From Acholoe squamosa (Eukaryota > Annelida > Polychaeta > Phyllodocida > Polynoidae), in NCBI GenBank assembly GCA_949317995.1, contig OX439040.1, positions 60,546,089-60,610,088 of the forward strand: a stretch of DNA of 64,000 bases, in the 5' to 3' direction. The notes under the pieces are model-generated. The model saw only the letters and a program-made list of their open reading frames with translations, was not told the DNA's origin and searched no databases. The position numbers and the translations under genes were made by a program. Of this stretch, positions 1 to 64,000 are shown one piece after another; positions within the stretch are counted from its first letter, which is position 1; each line of letters opens with the position of its first letter.

Positions 1-1828
1 ATTCTGATCCGATATAATATTATAGTAATAGCGCACTTTTATCACAGGTCAATCTAAAGGAACTCTATTGGAACTGAAGAAAGTAATATCATAATAAGTA
101 AGTCTAGTGGCACTCATACAAAGGCTGAGTGGCCTAACGTGGGCAATATCATGTTAGTGGTAGTGATCGTAAGACTATCAAATAACATAATATTAATACG
201 GGGAGGATACATTACTTGTTACAATGGATGGGATGTCAAACTTCATGTAATACATCTAATGCAAAATGCAATCCAGTTGTGCTTACACAGTACTGTAAGG
301 GTTCAACCAGATGTTCTTTGTAACCTTTCTCTGACTTTCTTTGCCATTTCAATTAATAAATATAAATTAATAAGCTAACAGAAGGTTCCTGTATACAATA
401 TCCTAATCCTGTGTCATTGTTCTATTATAGATAAAACATATTTTGCACCACTCCCCAGGTAAAAGCAGTGCAGCATCTTGACATCATCATATGCCTCAAT
501 AAACCTGCTTCTCTTCTCTACCATGACAAATATTTCAAAAACTATGCCAAAGCTATACATTTGACACAAACGCCATTAGAAAATACAATGATAAAAATAG
601 GGTAGTGTTTTTCTTTAAGGGACAAACTTTGTGGTCAAATTTAGTTCAAATGTGTTCTTCGCCATAGCCCTATTTTATCATTGTCTTTCCTCTCCCCCTG
701 GGACCTTCTGCTCTCTGTGTTTGGTGTTCCCCTTTTTTACTTGTAATAATGACTGTTAGAAGCCGCCATTGTCCGCTGCGGCCAAAAAAAGGGCTCAGCT
801 TTTTTTCTTTAGTTACCATCTGAAATGAGAGGCTGTTTTTATATTTGGATATTTGGAGACGAAAACAGAAGGAAAAGATAAAGGTTACAGCAACAAAATG
901 GAAATGTGCTGCACTTAACATCCATGTTTTATAGTGTGTTCAAAAAGGGTAGGGTTACTCACATTGCAGTATCGATTAATCTGTGTTTAAAAGGTGTTCA
1001 TAATCTGAACCCCATTGATATTGTATTCCGAGATGTGTGATTGTATTATATAATATATTATCTGTACTAGGTGAGAATCATGATTCTCACCACTTGTCGT
1101 AAGAACATTTCCTCCATATGATGCCTCAATGTAGTGCCATCTCTTAAGGAGACATTTGTAAAGTGCATGGAATATTATAAATATGTCTGAATATAAATGA
1201 TCCTCACACAAGAAGAATACAATTTGTATTAAAGATTATGAATAATATTCTGATTAGCACAAAAACAGGTTAAAAATGCAAAACACATACTGATGTTTAG
1301 TATGTGTTCCAGCAGCAGACCCGCTTCACAGAACACAGCATTAGCTTTTATGTAAATGGGGTTGGGTAAGTGGTCCCTGGGCATTGTACAGGAGAGGGGC
1401 AGGTGCTTGGAATGAGCTGCTCAGGCTTGAGGTGGGTAGGTGCTGTGTTTGTGAGACAATAGAAGACATGAGGAGGAAACATGAGTTGTGGATGCATGAG
1501 CAGGCCCCATGAGCAGGCCCCATTGGAAAGGGGGAATTATGATATTTTACCCCTACCTCTATGATGGGGCTTTATTTTGTAGGAACTTTTAAAAAATGAT
1601 GAAAATAGAAATTCCTACCACTAGCTTTTTCAGGTAGGATTCAGTATTCAAGATGTTATTAAGTGATGTGCTATGTTGTTTACTTTCCAAATTACCCATA
1701 TAATATTATTATAATTATCACAATAACAGTCATGAGAAGGTTTATTACATTGAAAAGTGATTGCATTCTTAGATAGGCTAAGAGCGATATCTGTACTGTC
1801 TATATATTTGGCTCTTGCAATAAACTGA
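1..1828. other. Non-coding, no gene recognised
   Basis: AT-rich sequence with only short random-looking ORFs. The one structure noted is a perfect 22-bp palindrome at 1070-1091 (GGTGAGAATCA followed by its reverse complement). No splice-bounded exon, RNA gene or transposon end was recognised. Confidence 0.6.
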
Positions 1829-2050
1829 CCCAGCAAATTGTCGTGAGTCCTTGTCAACCTGTGTGAAGTGGCTCACACATGTCGCTAGATGGAACATGAC
1901 ATTGTTATAGCACAAGATCACAAGGAATAGCAATTGCTATGCCATGTGAGTCTAACACACAGTGGCAAAAGTTGACAAAATGAGTCATCACTCAAAAAGG
2001 AGTCACCATTGATGACCAATCATGGTGACATATGTCAGCAATTTGCTGGG
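1829..2050 (-). mobile_element. Short foldback MITE, CCCAGCAAATTG family (222 bp)
   Basis: The ends are CCCAGCAAATTG at 1829-1840 and its inverted copy at 2039-2050. Read on the minus strand, the body matches both ends of the much larger element at 41818-43352, including the shared stretches CATCTAGCGACATGTG and GAGCCACTTCACACAGG. This is therefore a minimal copy of the same family in opposite orientation. It is flanked by GA on both sides, so the target duplication may be 2 bp. No coding capacity is seen and the superfamily is not assigned. Confidence 0.75.
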
Positions 2051-2860
2051 GAGGCTTTGTATAACAGAGCCTTACATCCATTGCCAACTGCATGGGTGTA
2101 TGGTATAAACATATGATTCTGCTGTTATGTTGACTTACCTGGACTGCTCTGAGATACTCTGCATTGTTCACAAAGAGACTGGCGTGCATAGGACATGGTT
2201 ATAAACATCCACATGTTGTGCTTTGTGCAGCTCCATCACAGTTCTCTTTTGTCTGTCACCCCTTTTGTCCACCCCCGCATTTACTAAACACATGTCCCAA
2301 CCACTAGATCGTATTGTTCTTTGGGTGTATTGATGGTGAAAGGAGTCAACCTATTTGTTTACCGGTGGCCTTTCCTACTTAAAGAGCATTCAAACAATTC
2401 TCCTGGAGACAATGATGTCTGCCTAAACCTAATGTTCCAAGCATCTTAAGGAAAGAAATTGCCTTCCACACCAGCATGGACGAGGCAGAGAAAAAAAAAT
2501 GTATTCCTGTGCTCTAATGTAATTTCATGGTATAATGACTGCATGTGGATTAGTCATTTCTGACGCCTAGTAGGTCTCCTCCATTAATGTCCTCTCTTGC
2601 ATACCTGATGATTGACATCATGATGGTGCGTATATGACAAGGTTCTGTGGGTTGGGCCTCGTGAGGGAAATTACTGTCATAAATTCATGTCATAACTTTT
2701 GCCTACCTCAGTGTCCCTCATACCCCTTTCTAATTAAACATTACTTTTAATAGAGTAGATATGTGCATAAGACTAGTACTGTACCCCAATCCTGATGCTT
2801 TTTGCAAGCTTTATTATAGATAGGCTACAACATAGTAGATGTATCAGAGTTAAATGCAAC
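2051..2860. other. Non-coding, nothing recognised
   Basis: Low-complexity-free AT-rich sequence between two MITEs. No exon, RNA or repeat structure was identified. Confidence 0.5.
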
Positions 2861-2862
2861 TA

Positions 2863-3187
2863 CACTGAAAACATGGAAAATCCGAAACTAGTCAGCGGTG
2901 ACCACTTTAGGTCCTCAAGTTGACGATACCTAAAACTACAACTTTAGGTAGTCGAAATGATGACTTTAGGTCATCATCCTGACAACCTGAGTTGTCATCC
3001 TGATTACCTGAGTCATCAACATGATGACTCTGTACTGTCAGTATTGTCATCCTGATGACTGAGGTCATCAGGATGACGACCTAAAGTCGTCATTTTGACT
3101 ACCTGAAGTTGTAGTTTTGGGTATCGTCAACTTGAGGACCTAAAGTGGTCACCACTGACTAGTTTCGGATCTTCCATATTTTCAGTG
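2863..3187. mobile_element. Palindromic MITE with CACTGAAAA termini and TA target sites (325 bp)
   Basis: Almost the whole element is one imperfect inverted repeat. The left end CACTGAAAACATGGAAAATC mirrors the right end at 3168-3187. Inner arms repeat TTTAGGTCCTCAAGTTGACG and its complement, and the centre holds short alternating GATGACNT words. TA stands directly outside both ends (2861-2862 and 3188-3189), as expected for a 2-bp TA target duplication. This is compatible with Tc1/mariner-like mobilisation, but the superfamily is inferred. A relative lies at 22376-22905. Confidence 0.8.
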
Positions 3188-3189
3188 TA

Positions 3190-3768
3190 CCTGCTAATGC
3201 TGCGTTGAAGGAGCTTAGCACCTGAACTATATATTCGGTAACATTACCACAAACATGTTGCAGGGCATTCCCCTTCCAATAGTATCATCCCTCTTCAACA
3301 GCCAATGAAGGTACTTAGCTGACTGAACGTGGCAAACCATTATTAAATCACTGTTGATGGCTATTCTGTGTGTATGTGTCTACCCCTTTAGGAGGTATCT
3401 GATCTTCCAACTGTTTCTTCTATATTTATGAAATATATTGTAAAGAAGCTTTCCCTACTAAGGTTTATAAGATTCGTGTATAGAAAATGAGGGGATGGCA
3501 GTACTTGTAACAGCGCTAGGTTACCACATGTTATGGGCACTGTATTTATCTTCCTTTGTAGAAGAGAAGAGTTAAAACATCGTAAGGTTTGCCTGCCCAC
3601 CGTTATCTGTGATATGTCTTTTATTATTCACTATTTCACTAGATTCTTACATTCATAAACGATGTAGATTGTGAAATAAACCCCGTGATGTGTACTCAAA
3701 GCTACATGTTATGTCCTAGCATTAGCCCCATCTATCCCCTATCACAAAATATTTCCATACCTTCATAG
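3190..3768. other. Non-coding, nothing recognised
   Basis: Unique AT-rich sequence. The 70-codon minus-strand ORF at 3388-3600 resembles no known family and lacks exon signals. Confidence 0.45.
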
Positions 3769-3905
3769 GTAAGATATCTCATGCAATATCCAAAGGTTAT
3801 GTATACTTCAAAAGATCTTTGGTAATAGTAGGCTATGGTTAACCGTACCTACCCACTGCAAAATTTGATGGCATAAATTCTGAAAGCCTTTTTACCACAT
3901 ATTCC
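3769..3905 (+). repeat. Interspersed repeat R, copy 1
   Basis: About 137 bp that recurs at 4396-4487 (truncated) and 6382-6525. Shared words include GGTAATAGTAGGCTATGG and GCAAAATTTGATGGCATAAA. No terminal inverted repeats are seen. Its origin is unknown. Confidence 0.75.
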
Positions 3906-4395
3906 TCAGTTGCATTATTGGCCTATATACAATCAAGTATTTGTGTGTATGGTCAATTCTCACCTGTTCATCAGTTAATTCAAAACGCAAAATGGCTGAT
4001 AACGTTATAGAGTTGTGCAAATTGTACAGTGCTATAAACAGACAGTGAAAATTTGATAGCTGACAATTGTTCAAAACACCACCCACACATATATACAATG
4101 TGCTTAATTCTTGTGCTTATTAAAAGCTTATAGACTACCGTAGGGTGTCATGGAAAAAATAGGTTTACAGCATTCCTTTTCCTGCAGCTGTAGAGACAGA
4201 GGCACTTTGATGTACATAATGATGTTAGACAGTGAACTACTCAAATAGCTTAGCAGCTTAGCCCGGCTTGAGAGGCGCAGAAAAAGGGGAGCAGATGGCT
4301 GTGGGGATAGTTCAATGGGGGAGCATTCATGTTGCCACTCAATGGCTCTGAAACATATCTGCAAATCGTGAGTTGTATTTGATACAGGCACGTAA
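3906..4395. other. Spacer between R repeats, non-coding
   Basis: No recognisable gene or element. The minus-strand ORFs here have no recognisable domains. Confidence 0.4.
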
Positions 4396-4487
4396 TATTC
4401 AAAGGTTATGTATACTTCAATAGATTGTTGGTAATAGTAGGCTATGGTAAACTGTACCTACCCACTGCAAAATTTGATGGCATAAAT
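4396..4487 (+). repeat. Interspersed repeat R, copy 2, truncated at the start of the 1.9-kb duplicated segment
   Basis: Matches copies 1 and 3 as far as GGCATAAAT, where the homologous continuation TCTGAAAGCC is replaced by the first base of segment A (4488). The clean break marks an insertion or duplication breakpoint. Confidence 0.7.
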
Positions 4488-6367
4488 GCGGGGAAAGAGC
4501 TAAATAAAGGACAAAGTCGGGAGATATATATGTAATTGAGTGCAGAAGTCGATATTCCACCTCTCTTAAGTTTGTAAAATTACTAGCCATTGGGTGTAAA
4601 GAATACAATAGTTTTCCCAAATCTATTTGAACTAAAAAGCAAATAGACCCCCTTGGGAAATCCAGACTGCCATTATCTCATGCATATACAATTCATCACT
4701 ATCTCCTCCTGAGTGTGGTCTTTGGTGCCTGGGAAGTCAGCTTAGGGTAGTTTGGAAGTCCTCTTTGACCTTGAGGGGATTTTATGTACTGCATGATTAC
4801 TACACTGTGTGAGATCTCTGCCATCCTGATGAAATCTTCTATATCATGGTCCCACTGAAATTGTCCCCTTCTTTATCAGCTCTATATATGTACCTGTCTA
4901 CCACAGTTTTGTCGCTCTTCCTCTATATTTCCAAATTCCTTCTAATGTGTCTCTCGTCCTGGTGCCTCTTTCACTCTTTTTTCCAGATTTCTCTCTCCCC
5001 TACGATGATAATGTGTATATTTGTTGTCCTCAAATACATTAATATGCATCATCAACTCTGGTAGCTATAGTCGGCCATCAGAGCTGGATTTATGTACATG
5101 CACCCTCTCAATAAAACCTTTAATATTGACTATTTCCGGATCATTTCCCAGATACCACTCTCATAGAAGAGCATTATTCAGCCTAGGGCAGTGAATATGC
5201 CAGACCCAATCCACTCTCTGGTCTACCCAATCATAAGTAATGGGGTCATTTATCATTTTCTGGTCAGGGATATCTTTTTACACTGACCTTAGCTTAGTCT
5301 TCTGACAAAGGACATGAGATATGATACCACAATGAGTATATTTTATGCTGACAGATGCATGGTGGTTCTAGTGCAGAAAGGGCTTCCTCAAAGAATATTG
5401 CAACACTGTGGTGAACTGCATGAATGCGATACCCTGGTCGTCATACCAATGGCCATTGTGTAAGAAAGCCAATGGTCTCCAACAACTAAAATAAACTGTA
5501 TTGGAACTGCCATGTTATATCATGTTTTCTGCAATCATGTAAATGTCAAAATCTGTAAATTGATAATGAGTGGAATCGTTTTTAGGGAGGGATGAAAGAT
5601 AAGGGTCCGTTCAAATATTAAGTAACACAAATTTGGCCCTTTTTTGACCCCCCTCGCCCTTGTAACACTTTGTAACAAAATGACCAACCCCCCTTCCTAA
5701 TTATGTAACACCTGTCAGACCCCCCCCCATGCGATAAAGATCCAGATTTTCCCCAATCAATAGGTCTACTTGTTTATTCATATGTGACGAAACAGGGAAA
5801 ATCATAACAGGGAAATATCCACAAATGCTCTAAATACGATATTTAAGGAGATATGACCAAAAGAGTAAAAGATTAAGTGGGTAAATCTTTTACAGGTAAC
5901 TTTTTTCTGAAGAATCTGATTATACTATAGACAAGACTCTATTTTCCTTCTAAAATGACATTATTTAGAATATAAAAAGAATGTTTTTCCCTAAATTCAG
6001 CACAGTTGTTGACATTTGGTTGCCATTGAAACCATAATTTTGTTCTTTTTAAATAAAAAAAAGTTACTCTATCTTATCAAGATGTCCATAAAGTTTTCAA
6101 AACTGAAAACAGAATTGAATTATCTCTTATAGGTCCGGAATTATGAATGATTATGTTTTGAAAATTGTTATTTTTTTTCAAATAATGGCATTTTTATCCC
6201 AAGTTTTGTCACATATGATTCCCCCTCCTTTTAAAGTGTGGCTAACATGCCAAATTTCAGTATGGGTACTTGCCAAAAGATTGTTCACAAATTTACAAGA
6301 ACATGCAGAGAAATTGCAATGCTCTAATTGGTCAAGCGGTGGTCACATGACTTGCTAAGGTGGGTAT
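4488..6367 (+). repeat. 1.9-kb duplicated segment, copy A
   Basis: This segment begins GCGGGGAAAGAGCTAAATAA, ends CTTGCTAAGGTGGGTA, and is about 95% identical by eye to copy B at 9074-11671. Sequence identity starts and stops abruptly at both ends in both copies. There are no terminal inverted repeats. A C-rich stretch at 5632-5740 with repeated TTGTAACA words resembles the end of a dispersed transposon. Reading frames are conserved between copies only in so far as the DNA is, and none resembles a protein. The TTAA at 5843-5846 is the unoccupied site of the insertion found in copy B. Confidence 0.8.
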
Positions 6368-6524
6368 ATATATATATATATAGGTAAGATATCTCATGCA
6401 ATATTCAAAGGTTATGTATACTTCAATAGATCGTTGGTAATAGTAGGCTATGGTAAACCGTACCTACTTACTGCAAAATTTGATGGCATAAATTCTGAAA
6501 GCCTTTTTACCACGCATTCCTATT

Positions 6525-6583
<59 letters not shown>

Positions 6584-6626
6584 ACGCATTCCTATTTGAT
6601 ATATATATATATATATATATATATAA
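6363..6626. repeat. (TA)n microsatellites around repeat R copy 3
   Basis: TA tracts at 6363-6384, 6529-6580 and 6599-6626. The word ACCACGCATTCCTATTTGAT precedes two of the tracts, so a piece of repeat R was duplicated together with its TA tract. Confidence 0.85.
6382..6525 (+). repeat. Interspersed repeat R, copy 3
   Basis: Closest to copy 1 over its full length. Like copy 1 it starts GGTAAGATATCTCATGCAAT. It lies immediately downstream of segment A, so repeat R brackets segment A on both sides. Confidence 0.75.
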
Positions 6627-6648
6627 TAGTTTTATCTAACTTAGTAAT

Positions 6649-6677
6649 TTGACACAACTTGCAGAGCAATAAGTAAA

Positions 6678-6730
<53 letters not shown>

Positions 6731-6786
6731 TACATATATACATATATACATATATTCTTTACTTATTGCTCTGCAAGTTGTGTCAA
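6649..6786. mobile_element. Perfect 36-bp-arm foldback with an AT-repeat loop
   Basis: The arm TTGACACAACTTGCAGAGCA and onward (6649-6684) is repeated as a perfect inverted copy at 6751-6786. The intervening ~66 bp is TA and CATATA microsatellite. It could be a tiny MITE whose centre became a microsatellite, or a cruciform-forming palindrome. Confidence 0.7.
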
Positions 6787-9073
6787 TCTGCCTTATTGTA
6801 CAGGCAAGCTATACTTCATTTCTATTTCATACAATTATTGGGTAGTCTGTTGTAGTAGCATTATTCATGTAAACTGATCTTAATGATCTTTTCCAATTGA
6901 TGATATCAATGTGTTACATAGATATAGTTCACAATCAACCAACCATATACTAGCTTTCATCAAAGATATGGGAAGCATGTAAGAGTCAGTGATCCGCTAG
7001 AGCCCATCATGATATGTACCTTATGATCTGTATAATTCTACCTAATATTTCAGCCTTTAACAGCAGATGCTTTGATACTGACATCTAGATACTTCCGCGT
7101 CTTAAGCATAGATCTGCCTTAAAATGCAACCTCATATCCCCACACAATGCAGTGGTTTCTGATCTATAGGTATCTATGTTATAGTGCAGGTCGAGTTTCT
7201 GCTTGAAGGGCCCCCTGGATAACATGAACATTGACATGAACAGGCCCTGATTAAGTTACTGTCCTCCAGTGTGTTGCTAAATCCCCCAGGTGCTCTCTGC
7301 TATCAGTGACACATTATTTTAGACCACAGGAACACAGCAAGGACATGAATATAAGAAGGCTCAGCAAACTTTATTTCGTTCAAAAGGGAGTATCACTGGG
7401 CTGGGCTGTCTAGGACTATCACACATCTAGAGATGTATACCATTTTGAAGGTATCAAATTATAATTGATGTGTTGATATCTGTTGATGTCTTGATAAGCA
7501 TTAATAATGGGACATAAGTTGAATTTGTTTCTTGAGGAGGTTAAGGACAAGCACGAAATCAAAAGAGAGGGACGTGCACAGGCACTGCACCATATGCATG
7601 TATTCATATCGCTGTTTCATGTAAAGCTGATCCAAACTGCTCGTTCTGCTTTCGAAGGCAATTACAAACAAATGATAATTATAAGGCCGTGGTTTGATTA
7701 TTCCCTTACACACCCTTTGAATAAACCAGAGGTCGTTTTAGCGACTTCTATGGTAATAGTAGGGTGTATGCATAATACCCCATGCACCTACTCCCTTTCC
7801 TTATGCAAATCCCCTGCACCCAGCAGCAAAAGCTATAATTCTAAATCCTATGGCTGGACTAGAATGTGCTAAATATAGCCTGGTTTATTTTGGTATCAGA
7901 GGCTGAAGTGTATTGTCAGGCGACTCAATTTTTTTTTTCCAGTTAATAAACCTCGGAATACATTGGATGGACAACAAAAGATAAGAAGCTAACTCTTTAA
8001 TGGGGTACCAAATGGGCAGCCAGTTTCTATGTTATCCCTAAAGGCTTAATTGCCTCAGGCAATTTTAGAGAGTTTATATTGCCACAGGTTTCATCAAATA
8101 GTCATTGCTAGCTTCCCCCTGTGTAGATGCTGGGGCAGTGTGGTGTCATAATGCTGTCAGGCAGTAGACTGCTCAAGCGACTTAATGGCTCAGTCCCATT
8201 TGAGCAGTTCAGAGAGGTTATTTCTAGATGAACTCAGGCAACCGACAGGATTTGTAAGGAAACCATAATGTAGGTAACTCAAGGTAGAGTAGGGTATAAT
8301 ATTTTTTGCTGAATTTCAGCTAGTGAATAAATGAGTGATCATGATAATAATATAATTACGATCCTTAAAGGTTCTTATTTGCCCTGCACTCTCTTTTGCC
8401 CTGCATTCTCTTCTTGAGTGCCCTGACAGACCTTTCCAAACGTTGCTCATAGATAACTCTCCTAGGGTAGATGCAGTCTGTAATGGCTAAGGTTTATAGT
8501 AATTTTTTTCTTTCAGTAAAAAAGGCAATAGGTAGTGTTTCGGCTATACAGGCACCTTCCCATATTTTTATCACATTTTAAATCTCTCATCTATATAATG
8601 TGAACGTTACCGACGTGAGAGGTTATTTGTTAACACTTAGTAATTTGTCATACACAACATTAGTCTACGCCACAATATTAAAGTTGATACATCTGGAAAC
8701 CCTCCTTAAACTTGCTCCGCACACTGTCACAATAGCATCCTGAAAAAAATGTTGTTCACCAAATCTTATCCATGGGCATGAAGAGAACAGATATTGAATT
8801 ATGCCCATCGGGTGGCCTGTCGTGGTGTATTCCTAATGGCTGCAACTTGATTCAACTCCACCAACAAAATCACCTTGGCCTTAAATCTGATGAGGCAGTG
8901 CAAAACCAGATGAAATTATAGTTTGGCAATATACAAATCGGGACTCACCCTTAGGAATAGTCCCCTATCTTATTGTTGTGTCCAACTCAATCAAAAATTC
9001 CATTAGTGACGGATTTGCTTGGCTTCATTTCTCTTGGAAGGAAAATTATGATTTATTGAAGGAAAAGCTACAT
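6787..9073. other. Non-coding spacer, nothing firmly recognised
   Basis: Unique AT-rich sequence. The 121-codon ORF at 7507-7872 is the longest in this part, but it has no recognisable domain, signal peptide or repeat, and overlapping ORFs on the other strand are of similar quality. Nothing else was identified. Confidence 0.45.
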
Positions 9074-11671
9074 GCGGGGAAAGAGCTAAATAAAGGACAA
9101 AGTCGGGAGATATATATGTAATTGAGTGCAGAAGTCGATATTCCACCTCTCTTAAGTTTGTAAAATTACTAGCCATTGGGTGTAAAGAATACAATAGTTT
9201 TCCCAAATCTATTTGAACTAAAAAGCAAATAGACCCCCTTGGGAAATCCAGACTGTCATTATCTCATGCATATACAATTCATCACTATCTCCTCCTGAGT
9301 GTGGTCTTTGGTGCCTGGGTAGTCAGCTTAGGGTAGTTTGGAAGACCTCTTTGACCTTGAGGGGATTTTATGTACTGCATGATTACTACACTGTGTGAGA
9401 TCTCTGCCATCCTAATGAAATCTTCTATATCATGGTCCCGCTGAAATTGTCCCCTTCTTTATCAGCTCTATATATGTACCTGTCTACTACAGTTTTGTCC
9501 CTCTTCCTCTATATTTCCAAATTCCTTCTAATGTGTTTCTCGTCCTGGTGCCTCTTTCACTCTTTTTTCCAGGTTTCTCTCTCCCCTATGACGATAATTA
9601 GTATATTTTTTGTCCTCAAATACATCAATATGAATCATCAACTCTGGTAGCTATAGTCGGCCATCAGAGCTGGATTTATGTACATGCACCCTCTCTATAA
9701 AACCTTTAATATTGACTATTCCCGGATCATTTCCCAGATACCACTCTCATAGAAGAGCATTATTCAGCCTAGGGCAGTGAATATGCCAGACCCAATCCAC
9801 TCTCTGGTCTACCCAATCATAAGTAATGGGGTCATGTATCATTTTCTGGTCAGGGATATCTTTTTACACTGACCTTAGCTTGGTCTTCTGACAAAGGACA
9901 TGAGATATGATACCACAATGAGTATATTTTATGCTGACAGATGCATGGTGGTTCTAGTGCAGAAAGGGCTTCCCTGAGGAATATTGCAACACTGTGGTGA
10001 ACTGCATGAATGGGATACCCTGGTCGTCATACCAATGGCCATTGTGAAGGAAAGCTAATGGTCTCCAACCACTAAAATAAAGTGTATTGGAACTGCCATG
10101 TTATATCATGTTTTCTGCAATCCCGTAAATGTCAAAATCTGTAAATTGATAATGAGTGGAATTGTTTTTAGGGAGGGATGAAAGATAAGGGTCCGTTCAA
10201 ATATTACGTACCACAAGTTTGGCCACCTTTTGACCCCCCTGCCCCTTGTAACACTTTGTAACAAAATGACCAACCCCCCTTCCTAATAATGTAACACCGG
10301 TCAGACCCCCCCTCATGCGATAAAGATCCAGATTTTCCCCAATCAATAGGTCTACTTATTTATTCATATGTGACGAAACAGTGAAAATCATAACAGGGGA
10401 ATATCCACAAATGCTCTAAATACGATATTTAACCCTTAGGTGCCCAAGCGCGCATTTAAGCGCGGTTTTGTGCTTAAATGCATGTATATTGAAAGACATT
10501 TTCATCTAGCCACTTCTACTGGTCCAATCTGTAAAGTTAGACCCTTTATGGAATGCTTATGACCTCCCGATTATGATACAACTATTCATTTGGCTGTATC
10601 TGCTTTATATCAGGCACAGTGTGTCAAAACTTGAAAATGAGTTGCCATTTTATGTGATTCATTAACAGGAATCCCTCCAGCTTAAATCTGATATGGTAAC
10701 AAAATGATGATGGATCATACACACATAGGTTCCAATATTCCAATTATATTTTGCAGCAAGTAGTCATATCCTAAAGATAATCCATGCATTGTTTCTAGTA
10801 CAACATATCATGTTTCCTGTGTGCCAGTACATGTAGATGCATGCAGGCAAATCAGCTTTGAAAGGTCTCAGGATTGGAGGGGTTATGGATATATATAGAG
10901 ACCAAATACCACTAAATGACAACAAATGGAATGTTTTGGTAACTATGGTTACTAGACCTGACCAGTAGTATCACATCCTTAACTGAAAGTCTTCACTGAG
11001 TTATGGGAATTAAGAAAATGTAATATGCCAAGCCCTTATCAAGGAAGAAGATTGAAATTACACAATCATGGTCTTATAAAACAAAAAATGAAATCGTGAA
11101 ATAATGTAAAATAATGTAAAATCTTCAAATAATTCTGGGCACAAAAAGGTTAAGGAGATATGACCAAAAGAGTAAAAGATTAAGTGGGTAAATCTTTTAC
11201 AGGTAACTTTTTTCTAAAGAATCTGATTATACTATAGCCAAGACTCTAGTTTTCTTCTAAAATGACATTATTTAGAATCTAAAAAGAATGTTTTTCCCTA
11301 AATTCAGCACAGTTGTTGACATTTGGTTGCCTTTGAAACCATAATTTTGTTCTTTTTAAATTAAAAAAAGTTACTCTAACTTATCAACATGTCCATAAAG
11401 TTTTCAAAACTGAAATTAGAATTGAATTAGCTCTTATAGGTCCAAAATTATGAATGATTATGTTTAAAAATTGTTATTGTTTTCAAATAATGGCATTTTT
11501 ATCCCAAGTTTTGTCACATATGATGCCCCCTTCTTTTAAAGTGTGGCTAACATGCCAAATTTCAGTATGGGTACTTGCCAAAAGATTGTTCACAAATTTA
11601 CAAGAACATGCGGAGAAATTGCAATGCTCTGATTGGTCAAGCGGTGGTCACATGACTTGCTAAGGTGGGTA
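9074..11671 (+). repeat. 1.9-kb duplicated segment, copy B (interrupted)
   Basis: Second copy of the segment at 4488-6367, with the same first and last bases and a different flank on both sides. It is longer only because a 717-bp TTAA-flanked element sits inside it at 10433-11149. Divergence by eye is a few percent, so the duplication predates that insertion. Confidence 0.8.
10429..11153. mobile_element. piggyBac-like MITE with TTAA target duplication
   Basis: The insertion runs 10433-11149 with TTAA on each side (10429-10432 and 11150-11153). The paralogous site at 5843-5846 has a single TTAA and otherwise continuous sequence, which proves a precise insertion. The termini CCCTTAGGTGCCC and (reverse complement of the right end) CCTTTTTGTGCCC form imperfect inverted repeats. 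TTAA targets and CCY-type ends fit piggyBac. There is a subterminal palindrome rich in GCGC at 10447-10470. No transposase is encoded, so it is non-autonomous. Confidence 0.85.
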
Positions 11672-12044
11672 GGTCTTAGCATGCTAGACACCGTTTGATT
11701 TGACAGAAAACACATGAAGATGCTTCCCTACAAACAAAATCCTGAGATGTATACTTGAGACATTCTCATGTCATGACTTGTGATTCCTCTGAGAATTGTA
11801 CATGTTCACTTCACAAAATCTTGATTCCCAAGAGAAAATGGCATGTTCATAATACTTATGAATCTGGTGTGGCTTTCTCAATTCATGGCACATATCCATA
11901 GATTTGCCCCAGTTAAACATGTTCTTTTCTTGTGAATAACAAAAGATATAGCAACATGTTGTGATTTGTGATTCTCACAAGAATCCACAGATTCATAAGA
12001 ATGTTGAATTCCATCCCCCCATGGACACTAAATAACTTGCCTTT

Positions 12045-12436
12045 AGCTCGCTGGTGATCGCGAAGTCACCTGCTTGGAGGCGGGTGATTTCGCGACTGAT
12101 TTCCTTCTTGAGGGCAGTGATGGTGGAGAGCCTAAAATAAACAGACAGCTGACTGACGGCTATCAGTTACTGAAGGAAGGCGTAGGGACAGTATTCTTAG
12201 CCCTCCCCGGCTTTCTAGTTCTATTAGAGCTTTGAGTACGATTATTTGTTTCACAATTCATCCCAAATCTTTTAAATCACCACACACTGGCTGCCGATGG
12301 GAGGCCAATGGGTGGCCGACGGCATTGCTGCTGTGATGTCCTCACCTCATAAACCAATTGAACCCAGAGCGAGGCTCTGTAATCAGTGCATCATCACCCA
12401 CCTCTGAGCAGGTGATTTCGCCATCACCAGCGAGCT
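12045..12436. mobile_element. TIR element with AGCTCGCTGGTGAT termini (392 bp)
   Basis: AGCTCGCTGGTGATCGCGAA at the left end is mirrored by TTCGCCATCACCAGCGAGCT at the right end, and the homology extends inward through CACCTGCT. The interior contains a second small inverted motif (GCCGATGGGAGGCCAATGGG). No ORF. Superfamily not determined. Confidence 0.7.
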
Positions 12437-12779
12437 TGAGGTATGTGATTTCTCTCCATAGGGCTAAAATTCCTGGAATGACCATTCAGGAATTGGTCAT
12501 ACCTAACCATATCTAGCATGCCATTCCTCTAAAACTAACAGGAGTATCTTCTGTTTCAATATATCACTGAAAAGCTAGAATTTTAAAGTTGACTTTTAAC
12601 ACGGAGCACCCTTTCTCCTTGCCTCTACACAATATTCATTTTCTTATCAATTACCTATGTGAGAAATGGCTAACATCCACCTCCCAAAAACGTTGGATTT
12701 TATGCCCTGCTGGCAGATTTTTTATTTCCTTCTGAAAGAGGAAATATGACTTTGAACTATAATTAAAACTACCCATTTA

Positions 12780-14380
12780 GTTTGAGGGAAGCTCCTGACC
12801 TGATGGAAGTGTCCACACAGTCGCCCCCCAACCGTACAGCAAGCAGAGGGGGTTACACGGCACGAGCAAACACGCCACCTAGCAGACATAACTGAAATTC
12901 AAAATCCTCTGCATAATTATAAATTTGCAACCGACCACCAGGAACCAGCATGGTGTGACTTAACACCAGTACAATAATAGCCCTGTTACCCATCACTACT
13001 TCTCTCCCACTGCCACTCCTTAACAAATCCTGAAAGTCAAATAGGTCTAAGTGATGCTGCTGGGACTTTGGCATGACTACAGGGGTCATTTTTATTCTTC
13101 ATTGGCTGTGTCCACTGGGGATGTTTATTCAGAGAGATGAACATGGGTCACGAACCTATGCTTTTGGTTTGGTGATCCCTGGGAGAGGTTGTGCTGGCAG
13201 CCTACTGTTTGCAATGCTTTACAGCTCAAAGTCTAGTCCCCAGACTGCCACAAATAACACTACCACTCCATGTTCCCCTTTCCGTTGGAGGCACCCAGCA
13301 GCTTCTCTTCCTTCTTTATCACTGACCAGACTGAAGCAGAAAGGGGCTGTAGCACACTACCTAAACCTCCTTTACAGGCTGTGCCTTGATCCAATTTTCT
13401 GCTTGGAGACTCCTCTTGAATATGTTGCGCACAAGCCATCGGTCAGACACTGCCATCCTTCTCCCTCCACCCCAAGCCTATAACCTACCACCTGTACCAC
13501 TCCCAGCGATCGGAGCCAGGGCAACATTAGGGTCCCTGGACAGGATGATGAGAGCTGCTGGATGCAGCAAAGGGCTGGGGAGGAGAGAGTGGATAGTGTA
13601 GGGGGAGTATATTCTGTACACCCAATATTTCCAAAGACAGCGCCTAGACCTGGTAAGTTCTTTTAGGTATACAGGCCAACATCAAAATTACTACTATGGC
13701 CAGACAGGCTGCATGGAAGCTTTCCATACACTAGCTACCCACCTTAAGCCTGTACTTTACAATATCCTTCAAGGTGTATGTCCTAATTACTAATAAATGC
13801 TCATGGGTTATCCATCGAATCATACTTTATGAGCAGCCTATCTTATTTGAAAACTGAATTCCTTAAACCAGCAATTTTATTTGTGTTGTTTTCACCTTTC
13901 CCTCTTCTATCCACATTCTAATCTTCACGTTTGTTCCCGGCTGCCTGACAGGAGCCTTCCCTTGCACATTGTAGGTCAATTAGTTGCCCAAACAAGGTAA
14001 AGGTATTAGCCTAGTCTGTTGTCGCTGCATATTAGCTTCCCAATGTACATTACTCAGGCTACTTAGCACCACCCAGAGCCTCTATAAAGCGTCAGTGGCA
14101 CTGCCTTAATGTGACCTCACGTCATCTTCCTAAATCAACATTGGGGCTGTTGGCTAAGGGATAAACCATTTTAGCCTGTGTGCCTCTCTGCGGTGTTCTG
14201 GCAGCAAAGGCTTTACAATCAGACAAGGAAGTGTAGGGTTACTGACCCAGCCCACCAGAGGCTGTCTTACTGGTATTTAGGATTCTATTGTCTTTTATGT
14301 GTACCAGGATATGAACAATTTGACTTTAAGAGTTTTAGCAATAATATGTCAGAAATGTTACCACTGGGATAACTGACTTG
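12780..14380. repeat. Diverged non-coding module M, copy 1
   Basis: This segment recurs at about 15400-16880 and 19880-22290. Shared words include GGTGATCCCTGGGAGAG, TTTATTCAGAGA, CAGCTTCTCT and, near the end, TTAGCTTCCCAATGTACAT. Identity is about 70-80% with many small indels. Frames are not conserved between copies and each is broken by stops, so I read it as a duplicated non-coding segment, not as a gene family. Confidence 0.6.
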
Positions 14381-14509
14381 TGGCAGTCAAGCGTTCATAG
14401 CAACGTTGCTTTTTAATTTGATATAATACCCCAAATACTACTGTAGAACTGATGAACAGATGGGTAACCAGGTATATATACTAGTGCTCAATATATACTA
14501 GTGATATAC

Positions 14510-14720
14510 ATCATTTGGAGTGGGGCTCAACATAGGTCCTCCTTCTACCGGTGAAATATGCACCCCAGTTATTCCCAGCAGACAAAAGCCTCATATGGCA
14601 TGCAGGCATGGACATCCCATACCAAGGTACTGCTGGCCCCATAGGGAGGAGGGCCATTCCAGGGCTAGCTAATCGCAGCTTACTAATTCCCATCAGTTAC
14701 CTGAAGTACTAGATAAATAA
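14510..14720. repeat. Module N, copy 1
   Basis: TTCCCAGCAGACAAAAGCCT and the following ~100 bp recur at 18230-18400, including CATACCAAGGT or a close variant. It lies between M copies 1 and 2, as N copy 2 lies between M copies 2 and 3, so M and N were duplicated as one tandem unit. Confidence 0.55.
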
Positions 14721-15380
14721 TTATACCTCTCATTGGTTTTAGGAGTATGTCACATAATGTGGTGCTGGGTACAGCCTGGGTAATCAGGTATTCTTGCCAA
14801 GTCGACCATAAATTTATGTACTCCTTTCCTTATCTTAATACAATGTGATCAAATCGTCATCTGTGTCACTGAGTTGAAATTAGTGTATGCAGTCATAGAA
14901 ACAAAGGCCAACAAAGTCTAGGCTTCAATCTCGGAAATCGACACCCTCTTAGGTTATATTGTCCATACCTTGCTGTCTCCTAAGATACACAATTATCTTT
15001 ACTTAAGGCGCTTACATATGACTACCAAACACAGTCTTGTGTACATCCACACATCGATACATCCTTTGTCATTGAACATTTTCCTCAAATTATTGCATAG
15101 GTATTTAGATTTTAATCTAGGTTCATTAAGTAAATAGCATAGATGATCTACTCTCTGGTTGACCCGGTCATTGTTGAAATTGCCTGAAACTTGCTTTCGT
15201 TTGTTAATATGTGGATATGAATGGTTTTGAACTTATTCAGTCAAATGCCTCAGATTCAGTAGGATTGGGTTAAGTTAGACATGGAGCAACTGCAGTTCCT
15301 CATACAAAATTAATAGTCACTTGAATCCGACTAAGAGAAACCAATATGCTTGGGATCAAGAAGTTGCAGCAGAATAGCCC
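14721..15380. other. Non-coding spacer
   Basis: Nothing recognised. Confidence 0.4.
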
Positions 15381-15399
15381 CAGTGAGGAATGCCAAATA

Positions 15400-16880
15400 T
15401 AACCATGACCATCCCTTTACCCATCTATATATCTCTCTGTATGCTACCACTATCACTACCACTTGCAGAACCCTGGCGCTCTATGAAGTCTCACAGATAC
15501 TTTAGTGACCTTGGCATGACTACTAGGGTCATTTTTATTCTACAGCGTCCACGCTCACTGATGGAGGTTTATTCAGAGATGTGGACATGGGCCGGCACCT
15601 TTGGTATGGTGATCCCTGGGAGAGAATGTGCTGGCAACCCAATGTTTGCCATGCTTTATGGCTCAAAAGTCTGCTCCTCAGACTTCCACATACCATCCCA
15701 CCACTCAGTATCCCCACTTGTATTCATGGCATCCGGCAGCTTCTCTCCCTTCTTTATCGCTGACCACTCTGCGGCATGTAGGGGCTACAGCACATCACCT
15801 AAACCTCCTTTACAGACCATGCCTTGATCCAATCCTCTGCTTGGGGACTCCTCTTGGGTATATTGAACACAAGGCATCAGTCAGACTCCAAACCTTACCA
15901 CTTCTCGCCTCTTCTTGTCTCCCACACCGTTCCTATACCCTACCACCTGTCCTCCTCCCAGTGATGTCAGCTAGGGTAGAGGAAACCTGGATGGGATTAT
16001 GGGAGCTGCGAGATGCATTGGAGGAGCCATGGGAGCATCTTTGGCAAAAGAAGTGTAGCCAAGTGGTTGGCATGGAAGATAACTTTGGCAGAGGCATTGC
16101 AACGTAGTTGGGGGAAGGAGGGCTGTGAACCTGAGTTATCCATGCAAAACACACAGTCGTTTGGTAATTGCAATTACTAGTGTTAAGCTTTACAGCCCTT
16201 AGGACACCACATGTTATTTGGGAGCTCCTGCTTGAACTCCTGGATAACATGATAATTAATGCTATTTGACTCTACAGCACTTTACAGCCCTTATGGCACA
16301 ATATTGCTATATAATATGGAGCTGGAGACTTGCTCCATATAGATATGGATACATATTTGAAGAAGATGTATTAAAAATGATGTCTAACTCCATCTTGTGA
16401 CGTCACTGGGCTTACTTAAAACAGCCCCGTGGCCTGCTGTAACAATCTCAGTATAAATATAGGAATACTTACTTACTATCATACTTGGTATTGGATGAGG
16501 GTATGAGTCTGAGACGTAGGGAAGTGTATATCCTGTGATGAGTGCTCTCTGGTTTATGCTCGTCATATTGCCATGAAAATCCCCAGTAGGTATAGATGCA
16601 TAATCAGTGGCAATATTCATAATTTTCATTCATTCCTAGAAATCATCATAAAAATACTAATTGCCTGACCACTGGGGGTCTTAATCTGTCACATTTGCAT
16701 CTGGTCTGTCTGGCTAAAAGAACCGCCATTTGACCATTTTAGGCCCATTAGTTGTCTCAAGTATTAGGCAAGCCTGTTGTCAAAGCACATTAGCTTCCCA
16801 ATGTACATCACATGGGCTACTTAACCACTACCCACATTCTCCTTTGAAGCACCAGTGGTAGTGCCGTGGTGAAACCTTTG
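15400..16880. repeat. Diverged non-coding module M, copy 2
   Basis: Homologous to 12780-14380 and 19880-22290. ORFs up to 159 codons overlap one another in several frames, have no domains, and are not preserved in the other two copies. Confidence 0.6.
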
Positions 16881-17550
16881 GGATCTTCCTAAATCAGTAT
16901 TAAGATTGTTGGCTAGATAATAACAATTTTAAGAGTATGTACCCTTGATGCCTGAGAAAGGAGGTACAGGAAGAAGGGGTTGGGTGGGATTATTAACATC
17001 AAATCACCTTTTCCTTCTCCTATTTAGGAGTGGAATGAATGACCTTTCAAGATTAACTGCTATCTTATCAGCAAACTGGCAAAATCACATGCTATGTATG
17101 CCATCTATCGAGCATCAAGGATTCAATTGTTAAAAGCAATTCAGTAATGCCAATTATTCTAAACATCTCTCCTCCAGTCACTGTAGGCCAAATGAAGGCC
17201 CGAACAGACCATGTCAAGAAACACCCTGGAGGACAAGGCAGTGATTACACCTGTCATACAATTTTTGGGGCCACAAAGCATCCACTCCATTAAGGTTAAT
17301 TGGATGATTACTTTGGATTACATTTACTCCTAGGCCTACTTGCTAAAAGTTCAACATTACAAAAAACATTGGATAGGGGATTGCATTATCGATATGTTCA
17401 TTATAATTACCTCTACCTCAATTTAATTATTGGTGCTGGCATCTAGAAAGCATCATAGGCAGGTACGCTTTGAGTTACACATTCATCTGCGTGAACAGAA
17501 TGCAATGAATATCTAAAGATGTCCGATATAATTGCATCCAGAATAGAGAA

Positions 17551-18179
17551 AGGTTGAATCCCACGATGCAATCTAACCCTGGAAAGTTCTTGCAATTTGG
17601 GAACTCTTGCAGATAGGGGGACTTGCCTTTACTGCAAATTGCAAGGCTCCTAACATGCCATTGCATTTTACAAATCTGACTGTTGCAATTAAACTGAACC
17701 CATACCCTTGCAATGTAGATCTGTAAGCTGCATTAAATTGCAATGCAATTCTCCTTGATATTTAATTTGCAAGCTGTTGTAGGTAAGCACAGTGCAGAAT
17801 GAGACCGAAATTTTACTATGTGTGTAATTTATACAGACATTTTGCATACAGATTGCAGGGTATGGGGCAAGTTTAGATTACATAGTGGGACTTGGGTTGC
17901 AAGTTGAAGTGAACACACATCCCTATTTGTCAATGACTTTATCCACATTTCTGTAAATTGCAAGCAAATTCTGTAAATTGCAGAAACTTTTCACTTAAGC
18001 GATGGAAAATAAATAAATATAAAGATTTAACTTCAGTGCAAATCTACAAGGGATTCCTTGCCATTAAAGCCCCCCGTAGCCATTATAGGTCTTGCAATAT
18101 AAGGAGAGAGCCCCAAATTGCAACAGATGACTAAATTGCAGAAACTTTTCAGCCAAAATTGCATCGTGGGATTTGACCT
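17551..18179. mobile_element. TIR element packed with TTGCAA motifs (629 bp)
   Basis: The left end AATCCCACGATGCAAT (17557-17572) is inverted at the right end (18158-18173). The full 24-bp arms 17551-17574 and 18156-18179 agree at about 21 positions. The interior has roughly a dozen TTGCAA or AATTGCA words on either strand, and a direct repeat of AAATTGCAGAAACTTTTCA near 17975 and 18133. No ORF of note. Superfamily unknown. Confidence 0.65.
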
Positions 18180-18219
18180 GAACGTATAATATACACTCTT
18201 CACTATGCACATGCAGGAT

Positions 18220-18430
18220 GGAAGCCGACAGGGGTCATCTGCCACCGAGTGAATAATGCAGCCTTGAAATTCCCAGCAGACAAAAGCCTTATATGCCATG
18301 CATAAAGGCCATCCTGTACCAAGGTCGTATCAACTCTTTTGGGAGTAGAGCCACTCCACGGTGACCTAATCACAGCTTTCTCTTCCTCATCACTCACTCC
18401 AGGTACTTCATAAGTAAAGCCAAGGTCTGT
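18220..18430. repeat. Module N, copy 2
   Basis: Homologous to 14510-14720, sharing TCCCAGCAGACAAAAGCC and the CCAAGGT region. Non-coding. Confidence 0.5.
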
Positions 18431-18548
18431 CTCTGTGAAAAGGGAATATGTCATGTGGCTTTACACATTGGTTGCTGGGTATGAACCTTTGTTATGAAGT
18501 GATATAGTTCATACGTTCAGCTTATATACCTACTAAACCAGTGAACTA

Positions 18549-18679
18549 AAGGGCTGCATCCACTGCGACGGATGGACCATCTGTCTCCCTTCATCCATTT
18601 TTGCTCCATAGAAAGCAATGATAAATAAGACGGATGAAACTGACGGATGGTCCATCCATCGGCAGTGGATGCACCCCTT
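18549..18679. mobile_element. Small foldback MITE (131 bp)
   Basis: AAGGGCTGCATCCACTGC at 18549-18566 is mirrored at 18662-18679 with one mismatch. Inner inverted words based on GACGGATGGACCAT follow. No coding capacity. Confidence 0.75.
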
Positions 18680-18845
18680 AAGGTGTAAATCTCAACTTTG
18701 CTGTTCAAATAAATACTGTTATATTCTTTCTGGTTCACACTGGTCCAACCAGCACAGTCAGTTGCTCTACTTGTCTCGGTGTTTAGAGGTTGCTGATTTA
18801 ACTTTCTACAAAGTGTTACATTATCGGAATTATTGCACCAAATAC

Positions 18846-18921
18846 CCCAGTGGGCACAGACGGTTGATCAACCTTCATGAACATCATTTCCACGCTGATT
18901 CAGCGTTCCATGCCCACTGGG
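18846..18921. mobile_element. CCCAGTGGGCA-ended mini element (76 bp)
   Basis: Perfect 11-bp termini CCCAGTGGGCA and TGCCCACTGGG. The core has TTGATCAACCTT and CGCTGATTCAGCG palindromic words. It resembles a widespread animal MITE type with the same ends (from memory, not searched). Confidence 0.7.
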
Positions 18922-18971
18922 ACTTCCTGCAGTTGGAATAGTGGGGTAAATAAGCTTGAGCAGGCATGCTA

Positions 18972-19866
18972 CACTGCAAAAATGGTGTTTAGATCCTAAA
19001 CACAACTCTAAACATATTCTTGGAACGTTTTTGTAATCACATTAATTTCCTAAACACGTTTAGCCAAACAATGTGCTTAGCTCAAGTGTTTAGAAATGTA
19101 GGTGTTTAGGTTAAAACTTTTGTGTTTAGATATATGAATTTTTGTGTTTAGTTGTTTATGAATTTTTGTGTTTAGATGTTTAAATGATTTGATGGAGATT
19201 TAAGGTTTGCAGGCATGTATGCATTAAAAGACAGAGAAATATTTTGGTGGTTTTTTTCTCATTTACTGGGACATCAGCAGGTATTTACTTGTCAAAGTCT
19301 CCAAGTCAGCCACAGCTATATACGTGTACATATATTACACACTGCATCAGAATGAGAGACTTGAGAAAGTACAACAGCTTGGCAGGAAGGAAATTGCCTT
19401 ATCTATTCCAGAATAACATCAAATAGGTGTCAGTCATTGAGTTTATTGATTATTTTATGGTAATGATGGTGGCATGAGGTGAATCTAGTCAATTTTCTAT
19501 TGCCCTTTCTATTCACATGACATTCTATGAAATGAAACCATGATAAACCTGGGATTTGGGATCATTTGTCACAACAATTGATTATAACTGTGTGCAGATA
19601 GTCTAGTCAAAGGTAGTGCTGCTACCTGGTGTAGATTCAACATCCAAGTATCTAAACATATTGATGTTTAAATCTAAACACCTAGTATTCAACTGTCTCA
19701 ACTCTAAACATCTAAACATGTTTAGCGTAAATGTTTATGTAGTTAGAATAAAAGTGTTCATTTCCTAAATGGGTAGTCGATGAGACACCTAACTGACCTA
19801 TATGTTTAGGTTTTAAACATGTTTAGACCTAAACATGTTTAAAATCTAAACACCATTTTTGCAGTG
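18972..19866 (+). mobile_element. CACTGCAAAAA MITE, copy 1 (895 bp, TA flanks)
   Basis: Ends CACTGCAAAAATGGTGTTTA and its inverted copy at 19847-19866, with TA immediately outside each end. The body is dominated by TGTTTAGAT and CTAAACA words, with several near-tandem copies of ATTTTTGTGTTTAGNTGTTTA around 19120-19190. It contains no transposase. It is inserted between parts of the M/N module array. Confidence 0.85.
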
Positions 19867-19879
19867 TACCTATAACATC

Positions 19880-20750
19880 TATCACTTAAAGTCAAAAACT
19901 TTCAAATACCAGTTTGCTGCTGATCATTATGCAGGAACCAGCACCTTGCAATGCCCAATACCATGTGCCTTCCATCAGGCTGGCTCTAGTCAGGCAATGA
20001 AAACTAAAAAATAATGTCCTTACAAAATGCGAGTCACCAATCAAGTCTAACTGATGCAGCAGTGACCCTAGCAAGGCTACAGCGGTCATTCTCATTCAAC
20101 AGCATCTAGGTCCATGGAGGGAGGTTTATTCAGAAATGTGAATATGGGCCAGTGGCCCCTGCCTTTGGTATGGTGATCTCTGGGCAAAAAGGACTAGCTG
20201 GTAGCTGAATGTTTGCGATGTTTTACAGCTCAAAAGTCTGGTCCCCAGACTCCCCTTGTGTCGGAAGCATCCATCAGCTTTGCTTCTTCTTTATCGATTC
20301 CCAGGCTGAGGCACAGCAGGACCACAACACGGCCACCTACACCTCCTTTATAGGCTGTGCCTTCATCCAATTTTCTGCTTGGAGACTCTTTCTGAATATG
20401 TTGGACACAAGTCATCAGTCTCCCCTCTGTCCATGATCCCCCCGACCCCAGCCCCAATCCCAAACGCTGAGCCTTCTGCTTTTAGTGCACAACTCAGGCA
20501 GAATCCTGACTAGAAGGCAAAGCTAGAGCCCAAAATGTAAAGATACAAGAAACCTGGATTCAGATATCGAAGCTGCTGGAAGATGATTAAAGTGGACGAG
20601 CCCGTTGTTAATGCTCATCTCTCCCCTAGTAAAAGAATGAGTTAGGAGAACCTCTAGACCAGTGATAAGTGCTCTTTGGTCCATCTAAATAATATTGAGA
20701 TTCAGCCATAGTTGGACAGGCTGTAGGAAGCATGGGTTTAGTTACAAGAG
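19880..20750. repeat. Module M, copy 3, first part
   Basis: Homologous to 12850-13600 and 15480-16000 (shared TTTGGTATGGTGATC and TTTTCTGCTTGGAGACTC). The copy is split from its distal part at about 22140-22290 by the CACTG element at 20979-21878. Confidence 0.55.
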
Positions 20751-20978
20751 ATGCATGACTTACTTTCTGTAGAGGTCTGTGGTGCAAGGATGAAGCCTTT
20801 TTCAATCGTTGCCTTTCAATTACATATTATGCAAACGAAAGAGAAAGTAGTTAAATCAATCTGTTCTTTAAGAAACCGTTTTCATCTTTGCTGGTGTAGA
20901 CGAATAAGGAAAGTCGTCCCTGCCCATGGCAAGAATCGTCTATCAAAGCTTCGTGTCTATGGTTTGGATAGATTGGTA

Positions 20979-21878
20979 CACTGCAAAAATGGTGTTTAGA
21001 TTTTAAACATGTTTAGGTCTAAACATGTTTAAAACCTAAACATATATATATATGTCAGTTAGGTGTCTCATCAACTACACATTTAGGAACAGAATACTTT
21101 TAGTCTAAATACATAAACATTTTTGCTAAACATGTTTAGATGTTTAGGGTTTAAACACTTGAATACTAGGTGTTTAGATTTAAACATGAATATGTTTAAA
21201 TACTTGGATGTCAAATCCAAACCAGGTGGCAGCACTACATCTGAATGGACTATCTGCACACAGTTATAATCAAATGTTGTGACAAATATCCCCAAACTCC
21301 TTGTGTATCCTAGTGTAATCCCATTGAATGTCATGAAAATAGAAACAGCAATAGAACACTGACTAAATTCAACTTACACCACCATCATTACCATAAAATA
21401 ATCAATGAGCTCCATGACTGACACCTATTTCATGTTATTTTGTAAAGGATAAAGCAATGTCCTTCCCACCAAGCTGTTGTACTTTCTCAAGTCTCTCATT
21501 CTAATGCAGTATGTACATATAAGTGTATATAGCCTGGCTGACATCTTGGGAGACTTTGCAGAGTAAATACCTGCTAATGTCCTCCAGTAAGTGAGAAAAC
21601 AAACAAAAAATATTCCTTTTTTTAATGGATACATGTCTGCAAACCCTTACTCCCCACCTAATCACCTAGACATCTAAACACAAAAAATCATAAACATCTA
21701 AACACAAAATTCCATCAATATCTAAACACAAATTTAAAACCTAAACACCTAGATTTCTAAACACTTCAGCTAAGCACATTGTTTGGCTAAACATGTTTAG
21801 GAAATCAATGTGATTACAAAAACGTTGCAAGAATATGTTTAGAATTCTGTTTAGGATCTAAACACCTTTTTTGCAGTG
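20979..21878 (-). mobile_element. CACTGCAAAAA MITE, copy 2 (900 bp, opposite orientation)
   Basis: Same termini and TA flanks as copy 1 (TA at 20977-20978 and 21879-21880). The order of internal words is reversed, for example CTAAACATGTTTAGGAAATC near the right end against the left end of copy 1. Both copies are similar in length, so they derive from one non-autonomous family. Confidence 0.85.
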
Positions 21879-22375
21879 TAGCGTACGGGCATATATCACC
21901 ATAAAAACTGTCTCCTTCATTCTGGTGGTACCGCATCATTAACAGAGATCCTGGTTGTAATTAGAATCTCTCACCATGCTAGTGATTGGACATAAAAAGT
22001 CCCTGCAAACCTACAACAGAGACGATCGTTGCCTTTAAATAATCTAAAGAGATAACATTTCCTTCCTTGCGCCTCACCTTAAGCAGAAAACTCATTTTCA
22101 CCCTGGTGCCTGGACGACCTAGCTACCATTAGTACCGGTACATTTCCGTTCACATCATATGTCAATTAGTTGCCCCAAACAAGGGGAAAGTATATTAGCC
22201 TAGTCTGGGTGTCCATGCACATTAGTTGGCCAATGCACATTACTCAGGCTACTTAACAGCACCCAGAGCCACCCACCCTGCACTGCCTCCTGGTGGTGTG
22301 TCGAAAGGGAGGGGTGTCCACCATCATCACGTCAGTTCACACAATCCATGGTTCACTATGTGGCTTCAGTATATA

Positions 22376-22905
22376 CACTGAAAACCTACGTGAACCTAAA
22401 CTCGTCAATACTGACGAGTTCAGGTCCTCAGGTTGACAATACCTAAATCTACAGCTTTAGATCCTCATGGGATAGTCATAGATGACGTCATAAAGTCGTC
22501 ACTATGGCCACCCTTTAACCCTTTATAGTAGCACTAGCACTAGCCATAAGAGAGTGTCATTATCCAAATAATCCATCTTCTTTTCTACATCTCTCCGAAA
22601 ACATCCCCATCTTTTTTTATAAGAATGTTGTATCAAATGATATTTATCTTCCCCTTTTCATGAAAGAGTATACAATAAGACTAATGTATATATATATATT
22701 GAGCCGTATACACCCAAGGGATCACCAAACTTTAATATATTACAGAAATGTATAGTGGGGCCCTCATGTGGTATATAGACAAACTAATGGTAAAGCCAAG
22801 GTGGTCAATGTGACGACTTAGGGTAGTCATAGAGGCCTGGCGACTGTCTGACGACCCTAAACTCGTCACATATGATAACCTTCCCAACGTGGCGTGTTTT
22901 CAGTG
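22376..22905. mobile_element. CACTGAAAAC MITE (530 bp, TA flanks) just upstream of the LINE
   Basis: Ends CACTGAAAACCTACGTG and CACGCCACGTTG on the other side (GTTTTCAGTG at 22896-22905), with TA at 22374-22375 and 22906-22907. Subterminal words such as AGGTCCTCAGGTTGAC match the element at 2863-3187. The interior is not palindromic, so this is a longer relative. It contains a short TA tract and no ORF. Confidence 0.75.
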
Positions 22906-22907
22906 TA

Positions 22908-23285
22908 AATAAAGCAAAGATGTACCGCTCCAAAGTCTACCCAGTGGTTACTTACGCTGGGAAGTTTATATTGCCCAGCATATAGTAATGGCGGCCATCG
23001 AGTAGAGACGTGTGCGAGCGGGCGCTCTCCCATTTCTCCCCAACGGAAGATATGTATTACTCTCATATCGTTCAACAAAGGATATAAAGAATGGAAGCAC
23101 ATATCTAGGGTGAGGCCTAATGAAAATTCGCTACGTATACTTGGAAAACTGAGTCTGGCTGATTGAGCTATATGGACCGTAGCCGGTGAAGTCAATCAGT
23201 ACATATATATATACAGCGTGTCAAGCTTGACTGAATAGGGGTCAATCACCGCGCACTGTGTCCCTGTCGCTGTCAATTTGTAAAC
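22908..23285 (+). promoter_or_regulatory. Presumed LINE 5' UTR / internal promoter region
   Basis: About 380 bp upstream of ORF1 with higher CpG content than the flanks (for example GGCGGCCATCGAG near 22991 and ACCGCGCACTG near 23248). LINEs usually initiate transcription inside their 5' UTR. The exact start and any core promoter elements cannot be read from this copy. The ORF1 start sits in a favourable context (AAACATGG). Confidence 0.4.
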
Positions 23286-25019
23286 ATGGAAGGCATACTA
23301 GATAAAGACGAGGTTAGGAAAGTAATATCTGAAATATCCAAACCAAAGGCCACCAGGGCTGCCACTACACCTGATGGGATGGTAATGACCCAGCAAAAAG
23401 TTGGGAGTGTTCTGGAATATCTGGTAAATGAGTCCCAAGCATTAACACAGGCGGTACAATGGAGGAACGATGACCTTGTTGACATCAATAAGTCTACTGA
23501 AGCCCTGAAGCTTGAACTTAGCAGTATGCAATCCAAAATGAATCAAATGGAGAAACAGATTAGGCTTAATAAGGGCAATATTGCTGAGAATCAGGAGCAG
23601 ATATGTATCCTTGACAATGCTCTAAAGCGAAGGAACTTATTAGTAGAGGGGCTGAAATTTCATCAAGGTGAGAAAACAAAAGACGTTGCCTATGCCTTAA
23701 TTACCAGTATAATTCCAGACTTTGACTATTACCTCATAGACTACGCATATAGACAGGGCACCCCTGGTAGGAGTGATAGAAATATGATTATAGTGTTCGT
23801 CAAAGGAGAAATTAGGGATATAATCCTATCAAAGAAAAGCGACTTACTGAAGACCAGAGACTATTCACAAGTGTTCATCTCAGAGGACTGTAACGTTGTG
23901 ATTAAAAAACAGAGAGCTGAAGCTAGCGCTATAGCCCGAATGGGGCTGGACGCGGGACTAGATATAAAGCCTAGAGGTCGAGGTGTATCATACAATGGCA
24001 GATATTACCCGCATCATGCACTAGGTGAATTGCCTCCTGAGTTAAGACTCTCCAATACAAGGACAGTGGTTACTGATACATATATTGGATACCACAGCGA
24101 ATTGGCTACTCTGTCGAATTTTTTTCCCTGCTCTATCACTACCAATGGTCTGGTCTTTAAGAGTGTGGAGCATGCCTTCTGCTATAGAAAAGCAATCTTT
24201 GCAGGCAGACCGGACAAAGCTGAACGTATTTTAGATGCTGAAACAGCCTATGGGGCCAAGAAATTAGGGAAATTTGACTGCCTAGGATGGTCAGATAGAG
24301 AGGAAGACGAGCTACTCGAACTGAACATATTAAAGTATGAGCAAGACCATGATCTCCTGGAAATGCTATTATGTACAGGAAATAGAAAATTGCTGGAATG
24401 TACATCCTCAATGTATTGGGGAACAGCTGCCAATCTCCACTCGTATGTGGTAAAAACTGGTAAATTCAAAGGTAGAAATAGAGGTGGCGTTGTCCTAATG
24501 CAGGCTAGGAGGCAGCTGAGGGAAAAGTACACTCCATATGTAGGATCTACTACTGATGAAACAAAAGGGCTAGTCAAGCAAGACATCCCCATCACTCCTG
24601 TGCCACCAGACGATGAAATTGAACAGCAACAGTCTGCAGCAGCCCCAGGTATAACTCCTGACCCAACACTTATCCCTGATCAAGCCGCAACACCATTGCC
24701 ACAAAGACAACACCGTCAGCAGGAACAACAACAACACCAACAAGGCCAACAGCAACTGCAACATGAGCAACAACAACAGCAACAACAGACAACAACATCT
24801 CCAAAACCTGTAATAGCCATGAAGGACCTTCAGGCTGCTCATGGACCAAATACTCCTACAAGAAACGCTGCAAACATAGTGAGCACTGCCTCAGCTGACC
24901 AAACCAAGAAAATGAGATATCAACACAAAAAGAAACATGATGCACCCAGAATAGAAAGAAGCCATGAATCGAATGCCATGCAAAAAATGATGGGTTTTTT
25001 CTCCCCTAAAAAGAAATAG
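23286..25019 (+). CDS. LINE ORF1 protein with NADAR domain
   Basis: 577 aa nucleic-acid-binding ORF1 protein, expected to coat the element RNA in a cytoplasmic RNP. Residues about 45-115 are heptad-rich (coiled coil, probably trimeric). Residues 116-250 resemble the L1-type RRM plus C-terminal domain, starting with RNLLVEGL and including a basic IKKQRAEA helix and YNGRYYP. Residues about 265-415 are a complete NADAR domain: LSNFFP (276-281), FKSVEHAFCYRKA (291-303), YGAKKLGK (322-329), a KYEQ...LL..TG..K.L.E helix series, WGT (378-380) and a closing GRNRGGVVLMQAR. NADAR proteins hydrolyse N-glycosidic bonds, and some remove ADP-ribose from guanine in DNA. Residues 440-505 are Q-rich. The tail is basic and ends in MQKMMGFF plus SPKKK, resembling a PIP box. 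The start was chosen for its Kozak context and because the coiled coil follows. The NADAR assignment is strong; its role in the element is inference. Confidence 0.88.
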   Translation: MEGILDKDEVRKVISEISKPKATRAATTPDGMVMTQQKVGSVLEYLVNESQALTQAVQWRNDDLVDINKSTEALKLELSSMQSKMNQMEKQIRLNKGNIAENQEQICILDNALKRRNLLVEGLKFHQGEKTKDVAYALITSIIPDFDYYLIDYAYRQGTPGRSDRNMIIVFVKGEIRDIILSKKSDLLKTRDYSQVFISEDCNVVIKKQRAEASAIARMGLDAGLDIKPRGRGVSYNGRYYPHHALGELPPELRLSNTRTVVTDTYIGYHSELATLSNFFPCSITTNGLVFKSVEHAFCYRKAIFAGRPDKAERILDAETAYGAKKLGKFDCLGWSDREEDELLELNILKYEQDHDLLEMLLCTGNRKLLECTSSMYWGTAANLHSYVVKTGKFKGRNRGGVVLMQARRQLREKYTPYVGSTTDETKGLVKQDIPITPVPPDDEIEQQQSAAAPGITPDPTLIPDQAATPLPQRQHRQQEQQQHQQGQQQLQHEQQQQQQQTTTSPKPVIAMKDLQAAHGPNTPTRNAANIVSTASADQTKKMRYQHKKKHDAPRIERSHESNAMQKMMGFFSPKKK

Positions 25020-25674
25020 TGTATTAAAAACAATTAATAAACTGTGAATGTATGATTCGTATTTACTAATAAAATCCTTTTTTTCACCTCAAGTGATAGA
25101 TCAGGCACGGCACTGTTGGCTGACTATACACATTATGTTATGCTGGTAAGGCATACCTAAGAGGTTATGGAATAATGGATTGTCTACGTCTCAGTCAATT
25201 ATGATTGTATCAGAGTACATGTATCATCAACCACACCGCGTCCAAATTTAGCTACCGCTAGTGTATTACCTACAGCGACTCCTACCCTCAGGACGCTGTT
25301 AGTAACCAATGGGGCTATGACCTACTAAAACTTGAACAGCTGATTACTATACCCCAAATGCTGTATACTCTAACATGTACATAGCGTTTTGCCCCTCTTA
25401 CTGTTGTCTCATGTTTTCTCACTATACATATTTAACTTGATATCTTGATATCCTTATTATAATTTTGAATTGACATATATCATGTTAATTAATTAAAGAC
25501 TAAGAATATACATATATCATGTTGATTGTAATAATTGGACCAGGAGAGCGCCAGCTGATCCCCTTTTTCTATGATGACTGCCATACTTGAGAAATGCTTT
25601 TTCATATCAGGTATCATTCCTTTTCACCCTCATTCTCACCTGCATTTAATTGGTAAAAATCGTATAAAATATAT
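25020..25674 (+). other. 655-nt inter-ORF region of the LINE
   Basis: There is no ORF of note, and the two flanking ORFs are in different frames (ORF2 is +1 relative to ORF1). Two AATAAA hexamers (25036-25041 and 25068-25073) follow the ORF1 stop within 60 nt. A direct repeat of CATATATCATGTT occurs near 25474 and 25512. The spacer is long for a LINE, so ORF2 is unlikely to be reached by simple stop-start coupling. Confidence 0.6.
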
Positions 25675-28494
25675 ATGATTCTCCTACACGAATTAACCCC
25701 TATGAAGGGGCTAAAAATAATCTGTACCAACACTAGATCAATGTTTAAGAAAAGAGCTGATGTATTTAAATTAGTAACAGGAGCTGATATAACGGGAATA
25801 GTAGAAACCTGGCTTTCCCCATCTGTGTTAGATGCTGACTTACATGTACCAGGCTATCAATATGTCCGGTTGGATAGATTTCCTTTTAGAGAAAAGTCTG
25901 CGGGTGGTGTCATGTTATACTTGAGAGATCATTATATTGCGTGCCTAGACCATAATTCATCTTTTATAACAGAAAACTATGAAATCCTTTGTGTGGATGT
26001 AGAAATTAGTGTCGTAAAATATAAAGTTTTTGTGTGTTATAGACCACCAGACTGCAATGATCTTAAATCAATATATGCCAAACTTGGAGAATTGAAAAGT
26101 ACGGTAACCAAAAACAGAAAATTAATTATTATGGGTGATTTTAATGTAAATCTATTTGACAAAAAAGATGTAAATGATTCTTCTGTCGATGATTTCTGTA
26201 CTGAAAACAACCTTTTTCAACTGATTAATGTTGTCACTCGACCAAGATCTGGGACACTGTTAGATCATATTTATACCAACGTTCATAATGCCTCTACTTA
26301 TGGAACACTGGATTACCATATCTCTGATCATAGCCCAATTTTCTTAGTAATTAAATGTGAGCGACATAAAATAAAGAAGAAAAGGGTTAAAGCTAGGTCA
26401 TATAGAAATTATGACTTTTTAACCTTAAAAAATGCCCTAGTAAACTATAACTGGGAAGAAGTATTGTTGCAAGATGACCCAAATGATATGTGGAAAAGCA
26501 TTTTTAAGGTGATAAATAATGTTCTGGATGAAATGTGCCCTCTTAGAACGATAATTATACCTGAGTATACACCATCATGGTTAACTGAAGATATATTAGA
26601 CTTAATGAAAGTAAGAGATGGTTTATATAGGACAGCAAAGAATTCGATGAGTGAAGATGACTGGAGAATAGCCAACTTTTATAAGCATAGAGTTCAAACC
26701 GAAATATTTAAAAATAAAAAGAAAGAAATGTCAGATTTATTAGAATACAGGAAAAATGACCCTGCCAAATACTGGGAGGTGATTAAAAAGGTGCTACCCA
26801 ATAAGACAGGTGCTACATTGATTAAACTCAGAAATAATACAACAAATCTAGTTATTCCTCCCGAAAATTGTGCTGAATATATAAATAGTTTTTTCACTGG
26901 TATTGGAGAAAAATTAGCTAATGCACTCCCACCTGGTGATAGAGATGAAAATCTAGCTATCCCATATGGTACTATAGTAGATGAAACTAATCTTCTCTTT
27001 GAGCTGTCCTATATAGACTTCATCAAACTGGTCAAATCAATAGATATTAAGAAACCCTCAGCAATAACACATTGTAAGTCTTTTGTTATTAAGGATTCCT
27101 TATTTGCTATTCCAGATGTCTTCAGATCACTGTATAATAAATGTTTAACATCGGCCACTTTCCCTGATGACTGGAAACGAGCCACTGTCATACCCTTACC
27201 TAAAAAAGCAAACTCTATGAATGTGGAAGACCTTAGACCGATTAGTCTATTGCCTATTATGGGAAAACTACTTGAAAAGATTGTATGTAACAGATTACAA
27301 TTATATATGGAGAGACAAGAATTGCTGTGTCCTACTCAGCATGGTTATAGGAAAGGTCGTTCTACTCAAACAGCTATTACTGAACATCTGAAAACAATTA
27401 TTGATAATTATATTATAAATAAGCCTACTTATTGTCTATACATCGATTTCAAAAAAACTTTTGACACAGTCTCACATCCAAAATTACTCCAAAAATTACA
27501 TGCTCTAGGACTTAACAATAAGACATGTGATTTTTTCAAAAATTACTTATCAAATCGACAGCAGTGTACCTTAGCTAATGATATTGTTTCAACACTGAAA
27601 CCCATTACATATGGGGTACCTCAGGGTTCAGTTTTGGGTCCAGTATTGTTTTCCATTTACATTAATTCATTAGCTAAAGCAGTTGACTGTAAAATTACAC
27701 TATATGCAGATGATGCGGTTGTATCGGTGGACTCACCTTATATAATGAACCAGGTCATTCAGAAGATTGTATCATGGTGCCTTAACAATACCCTGACTAT
27801 TAATGCACAAAAGACCAAATGGATGTCTTTTAATACGAACCCCAATCATAGAACTCAATTCCTAATGAACCATGTTATTCTTGAAAAGGTGGACAATTTT
27901 TCCTACCTAGGCTTATTAATGGATACTGAGATGAAATTTGTAAAACACAGAGAAAATACTATGCGAACTATCAGACACAGGATTTTCCAAATGGGACGAG
28001 TGAGATGTCTGTTGGATGAAAATGCCTCTCTAACTGTTTTCAAATCTATGATATTACCTATATTTGATTATTGTGACTATATATGGGATCGTGATTATAG
28101 AGGAGAAAATAGAGATCTTCAAATGTTACAGAATAGAGTCTTAAGAATGGTATATAAAGTTAAACTAGAAGAAAATCCTGTTATGACCACAATACAGATA
28201 CAAGAAAGGAGCAATTGTTCAGAACTTTGTGTTAGACGAGACCTACATCTATTATCTTATGGTTTCATGTTGACCCAGAATATAAATCTTGTGGATAGTA
28301 GAAATATAGCTACACGATACCATCAGGGTAAAAGATTGTTAGTCCCACATTGCCTGAAACCAATTGTACTAAGAAGCGCCTACTACAGAGCCATATTAAG
28401 GTGGAATCAACTAAAACCAGAATATACTGTTATTAATAACTTCTATGAATTTAAAAATAGTGTTAGTAAAGTCTACCCAAATTGCTTTATATAA
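25675..28494 (+). CDS. LINE ORF2: APE-type endonuclease and reverse transcriptase
   Basis: 939 aa enzyme for target-primed reverse transcription: the endonuclease nicks chromosomal DNA and the RT copies the element RNA from the nick. The endonuclease (about 11-228) has TNTRS (18-22), E44 in VETW, YRPP (122-125), GDFN with D155, LLDHIY (195-200) and ISDHSP (216-221). The RT (about 490-760) has PISLLP, QHGYRKGRST, IDFKKTFD with catalytic D591, GVPQGSVLGP (647-656) and YADD (677-680). The C-terminal part holds a helical region with LQNRVLRM but no RNase H and no obvious zinc knuckle. All catalytic residues needed for EN and RT activity are present. The usual Ala of the motif AFD is Thr here (KKTFD), a mild oddity. 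The second Met (25702) immediately precedes the endonuclease core and could be the true start. Confidence 0.93.
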   Translation: MILLHELTPMKGLKIICTNTRSMFKKRADVFKLVTGADITGIVETWLSPSVLDADLHVPGYQYVRLDRFPFREKSAGGVMLYLRDHYIACLDHNSSFITENYEILCVDVEISVVKYKVFVCYRPPDCNDLKSIYAKLGELKSTVTKNRKLIIMGDFNVNLFDKKDVNDSSVDDFCTENNLFQLINVVTRPRSGTLLDHIYTNVHNASTYGTLDYHISDHSPIFLVIKCERHKIKKKRVKARSYRNYDFLTLKNALVNYNWEEVLLQDDPNDMWKSIFKVINNVLDEMCPLRTIIIPEYTPSWLTEDILDLMKVRDGLYRTAKNSMSEDDWRIANFYKHRVQTEIFKNKKKEMSDLLEYRKNDPAKYWEVIKKVLPNKTGATLIKLRNNTTNLVIPPENCAEYINSFFTGIGEKLANALPPGDRDENLAIPYGTIVDETNLLFELSYIDFIKLVKSIDIKKPSAITHCKSFVIKDSLFAIPDVFRSLYNKCLTSATFPDDWKRATVIPLPKKANSMNVEDLRPISLLPIMGKLLEKIVCNRLQLYMERQELLCPTQHGYRKGRSTQTAITEHLKTIIDNYIINKPTYCLYIDFKKTFDTVSHPKLLQKLHALGLNNKTCDFFKNYLSNRQQCTLANDIVSTLKPITYGVPQGSVLGPVLFSIYINSLAKAVDCKITLYADDAVVSVDSPYIMNQVIQKIVSWCLNNTLTINAQKTKWMSFNTNPNHRTQFLMNHVILEKVDNFSYLGLLMDTEMKFVKHRENTMRTIRHRIFQMGRVRCLLDENASLTVFKSMILPIFDYCDYIWDRDYRGENRDLQMLQNRVLRMVYKVKLEENPVMTTIQIQERSNCSELCVRRDLHLLSYGFMLTQNINLVDSRNIATRYHQGKRLLVPHCLKPIVLRSAYYRAILRWNQLKPEYTVINNFYEFKNSVSKVYPNCFI

Positions 28495-28796
28495 ACTAAG
28501 TATATATATCAGACCTATGATACTATATTTCCATATTCATCTCATCTCATTATCATCACTATTAAAAGCATCAGATTCTTGTTACTTAGGGTAGGTCACA
28601 ACTATAAAACCCTAGTAGGTTAAGTGGAAAAGACTATGTAATATGACTGCTATTATTGTTAATCAAAATACGTCCATTGAATTGAATTAAGCTATATTGT
28701 GGGTCCTAGCGTAAGCACTACAATGCGTAGGTGCTAGGTTAAACATCTTACATTTATTATGTACCTTGTTTTTGCCCAATAAACGACTTCAAAAAA
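28495..28796 (+). terminator. LINE 3' UTR with poly(A) signal and possible stem-loop
   Basis: AATAAA at 28779-28784 lies 12 nt before the satellite junction. CCTAGC and GCTAGG near 28707 and 28734 can pair around a ~22-nt loop, with AGCAC/GTGCT as a competing stem. Related LINE clades use a 3' hairpin for RT recognition, so this is a candidate recognition element. Confidence 0.45.
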
Positions 28797-29290
28797 GATA
28801 AAGGCATTTGTTTCAAACATTCACATTGCCCAACAGATGAAGGCATTAGCTTCAGACATTTACATTGCCCAGCAGAGAAAGGTATTTGCTTCAAACGTTC
28901 ACATTGCCCAACAGATAAAGGCATTAGCTTCAAACATTTACATTGCCCAGCAGATAAAGGCATTTGCTTCAAACGTTCACATTGCCCAACAGATGAAGGC
29001 ATTTGCTTCAAACATTTACATTGCCCAGCAGATAAAGGCATTTGCTTCAAACATTTACATTGCCCAGCAGATAAAGGCATTTGCTTCAAACATTCAAATT
29101 GCCCAACAGATAAAGGCATTTGCTTCAAACATTTACATTGCCCAGCAGATAAAGGCATTTGCTTCAAACAATTACATTGCCCAGCAGATAAAGGCATTTG
29201 CTTCAAACAGTTACATTGCCCAACAGATAAAGGCATTTGCCTCAAACCTTTACATTGGCCAGCAGATAAAGGTATTTGCTTCAAACCTTT
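28797..29290. repeat. 39-bp minisatellite, 12 full units plus a partial unit
   Basis: Units start at 28797, 28836, 28875, 28914 and every 39 bp to 29265. The unit begins GATAAAGGCATTTGCTTCAA and ends TTGCCCAGCA. Because 39 is a multiple of 3, both strands are open in one frame and would read 13-residue repeats (for example IKAFASNIYIAQQ), but no start, splice or composition evidence supports translation. Identity between units is about 90%. The array abuts the LINE 3' end exactly. Confidence 0.9.
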
Positions 29291-30421
29291 CTTGGTCGAA
29301 TTTTGGCAAACCTGATGACAATCTACTGTCAGCCGACAAGGCAGGGTAGGATTCCCCTGCCATTCCCGTGCCACCTAGTCAGCCCTCCTTCATCATATGA
29401 GGTTGCTGCTGCTTCTGATGTAGACATATTAAACTATAAGCTGAAAGAAAATACTGAAAAGGGGACTATGTTTTGGCATATTGTCATAGCATCCCGTGAC
29501 CCATGGGATAGACTATGGTTAGTATCTCTATCCATTATTTTGTGCACCTCAATGTACGTCATTTGCCTTCCCTTTCATTCTCTTACTTACTTTCTCTCTC
29601 ATTCTCTCCTTTTCTCTCTTTTGTCACTCGTGAGAGGAGCCGCATTTCCAAATACCAACTGAATATTCAAGAATTCTAGATAGTCTTTCACTTTTCCTTC
29701 TTGGAAGATGTACCATTTCTTACCCAGCCACTGTTTCAGCCAACATTCTAACAAGGGCATGGTTGATATGGTCACAAAATAGACAGTCAGGACGTAAGGT
29801 TGACAAGGCTGATGGCTGGCTTGGTGACTGTAATTCCAAACACGCCCATGTGAGTGAAGTGAAGCGTTCCTAGAGATCCCCATGTATCAAGCCACCTTTA
29901 ATGGCAGTCATTGTATCTGCCATAAAATTTTAAAGAGCCCCCAGTCAGGCATAAATGATAGATTTTGAATTTGGGAAAACATTATAGCAAGCTTCCATGG
30001 TAGTTAGTGGGTCGATTGCTCTAGATTAGGCTTACTTATTAAAGCCTCTTAGAAAAATGATGTCAAGGGCAAGCTGTTTTGACGTTTTAATTGCTTTTTA
30101 CTTTGGGGTATTAATCAAGCGATTAAAGTGGCTGGATGGAGAATGGCTGAGCGGTATACAGAGAATCAGCCTCCCCGTCATCAGGGGCACTAGGTTGTGG
30201 ATCATTAGTTGCTCCTTCATTAACCCATTAACAACGGCATAATGCCTCTATTGATGTCCATTTTCTGCAGAACCCTGTTGGTCAGCATCTCAATTATGCA
30301 TCATGCTGAATCTTTCTACAGTTGAGCATAAATTATGCTCTATTGGCACTGTGCACTGTAGTTTGATAATGTGCAATATTACAATTAAGATCGTTAGGAT
30401 TAATTACCCTTTTTGCTGCCT
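29291..30421. other. Non-coding, nothing recognised
   Basis: Unique sequence with a pyrimidine-rich run at 29560-29630 (CTCTCTCATTCTCTCC). ORFs of 94-128 codons overlap on both strands and carry no domain. Confidence 0.45.
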
Positions 30422-30672
30422 GGAGGGTCTTGCCAAAAGATAACGAGGATGAACCTCTCTAAATATTTTCAGAGAGTGCTGAGGAAAACGTGTATTGCCT
30501 CGTTTTCAAAGCATTGACAAAAGAATTACTTTAGAATCTATGGGGAAATTGTTTCGAGAAGTGAAAAAACGTGCACATTTGATCTAAACGATTATCCATA
30601 CAATTATTTAGTAAGGCAAAAATGTGCACATTTTCATTCTCGGTTCACGTCTCTCTTTTGGCAAGACTCTCC
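30422..30672. mobile_element. TIR element with GTCTTGCCAAAAGA arms (251 bp)
   Basis: GGAGGGTCTTGCCAAAAGA at the left end is inverted at the right end with one mismatch. Inner words AAACGTGCACATTTG and AAAATGTGCACATTTT are partly repeated. No TSD is clear and no ORF is present. Confidence 0.7.
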
Positions 30673-31560
30673 TGAGAGCTTAATTCTGCCGTTGGTATGG
30701 GAATTCACAAACCCATGAATTCAGGTATCGTAGGGATGACTGGAGTATCGCCGTAATGAAACAAAACTGGAAAGTACATTGTGATGGTACTTTCTGTAAG
30801 TCTATTTCATGTTTTCTTGATCTGCCATTACATTAAAGTAACAAATTTTGGCTTTTAAATCTCTCGTGAATTCCTCTATAGCATTAAATAAAATTTGAAA
30901 TCCAAAAGATGACGTGTACCGTAGTTATTCTGTAGGTGTTTAACAGCACACAACCTCTCTGTAGATAGTGAATGTGCCTCTACTGCTCTTTCCCGAATGT
31001 TGGAAAACAACTTTCAATAAAAGGAAAGGCATAATCTTCCCTCTGGGTGACTCTGGGCGACTCTGGGCGACAACAGCAGAGTAACTTTAAGTTACTAGCA
31101 TGAATACCACCGATAAAGCACCGCAATAGTGCAGACGACAGACGACACTCAGACAACCTGCTCATGCTCACGCGGCACTGGGCAGATTAATGGCATTGTC
31201 TATTCCACTGGTGTGGCCAAAGACGCCCGAGACAACGTAAAAGTACCAGCAACCAGCGTAATGGCCGCAAGTCACACGAGAACTACACACAGACATTTTT
31301 CATTCGTTTAGCCTTAAAGTACTCTGTGACGTTTTGAAATTGAAACTGCCACGAACAGTGCAGATCACGATGTGGAAAGACGGAAGCTGGGCATCGATTA
31401 CTTGGTGTTAGGGGTGATGGTAGTATCCAATGAGGCAGCCGAGCTGTATAAAAAAAAAACGCCATGGTAGTCCAGTAGATCCATTCATTTTATCATGAGG
31501 ATTGTACCCAGAGGTACTTTAGGATATACTGATCATTTTTGGATATAGACCCATTCTTGA
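30673..31560. other. Non-coding, nothing firmly recognised
   Basis: Contains a short direct repeat of GACTCTGGGCGA near 31050 and a moderately CpG-rich stretch around 31130-31280. No exon could be defined. Confidence 0.4.
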
Positions 31561-31719
31561 AATTTTTCTCCTTGAATATGGTTGCCATGGAAAGCTGTTT
31601 CTGTGTATTTTTCATAATTCAAAGGGTTTATAGGGTCTAGAATTATTTTTGTGGCACCATATTTGCCAGTGAGTCTTATTATTAAGAAATACATTCTATG
31701 CCATAAATACATTCCATGC

Positions 31720-32350
31720 CATATTGTTGCCTAGCAACTGTCAAGAAATTTATTGATTTCCCTAGCAACCACCCAAAAATTGTCATTTATAAGAGTTATA
31801 ACCCTGCCACTCATCAAGATATAAAAAATTAGGGTTGATCAAGTATTATTCATTTCATTTCTGAGCTAATACTTCCTTAGCAACACAGGCATAGGCCTAT
31901 ACAGAGGCATTTTGTTCATTTACAACCCCCCTAAACTCATGTCACCAAAGACCATTTGACCTATTTATGCTAACCTCAGTCAAAATGCTTAGCAAGAGTA
32001 TTCTTATTGTTTACTGCCATAACAACATTTAACATATATGCCATGCTGTTGCCTAGCAGTCAACAAATATGTTGATTTCCCCAGTAACCACCCAAAAATG
32101 CCATTTGGGAGTTCTAGGCATGTGAATCATCACTGTATCAAATAGTAGGGTCATGTCACCAAAAAACAATTGGACCTATCTATGCTTACCTCAGTCAAAC
32201 ATATATATGCCCAACAACAGTATTCTTATTGTTTATTGCCTTAGCAATATGTAACATGTATGTCATGCTCTTGCCTAGCAAACAGGTAATAAATATGTTG
32301 ATTTCCCTAGCAACCACCCAAAAATTGCCATTTATATGAGTTCTATGCCT
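31720..32350 (+). repeat. Three diverged repeats carrying GTTGCCTAGCAAC-like palindromes
   Basis: Units near 31725, 32048 and 32270 each read TTGCCTAGCA, then TTGATTTCCC(T/C)AG(C/T)AACC, then ACCCAAAAATTG or a close variant. The first contains a perfect RFX X-box half-site pair, GTTGCCTAGCAAC (31726-31738). No coding potential. Confidence 0.65.
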
Positions 32351-33350
32351 AAGAATCATCACAATATCAACTAGTGTCGCCGTAGTACTATTCATTTTAT
32401 TTCTGAGCCAATGCTTCCCTGGAAACAAACATTCCCTTTGTTTCTTTCCTAGCAATGCAATCATAGGCCTATACAGAGGTATTTTGATGATTTTCCAGCA
32501 CCTAAACTCATGTAACAGAAGACTATTAGAGCTGTTAGTCCTTTGGTTTAGACCAATACTTCCAGAGACTGACCAGAATGATGTATTTGTTAACCTTAGC
32601 CAAGATTGAGGTCATATTGTTCAAGGTCAAAGGATAGAAAATCTGGAAAAATAGGTGTATACTGTGACCTTCCAAATGTGTATTTTCCTTACATGTACAT
32701 TATGTACATCAAGTTTGTTGACAGGGAGTGACAATAGGTAACAGGTTATAGAAAATAACCTAGTTAGCAGTGGCTTTTGGATCAAGGTAAAATAAAGAGA
32801 TTCATAAAATATACGTCCATAACTTTGGTTTAAATTTACCTTTTTACACTATTCCCAATCCTAATATATATACTCAATGAGACTGATTCCTTCACGAAGG
32901 TCAAGGTCATGTTTTCCAAATGATTTCCATGATGAGAAACCACTTAAAAATACATTTCTTAGAATTCTCTAAATGAGCACCATTTCAGGTTTTCTAATAG
33001 TATTTTGCCAGTTTTGATGGTTTTTTTCATGCATAAGTGTATTTCAGATGCTGCTTGAAGGCAGCAGTGGCCCTAACAGAGATGATTGATCAGGAAGACA
33101 TTTGTCAGCCTCACCAACAGATTATGCCATCATTGATAGAATTCACTTCAAAAGGACAATTGTTTTGATAAATGTGGATGTTTGTTAGACATACACCTAA
33201 AATAGAAACTTTGTGTTAGAAAAAAAAAACATACCATTTTGTTTGTAAATTCTTGTTGTATCACTAAAGAGGGACGTACAAAAATTTTACCTTTTTACAC
33301 TATTCCAATAGTGTTTGGAGAGGGTCACTCTTTATACTCACGATGTAATG
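32351..33350. other. Non-coding, nothing recognised
   Basis: AT-rich sequence without exon signals. The phrase TTACCTTTTTACACTATTCC appears twice (near 32836 and 33288), a short dispersed repeat. Confidence 0.45.
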
Positions 33351-35130
33351 CCTGATGAGACCAAGTATGGACATCCAAGCCAGGATGGTTCCAATAAGTC
33401 CCAAAGATTTGGTGCTTTTAATTCACCCCAAAATTCATTTTTTAGGGAGTTTTAATATTTGGCTTAGCCTACTTCCTCCTACCAGTCACCATTTGACTGC
33501 CACTCTCTCTGGGAAGGGGTGTGTGAACTCACACACTGTAGCTGGTACCTGGTGACATCTTATGTGTTTCAGCCATAAAGCCTGCCACACTGTGTTTCCC
33601 TCTTGTGTGTCAGCAGTACACCACGGGTTTCCTCAATGCTGGTTTTAGGCAAGCACTAGATTATGTATACAACTGAGTGAAGACATAGGACTGGCATTAG
33701 CAAGTGCAATTCCTGTGCCCCACCAATCGGAGCCATGCTCTGTAATGTTATGGTCACTCAGCCAATCAAGAAGGGACAGCAGGTGACACAGCCATTCTGA
33801 TTGGTCTCCTATCCAAACAGAATGTCTATACAGCCGGCCTGAGGCCGCGCAACAGTCATATGTGGTCCCAACTCACGGTAATTCACTACGCCCCGTCAAA
33901 CAGAAAAAAATACCAGTTGCTATGGAAAACAACGTAGCAGTTACTATGGAAACTCCCTGGACACCCATCTTAATAGGGGGTGGTGATAAATCTACTTTTC
34001 TTTGGGGACAGGCTCAAACTATGTATTTGGACCCAAAAACAAGGGAAATCACAGAAATAATTTTTTTGAACCCCCCAACCCCACACCCCCTCCCCGTAGG
34101 GGGTCTAAAGTTCACCTATATAGTGGAAATACAGCCCAAATTGAGACTTCCAGAATCTTAATCGAGCCTCATTACAAATTCATGAATGTGGTCAGAAGTA
34201 TTTCTTTAGGACCTAAAGAGACTATTAAAAGCCATCTTCTTGTGATGATAAAGGTTTAACCTGTCCTGGAGAGGGGGGTCGGCCTTGATAAAATACCAAT
34301 AAATCAGCTATTTTGGAGGTATTAGGTCAATTACAGTTCAGTTCTTGTTCTGCCATGATACATCAGAATTAAATCAGACTAGGCATTGTAGACTGGAATT
34401 GAGTCTCATAGAACGGGGGGGGGGGGGTTAGGGGGCTCATGTGTCCCCCTAGCCCCCTGAAAATGGACCTTCCTATGACTGAACTAGCAGGTATAGAAAA
34501 TCTGCTCAGGGAGCCTGTCTGTGCTCCCCTAGACCCAATTTCTCCGGCTGTGTTCCCTCCCCTGACCACCCCCTCCAGGTCTGCCCGTGTAGAAGCCCTC
34601 ATTTAAGTGTTTTAGATAGGTTCATTCAGATTTTTTAGCTCCTTTCCATTTGAACAGCATTATGGGATATAAAAAGAACACACATTTTGGATCTTATGAT
34701 TGGAAATTGACCTTTAAGTTAATATCTGGAGACCTTTTTTTTTCTTTTGTGGGTGTTCCAATTATTAAGGTCTACAGAGCTGTTCAAAGTTGCATAGCTC
34801 TTAAGAAGTTGTATTTTTTTAAGGGTAAAATGGGCGATAATCGAAGAAAATAAGCATTTCTCACTACTGATTTATTTTGATTTCATGTGCCAGTGTCTTT
34901 CACCATTAGAGAATCTGAATGATGCATATTTACATACAGGATAACTCTTCCTTTACCTCATTCCCCACAAAGAGGTTTCTCAAAAAAAAAACGAAAAAAA
35001 AAACAGGAAAAAAAACCAGCATAATCTAACCTAGACTGTAGAGATCAAGATGTAATGAACAGCATACTATAGGTATATCAAAGATTTGTCCATAGAATCA
35101 TCAAGCATATCTATAGTGGAAAATGTTCTT
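33351..35130. other. Non-coding, mostly unrecognised
   Basis: Has C- and G-rich runs (34070-34100 and 34417-34429, where the latter is 13 G) that look like ends of decayed transposons. CCAAT-type words (AGCCAATCAAG near 33759 and GATTGGTCTCC near 33799) face each other, but no promoter was established. Confidence 0.4.
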
Positions 35131-35134
35131 TTCT

Positions 35135-35196
35135 GTTGCCATGGTAACCAAATGAACAAACGTTACCATTTTTAGCATCTTTGTTGCCATGGTAAC
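35135..35196. promoter_or_regulatory. Two perfect X-box / RFX palindromes
   Basis: GTTGCCATGGTAAC at 35135-35148 and again at 35183-35196, 48 bp apart centre to centre. The sequence matches the RFX (EF-C type) consensus of two GTTGCC half-sites. Binding is inferred from the motif only. Confidence 0.55.
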
Positions 35197-37088
35197 CGGA
35201 AATACACCTTTTCACCTTATCCCATTAAAGGTGGCTCAAATGAGATTTATCAGGGGCTTAATGTCATCCAAAGAATGTGTCTATATCCAAAAATTATCAG
35301 TATACCCTAAAGTAGCTCTGGGCCAAATTTCATGCTTTCATACCAAAATGCACAATTTTTGTCCAGGATCTACTGGACTATGGTTAACAGTCTACATTCT
35401 ACATTCTCAAATATTTCTACATTCTAGATTCTCAAATATTTCCACAGATATATTACCTTTCTTTGTGGCTCTTTCACATCTAACCAAAAACGAAATAGAG
35501 CTGAGAGAAACACACAATTGTATTTCGAATTGATTTTCTAGAGTTTCCCCATGGCTAGCCTACACAATGTTGTTCTGGTATAACTATGAGATCCTCCCAC
35601 CCAAATAGCTACAATGAATGATATTGTGCTCACGCCTCCTGCTTGCCATATTGACTTTTAGAAGGGAATCCGACCGTTTTCTTATTATTCATTATCTGCT
35701 CATGTAGAAAAGAGTTTGTAAACGATCCCAGAAGTGCCCTGGTGATCTGACTGTTTTAAGCCGAGTGTTTTCGTCTTTTAAATTGCAGGTTATTTTGAGT
35801 TCAGTGATTTGTGTTCGCAGTTTTTACTTAAACAGTCGCCATGGTAATCAACTATTCTTTTTATTTTGGCACTTCACAGCAAGTGATTTCCCTGCGACGG
35901 GATTGTCACAAGATGGAAGGCTGTATGAGGATCCATGGTATTACTCTGCATCCAAATAAGGTCTCTGTTCTGATGCACATAATAAGCCGTTGCTCAAAAA
36001 GTGCATCATGTCAGCAAAGGAGATTAATTCATTTAAATCAAGGCATTATGCTAGCCCTAGAAAGCTCTGTCAGTTTGGTAATTAACAGTATACAATCTGT
36101 GCAGTAATCAGAAATAATATGGTAGGCTTTTCACAGGTAAAGTAGAAATGGTCGTTTTCCACTGTATCCTACAGTGTTTCCCGAACTAACTTATGTATTG
36201 TGATTAATTTACCATTGTTACATAGCCCACAGCCTCTTTGCACAACACTGTTACCACAGGCCACAGAAACTTTCATGTTTATCATATCATCTCCCTCTCG
36301 TTGAACTCAGCGGGCCCCGCCCATTCCGCACCAACTTCCATACATATAAGACATACACCCACTGGACATGCGCAGCAGCAGTAGCTACAAGTGATTTAGT
36401 GGGCGCCGACAGTGGCGCCATCCTGTGGGAGATGGTGGTGTGGTGAACACTTGTCACTATCTCTGGGGGCTTTACACAAGTTGTTGATGATGGTAGCCAG
36501 AGGGTGTCAGTGCTGGTGTCACAGCTGTCTCCCCAGCACAACGCAGCCTCCACTCAACAAATGACTGCAGCTCAGTAAGGCCAAGGGCAATGTGTGTGTT
36601 GGGTTTAATTAAGTTCAGGGTTTAAGTTGCGAGAAGATAAGGTGCTAAGTGAGAAAAACATGTGTTTATCCCTTTAGATAATGTATCAAAACACTCTGTG
36701 TAATTTGTGTCATCGATATGGATGTGGCCCTGACGGTTAGAATGTCAGCACTGCATTTCTGCATCATATCAACTCAGTCTGAGATTGAATATCATTATAT
36801 GTACGAGTGCACTGCCGATGATTGAAATGTTGATACACTGCTAATGTTAGCTCCAGGAAGGAAAATGGACATAGTCTGAGCCCCCTGGGGACACCAGGTT
36901 TTCCAGCGTTGTCATAGCAATGAGTGACGATGGGCGTTGTTTTCCCGAGCAAATGGCTTAAATGTTTTCCGTATATTAAAATTTTCTAACTGCTGATTAG
37001 TCTGTGGGTTTAACTGAGGGAGTGACAACTTATGTACAACCATTACTTTGTTATCATCCTTATCAACAATCCCTCTCTTTGTTTTCAG
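35197..37088. other. Non-coding; possible intron upstream of the 37089 exon
   Basis: No element boundaries were identified. A further X-box-like site GTCGCCATGGTAAT is at 35835-35848. A GC-rich stretch lies at 36300-36560. It ends with a pyrimidine-rich acceptor (CCCTCTCTTTGTTTTCAG). Confidence 0.4.
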
Positions 37089-37181
37089 ATGAACCAGCAC
37101 CCCCTGGGTCGTGTTCAAACATTGGTTACTTCCAGACGTGGGAACGGGTAGACGGAGGTGACACCACCAACTCCATTTTAA
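37089..37181 (+). CDS. Candidate internal host exon, 93 nt, phase 1-1
   Basis: Preceded by a textbook acceptor (CTCTCTTTGTTTTCAG) and followed by a consensus donor (GTAAGTATC). Only one frame is open across it and it would encode about 30 residues, EPAPPGSCSNIGYFQTWERV and onward to DTTNSIL. Both introns would fall in phase 1, a combination common in exons of secreted or extracellular modules. I do not recognise the protein. No neighbouring exon was found in the window, so it would be a lone exon between large introns. The evidence is splice signals plus protein-like composition, so a chance match remains possible. Confidence 0.4.
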
Positions 37182-37632
37182 GTAAGTATCTCATAGAAAT
37201 CCCAGTGTTAAACATTGGCGATAGTAGTACATAGAGATATGGGTTTTACACAGGGGTCAATTTCACAATGGGTAACAATCATCAACAGACCACACTGATG
37301 GAGATGTCCATTCCTTGTACAGAAACGAGACTAAATTTTAGACTTATAATTATATTAGAAGATATAGAATAGTGCCATGGTCTAGTGCGGCCATTTTATA
37401 TTGTAGGTACCATGTGTGCACCTGTAAGGCGAACTTGCATATGAAACATATTTTGGAGTTTGTGGGTTTGTCCAGAAAAATAATCAATAACACCATTTCT
37501 GTCCTACGCAATGAATTTTCAAATTTCACAAAGCTATGTATATGCAGGAGAACTAAATCCTTGCTTATAGGCTGCCACAAGTCTTTTTGAGGGCCACATC
37601 ATCCACCATTGTGAAGTTAAGCCCTCTCTGTC
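37182..37632. other. Non-coding after candidate exon
   Basis: Nothing recognised; plausible intron start. Confidence 0.35.
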
Positions 37633-37836
37633 TGTAAGTAGTATAAAGAAATGTCTGTTTTATGCTGGTGCAAATATGTAAGTAGTAGATAGAAATGTGA
37701 ATTTCCAACGGTACATAGAAGTATATAGAAATGTAAGTAGTAGATAGAAATGTGAATTTCCAACGGGTACATAGAGGTATATAGAAATGTAAGTAGTAGA
37801 TAGAAATGTGAATTTTCGGCGGGTACATAGAAGTTT
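37633..37836. repeat. 55-56 bp tandem repeat, about 3.5 copies
   Basis: Units begin AAGTAGTAGATAGAAATGTG near 37680, 37735 and 37791, with a decayed copy at 37633. They give overlapping minus-strand ORFs with similar peptides (FLSTTYISIY and FYLLLTFLYT types) in three frames, which is a product of the repeat and not evidence of a gene. Confidence 0.8.
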
Positions 37837-37845
37837 TTGTGAATC

Positions 37846-37902
37846 AACATGGTAAAAGGTATGCCCACGCACCCCCTCGCAGGCGTACCTTTTACTATGT
37901 TT
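37846..37902. other. Strong hairpin (20-bp stem, 18 paired, ~17-nt loop)
   Basis: The left arm AACATGGTAAAAGGTATGCC pairs with the right arm GGCGTACCTTTTACTATGTT. Weaker pairing extends outward to about 37838 and 37910. It directly follows the tandem repeat and may be the end of the element that carries it. Confidence 0.65.
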
Positions 37903-37910
37903 ATCCACAT

Positions 37911-40800
37911 ATAGAAATGTTGGTTTCACACTGGTATGTGTAAAGACAGTAAATACACTCATCGGTTTACATTGGCAGATATCAAGGCATCATGTAGAAT
38001 ATTATAAATGTAGGCCTTATGTCAATTCAGATATGAGGACCTTAGAATGCATTATTGCCAATATGTTTTGGGTATCACGGTTTATGGTTTGATATCAACA
38101 TAACATTCCATGGTCTACATAGTATTATATGCTTTTCCTGATTTGTGTTGCCATGGTAACGTGATTTTCATTCTAATTAAAGCGGAGGGCTCACAAGGAT
38201 TATTATTGTTAAAACAGAATGAAAATAGCTATTGTAGATAAAAGCTATGAGGACAATCTATGCTACTTTAGCTAAACAGTATAGCTATTCTACTCATGAC
38301 TATAATAATCCCTGTATAAATTGAACATAGAGCTGATTGGGTTTTGGGATAGGGTGATATTCATCCATTTCTTCAAAGCTCAGCAATACACCACTAAGAT
38401 GATTATTAAGTTTTAAAGATGATTTCTTTGTGCGGAGGACCCTTTCTCCTCCACATCTTGCCTAACCCAAGTCTTCTGTATCCCACAAGAGGGCAATTGC
38501 CCAATAACTAGTGGTATTGCATAACCGCCATTGCATAGAGAGCAAACAAGCTAAGGTAATTTCCCTCGGGAACTGTCCCCAAACAATCAATATTGTGCTT
38601 ACTACTCAGCCAAGTAAAGATGTAGGAGACATGTTGATGACGAGAATAACAACTCCAATCATTGTGGCTAGGATTATGAATATAGCCTTGAAGGATGATG
38701 ATTTAGACAAATCTACGACTCTATCAACTTTAGATATCATAGTATCTAGCAATAATATCACTGGCCAAACTTTATGTGAAATACAGTGCTTGGAGTTGCT
38801 GCTATCAATAATTGGTCCATTTCTATACTAATCAGCGCAAGAGTACACCAGCAGACATGCCCACAAGTGATGATCATCTTCATCATCTTTGAAACAGGGG
38901 AAATACTGTTTTATATCATGGCTATGTGAGATTGTTCATTAGCCAGCAGCTAATGGGTCCTTGATTGCAATTAGCGGTACTGTCTGACAACCTAGATGCT
39001 GGCACCAGGCAAGACGACCTTCACTGGAAGGCCTAATTGCCAAGTTCTCTCTGTTCCCTCTACACATCAGTTACAGTTATGAAAACCCTCACTACCCAGA
39101 CAGTAAATGTTGCAATTTCAATATTTTTGTGATTTGGCACCGTTTGAGGCTTCGCACAATACGCTGTTAGTATCGATTGAGAGCAAGAACAAAGAAGTTC
39201 CCCAAGGACAGTGAAGTTCCTCACTGAAAAGACTATGAGTCTGATGTGGAAGCTGCAGCTGGATCATTTGATAAAGCACCATTTGGAGATAATGTGGTAA
39301 GCAAAGGCTTATGGCGTATCCATGGTTGTCACATGGGTCTTGAGTGCTATTCTCATTGGCCGGGATTGGCTGTTGTTACTAGCCTCCTTACGTTTCCAAG
39401 CTTTCTCACAATTTATAAATCCTCTTATGGTTCTTCTGTCACACCCCTAGGCTCAGGCCTTCAGACTTGTCTCGAGAAGGTCCTCAGCATTTTCCATTTC
39501 ATCATGTCTACGTGTTGCCCTGCCAGGCCTACTTGACATTTAACACACAGATAAGTCTAGCCCTTCATAAAACGGTATCGCACAGAGATGGTCCTCCATA
39601 ATTGGGAAGTATTACCATTTTAAAGCATAAGGTTACTAATGAAAGCAATGTCATAATATTTCATCTTAGGCTGATACCCCAAGAACCATAGTGTGTGACA
39701 GTGAGCATCTGGGAACCAGCATCATTTTAGTGACAGATGCCTCAGTTTGGTCAGACATTCACAAGTGGGTGGGATCCTCTGCTGTGCTTTCAGCTCATCC
39801 TATTGCCGTGCTGGTGAATAGTGAAGGGAAAGTTCCAACTAATTGGATCTTCTGCTGCAATAACTTGTGCCAATGGTACTGGGTAAGGCTGTGTCTGCAG
39901 TAATGTGAATGAACTGAATTCACTGAACATGATTCTGAATGTTTGCATATGACTAAAACTATGTAAAAAGAAAAAGAAAACATGTAACAGCAGCAGTAAA
40001 TCTCTAGCCTTGGAGCAGCAGCATTAAGAGGGCAATAGACTGCCAGTCCCAACATAGGGTAATTTCCCAGTGGGAAAGGCCTGCTTGTGCCCTTAATTAA
40101 CAGTAATTGGGCTAACAATTAGTGTGAAGTGAGGCAGTAAATCCACTATGGAGTTGGCATCATGTTACAGCACTGTTTCACCCACCATGTTCTAATACAC
40201 AGCCCCCACACTCCCCGTCGTCTATCCTCAGCTCTCCTGGATACATCCATGAGGGGTTTCTGTTCGTGGGCATGGAAGGACAGGTTATTTTGAACCCAGT
40301 GAGGTAGATTTTACTCTCACTATTCACATAAATCTCGGTAAGTAATTTCCCTTTTGCCACAACTTTAATTGTGGTAGTATAAACCTGCTTCAGTTATATG
40401 TTATCCTGTGGAAAACATCTACCTTGATGAATGGGTCGTGGTAGGAAGTCTGTGAAGCAGGGTGCACTGGTGCAGATGACAGGTAGTATGGCAGTGTGGG
40501 AAGAGATGGAAGGGGTCCCCAGGGAAGACCAGAGTGATAGGCCTATATGCTATTAATATGGACTAGGGGCAGTATTGGCCCTCTCACCCTTGTATCATAC
40601 TGCACTTTAACCCCTTCCACGCCATAGCCATAAAGCAGGATTTGCACGCAAATCCCATAGAGTTACAGAAATCCAGGGGTAAAAGAGTTAATAGTTTCCA
40701 TGTAGTATCCCCAGTAAGCTTGCTAAATGGGGTAAAGTGTTAAAGTCATCTAGTATATAAAAATGATGTTAAACCAAGCCGGCCCCATTATGTCATGGGG
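37911..40800. other. Non-coding, nothing firmly recognised
   Basis: Includes a perfect X-box GTTGCCATGGTAAC at 38147-38160. The ORF at 39246-39536 and those near 39691 and 40178 have no family resemblance, and no good acceptor precedes them. Confidence 0.4.
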
Positions 40801-41817
40801 GTTGGTATTGGGGGTTGTGTGGGCTATGTGGAGGTTGTCAGCAGGGATGAGCGAGTAGAGCCAGCTGTGTGAACTCATAGTGTCTTATCTCAGTCCCACA
40901 CTATCCCAATACTCCATCAACCCTTCAGTGGGACAAGTTGTACAATAGCTTTAGCGAACTCATACAGTAAGCATCAGCTCTGGGACTGAAGCCTTGGTCT
41001 CTCCCCTACCTTTCAAAAGCCCCTGTGTAACTATGTCCTCTTGATGACATAATGCATGGGTGCAGCACTGTTGAGCAACTAGCCAGAATTGAATTCACTG
41101 CATTCCTCTATACCGAGTAGAAAGGGCTAAGAGATTATTGCTGATATTGCACCCAATAAGGTTCTTAGTGCAGAAGTACTAGGAAACTAATGATTACACT
41201 ATCTTTTAGCACAATCAATGTGTTTCATGATCAGCTTGATAGTGCCATTATTTAAATGGGACAACACTGGATCGAAGCTGGTGAACTAGTAGTCTGCTAA
41301 CTCTATAAACCAGACTGCACTTATTACCATGACCAGACAGACCTGGGCACCAAGATCGGCCACACCCACTGCCCACACAAATAGGCCTCTGAGGCACCAC
41401 ACTCCCTATTATCATTGCTAATACCTACAGACCTAGACTGATGAAAATGTAGAGGCCATACTTATCTGGGACTAGCCTGGATGGAAATTTACATAATCAT
41501 AATGGGTAGGTCATGAAAGATATATATAGCTATTCTGTACATACAGTTGCCTCTCCTAGCTAGGTGTAAGCATACATGTATGTGTGTATTCTATATACGG
41601 TATATATAATACAGGAGGTTCCTTCCATTCACATTTAAGATCCTTTTAGTCAGCTCTTTCCAAATACCAATTTCAAGGGGAAATGGATATTTAACAGATG
41701 TATACTTAGTTTTGTTTTATGGAAGGGGATAAGAAGTGCATGCAATATTATTATAATGTAAGAGAAGTGTTTTACTGCTTTACTGTACCGCCATCTGGGG
41801 CTTTACTGTAGAAACTA

Positions 41818-43352
41818 CCCAGCAAATTGTCGTTATCTGATTGGTAATCAATGGTGACTCCTTTCTGAGTGATAACTCACTGCGTCATCTTTCGCCACTC
41901 TGTGTCAGTCTCACATGGCATGGCGATTTATCACAACAGTCGCCAACATGATCTCACTCACTGTGTGAGTATGTGCCACCCCTTGTCATCCCTCACAAAG
42001 CATGGTGACTTATCACCACCATCGCCAACATGGATCTAACTCACTGCGTGAGTATGTGCCACTGCCTGTCAACTCTCAGTCAGAATGGCAACTTTTCACC
42101 TGCATTGCCACATGGTTCTCACTCACTGTGTGAGTGTGTATCACTCCTAGTTAATCTTCTCTCAAAATGGCGACTTATCACCACCATTGCCAACATTGGT
42201 CTCACTCAATACGTGAATTTGTGTCACTCCAAGTCAATGCTCTCTGAGGATTGCATCATCTGTCACTCACTCACTCACAGTGGCAACTTATCACCACAAT
42301 TGCCAAAGTTGTTGAGACAGCACCACTGTTCAACATGTAGCCTATCTAGGAAGTGTGGGCATGAAGTAAATGTCCCATACATATCAAATGTGCTTTGTTT
42401 CACACTGATTTCCATGTAATACTTCAGAGTTGAATCAAACAAGATTATATAGAGAGAATATCAATTGAATTTAGATTGAGGTATCTCTAAAATGAAAGCA
42501 ACTATCCATAAATACCTTTTCTCTGGTTACAGGGAAAATACATAGGGAAATATCAACATGAACACCTTGTCTGTGGTTAGAGGGAAGATACATATGGCAA
42601 TACCTTCTCTGGCAAAACATACTTTGATATGGCAGATGTGAGGCTGCATGATTACCAATGTCGATGATCATGAGCTTTTCATCTAACAAGGTGAGTGATC
42701 ACCAGCGTCGCCATCACTGGTAAGTCTGAATGATCACCACTCTCGCCATCCATGGTGAACCTGCGCTATGACGTGGTGTGCGTTTCATCTAGCGAGGTGA
42801 GTGATCAACCGCCTTGCCATCCCTGGTGAGTGTGAGTCATCACGATCCTCGCCAACCGTGGTGAGCGTGCGCTATGGCATGGTGTGCGTTTCATCTAGCG
42901 AGGTGAGTGATCACTCGTGTCGCCATCCCTGGTGAGTGTGGGTTCTGTGGTGAACCTATGCTATCATGAGGTACGCGTTTTATGTGCATTATGATGTGGT
43001 GTGCGTCTCATCTAGCGAAGTGAGTGATCACTCATGTCGCCATCCCTGGTGAGGATGAGTGATCACTCATGTCGCCATCCCAGGTGAGGATGAGTGATCA
43101 CGATCCTCGCCATCCCTGGTGAACATGTGCTATGACGAGGTGCGTGTTTCATCTAGCGAGGTGAGTGATCACCCACGTCGCCATCCCTGGTGAGTCTGAG
43201 TGATCACCATCCTCGCCATCTGAGGGGAGGCCATGTGATCACCACCATTGCTATTCCTGGTGATCTTGTGCTATAGCGACGTCGTGTTCCATCTAGCGAC
43301 ATGTGTGAGCCACTTCACACAGGTTGACGAGGAGTCACGACAATTTGCTGGG
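41818..43352 (+). mobile_element. Large CCCAGCAAATTG-family element with internal satellite arrays (1535 bp)
   Basis: Ends CCCAGCAAATTG and CAATTTGCTGGG are flanked by TA on both sides. About 110 bp at each end matches the 222-bp element at 1829-2050. The interior has two different tandem arrays. One of ~83-bp units (about 41930-42310) is built on GGCGACTTATCACCACCA and CTCACTCACTGTGTGAG. The other has irregular 100-140 bp units (about 42665-43300) built on CATCTAGCGAGGTGAGTGAT and TCGCCATCCCTGGTGAG. The GT-rich donor-like words inside (GGTGAGTG) are repeat-derived. No transposase. Confidence 0.8.
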
Positions 43353-44165
43353 TATAATGCCTCATTACATTACAATTACGTTGGTTCACTGTTCAGTTTT
43401 ATGGGGATGCTAGGTAGATTCAACAATTATTTCTCAGAGTGCATCACCTTAGAATGGCCTAAACAAGACGGCATTTTACAAGGCATCAAATTGACTTAAA
43501 AATAGTGAATATTAGCTATCCTATTGCAAGCTAAATGTACATACAAGATGAAGACCATCTAGTAGTCTAGTAGTGTGATAGCCTATAAAACGCAGGTTCA
43601 ATCTGGGCAACCAAATTCGGCAATAGTTGCCTGTGGAAGCTGGCCTCTTCATCTTTTCTGAAACTGAACAAATTGGACTGTTTCAGGAGATCAATTGAAT
43701 TCCTTGAAACCTTAACACCGCGTAATAACTCAAAGTGAATCTTTAACTCAATTTATGTTATTCAAAATGGAAGCGTTTATAATTAAGCAACTAATTGGAG
43801 ACATCAATGCTAAGAAATTATAGGTTGTCATGACAAGGGATCTTCAGATATAAGCAATGTGTGTTTGTCATTTGATGATTTTCGGCTGTGTATCAAATAC
43901 GTTTTTCAAGAAAGCTGGAGGTCATTTCCTAAGTTACTACGAATACACACGGCTGTACAACTCACCAACTGTGAATGTCAATGCTATTCCTGTGATCATT
44001 TGACCAAATGTGACATGCATCTAGGGGGGAGGATTTCTAGTTCTGCATTTGGCCACCAGGGGGCAGTGTATGAGTAAAACAGTGAAAAATATACCAAAAA
44101 TAGAGGGGAATTCAGCAGTTTGCTTCAATTTATTAAATGCAAAATGAAATGCAAAAGAAGCATAT

Positions 44166-44223
44166 ATTGCCATGGTAACATAGAAAATTGGTATATATGG
44201 CAATTTCTGGTTGCCATGGAAAC
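44166..44223. promoter_or_regulatory. Two X-box-like palindromes
   Basis: ATTGCCATGGTAAC at 44166-44179 and GTTGCCATGGAAAC at 44210-44223, in the same spacing style (44 bp apart) as the pair at 35135-35196. Confidence 0.45.
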
Positions 44224-44244
44224 CACTAAATTATTCTAAATCGT

Positions 44245-44420
44245 GCCTCAGTGGCGGATCCAGGATCTGGAAAGGGAGGGGCCACGGCCCTAAAGGAGGG
44301 GGCACACCCCCTATTTTTTTTTAGCAAATTTTGGGGTCCAAAATATCTAATTAAACTCTTAAGTACTGGGAAAAAGGGGAGTGCGCGCCCCCTCTACATT
44401 CGCCACAGTGCTTTTTGCCA
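44245..44420 (+). mobile_element. Fragment of a GGCGGATCC-headed repeat
   Basis: The sequence CAGTGGCGGATCCAGGATCT is followed by alternating G-rich and C-rich runs and GGCACACCCCC. The same head (CACGGATCCAGGGGGGG, GGCACACCCGGCGCGGGCCC) appears at 61419-61465 and 63761-63805. The right end was not defined. Confidence 0.5.
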
Positions 44421-45033
44421 CAACTTTGACGGATATTTACATAAGGAACTCAGAACCGAAAACGGACCTAGAAATTTCCCTCTAGCACTAAGTACTCAGA
44501 GCACACACCAACCTAGGTTTGACAAGCAATTACAAGCAACTTCCTGGAATATTTTAGCTAAAGATACTTCCTTTTAAAGCCTGTCACTTAAACTTTAAAA
44601 AGCCTTTTCCCCTTGGATGCATGTTTTCTCCCATCTGCTCACAAATGGACAAAATGGATCATGTGGTCATAGTCTGTTGAGAAATATCCCCCAGTCGTCA
44701 TGTAACACCATTGAGTTCTTTCAATGGCCCTTTATGCCATGGCGAATATCGACGACACTATAGATTAGTACTACTTACGCCGTATTCAATGGGGGGGTGG
44801 AATACGATCCTCGCATATTCCGCGGCGCCATTTTGAAATTTATACAGAGTTAACTAGTTTCGTATTTAGGTATGGTTATAACAAGTTTTACGCAAAAATG
44901 AAGGATTGAACTAGTTAAATGATATGTTATGAATTGTTTAAGGTATATCCATGTATTAGCACCTGGTTAAAAAAGAAGATATTGTCCTGCGCAAGGAACA
45001 TTTCTATCGAAACTAAAAGTAGCGGCTAGCTCC

Positions 45034-45067
45034 GTATCACGTGACCTCCTTCGTCGAGCAAGGTATC
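45034..45067 (+). promoter_or_regulatory. Candidate core promoter: CACGTGAC E-box upstream of ATGGCGG
   Basis: TATCACGTGACCTCCTTCGT lies ~30 bp before an ATGGCGGATG start. CACGTGAC (USF-type) plus a YY1-like ATGGCGG near the start is a common housekeeping-promoter arrangement in animals. The upstream GCGCCATTTTGAA (44825) is a second YY1-like word. Inferred from motifs only. Confidence 0.3.
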
Positions 45068-45113
45068 ATGGCGGATGAAAACAAACCGGGACGACTCGAC
45101 ACGTTGAAAAACA
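45068..45113 (+). CDS. Candidate first coding exon inside the 594-bp insertion
   Basis: ATGGCGGATGAAAACAAACC and the next bases encode MADENKPGRLDTLKN and reach a donor-like A|GTAAAT at 45113/45114. The composition is charged and protein-like. No downstream exon was found, and the location inside a transposon-like insertion argues for caution: it could be a fragment of a captured gene start or chance. The product is not recognised. Confidence 0.2.
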
Positions 45114-46469
45114 GTAAATATGGTAGTGTTTCTTGAATTTAAAGCAATTTAAACCTGTGGGCCATGGCATAAATGCAAATGTCAACTCACAGTGATTAAT
45201 TTAGGCTCGTATTCCCCTCAGTGAGGCTGTCCGCATTCAACTCAGCCGTATAACGGCTTCGTTGAATACGGACAGCCTCACCTCTGGGAATACGATCCTA
45301 AATTATTCACTGATCGTTGACATTTGCTTATGTATTCCATCCTCATAATTCTCTGTCATGTCAGCATTTTGACTTGACACAAGTTGTAAGTCTTAGTGTA
45401 AGTGAGAAACCAAAAGACAAAAGCCAATGATGTCAGCCATTCTTGACTACATGATAGAGGCAGGAAGTGAGATAGAAAGAGACAGTTGATGGCTGAGGAA
45501 AATTAATATGAACATTGGTTATGAATGAAATTATTATGCTCATACTCTTCGGTTCATTTGATCCACTGTCAAGCCATACGAGGGTAGCATAGATTAGATA
45601 ATCAGTCTAATGTCACACCTGTGATCTGTACATTTTGCATGTATTGTGCATCACCATCGATTGTGAAACAAGACTCCGAACATCACAAAATAATATAAAA
45701 GCAAAAGGCTGTTGGTACATGCATAGCAGTGGACCGGCACACAAGTATAGTCTATATTTCCATTCCCCAAATGAGGTACAATAACAAATCATGGTAGTTG
45801 TGTGTATTAGTCTCCCACTTGCTTAGTAATTATATATCCATTCATGTTCATAATGATCTCTTTGCTCTGGACGTCCAGTAGTTTATGTGGAATAAACAAC
45901 ATGATATACATACATTATGGTAGGGATGGCTGCAGGGAGGCTGCAGGTGTGTTGTGATTTCATTATGGAGAATTATCTCGCATCCAGTCTTTAAAAAATC
46001 TAAATGTCCTGTCTCAAGTGATGTTTAAGGCAATATATGACTTGAAGGTTACAACCAATTATCCAAACTTCCCTTTATCATAACTAGGTCTAGACTCTTC
46101 TCCCCAAAACATGTAACAATAGATACACATTCTTGTATTTAAACCGAAAATAGCCTTATTTAATAATGCCACAACTTATTACAAAAGAAAATTTGAAAAA
46201 AGAATGGCATGTATTGTGGAAGCATCACTATGCATGATGATTATTAGAGTAAGTGGGCCATCTTTGCTTGATTTCATCCCTCAGACACTAATTAGGCCCA
46301 AGTAAGCTTTAGTAATTAGAGATGACTTAATTATTCATTTTGCATTAGAGTGGATTCTGATTCTTTGTGCTAACAATATTATGTTCTATGGGACTCTCTA
46401 GGATTAGTACCTTTTAGGATGCTAGTGAGTCTTGCACCTCAGTAGCATTTACCTTCCTAAGGGGTTATG

Positions 46470-46600
46470 TGCTATCCTTCCCTTCCTCAACCAACATGAC
46501 CTTTTCCCTCCACATGGGACATTATCCAATCAGAGGCTTTGTTCCAGCAACACTTGGTGGCTGTGCAAACACCAAAATTCAATTGGAACTCGCCGAAGAA
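46470..46600. other. Conserved ~60-bp stretch with CCAAT box, copy 1
   Basis: From CTTCCCTTCCTCAACCAACA to CATTATCCAATCAGAGG the sequence is identical to the copy at 53717-53777, although the surroundings differ at 10-25% of positions. It contains a consensus NF-Y site (CCAATCAG). Confidence 0.55.
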
Positions 46601-46949
46601 TAGCGAAGTGACCATACGGGGACAACTCTCCTCAGTTTTAGATTCCCTCACATGATTGGAAGTAAAACACTATCTATTATTTGACAACCAGTACTTAGTT
46701 CAGGCCTTTGGTCCATGGATGTTTTATGTGTCAGATATTTCTTTGCCAATTGCATTATCATCACTCATGCCATACTATCTATGTCCTCTTCTTCATCTCG
46801 CTTCATTTTGGATGGCAGGCTGCCTATTCCATTAATCACAACTTTGTCACCAAATAATAGTATGTCACACCATGCTGCAATTACAGAGAAGTACTGAAAA
46901 GAACCATCAGTAGCTAATAGAGATGAGGAATATCTCTGGGTGCTGCCTC

Positions 46950-47300
46950 CTCCAGGGGTGCAGGAAGTGGACCCTGGAGCAACCTGTCAGTTACTTCCTC
47001 CCGGTGGCAGCTACCCGGCCCAGCACTTAAATGATGCTTCTAAGTATCCTGGTACCTACTCATACATCTCTGGAATACCTGCCACCCTATGACTCATTTG
47101 CAGTTACTGGAGGAGAAATCATATTCAGACGTGTTGCTGAAATAGAGGGATAATAGCTGCTCCGGATTGGGAGCATCAGTGTCAATTGTGAAAATATAGC
47201 ATACATATGTAGAAAAGGTGAACTAATGGAGGAGGAATACAAATAAACATCAGCTGTATACATATAAGAGGAATTTGTGGAGAAATGTGAGTAGAGAAAA
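46950..47300. repeat. Repeat S copy 1 (with 49565-49960 and 56370-56680)
   Basis: Shared words include GTCAGTTACTTCCTCC or its variant, ACCCTA(T/C)(G/A)A(C/T)TCATTTG(C/T)AGTTA, and TGCTGAAAT(A/G)GAGG. This copy is the most diverged. The other two are about 85% identical. Confidence 0.5.
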
Positions 47301-49564
47301 TCAGAGAAGTGTTGTGCATATAGAAACTATAGAAAACAGAATAAAAGGGAAGAGGATGAATTATTGCAGCTGCCCTGTGAAGTCACTGCTAGAAAGTGGG
47401 AGGGAAATAATATGTCCCTTTTTGATGTACACTGTTGTGTATATATGTTGTATGTACCACACATTCAAAGAGAAGTGTTCATATATGTTTAGGCCACTGA
47501 CTAGCTGTTCCTGCTTCTTTCTGAAAATTATTTGTATATATAACACAAGATGTGCAGTGCAGACGCAATAGTCATTCTCAGAGGGCTCTGGTGCATTCCA
47601 CATTTAATTGACATCGATGTAGAGTAGGTATAATTAAACCTGACAAGAGGGGCACAAAAAGAGGCAGCTAATGGTTATTGCATTCTAATTATAAACACTT
47701 TAAGAGAATAAAACAACCTTTTCAGGCTATACACCATTTTCATGTACTGGCTGAATGGAGAGAAAATTAAAATAATGTTCTAATGTCTCTTGCCCAGTCG
47801 GTTGTAATACCCAATTATCATACCCTAAGCATTGATCATCATGTCTTTCAAGGCATCAGGAAATTTGATGAAAAAGTCTATTGATACAGGGAATCGCTTT
47901 AAGGTACACACCATATTGTCTGCATGCCTTTCATATAGAGTATGATTTGTATCCTGCACAGTGACAACACTATGGGATATATCAGTTTACAGTCTTTCTT
48001 ACACAGGAAGATTTTAGCATCCAATATGCAGTTTGTGCAAAAGCCTGCCGGACACTGTGGCCATAGCCAGCAAGATGTCTGCAGGGCCAGCAGATTTAGT
48101 CAGACTGCCAGACCCATGTCTGGCCGTGATCTCAAGAATGTGGGCTACTTGCAAGTTATCATGATGCACACATCAAACCACTAATAAGTGTCTTACAGTA
48201 TGAAAGAAAAAAACATTGCTATTAAAGTTTGGTAAATGTTTCCTAAATATTCAAGATATCTGAAGTTTATTCTTCCTTTTCAGTAATTTCTGTCTGACAA
48301 AGATTATCTTGAGGCATTCAGTCTTGCAAAATCAATCTGGGCCTGCATACCTTTTATTCTGAATGAAGAGCTCTGAATGACTTTGAAACCTTGATCCCTT
48401 TTTACATTCTATACATATCAAGTATTCTTTACTACCTGCATACATGTATATGGTCAATAAAATACAACATCTGAATGGTCTACATGGTGAGGAAACTAGA
48501 CTGAAGATGTATATTTCACAGTATAGAGCATGGAATATACATATAGGTCAAGATCGCCCAAGATGTTGGTGTGTGGAGGGCCCATCATACAGTGTGAATG
48601 TATTATGTCTACTGAAACCCTTTAAAATCAATGTTCATGCCTCCAGTGATACTCAATAGATTCTCCATGAAACTTAGAATTTTATTATGTTTGAGGGAAT
48701 GAAATGGTGTAGAATTCAATCTTGAACACAGAAATCTGTGCTTATAGGACAAATCAGTCCTGGCAAATGATTGATAATATGGACCTCCATTTAATGCATG
48801 TCACATTGTGATTTGCAATTTTGCAGTAATAGTTTGGTGGTTCACAGTTTTATTAGATTCCACATGGACCTGGATGCTGTGCCTAGCTCCTGTATGTATG
48901 GACCATAAACTGTTGATGATGGCTTTAGGAAAAAAAAAAGATTTCATACAGCTTCCCTCAGAGATTTATAAATGGAGTGCCTGTCTAATGATGCCACAGG
49001 GGCATAAGAAAAAGGAGTCCTGCCCCTCGCCCAATCACAAAGGATTGGGAAGGGGGCTGAATATGTTTGCCCCCCCCCCCCTCCTAAAGGAATTGCCAAG
49101 ACCTCATAACAAGATGCACGAGTATCTCAAATTAGATCAATATGGTGACAGGAGAGGGAAAATGGGAGAAATTCTTTATAGGCGCCATTGTGCTTGAGCC
49201 GGCAATTTGGGTTTTAATTAGCTCTGGATTTGGTGCACATACTTTTTGGACTGCGAGTTCCATTGATTCAATTGATAGAGGTTAAACGGTGACTGTGAAT
49301 ATTAAGTTTATGCAGATCTGCTATATCTAACTTCCAAGGCGGCTGAACTTGGCAATAGCACCGTTAAAAAAGCTTATAAATTCCTTTAAGAACAAGATTA
49401 TCTATGCTTCATTATCACTTGTGATGTGCCCCACATGAAAAATACCAGTAGTATCAGAAATCAGGTCTAGAAACTACTATGTTGATCAATGCGTTAAAGA
49501 AGCAATGATTAAATAAGGGTCAATGACCATAAGAAATGGTTGTGTATCCCCTTTTGTACCCATT

Positions 49565-49960
49565 TCCTGCACCCATGGAGGAACATGGCAGTTACTTCCT
49601 CCTGTTAGTGCTCAAAAAGTAGTCACCTTAGTAATCTACTTGCCCTCCACCCTACAATTCATTTGTAGTTATATGAGAAAGCATCATCCTAGGAGGTGGT
49701 GCTGAAATGGAGGGTTGGCAGCACTGAATAAGGAGCATTGACAGGAGGTGTTAGGATCATATGAAATAGGGGCGGAAGAGGTGGACTAATACATGAGACT
49801 GCAGCTTCATATATAAATTGCATGAGCAGAATGACAGAGAAAGATGAACAAGGACCTTTGGAGACCCAGTGTTTAAAGTGGGGAAACCTGTCAAAATGAA
49901 AGAGATAGAAAGCAGGTTTTTGCAGCTAATACATCTGCATTGAGGTGAAACGAGTTAAAA
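49565..49960. repeat. Repeat S copy 2, between blocks 1 and 2
   Basis: Homologous to 56370-56680 (shared GACAGGAGGTGTTAGGA, GGGGAAACCTGTCAAAATGA). Its position before block 2, with copy 3 after block 2, suggests it belongs to the duplicated unit. Confidence 0.65.
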
Positions 49961-52550
49961 AGTTTCAAATAGCACTGTGTATGCAACATTAATGAGCATA
50001 TCAAATTTAGATTGCCAAAAGCATTGAGGTATACTATCAAGTTTGTTTTTTTTAAAGTGATGTAAACCCAAGCTGGCCCCATGACATCCTGGTAGAAGGG
50101 TCGGTGTTGGGAGTTGTGTGCATGGCTGTGTGGAGGTTGTCAGCAGGGAAGAGGGACTAGAGCAGGCACCTTATAGTGCCTTATGTCCCAGAGTGAGCCA
50201 TTCTGCAATAGGAACGGCTAATGAGGCATTGGTCTTTCTCTTATCCTTTAATAATTTCTGAAATCCTATACAACTTGTCTCTTCCAGTTGACTTAATGCA
50301 TGGGTGCTACACTAGTGAGCAACTAGCCGGAAAATGGAAAGGGCTTAGTGATTATTGCCGATATTGCACCCTATGGCTGTCATTGTGAAGATATTATTAG
50401 TGCTGCAGTACTAAGGAATTAATGATAACACTATCTGTTAGCATAATCAATGTGTTCAATGCTCAGCTTAGTAGGTGTCGTTATTTGAATGGGGCAACCG
50501 TGGATCCAAGCTAGTGAACCAGGATTCTGCTAACTCTATAAACCAGACTGCACCTATCGTCATGACCAGACAGGCCTGGGCACCAAGGTCATTCTCAGCC
50601 ACTCCCCGCATAGATAGCCCTCTGATGCACGGTGCTCTCTATCATTAAGGCTAATATCTACAGACCAAAACTGATGAAAATGTTGAGGTCATTCTTATCT
50701 ATGACTAGCCTGTATTGGAATTCCCATACCATATAGCAAGGTCAATATAGCTGTTCTGTGCATACAATAGTCTCTAACAGGTAAGTGTAAGCTTGTGTTT
50801 CTGTAATCTATATATGGTATACATAATAGAGGTGGTTCCTTCCAGTGATGTTTTTAATTCCTTTGATAACTTCTTCCTGAATACCAATGTCAAGGGGAAA
50901 TGAGAATCGTATAGACATATACTTTTGTGGTAGGGGAAAAGGAATGCATTCAATAGTTGAATCTAGTGATGTGTAAAATGTTGGGAATCAATACAGAAGA
51001 AGGGGGTTAGGTAAGTATCAAAGGACAGTAAAAGAAACAAATATTATATCAGTTATACCAGAATTAAAATAGGGAGCAGGAATGACAGAGAGCTATGGAA
51101 TGCCAAAGCACATTGGCACAACACAGGAGCAAACATTAGATGTGAAATGAAGCAGAGGAGCCACAAGTCGAAAGGAAACATGGAAAGGTCATCAGCCTTG
51201 TCAGACGGAGGAGATAAAAGGGTCCTGGAACAGGAGACGTAGAGAAATGATGGATCCAGTGGGACGAGGGCCATGAAGAATGCTCCAGGTAACCCTGACC
51301 CTAAAATGGCTTGAACAAGACTGCATATTTACAAGACATCAAAGAACAACTCTTGAGGTTGTTGCCTGGTCATGTTATTGAATTCATATAGCTACAATAG
51401 AACCAAATCATGGTTTCCAAAAGGAATAGTCAAGTTGCGTTGTCTTGGAACTCAGCGGTCTGTTCAGTACCCTGTCAAATTGACAATATGAAGACCATCT
51501 GGTCTAAAGTCCTGTATTGGTAATGCCTATAAAATGCAGATACACATCTGATGTTCATTTTGAAGCATGAGAATCAGTTTATGGTGGAAGAAAGTAGGAA
51601 GGTATCATCAATTCACTTTCTATTTACCTATAGTTTCAGAGTTCATAGGATAGGGCCACCTTAACCAGAAATTTAGATTTATCATAAGGTTTCATATAGA
51701 AACAATGTGTGTCTGTCATTTTCAACTGTATAGTAAATGTTTCTTTCAAGAATGTCGGAGGTTACTATGATCACAATTTGGTACACCCTGGACCATGCCT
51801 ATTAAGGCATAACCTCCAGTTATCATATGAAAACATTGAGTTCATTCAATGGCGTTGTATTGCATCCTCACAATTCTCTATCATGCCAGAATGTTGACCT
51901 GGCACAAGTTGTAATTGTAAGAGGGAAGACAAGAGCTAAAGCCCATGATGCCAGCCATTCCTGACTACATGGTGGAGGCAGAAAGTGAGATAGAAAGAGG
52001 CAGTTGATGGCTGAGGAATACTAATTATGAACATTGGTTATGAAGGAAACTGTTATGCTCACACTCATCTTAAGGTTCACTGTGAGATCCTGAGAGGGTA
52101 GTATGTGTAGTGTGGATATTTCACACCTCTGACCTGTACGTTCTGCACACATTGTGCATCATCTATTGTTAAACAAGAGGCACAAGAGTACAAAATAACA
52201 TAAAAGCCAAAAGCTATCGAACAGTATTTCAGACAATGTATAACCCATGCCCCACATTAGTCTCCTGCTTGCTTTGTAGATCCCTATCCATTCATATTAA
52301 TAATGATCTCTTCAAGTTGCTCTTGAAGGTTAGTAGTTTATGTGAAATAAACAACATGATATATGTATAATGGGAGGAGAGGCTGCAGGAATCCTGCAAG
52401 TGTGTTGTGATTTCATTATGGAGAATTATCTTTCTGATTCTGGCATCCAGCCTTTTAAAAATGTAAATGTCATATCTCAATTAATTTTTAAGGCAAAATG
52501 ACTTGAAGGGTCCCAAATGCATTTATTCATATCCAATGCATTGTTCTAAC

Positions 52551-52764
52551 CATGGGCGTGGACTGGTTACCAGATTTAGTCTGTGTAGGTGTTATCCATA
52601 TGCTATAGTAAGGGTGAGAAAGTAAAGGGAACAGTGCTGCCCTCTGGTGCCTTTATTTGCTATGCACAGACCTTGATTACAGAGGTGAGTGGTTACTTTG
52701 CCTTACTATAGCATATGGATAACACCTACACAAGACTAAATCTGGTAACCAGTCCACGCCCGTG
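52551..52764. mobile_element. hAT-like MITE (214 bp) with 8-bp target duplication
   Basis: The ends CATGGGCGTGGACTGGTTAC and, inverted, CACGGGCGTGGACTGGTTAC are part of ~60-bp nearly perfect inverted arms reaching CATATGCTATAGTAAGG. GTTCTAAC stands directly outside each end (52543-52550 and 52765-52772). An 8-bp duplication and CANGGGCG ends are typical of hAT. No transposase. Confidence 0.9.
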
Positions 52765-53699
52765 GTTCTAACACATCTATAGATTATTGTTGACTCAGAA
52801 TTAGTAATTTTGGATGCATATACATTGTATATTATAACTGATTATCAAACTGATGATATAGCCTTCTTTAATAATGCCACTGCTCATCACAAAAGAAATA
52901 TTTGAAAAAGGACATTATATATATACATGTATATATCGTGGAAGCATCTCTATGTCTGATGATTAATGACTAGAGTAAGTGGGTCATCTTTGTTGGATTA
53001 CAACCATGTGAGACTAATGAAGTAAGCTTTGGTAATTAGAGATGACTTGATTAATCATTGTGCATTAGAGTGGATTCTAATTATCTTTGCGAACAACACA
53101 TTCTATGGGACTCTCTATTGTTTGAGGCATGTGTGTTATGGCAGGCACAGACATTTATGACAGGAACAATAGATTCTGTATCAATTGGTCTCAGTCAGCT
53201 GCACTTTCAGTTATACAATCCCTGATTTTCCTGTAATGGCTTTAGTTGTGAACCTTCACGTTGCCCTTTTTATTCTAAGTGCAGGTAAAAGTTTTCTTGT
53301 ACAGGTGGTAGTTAGGGGCACCTTTACCAACCATGAAACCATCATCAAATGATCCATTTGTGGGAGGGCAGGGCAGTAGGGTGACGTCAGGTAGCATACC
53401 CATGTATGTGATTCAGTAATACAAATTGAATCAACATGCCATTCAGAAAGATGTTTTAGAGTATTCCTTTGGAAACTGACTACAGGGAGTCAGACTGGAA
53501 AGAATGAGAAAGCACTTATGCCTTCTTAATTGCCAGGAGCTTTGGCCTTCAATGAGCAATAACCACACAAATTGCATTAACGTAAGTGTCACTTTGTGAT
53601 TGCTTGACCTTTCCCTCATCTAGCTCCCAACAGGATCAGTACCGTTTAGGCTGCTAGTGAGTCTTGCACCTCAGTAGTTTTTACCTTCCTAAGGGGCTA

Positions 53700-53830
53700 T
53701 GTGCTAATGGTCCCTTCCCTTCCTCAACCAACATGACCTTTTCCCTCCACATGGGACATTATCCAATCAGAGGATTTGTTCAAAGAACACATGGTGGCTG
53801 TGCAAACACCTAAATCCCATTGGAACTCGT
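53700..53830. other. Conserved ~60-bp stretch with CCAAT box, copy 2
   Basis: Block 2 counterpart of 46470-46600, with the same perfectly conserved core and CCAATCAG. Confidence 0.55.
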
Positions 53831-54617
53831 TGAAGTGAAGTGAAAGGTGAAGAGACCACACAGGAACAACTATCCTCAGTTTTAGATTCCTTCACATGAT
53901 CAGAAGTAAATCACTATCAAACATGTGTCCACCAGTAGTTCCTGCCTCTGGTGGATGTTTTATGCATTATCATCACTCATGCCATTCTATCTATATCCTC
54001 TTCTTGACCCTACTTCTTGTTTAGAAGACAGGCAGCCTATCAGAGGGGATTTAATATGATAGTACAAATTGAATATCACTGCTTGAAACATGATTGTTTC
54101 CATCATTTTTTCCCAAAGTGTATATTATGATAATGTAAAAAGAATCCATGTGAAATAAAGAATCAATGTAATACAATGATGCAAGTTTTGAAATTTCAAT
54201 TTTGGTTAGCAGGTAATAGTAAACCCGGCTGGCTATTATTGTCTGGGTGCCTTTCATATAGATCACAATTTGATGTATCCTGCACAGTGACAGCAGTGTG
54301 GGATATATCAGTCTTTCTTACACAGGAATTTTGGAGTATCCAATATGCAGTCTGCGCAAAAATCTTCCGGACACTGCAGCTATAGCCAGCAATATGTCTG
54401 CAGGGCCAGCAGATTGTGTCAGACTGCCAAACTGACATCTGGCTATGATCTCAAGACCTTGGGCTACCTGTCAGGTATCATGGCAAATTGAACCATTGCT
54501 AATGGTCTTACAGTGTGAAACAAAAAAGCACTGGTATTTGGTAAATGTTTTCTCAATATTCAAGATATCTGAACGTTTTATCTTTATGTAAACTTTATTC
54601 TTCTTTTACATTAAGCC

Positions 54618-54715
54618 GTGGGTCCACTATGCAACATAGCGTGCGATCTTGAGCTAGTTGCATAAAAATAAATGCACATCAGGGGAGTTGTATGGTCTGT
54701 TGCATAGTGGAGCCT
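54618..54715. mobile_element. Tiny foldback element (98 bp)
   Basis: GGGTCCACTATGCAACA at 54620-54636 is inverted at 54698-54714 with one mismatch (TGTTGCATAGTGGAGCC). It is absent from the block 1 counterpart near 48270. No ORF. Confidence 0.65.
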
Positions 54716-55689
54716 ACTATTAAAATCTTCATTCCAGCAATCGCCTTACATGTCACATGACTATCATCCATGAGTTAGTCTGATGCAACTTCAGACCCAG
54801 TGCAATCTCTAGTTGCAAAACGGTTTAGTCTCACAGTGGACTTTGGCCTTTACTTCCTTTCTGACAAAGATTATCTTGAGGTATGCAGTCTTGCAAAAAC
54901 AATCCGTGCCTGCAGATCTTTTATTCTGAATAGCCTGCATGGTGAAGAAACTAGACTGAATATGTATATTTCAGAGTATAGAGCATGAAATATCTATCGC
55001 CCGAGATGTTGATATGTGGAGGGTCCATCATACAGTGTGAATATATCAAAATTTCTTTCTGCATGAAGGGAATGAAATGGTGTAGAATTCAATTGTGAAT
55101 ATAGAAGTGGGTACTAATAGGACACATCGGTCCTGGTAAATGATAGATAATATGGACCGGCATTCAATGCATGCCACGCCGTGATTTACAATTTTGCAAT
55201 AATAGGTTGGTGGTTCACAGTTTTATTAGATTCCCCATGGGTATGGATACTGTGCCTACCTCCTGCATGTATGGACCATCAACTGTTGGTGATGGCTTTG
55301 GGAAAAAAGGGTTTTCATACAGCTGCCCTTGGAGATTTATAAATGGAGTGCTGACTCTGTAGAACCTTTCTAATGATGTCAGAGTCGCATAAGAAAAGGG
55401 AGACCAGGGGGTTACACAATTCAAGGGGTCGTGGTTGACCCTGCCAATGAAGATTAACTTCCTATGCCTGTCACTAATATCATTTCATGAATGTGTATCT
55501 GCCTAAGAAGCATGTTTCTGTGCCAAATTACTGACCCTCTTGACTTGTACATTTGGGAATAATAAGTTCTAACGAATGACTCTAAAGTTCTCTTCAAGGG
55601 AAAGTGTATCAATTGATATCAGTTGCAGTAATGAAGTCACAAAATGTCAACTTTATATATCAATGCCAATTTTGACAGGGGTAAATGAG

Positions 55690-55770
55690 TAGCCTATTGA
55701 ATAGTTGTTGTTGTTTTTTCTGGGTTTTTTTTTCTGTTGACTCTTTTTTCGGGGGGGGGGGCAGCCCATA
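55690..55770. repeat. T-rich and G10 low-complexity run
   Basis: Simple sequence (GTTGTTGTTGTTTTTTC, then CGGGGGGGGGGGCAGC). A possible decayed transposon edge. Confidence 0.5.
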
Positions 55771-56369
55771 AATTCATCAGCAACTAGCTTGAACAAACTA
55801 AGGCCAGAGTTGACCATATTGGATTTCCATAGGTTTATGTGGGATAGGGAGGGGTCTTTGTGGCACCAGTGAGCGTGTGATGTGGGACTGGATGGGATTG
55901 CAAGTGAGTTATGAGGCCCTTGTGCTTGGATGCTGCGTTGAGCAATTCTCTATCAGCTAACTGACCATGGGCGGCATGTACTCTATGAACTTGTTCAGTG
56001 GGGAGAGATTTGTTGCCCTCAGTTGTCCATCCCACATTCTCATATCACACCACTGCAATCCCCCATCATCCCAATTCCTTTGGGGAGTGGAAATGGAAGT
56101 GAGGGCTGCATTTCAAGAGGGATATAGAACTAAAACCAATATCATGATGAGACAGACGTGCTCTGGATTTGGGTGCACATACCTTTTGGGCTGCAAGTTC
56201 CACTGATTGATAGAGTTGAAACAACTACTGGGAATATGAAGTGGAATTTATCAACTGACATATAGACCTGTTAGCTTACGCCGTTAGTTTATGCAGAACT
56301 AGTAAATCTGACTTCCAAGATGGCTTGTTCTTTCATAATTGGTCTAGATATCATCATATAGTCATCTCC

Positions 56370-56680
56370 TTATCTCCTACATGCCCTTCGCCCTATAATT
56401 CATTTGTAGTTATATAAGAAGGCATCATCCTAGGATGTGGTTCTGAAATAGAGGATTGACAGGAGGTGTTAGGACCGTATGTCATAGGGGCGGAAGGGAT
56501 GGACTAATGAGAGCTACAGCTTCATATATGAATTGCATGAGAAGAATATCAGAGAAATATGAACAAGGACCATCAGAGACCCAGTATATACAGTGGGGAA
56601 ACCTGTCAAAATGAAGGAGATAGGGATCAGTGTTTCGTATCTAATATCTCTGCAGTGAGGAGAAAGGTGAATACCTTTTC
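56370..56680. repeat. Repeat S copy 3 (partial third block)
   Basis: Start of a third duplicated unit that fades after about 56.9 kb. It contains GTCATCTCCTTATCTCCTAC (56361-56380), which is reused as filler at 61530. Confidence 0.6.
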
Positions 56681-56899
56681 AAATGGTGAGGTTTAAATAG
56701 CATCTATACTCTGCATGCACTATTAATCATTATATCGAATTTGATTTATTCCTCCGAGGTTCCTCTGTCCCTTGACACAAATCGTTCTTTTAGTCACCCG
56801 TATTGTGTGATGAATATGATTTTATGGAATGCCATTTCTGGATGCTGTCTAATACAACTTACTACAGGACCCGGCTGGTACTGGAGGAAGGGCTGGGAT

Positions 56900-59224
56900 C
56901 TCATATACTGAGGTACGGCATTAGGGCTTACTGCAAAGTTACTGTATAATCACATGGTGCGCTGGTACCCTTGTGCTCCAGGGGTCGTACCAACAGTCCA
57001 ACTTGCTGCAAGATTAATCTGTAATGTCGGTGCGGAGTGGTATAGAGAAGAGGTGCAGATGTTTCACTAGGGGACATACACCCTGTTGCACTCTCTATGT
57101 AGTAAAATCAATTATACTTTATGCTACCACAACCCCCTGTGCCATCACTATAAGATCAATGCGGGAAGAAAGGGTGACTTTTTAGGGAAGTTGTTGATAA
57201 AGTGTTTGGATCTTCCTCAGATTAACCTATTGAGAATGTAAATTTTCCTTGCCTGACCTGCTATTTGATACCCATCATTTAAAAGATAATTGTCTCATGA
57301 AACCTGTGATGAATGTTGTCAGCATATGTGGTCATTACAAGCAAAGTTATGAGCATTTTAGCAAAATTACCCTAATCACAACTTGTATGATCAACCCTTT
57401 CCTGCTGCATGGGTCTTTATGATACCCCCCTCTACTAGCACCTCGCAGTTTTACCGCAATATATAGGTAGGCAATATAGGTATGCACCTTTAGGGTGCTA
57501 ATATTGCTGCCTCACGATTGGATTGGTGCTAACACTGCTGTCTAACGTTGGTTTTAACATGGTTCCTCATAGATGCCAAAGCTCTAGGACTATTGCTGAC
57601 ATTGGTTAGAAGGTTATTCCCTCATCCCTTTATACCCGGCATGACTTTGATATATCCCGCACAGCGTCAGCAATGTCTATGAATATTACATGACCTCTTT
57701 CACACAGAGCTAGGCATTTTATGTGAAATACCCCATAGTATACAAAATGAAATATTGGAGGGTTGGTCTGAGTTGCTGGAGTGAGGTGACTTCATTATAC
57801 GGTGGGGATGTATTCATTGGCTGCACACTGCAGCCTTTTAATGCCCTGACTATTTCATTTATAGGAACACATGCCTTATAAAGACATTTAGGATGTTTGC
57901 ATTTTGGGTTCTGATTTAGATGCGGACATATGGATAAGCCTCCTATTTGACACTGTTTTCTAGCGTATTGTTACGTATTGGTTTTAATTGCTTTGTTAGC
58001 ACATCTAGTCCAATAGATAGAGAAGAAAAGTGTACTATATGGATGTGTTGTTGATGAATATCTTGTTGTGCCTTTTACTATTTATTGTTTGAGATTTTTC
58101 ATAATTTTGTCACATTAATTTCATATTTCTAATATTTTGATCACTTGCTTGTCTCCAAATACTAAATCCAACATTTTTGCCCAAGCCTTTCATGTTTTGG
58201 ATGGTATAATTCATTAGATAGATTTGATTATTTGTCACTCGATTATTAAAAATAGAAGGCCAAAATATGGTTTGAACAGCAAAAAAAAATATTTTTTTTA
58301 AATAATTCCGACCTACCTCCCTCAACTTTTTTGACTATGTTACCGGAAACTTACAATTTTTTTTAGCCTCGTCTCCTGGTGGTGGCGTCAGGAAAAGATT
58401 GGCTTCAAACAGCTGCTCCTGGAGATTTATGAATGGGAAGCAGGTAGTGCAGAATCTTTATAACACTGGGAATATCAAGGCAGAGTTCGCTGAACGCTTT
58501 ATTCAGTGATTTGGCTGAGGCGGCATGCAATACGTTATTTTTCTTTTTGATAACAAGAATTTTAAAGGCAGGGTGAATGGCAGTTTCAGAAATATTACGG
58601 CTTCCCCCGATCACCTGGTCCATCTCTTGGCTGAAATAAACTGGTGGTTCATATGATAAAAATTCATAAGATAATTCTTTATCATGAACTAAGATAACCT
58701 GGCCTATTTGGTATGTGGCTCTCTTGGTCCAACCTAGGCAACTATGACCAAACGCTTTCAGCCAATATCAACTGGAGAGTGACTTTAATACCTTCCTTCA
58801 TAATTCTAAGTTATGGCATGATACAGTCATAATAGATCATTGAATATCGACGACAATAGCTATTATCTAATGGCAAAAGTGCACTTTAGACTTAATTGAC
58901 ATCAATATAGGAGGGCCTGATAAGCATGCACGAAAGGGGAAAGCAAGATAGGCACATTGCATGCAGGCCTAAGGCAAGTGCTATTGCTCTTTCAAATTGA
59001 AGTGGAATTTGATTTAATGCTCTGAGCTATTTGTCATAATAATCACCCCATTGTAGCCTTCCCCATCGTGCTTTGTTAACACCTGTTAAAGCATTTTATT
59101 ATTTGTTTTATTTTCTCTGCCCCTCAGTTGTTACTTGACCCAAATTCAGTCAGTGGTCAGTCGGAAGTAGTTTTGAGAAGATCAGAGATAATAGATAAGA
59201 TAAGGGTCCAATTGAGGCCTCCTA
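56900..59224. other. Non-coding, nothing firmly recognised
   Basis: AT-rich sequence with several short T or A runs (58270-58300, 58360). No exon with convincing splice signals was seen. Confidence 0.45.
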
Positions 59225-61530
59225 CTTCTGACCCCTGGTTTACAAATATCTCTATTTTTATAAAAGGAGTTATTTCTTTTTCTAAATTGGCTGTATTTTT
59301 CTACACATCCTCACTTTTAAAAATTCCTGTCTATTTTTGATGTTTCTGTTAATTTTTCGTCTAACCTTTAACATGATTTTGTGTTTTTGAGAAATTTCTC
59401 TCTCACACTCTATGACCCAGGTGTTTAGAGCCACACTGTCCGTGCCCGCATCACCCTCCCAGCTCAGGAGCTTTCAAAACCAACTGACGACTGACTGAAA
59501 TTCAGATTTCTCTGATCCTCCAGTGTCCAATGAGAGGCCATTTTTCCACCCTCTATCTTTGAAGGTTTGGCAAATGAATAGGTGACCTGGCAACCATTAA
59601 CGTAGTGGCCCATTTAAGGTACTCATTGATTTCAATACCCCTTTACCCCCGGCCCTTATTCGGGACAGGCGCTTATTTGAATACTGTTTTTAATGCTTAA
59701 GGTTGTTTTCAATACCTCTGTACCCCGGCACTTTTTTTAGACCCCGGCGGAACAGTGTCCAGGGAGCACATGTCATGCCATCTGGTGGTGTCCTTAATTG
59801 GTAGGAATAACGATAAACGTCTTCAGAGTCATTCATGTAGCTAATATCAATGGTGTTACCCTACAGAAATGGCAAGGGTACAAGTAATTGTGTGCACTTC
59901 TTTCGTAAATTATAAAACCTAAAACCATAGGTTAATAACAGCATAGAAATTAATTGATTGAAATGAGGTGAGGAATCTGGGAAAACTAAATCCGCTATTG
60001 CAGTACTTTATCTAAACTTATTTTCATCACGATTCACAAAGATTTATGTAATGTAGGCTTCTCCAGTTTTAACTATTGGTCCAATATATACAGAAATAAA
60101 CCATTAGCCAGCTGCCCTAAGTATATAGTTGGGAGTGGGGCAGATCGTCGAGGTGGGAAAGTTCTGGTTTTGAAAGCAGCACATGATTTGATAGATGGAT
60201 CTGGGCAATTTGATAGTGCAAATTACGAATATGGGGTGCATATGTCTGTATCTAGGTCGGAACAAGGTCAAAGTAAAGGCCAAAGGTCAAAATCTGGTAT
60301 TTAATATCTATAGAACAGAGAGAGGGCTTTGTTCCATAAATTAACACTAAAGGTCCTTAGTGCACAATAGGTTCCCAATTCATATGTATTCTCAGTTGAT
60401 TAGGTTGCATTACAATTGCATTGTGACCTTTGACCTATTATTTGACCTTGTTCCGACCTAGATTTGGAGATACACACCCCAGATTCGATATCAGCAGCCT
60501 CAACCTACCCATATACAAATACACAAGTATGAAAGGTCTCAGCGTGAATGAAAATTTGCAAATTTGACAGTTTTCGACCCAAAGTCTGTGGCCGACGCTT
60601 CGTGGGTCTATCCCACAGTGATACATCTGATCAACGGGGTGGGATTTAAGTCATTCGGCACCATTGCAACTCCACAACCATAAAGAGCCTCAGATTGAAT
60701 TAATGATTAATCAGTCTCCATGTATCAATCTTATCAAATTTGCAAAACCCACAGAAAAATAAAATGTCCACTTCACCCAGTTTCCGATTCATCATCTTAA
60801 TGTGGCATTTGCTCTTTGCTGGACTGGTTGGGAAGAATAAAAAATCAATTTCCACTTTAAACGGATTATTTAAAAAAAGAATCCTAAAAGCATCCAACGG
60901 TGGCAAGGAAATCAAATGAAACCTGGATTTGAACAATGATGGATTTGTAAAGTAGTGAGCATTATTAGAAAAGTCTGTCTACCATTTGTTCATCATGTAG
61001 TACTTAGTAGAATTATTACTCAGCATCTTGGTGATATTTAATTAATGCTTAAGGCAGCTATATAGAGTAGTTTATAAAGAAACAACACAGATAAAAGAAG
61101 ACTGATCGCTTTGACATGTACTGCCCATGTCAGGATTTGTCTCCTACATGACATGTACGAAGGCATGTCAAGCCAGGTCGAGGTTCGCACATTTTGTATG
61201 TCAACTCCATTTGACATCCCTAGCTAACATAATGTCATATATTCCTGGTTCGTGCACCTGAGTGCCAGGTAGTACTGTATGAGAATTATGCAAGGGTCAA
61301 CAGCAGTCAATAGCTGTGTACCATTAAGGTATATGAGGTAGGGGATATTATGGTGCTACAGCATCACCCTGCATCTCTAGCATCTCCTTCGTGTAGCCAA
61401 TTGTAATATGCACTTATCCAGGCACGGATCCAGGGGGGGGGCACACCCGGCGCGGGCCCCCTTTATTTTGCTGGCTATGGATGTATCTGATAGACAAAGA
61501 ACTTTTCTAATATTCCTACTAGAACTCAAG
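59225..61530 (+). repeat. 2.3-kb recent tandem duplication, unit 1
   Basis: Identical to unit 2 (61567-63872) apart from about seven substitutions and one base in a G run, as counted by eye (~0.3%). It starts CTTCTGACCCCTGGTTTACA and ends ATTCCTACTAGAACTCAAGT. It contains a foldback with DR1 motifs, a GGCGGATCC-like head at 61424-61465, and two minus-strand ORFs (62 and 78 codons) that are duplicated with the DNA but match no known protein. Confidence 0.92.
60200..60510. mobile_element. Foldback element with nuclear-receptor DR1 motifs, unit 1 copy
   Basis: The inner arms (60250-60291 and 60422-60463) share TCTAGGTCGGAACAAGGTCA in inverted orientation. Weaker inverted similarity runs outward through GGGGTG. 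The right arm carries TGACCTTTGACCT (60424-60436), a perfect DR1. The left arm has AGGCCAAAGGTCA (60277-60289). Confidence 0.65.
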
Positions 61531-61566
61531 TCATCTCCTTATCTCCTACATGCCCTTCTCCTTCTC
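61531..61566 (+). other. Junction filler between the duplication units
   Basis: 36 bp not belonging to either unit. Bases 61530-61558 are identical to 56361-56389, about 5.2 kb upstream. The remaining bases are CTTCTC repeats merging into the unit 2 start. Confidence 0.75.
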
Positions 61567-63872
61567 CTTCTGACCCCTGGTTTACAAATATCTCTATTTT
61601 TATAAAAGGAGTTATTTCTTTTTCTAAATTGGCTGTATTTTTCTACACATCCTCACTTTTAAAAATTCCTGTCTATTTTTGATGTTTCTGTTAATTTTTC
61701 GTCTAACCTTTAACATGATTTTGTGTTTTTGAGAAATTTCTCTCTCACACTCTATGACCCAGGTGTTTAGAGCCACACTGTCCGTGCCCGCATCACCCTC
61801 CCAGCTCGGGAGCTTTCAAAACCAACTGACGACTGACTGAAATTCAGATTTCTCTGATCCTCCAGTGTCCAATGAGAGGCCATTTTTCCACCCTCTATCT
61901 TTGAAGGTTTGGCAAATGAATAGGTGACCTGGCAACCATTAACGTAGTGGCCCATTTAAGGTACTCATTGATTTCAATACCCCTTTACCCCCGGCCCTTA
62001 TTCGGGACAGGCGCTTATTTGAATACTGTTTTTAATGCTTAAGGTTGTTTTCAATACCTCTGTACCCCGGCACTTTTTTTAGACCCCGGCGGAACAGTGT
62101 CCAGGGAGCACATGTCATGCCATCTGGTGGTGTCCTTAATTGGTAGGAATAACGATAAACGTCTTCAGAGTCATTCATGTAGCTAATATCAATGGTGTTA
62201 CCCTACAGAAATGGCAAGGGTACAAGTAATTGTGTGCACTTCTTTCGTAAATTATAAAACCTAAAACCATAGCTTAATAACAGCATAGAAATTAATTGAT
62301 TGAAATGAGGTGAGGAATCTGGGAAAACTAAATCCGCTATTGCAGTACTTTATCTAAACTTATTTTCATCACGATTCACAAAGATTTATGTAATGTAGGC
62401 TTCTCCAGTTTTAACTATTGGTCCAATATATACAGAAATAAACCATTAGCCAGCTGCCCTAAGTATATAGTTGGGAGTGGGGCAGATCGTCGAGGTGGGA
62501 AAGTTCTGGTTTTGAAAGCAGCACATGATTTGATAGATGGATCTGGGCAATTTGATAGTGCAAATTACGAATATGGGGTGCATATGTCTGTATCTAGGTC
62601 GGAACAAGGTCAAAGTAAAGGCCAAAGGTCAAAATCTGGTATTTAATATCTATAGAACAGAGAGAGGGCTTTGTTCCATAAATTAACACTAAAGGTCCTT
62701 AGTACACAATAGGTTCCCAATTCATATGTATTTTCAGTTGATTAGGTTGCATTACAATTGCATTGTGACCTTTGACCTATTATTTGACCTTGTTCCGACC
62801 TAGATTTGGAGATACACACCCCAGATTCGATATCAGCAGCCTCAACCTACCCATATACAAATACACAAGTATGAAAGGTCTCAGCGTGAATGAAAATTTG
62901 CAAATTTGACAGTTTTCGACCCAAAGTCTGTGGCCGATGCTTCGTGGGTCTATCCCACAGTGATACATCTGATCAACGGGGTGGGATTTAAGTCATTCGG
63001 CACCATTGCAACTCCACAACCATAAAGAGCCTCAGATTGAATTAATGATTAATCAGTCTCCATGTATCAATCTTATCAAATTTGCAAAACCCACAGAAAA
63101 ATAAAATGTCCACTTCACCCAGTTTCCAATTCATCATCTTAATGTGGCATTTGCTCTTTGCTGGACTGGTTGGGAAGAATAAAAAATCAATTTCCACTTT
63201 AAACGGATTATTTAAAAAAAGAATCCTAAAAGCATCCAACGGTGGCAAGGAAATCAAATGAAACCTGGATTTGAACAATGATGGATTTGTAAAGTAGTGA
63301 GCATTATTAGAAAAGTCTGTCTACCATTTGTTCATCATGTAGTACTTAGTAGAATTATTACTCAGCATCTTGGTGATATTTAATTAATGCTTAAGGCAGC
63401 TATATAGAGTAGTTTATAAAGAAACAACACAGATAAAAGAAGACTGATCGCTTTGACATGTACTGCCCATGTCAGGATTTGTCTCCTACATGACATGTAC
63501 GAAGGCATGTCAAGCCAGGTCGAGGTTTGCACATTTTGTATGTCAACTCCATTTGACATCCCTAGCTAACATAATGTCATATATTCCTGGTTCGTGCACC
63601 TGAGTGCCAGGTAGTACTGTATGAGAATTATGCAAGGGTCAACAGCAGTCAATAGCTGTGTACCATTAAGGTATATGAGGTAGGGGATATTATGGTGCTA
63701 CAGCATCACCCTGCATCTCTAGCATCTCCTTCGTGTAGCCAATTGTAATATGCACTTATCCAGGCACGGATCCAGGGGGGGGCACACCCGGCGCGGGCCC
63801 CCTTTATTTTGCTGGCTATGGATGTATCTGATAGACAAAGAACTTTTCTAATATTCCTACTAGAACTCAAGT
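61567..63872 (+). repeat. 2.3-kb recent tandem duplication, unit 2
   Basis: See unit 1. After GAACTCAAGT it continues into TATGAAATGATTT, presumably the original downstream sequence. Confidence 0.92.
62542..62852. mobile_element. Foldback element with DR1 motifs, unit 2 copy
   Basis: Second copy of the element at 60200-60510. The DR1 TGACCTTTGACCT is retained at 62766-62778. Confidence 0.65.
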
Positions 63873-64000
63873 TATGAAATGATTTCTAAAAGTGGCCAGA
63901 ATGCATGTTTTGACCTTGGAATTTTCAGAATTTGGAGGTTGTAGGTTTTTTAAGGGAGGGGTATATCTGTATGCCTTCAGCCCCCCCCCCCACATCCTCC
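63873..64000. other. Non-coding window end
   Basis: Ends in a C13 run followed by ACATCCTCC. Nothing else was recognised. Confidence 0.5.

Follow-up and report, generated by a model that had tools for sequence, protein, structure and literature searches.

NADAR domains, also those of eukaryotes, are reported to free guanine of ADP-ribose (PMC11543638). NADARs characterised from E. coli and phages retain activity and differ in specificity, the role of NADAR in animals being stated as unclear (PMC11125620). As for retrotransposons, NADAR has been described in the Gypsy Pol of Ectocarpus, and several Tx1 LINE families of the oyster gave 'divergent hits' in ORF1, a role in RNA processing being considered possible (PMC12477816). 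The first-pass annotation of the locus analysed here regarded NADAR in a LINE ORF1 as no standard architecture, a statement that has to be corrected since the same account notes the oyster Tx1 NADAR ORF1s in one sentence (PMC12477816). No other printed account of NADAR in retrotransposons was found in a search that covered few subscription papers and no preprints.

The locus lies in a stretch of 64,000 nucleotides from the annelid Acholoe squamosa, hereafter the window, and its features are collected in Table 1. The window carries a non-LTR retrotransposon, as judged from an ORF2 with endonuclease (EN) and reverse transcriptase (RT) and from dispersed copies with unrelated flanks (12 of the 12 examined, that is, the window and L084-L094), all of which share the 5′ end at 22988. 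In the same 12 copies the element starts with ATGGCGGCCATC (22988-22999), which we take to resemble a YY1 site at the transcription start; a YY1 site in this place is a feature of human L1. The 3′ end was placed provisionally at about 28794 by sequence reading only, after AATAAA..CAAAAAAG and before a 39-bp minisatellite, and no clear target-site duplication was seen by eye, this end being provisional and adjoining the repeat. The minisatellite (12.7 copies, 28796-29290) directly follows the presumed 3′ end, and just before the 5′ end, at 22965-22984, there is a 20-mer that resembles its unit; the element looks as if it had inserted into the array. The 11 other copies of the window's element have other flanks. 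ORF1 is open from the ATG at 23286 to the stop at 25017-25019, and ORF2 matched RVT_1 (residues 509-747, 139 bits) and Exo_endo_phos (residues 24-219, 34.1 bits, cut-off 24.5), so that the open ORF1 frame and the EN-RT ORF2 first claimed for this element were both recovered (577 and 939 aa). No same-strand ORF of at least 60 aa lies between the two in the window's element. A DNA search of the source genome (1.48 Gb, 63 contigs) with 22700-24900 as query, in which the best 40 of 1073 candidates were scored, listed at least 47 matches of 74-98% identity, the window itself aside.

Table 1. Features of the NADAR-bearing LINE element (positions of the window) and groups of related loci
Feature	Position	Strand	Remarks
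LINE element	22988..28794	+	5′ end exact, 3′ end provisional
5′ untranslated region	22988..23285	+	opens with ATGGCGGCCATC
ORF1, 577 aa	23286..25019	+	coiled coil, RRM/CTD-like part, NADAR, Q-rich tail
Coiled-coil stretch, residues ~41-120	23406..23645	+	weak matches to coiled-coil Pfam models
RRM/CTD-like part, residues ~113-255	23622..24050	+	weak 2yko match
NADAR domain, residues 274-412	24105..24521	+	PF08719, 73.2 bits
E295	24168..24170	+	E43 (P. nicotianae NADAR) / E88 (E. coli C7 NADAR), alignment to 8bau
K302	24189..24191	+	K50/K95, alignment to 8bau
E371	24396..24398	+	E125, YbiA-type glutamate; D171 in E. coli C7 NADAR
ORF1 tail, residues 413-577	24522..25016	+	Q-rich, relaxed; internal control for selection
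ORF2, 939 aa	25675..28494	+	endonuclease + reverse transcriptase; open frame
Group A			window and ten loci: L009, L010, L012, L016-L018, L025-L028
Group B			L013, L014, L020-L024; ORF1 with NADAR and SGNH-like tail
Group C			L011, L015, L019; RT 21-23% identical to the window's; L1-like

The N-terminal part of ORF1 had been annotated as a coiled coil plus an RRM/CTD. The former had weak matches to coiled-coil models, and the latter found weak matches as well: a profile of 23 LINE and non-LINE sequences (A3) matched human L1 ORF1p (2yko, chain 11-171) at E 1.1e-4, against 0.039 for a profile built from just 10 N-terminal parts (A5), which matched over the coil only and ranked 2yko behind several unrelated coiled coils. 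Of the 27 Pfam families that matched these 10 parts, 25 were listed, and Transposase_22 was not among them. The domain that follows matched PF08719 at E 3.8e-20 with 73.2 bits (cut-off 35.1) over positions 11-163 of the 163 of the profile, and lies inside the span of 24075-24530 where the first-pass annotation had placed a NADAR. The nearest solved structures by sequence were the NADARs 8bau (E 5.1e-9) and YbiA 2b3w (5.2e-6), which the 23-sequence profile reached at 3.6e-38 and 1.1e-30. When aligned to 8bau, the window domain keeps the equivalents of E43, K50, K75 (K325), G78, W89 (W335), E125 and W133, and three P. nicotianae pocket positions are changed (R79 to K, D86 to C and R93 to E); residue roles follow PMC11543638, with the 8bau chain numbers mapped by us onto the numbering of that paper. 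The pocket is altered at these three places and retains its catalytic residues E295, K302 and E371. A glutamate at E125 marks the YbiA subfamily, whereas DarT1-linked NADARs carry an aspartate there (PMC11543638). From its sequence, we judge the window domain to be a true YbiA-type NADAR with its catalytic residues kept.

Selection on the domain was followed in a codon comparison of 18 loci; 16 were copies of the window's family, ranked by DNA similarity over 22700-24900 and not by NADAR score, and L003 and L005 gave no match. ORF1 was free of stops and frameshifts in the aligned span of 7 of these 16 copies. In the nine diverged copies (dS > 0.2), which are non-independent and include the near-duplicates L091 and L093 with the same counts, dN/dS of the NADAR domain ranged from 0.016 to 0.076 (median 0.044), similar to that of ORF1 residues 1-255 (0.014-0.080, median 0.053) and five times lower than that of the tail, residues 413-577 (0.18-0.45, median 0.217). 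In seven diverged copies, 125 of 154 NADAR columns were identical to the window; for the N-terminal part the count was 182 of 253, and for the tail 30 of 100. The seven closer copies gave NADAR dN/dS values of 0.03-0.18, except for L084 (0.77), which has two stops, one frameshift and just seven NADAR changes. Other families were compared within themselves, dS between families being saturated and pN alone comparable: pN/pS was 0.083 in NADAR and 0.091 in the N-terminal part of a family with a 463-aa ORF1 (six copies), and 0.18 and 0.36, respectively, in group C (eight copies). Single pairs, with 5-13 changes each, yielded dN/dS values of 0.11 and 0 in group B and of 0.32 and 0.18 in group C. 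These results indicate that the NADAR domain is under strong purifying selection.

A six-frame PF08719 search of the genome produced 3224 first-look candidates, of which the best 150 were scored, a ranking that favours intact domains; among these, all 150 exceeded the cut-off and 143 had no stop inside the match. The LINE loci looked at comprised 20 with flanks, 18 ORF1 stretches and six short ones (L003-L008, four of them among the 20). Together with copies from the DNA search, they provided 52 distinct near-complete LINE NADAR ORFs (57 including duplicate loci), fragments in L003, L005, L085, L087 and L094 and two host genes being left out; 38 of the 52 came from the score-ranked list that favours intact domains and 14, the window among them, from the DNA-ranked list. 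Clustering of their domains at 40% identity gave 6 clusters, at 50% 11 and at 60% 14. E295, E371 and W335 were kept in 52/52. At K302, 42 ORFs had K and 10 had R; in vitro, an E. coli NADAR with the change K95R remains able to hydrolyse guanine-ADP-ribose (PMC11543638). At K325, 46 had K and 6 had M, and G328 was L in 9 of the 52. The methionine at this K75/K115 position belongs to one family (L065-L070); in the E. coli C7 NADAR the K75/K115 residue is needed for antitoxin action and not for catalysis (PMC11543638).

When the ORF2s were compared, nine of the ten group A loci were 28-31% identical to the window's over 503-962 residues, the ORF2s of L010 and L012 extending beyond the fetched stretch, and L026 matched in two pieces (31 and 26%). 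Group B has RTs 24-26% identical to the window's, an ORF2 of 1167 aa in two of its seven loci with shorter frames elsewhere, and ORF1 proteins that share 91-98% identity with the L023 one. Human L1 ORF2p matched group C at 5.8e-68, group B at 2.7e-26 and the window ORF2 at 2.1e-18. The RT tree set group C beside a poplar protein (96/89) and group A in a clade of 16 rows (100/99), and joined group B to P0065 on long branches, so that this join may be false. The window ORF2 is not L1/Tx1-like, the tree separating it from L019 and P0068. By name, group A may be CR1/L2/Jockey, in line with the presumably CR1/L2/Jockey-like motif GVPQGSVLGPVLF, and group C may be Tx1. NADAR ORF1s thus recur on at least three ORF2 lineages of one genome, one of them L1-like, and the recurrence of NADAR with an EN-RT ORF2 that the first-pass annotation had proposed to look for is borne out by these lineages and by the 14 clusters at 60%. 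That annotation would have given way if the domain had no significant NADAR match, or if it were unique to one copy and degenerate in relatives; the strong match, the recurrence and the purifying selection (median dN/dS 0.044) speak against both.

Protein databases added few relatives. Residues 255-420 alone found none among 252 candidates at E 0.001, and a search with the ORF1 alignment found two, P0072 and P0073, among the 7999 scored candidates that shared most words. P0072, an ORF1 of 437 aa, combines a coiled coil and an RRM-like part with NADAR (hhalign with the N-terminal profile, 96.8%). P0073, a 677-aa protein that is not a LINE product, has its NADAR near the C-terminal end and is presumably, by resemblance, a virus-like protein with an OTU-like stretch. 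ORF2 has relatives of 51-57% (P0001-P0003), and a search of viral contigs with ORF2 returned 4 stretches with no relative among them.

Several NADAR elements have esterase-like neighbours. In group B (L023:1259-3529, + strand; L078), the NADAR of ORF1 is followed by what looks by eye like an SGNH esterase tail (IIGNSNARG ... DKIH), on which Pfam gave SASA only, at E 0.072. Reading by eye also revealed one or two SGNH/GDSL-like ORFs between ORF1 and ORF2 in L009, L010, L012 and L016-L018 of group A. These mostly keep the GGFND block and have Q, R or K, not Ser, after the block-I Asp; the best PF13472 E-value of the intervening ORFs was 3.7e-5, none passing the cut-off. The ORF found in this place in L027 matched NarE best (0.0011, below the cut-off).

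How the domain came to so many elements was approached with NADAR trees, which are poorly resolved and have long branches. Two of the 150 scored PF08719 matches look like stand-alone host NADAR genes, L001:1486-2151 (-) and L002:1336-2076 (-), the former with up to 58% identity to NADARs of Paenibacillus; both fell in a clade (99/99) with bacterial NADARs, rows that had been picked by likeness to L001, and on sequence grounds a horizontal transfer of these two genes is possible. A history in which one capture, and not several, passed from one LINE lineage to another as entire ORF1s or as domains were exchanged is plausible, falling just short of an even chance in our judgement, and would concern origin and not function. 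One clade of all LINE NADARs was not rejected (p-AU 0.103), nor was group A with C (0.074), and a clade that unites group C and both host genes was weakly rejected (0.0365). The domain of the LINEs may or may not stem from the host, as blastp identity does not separate the host genes from the LINE NADARs. Group A NADARs fall into subclades, L009/L010/L012/L017/L018/L080 (77/95), L025-L027 (97/93) and window/L077/L079 (100/99), that match RT subclades where both were sampled, which suggests long co-inheritance and agrees with a single capture, as does the ORF1 exchange described between LINE lineages (PMC4120745). On the other hand, the domain of the L1-like group C stands apart from A and B in the free, poorly resolved tree, and the group B setting differs, with no RRM-like part by eye and the SGNH-like tail behind NADAR.

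With regard to function, ORF1p would coat the RNA of the element and travel with it to the target site, where the tethered NADAR would most likely cut N-glycosidic ADP-ribose from guanines of element RNA, cDNA or nicked target DNA; its removal would keep reverse transcription and strand completion unblocked. This mechanism is proposed because NADARs are reported to de-ADP-ribosylate guanine (PMC11543638) and the RRM of L1 ORF1 binds nucleic acid and works as a chaperone (PMC4120745). Guanine-N2 ADP-ribosylation of DNA has been reported in six edible clams (PMC11209040), and the LINEs with NADAR known from print belong to a bivalve as well. That ORF1p strips guanine ADP-ribose from the RNA, cDNA or target DNA of the element is, to our mind, the leading explanation at even odds, in which we infer activity, substrate and benefit alike. 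It is weakened because three P. nicotianae pocket positions differ and the probably RNA-binding part found weak matches, and also because NADARs can act on small molecules and the riboflavin N-glycosidase model TIGR02464 was narrowly missed by the window domain (68.5 against 73.7 bits). The wider proposal, that hosts hold retroelements in check through ADP-ribosylation of guanines in their RNA or cDNA and that the ORF1 NADARs of many LINE lineages are counter-defence erasers, is doubtful at this stage; if true, it would be an animal counterpart of the bacterial and phage DarT-NADAR conflict. Whether LINEs erase a host-placed mark on nucleic acid becomes testable with these NADAR ORF1s, and a hydrolase tied to ORF1 and kept by selection in many families offers a practical way to ask if ADP-ribose serves animals as a mark on foreign or selfish nucleic acid.

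Instead of nucleic acid, the domain might act on PARP-marked RNP proteins (ORF1p or ORF2p) or on an ADP-ribosylated or N-glycosidic small molecule, which we hold to be unlikely. Bacterial and plant NADARs have also been described as N-glycosidases of riboflavin intermediates, with a range said to be open (PMC11125620). As a YbiA-type NADAR, the window domain would fit such a substrate, but its score stays below the TIGR02464 cut-off, and the linkage to ORF1 in many families would rather point to nucleic acid. To our knowledge, animals make no riboflavin, which counts against the small-molecule reading. It is quite improbable, too, that NADAR helps ORF1p to package RNA simply by binding nucleotides or RNA, its catalysis being dispensable: the pocket does vary at K325 and G328 (M in 6/52 and L in 9/52), the SGNH-like ORF of several group A elements seems by eye to lack its catalytic serine, and CR1 and L2 ORF1s are structurally diverse (PMC4120745), but the catalytic glutamates are present in 52/52 and the lysine is always basic, and mere binding might not need these. 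As to a host NADAR gene caught by chance beside one element and now decaying, this is exceedingly improbable, since, although the genome has the stand-alone genes L001 and L002 and the window domain is about equally near to these (24-25% by blastp) and to several other LINE NADARs (21-32%), its dN/dS is 0.02-0.08 in diverged copies, ORF1 is intact in 7/16 aligned spans, and the domain occurs in many families and lineages. A chance match or lone capture is ruled out by score, copy number, selection and recurrence.

Compared with described systems, the window domain shares with YbiA (2b3w) and the P. nicotianae NADAR (8bau) the PF08719 family and the seven equivalents listed above, and differs from them at the R79, D86 and R93 equivalents and in that it sits behind a LINE ORF1 N-terminal part, whereas those structures were deposited as single-domain proteins. 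The likeness to DarT antitoxins drawn by the first-pass annotation extends to the E88 and K95 equivalents of DarT1-NADAR toxin-antitoxin pairs and ends at the D171 position, where E371 is a glutamate instead of the DarT1-type aspartate; there is no adjacent DarT, the neighbours of NADAR being the ORF1 tail and ORF2, in a mobile element and not an operon. In comparison with Type II LINE ORF1s such as human L1 ORF1p, which the N-terminal part weakly resembles through 2yko, the window ORF1 adds NADAR and a Q-rich tail and showed no Transposase_22 match. Esterase ORF1s of CR1/L2/RTEX LINEs (ZfL2-1; PMC3905857) likewise carry an enzyme domain, which NADAR replaces here or, in group B, accompanies as an SGNH-like tail. 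The closest likeness, a YbiA-family NADAR in a retrotransposon protein, is with the Crassostrea gigas Tx1 ORF1s and the Ectocarpus Gypsy Pol (PMC12477816); the window element differs from the oyster ones in its ORF2, given its weaker human L1 ORF2p match than that of group C. The available part of that account has Tx1 as its sole LINE lineage and holds no selection test or active-site count (PMC12477816). Beyond what we found in print, the present analysis adds further LINE lineages, selection, an active-site count and a NADAR-esterase fusion, the latter seen by eye. With NADAR, a further enzyme class joins the ORF1 types described so far, and one genome keeps it on at least three LINE lineages.
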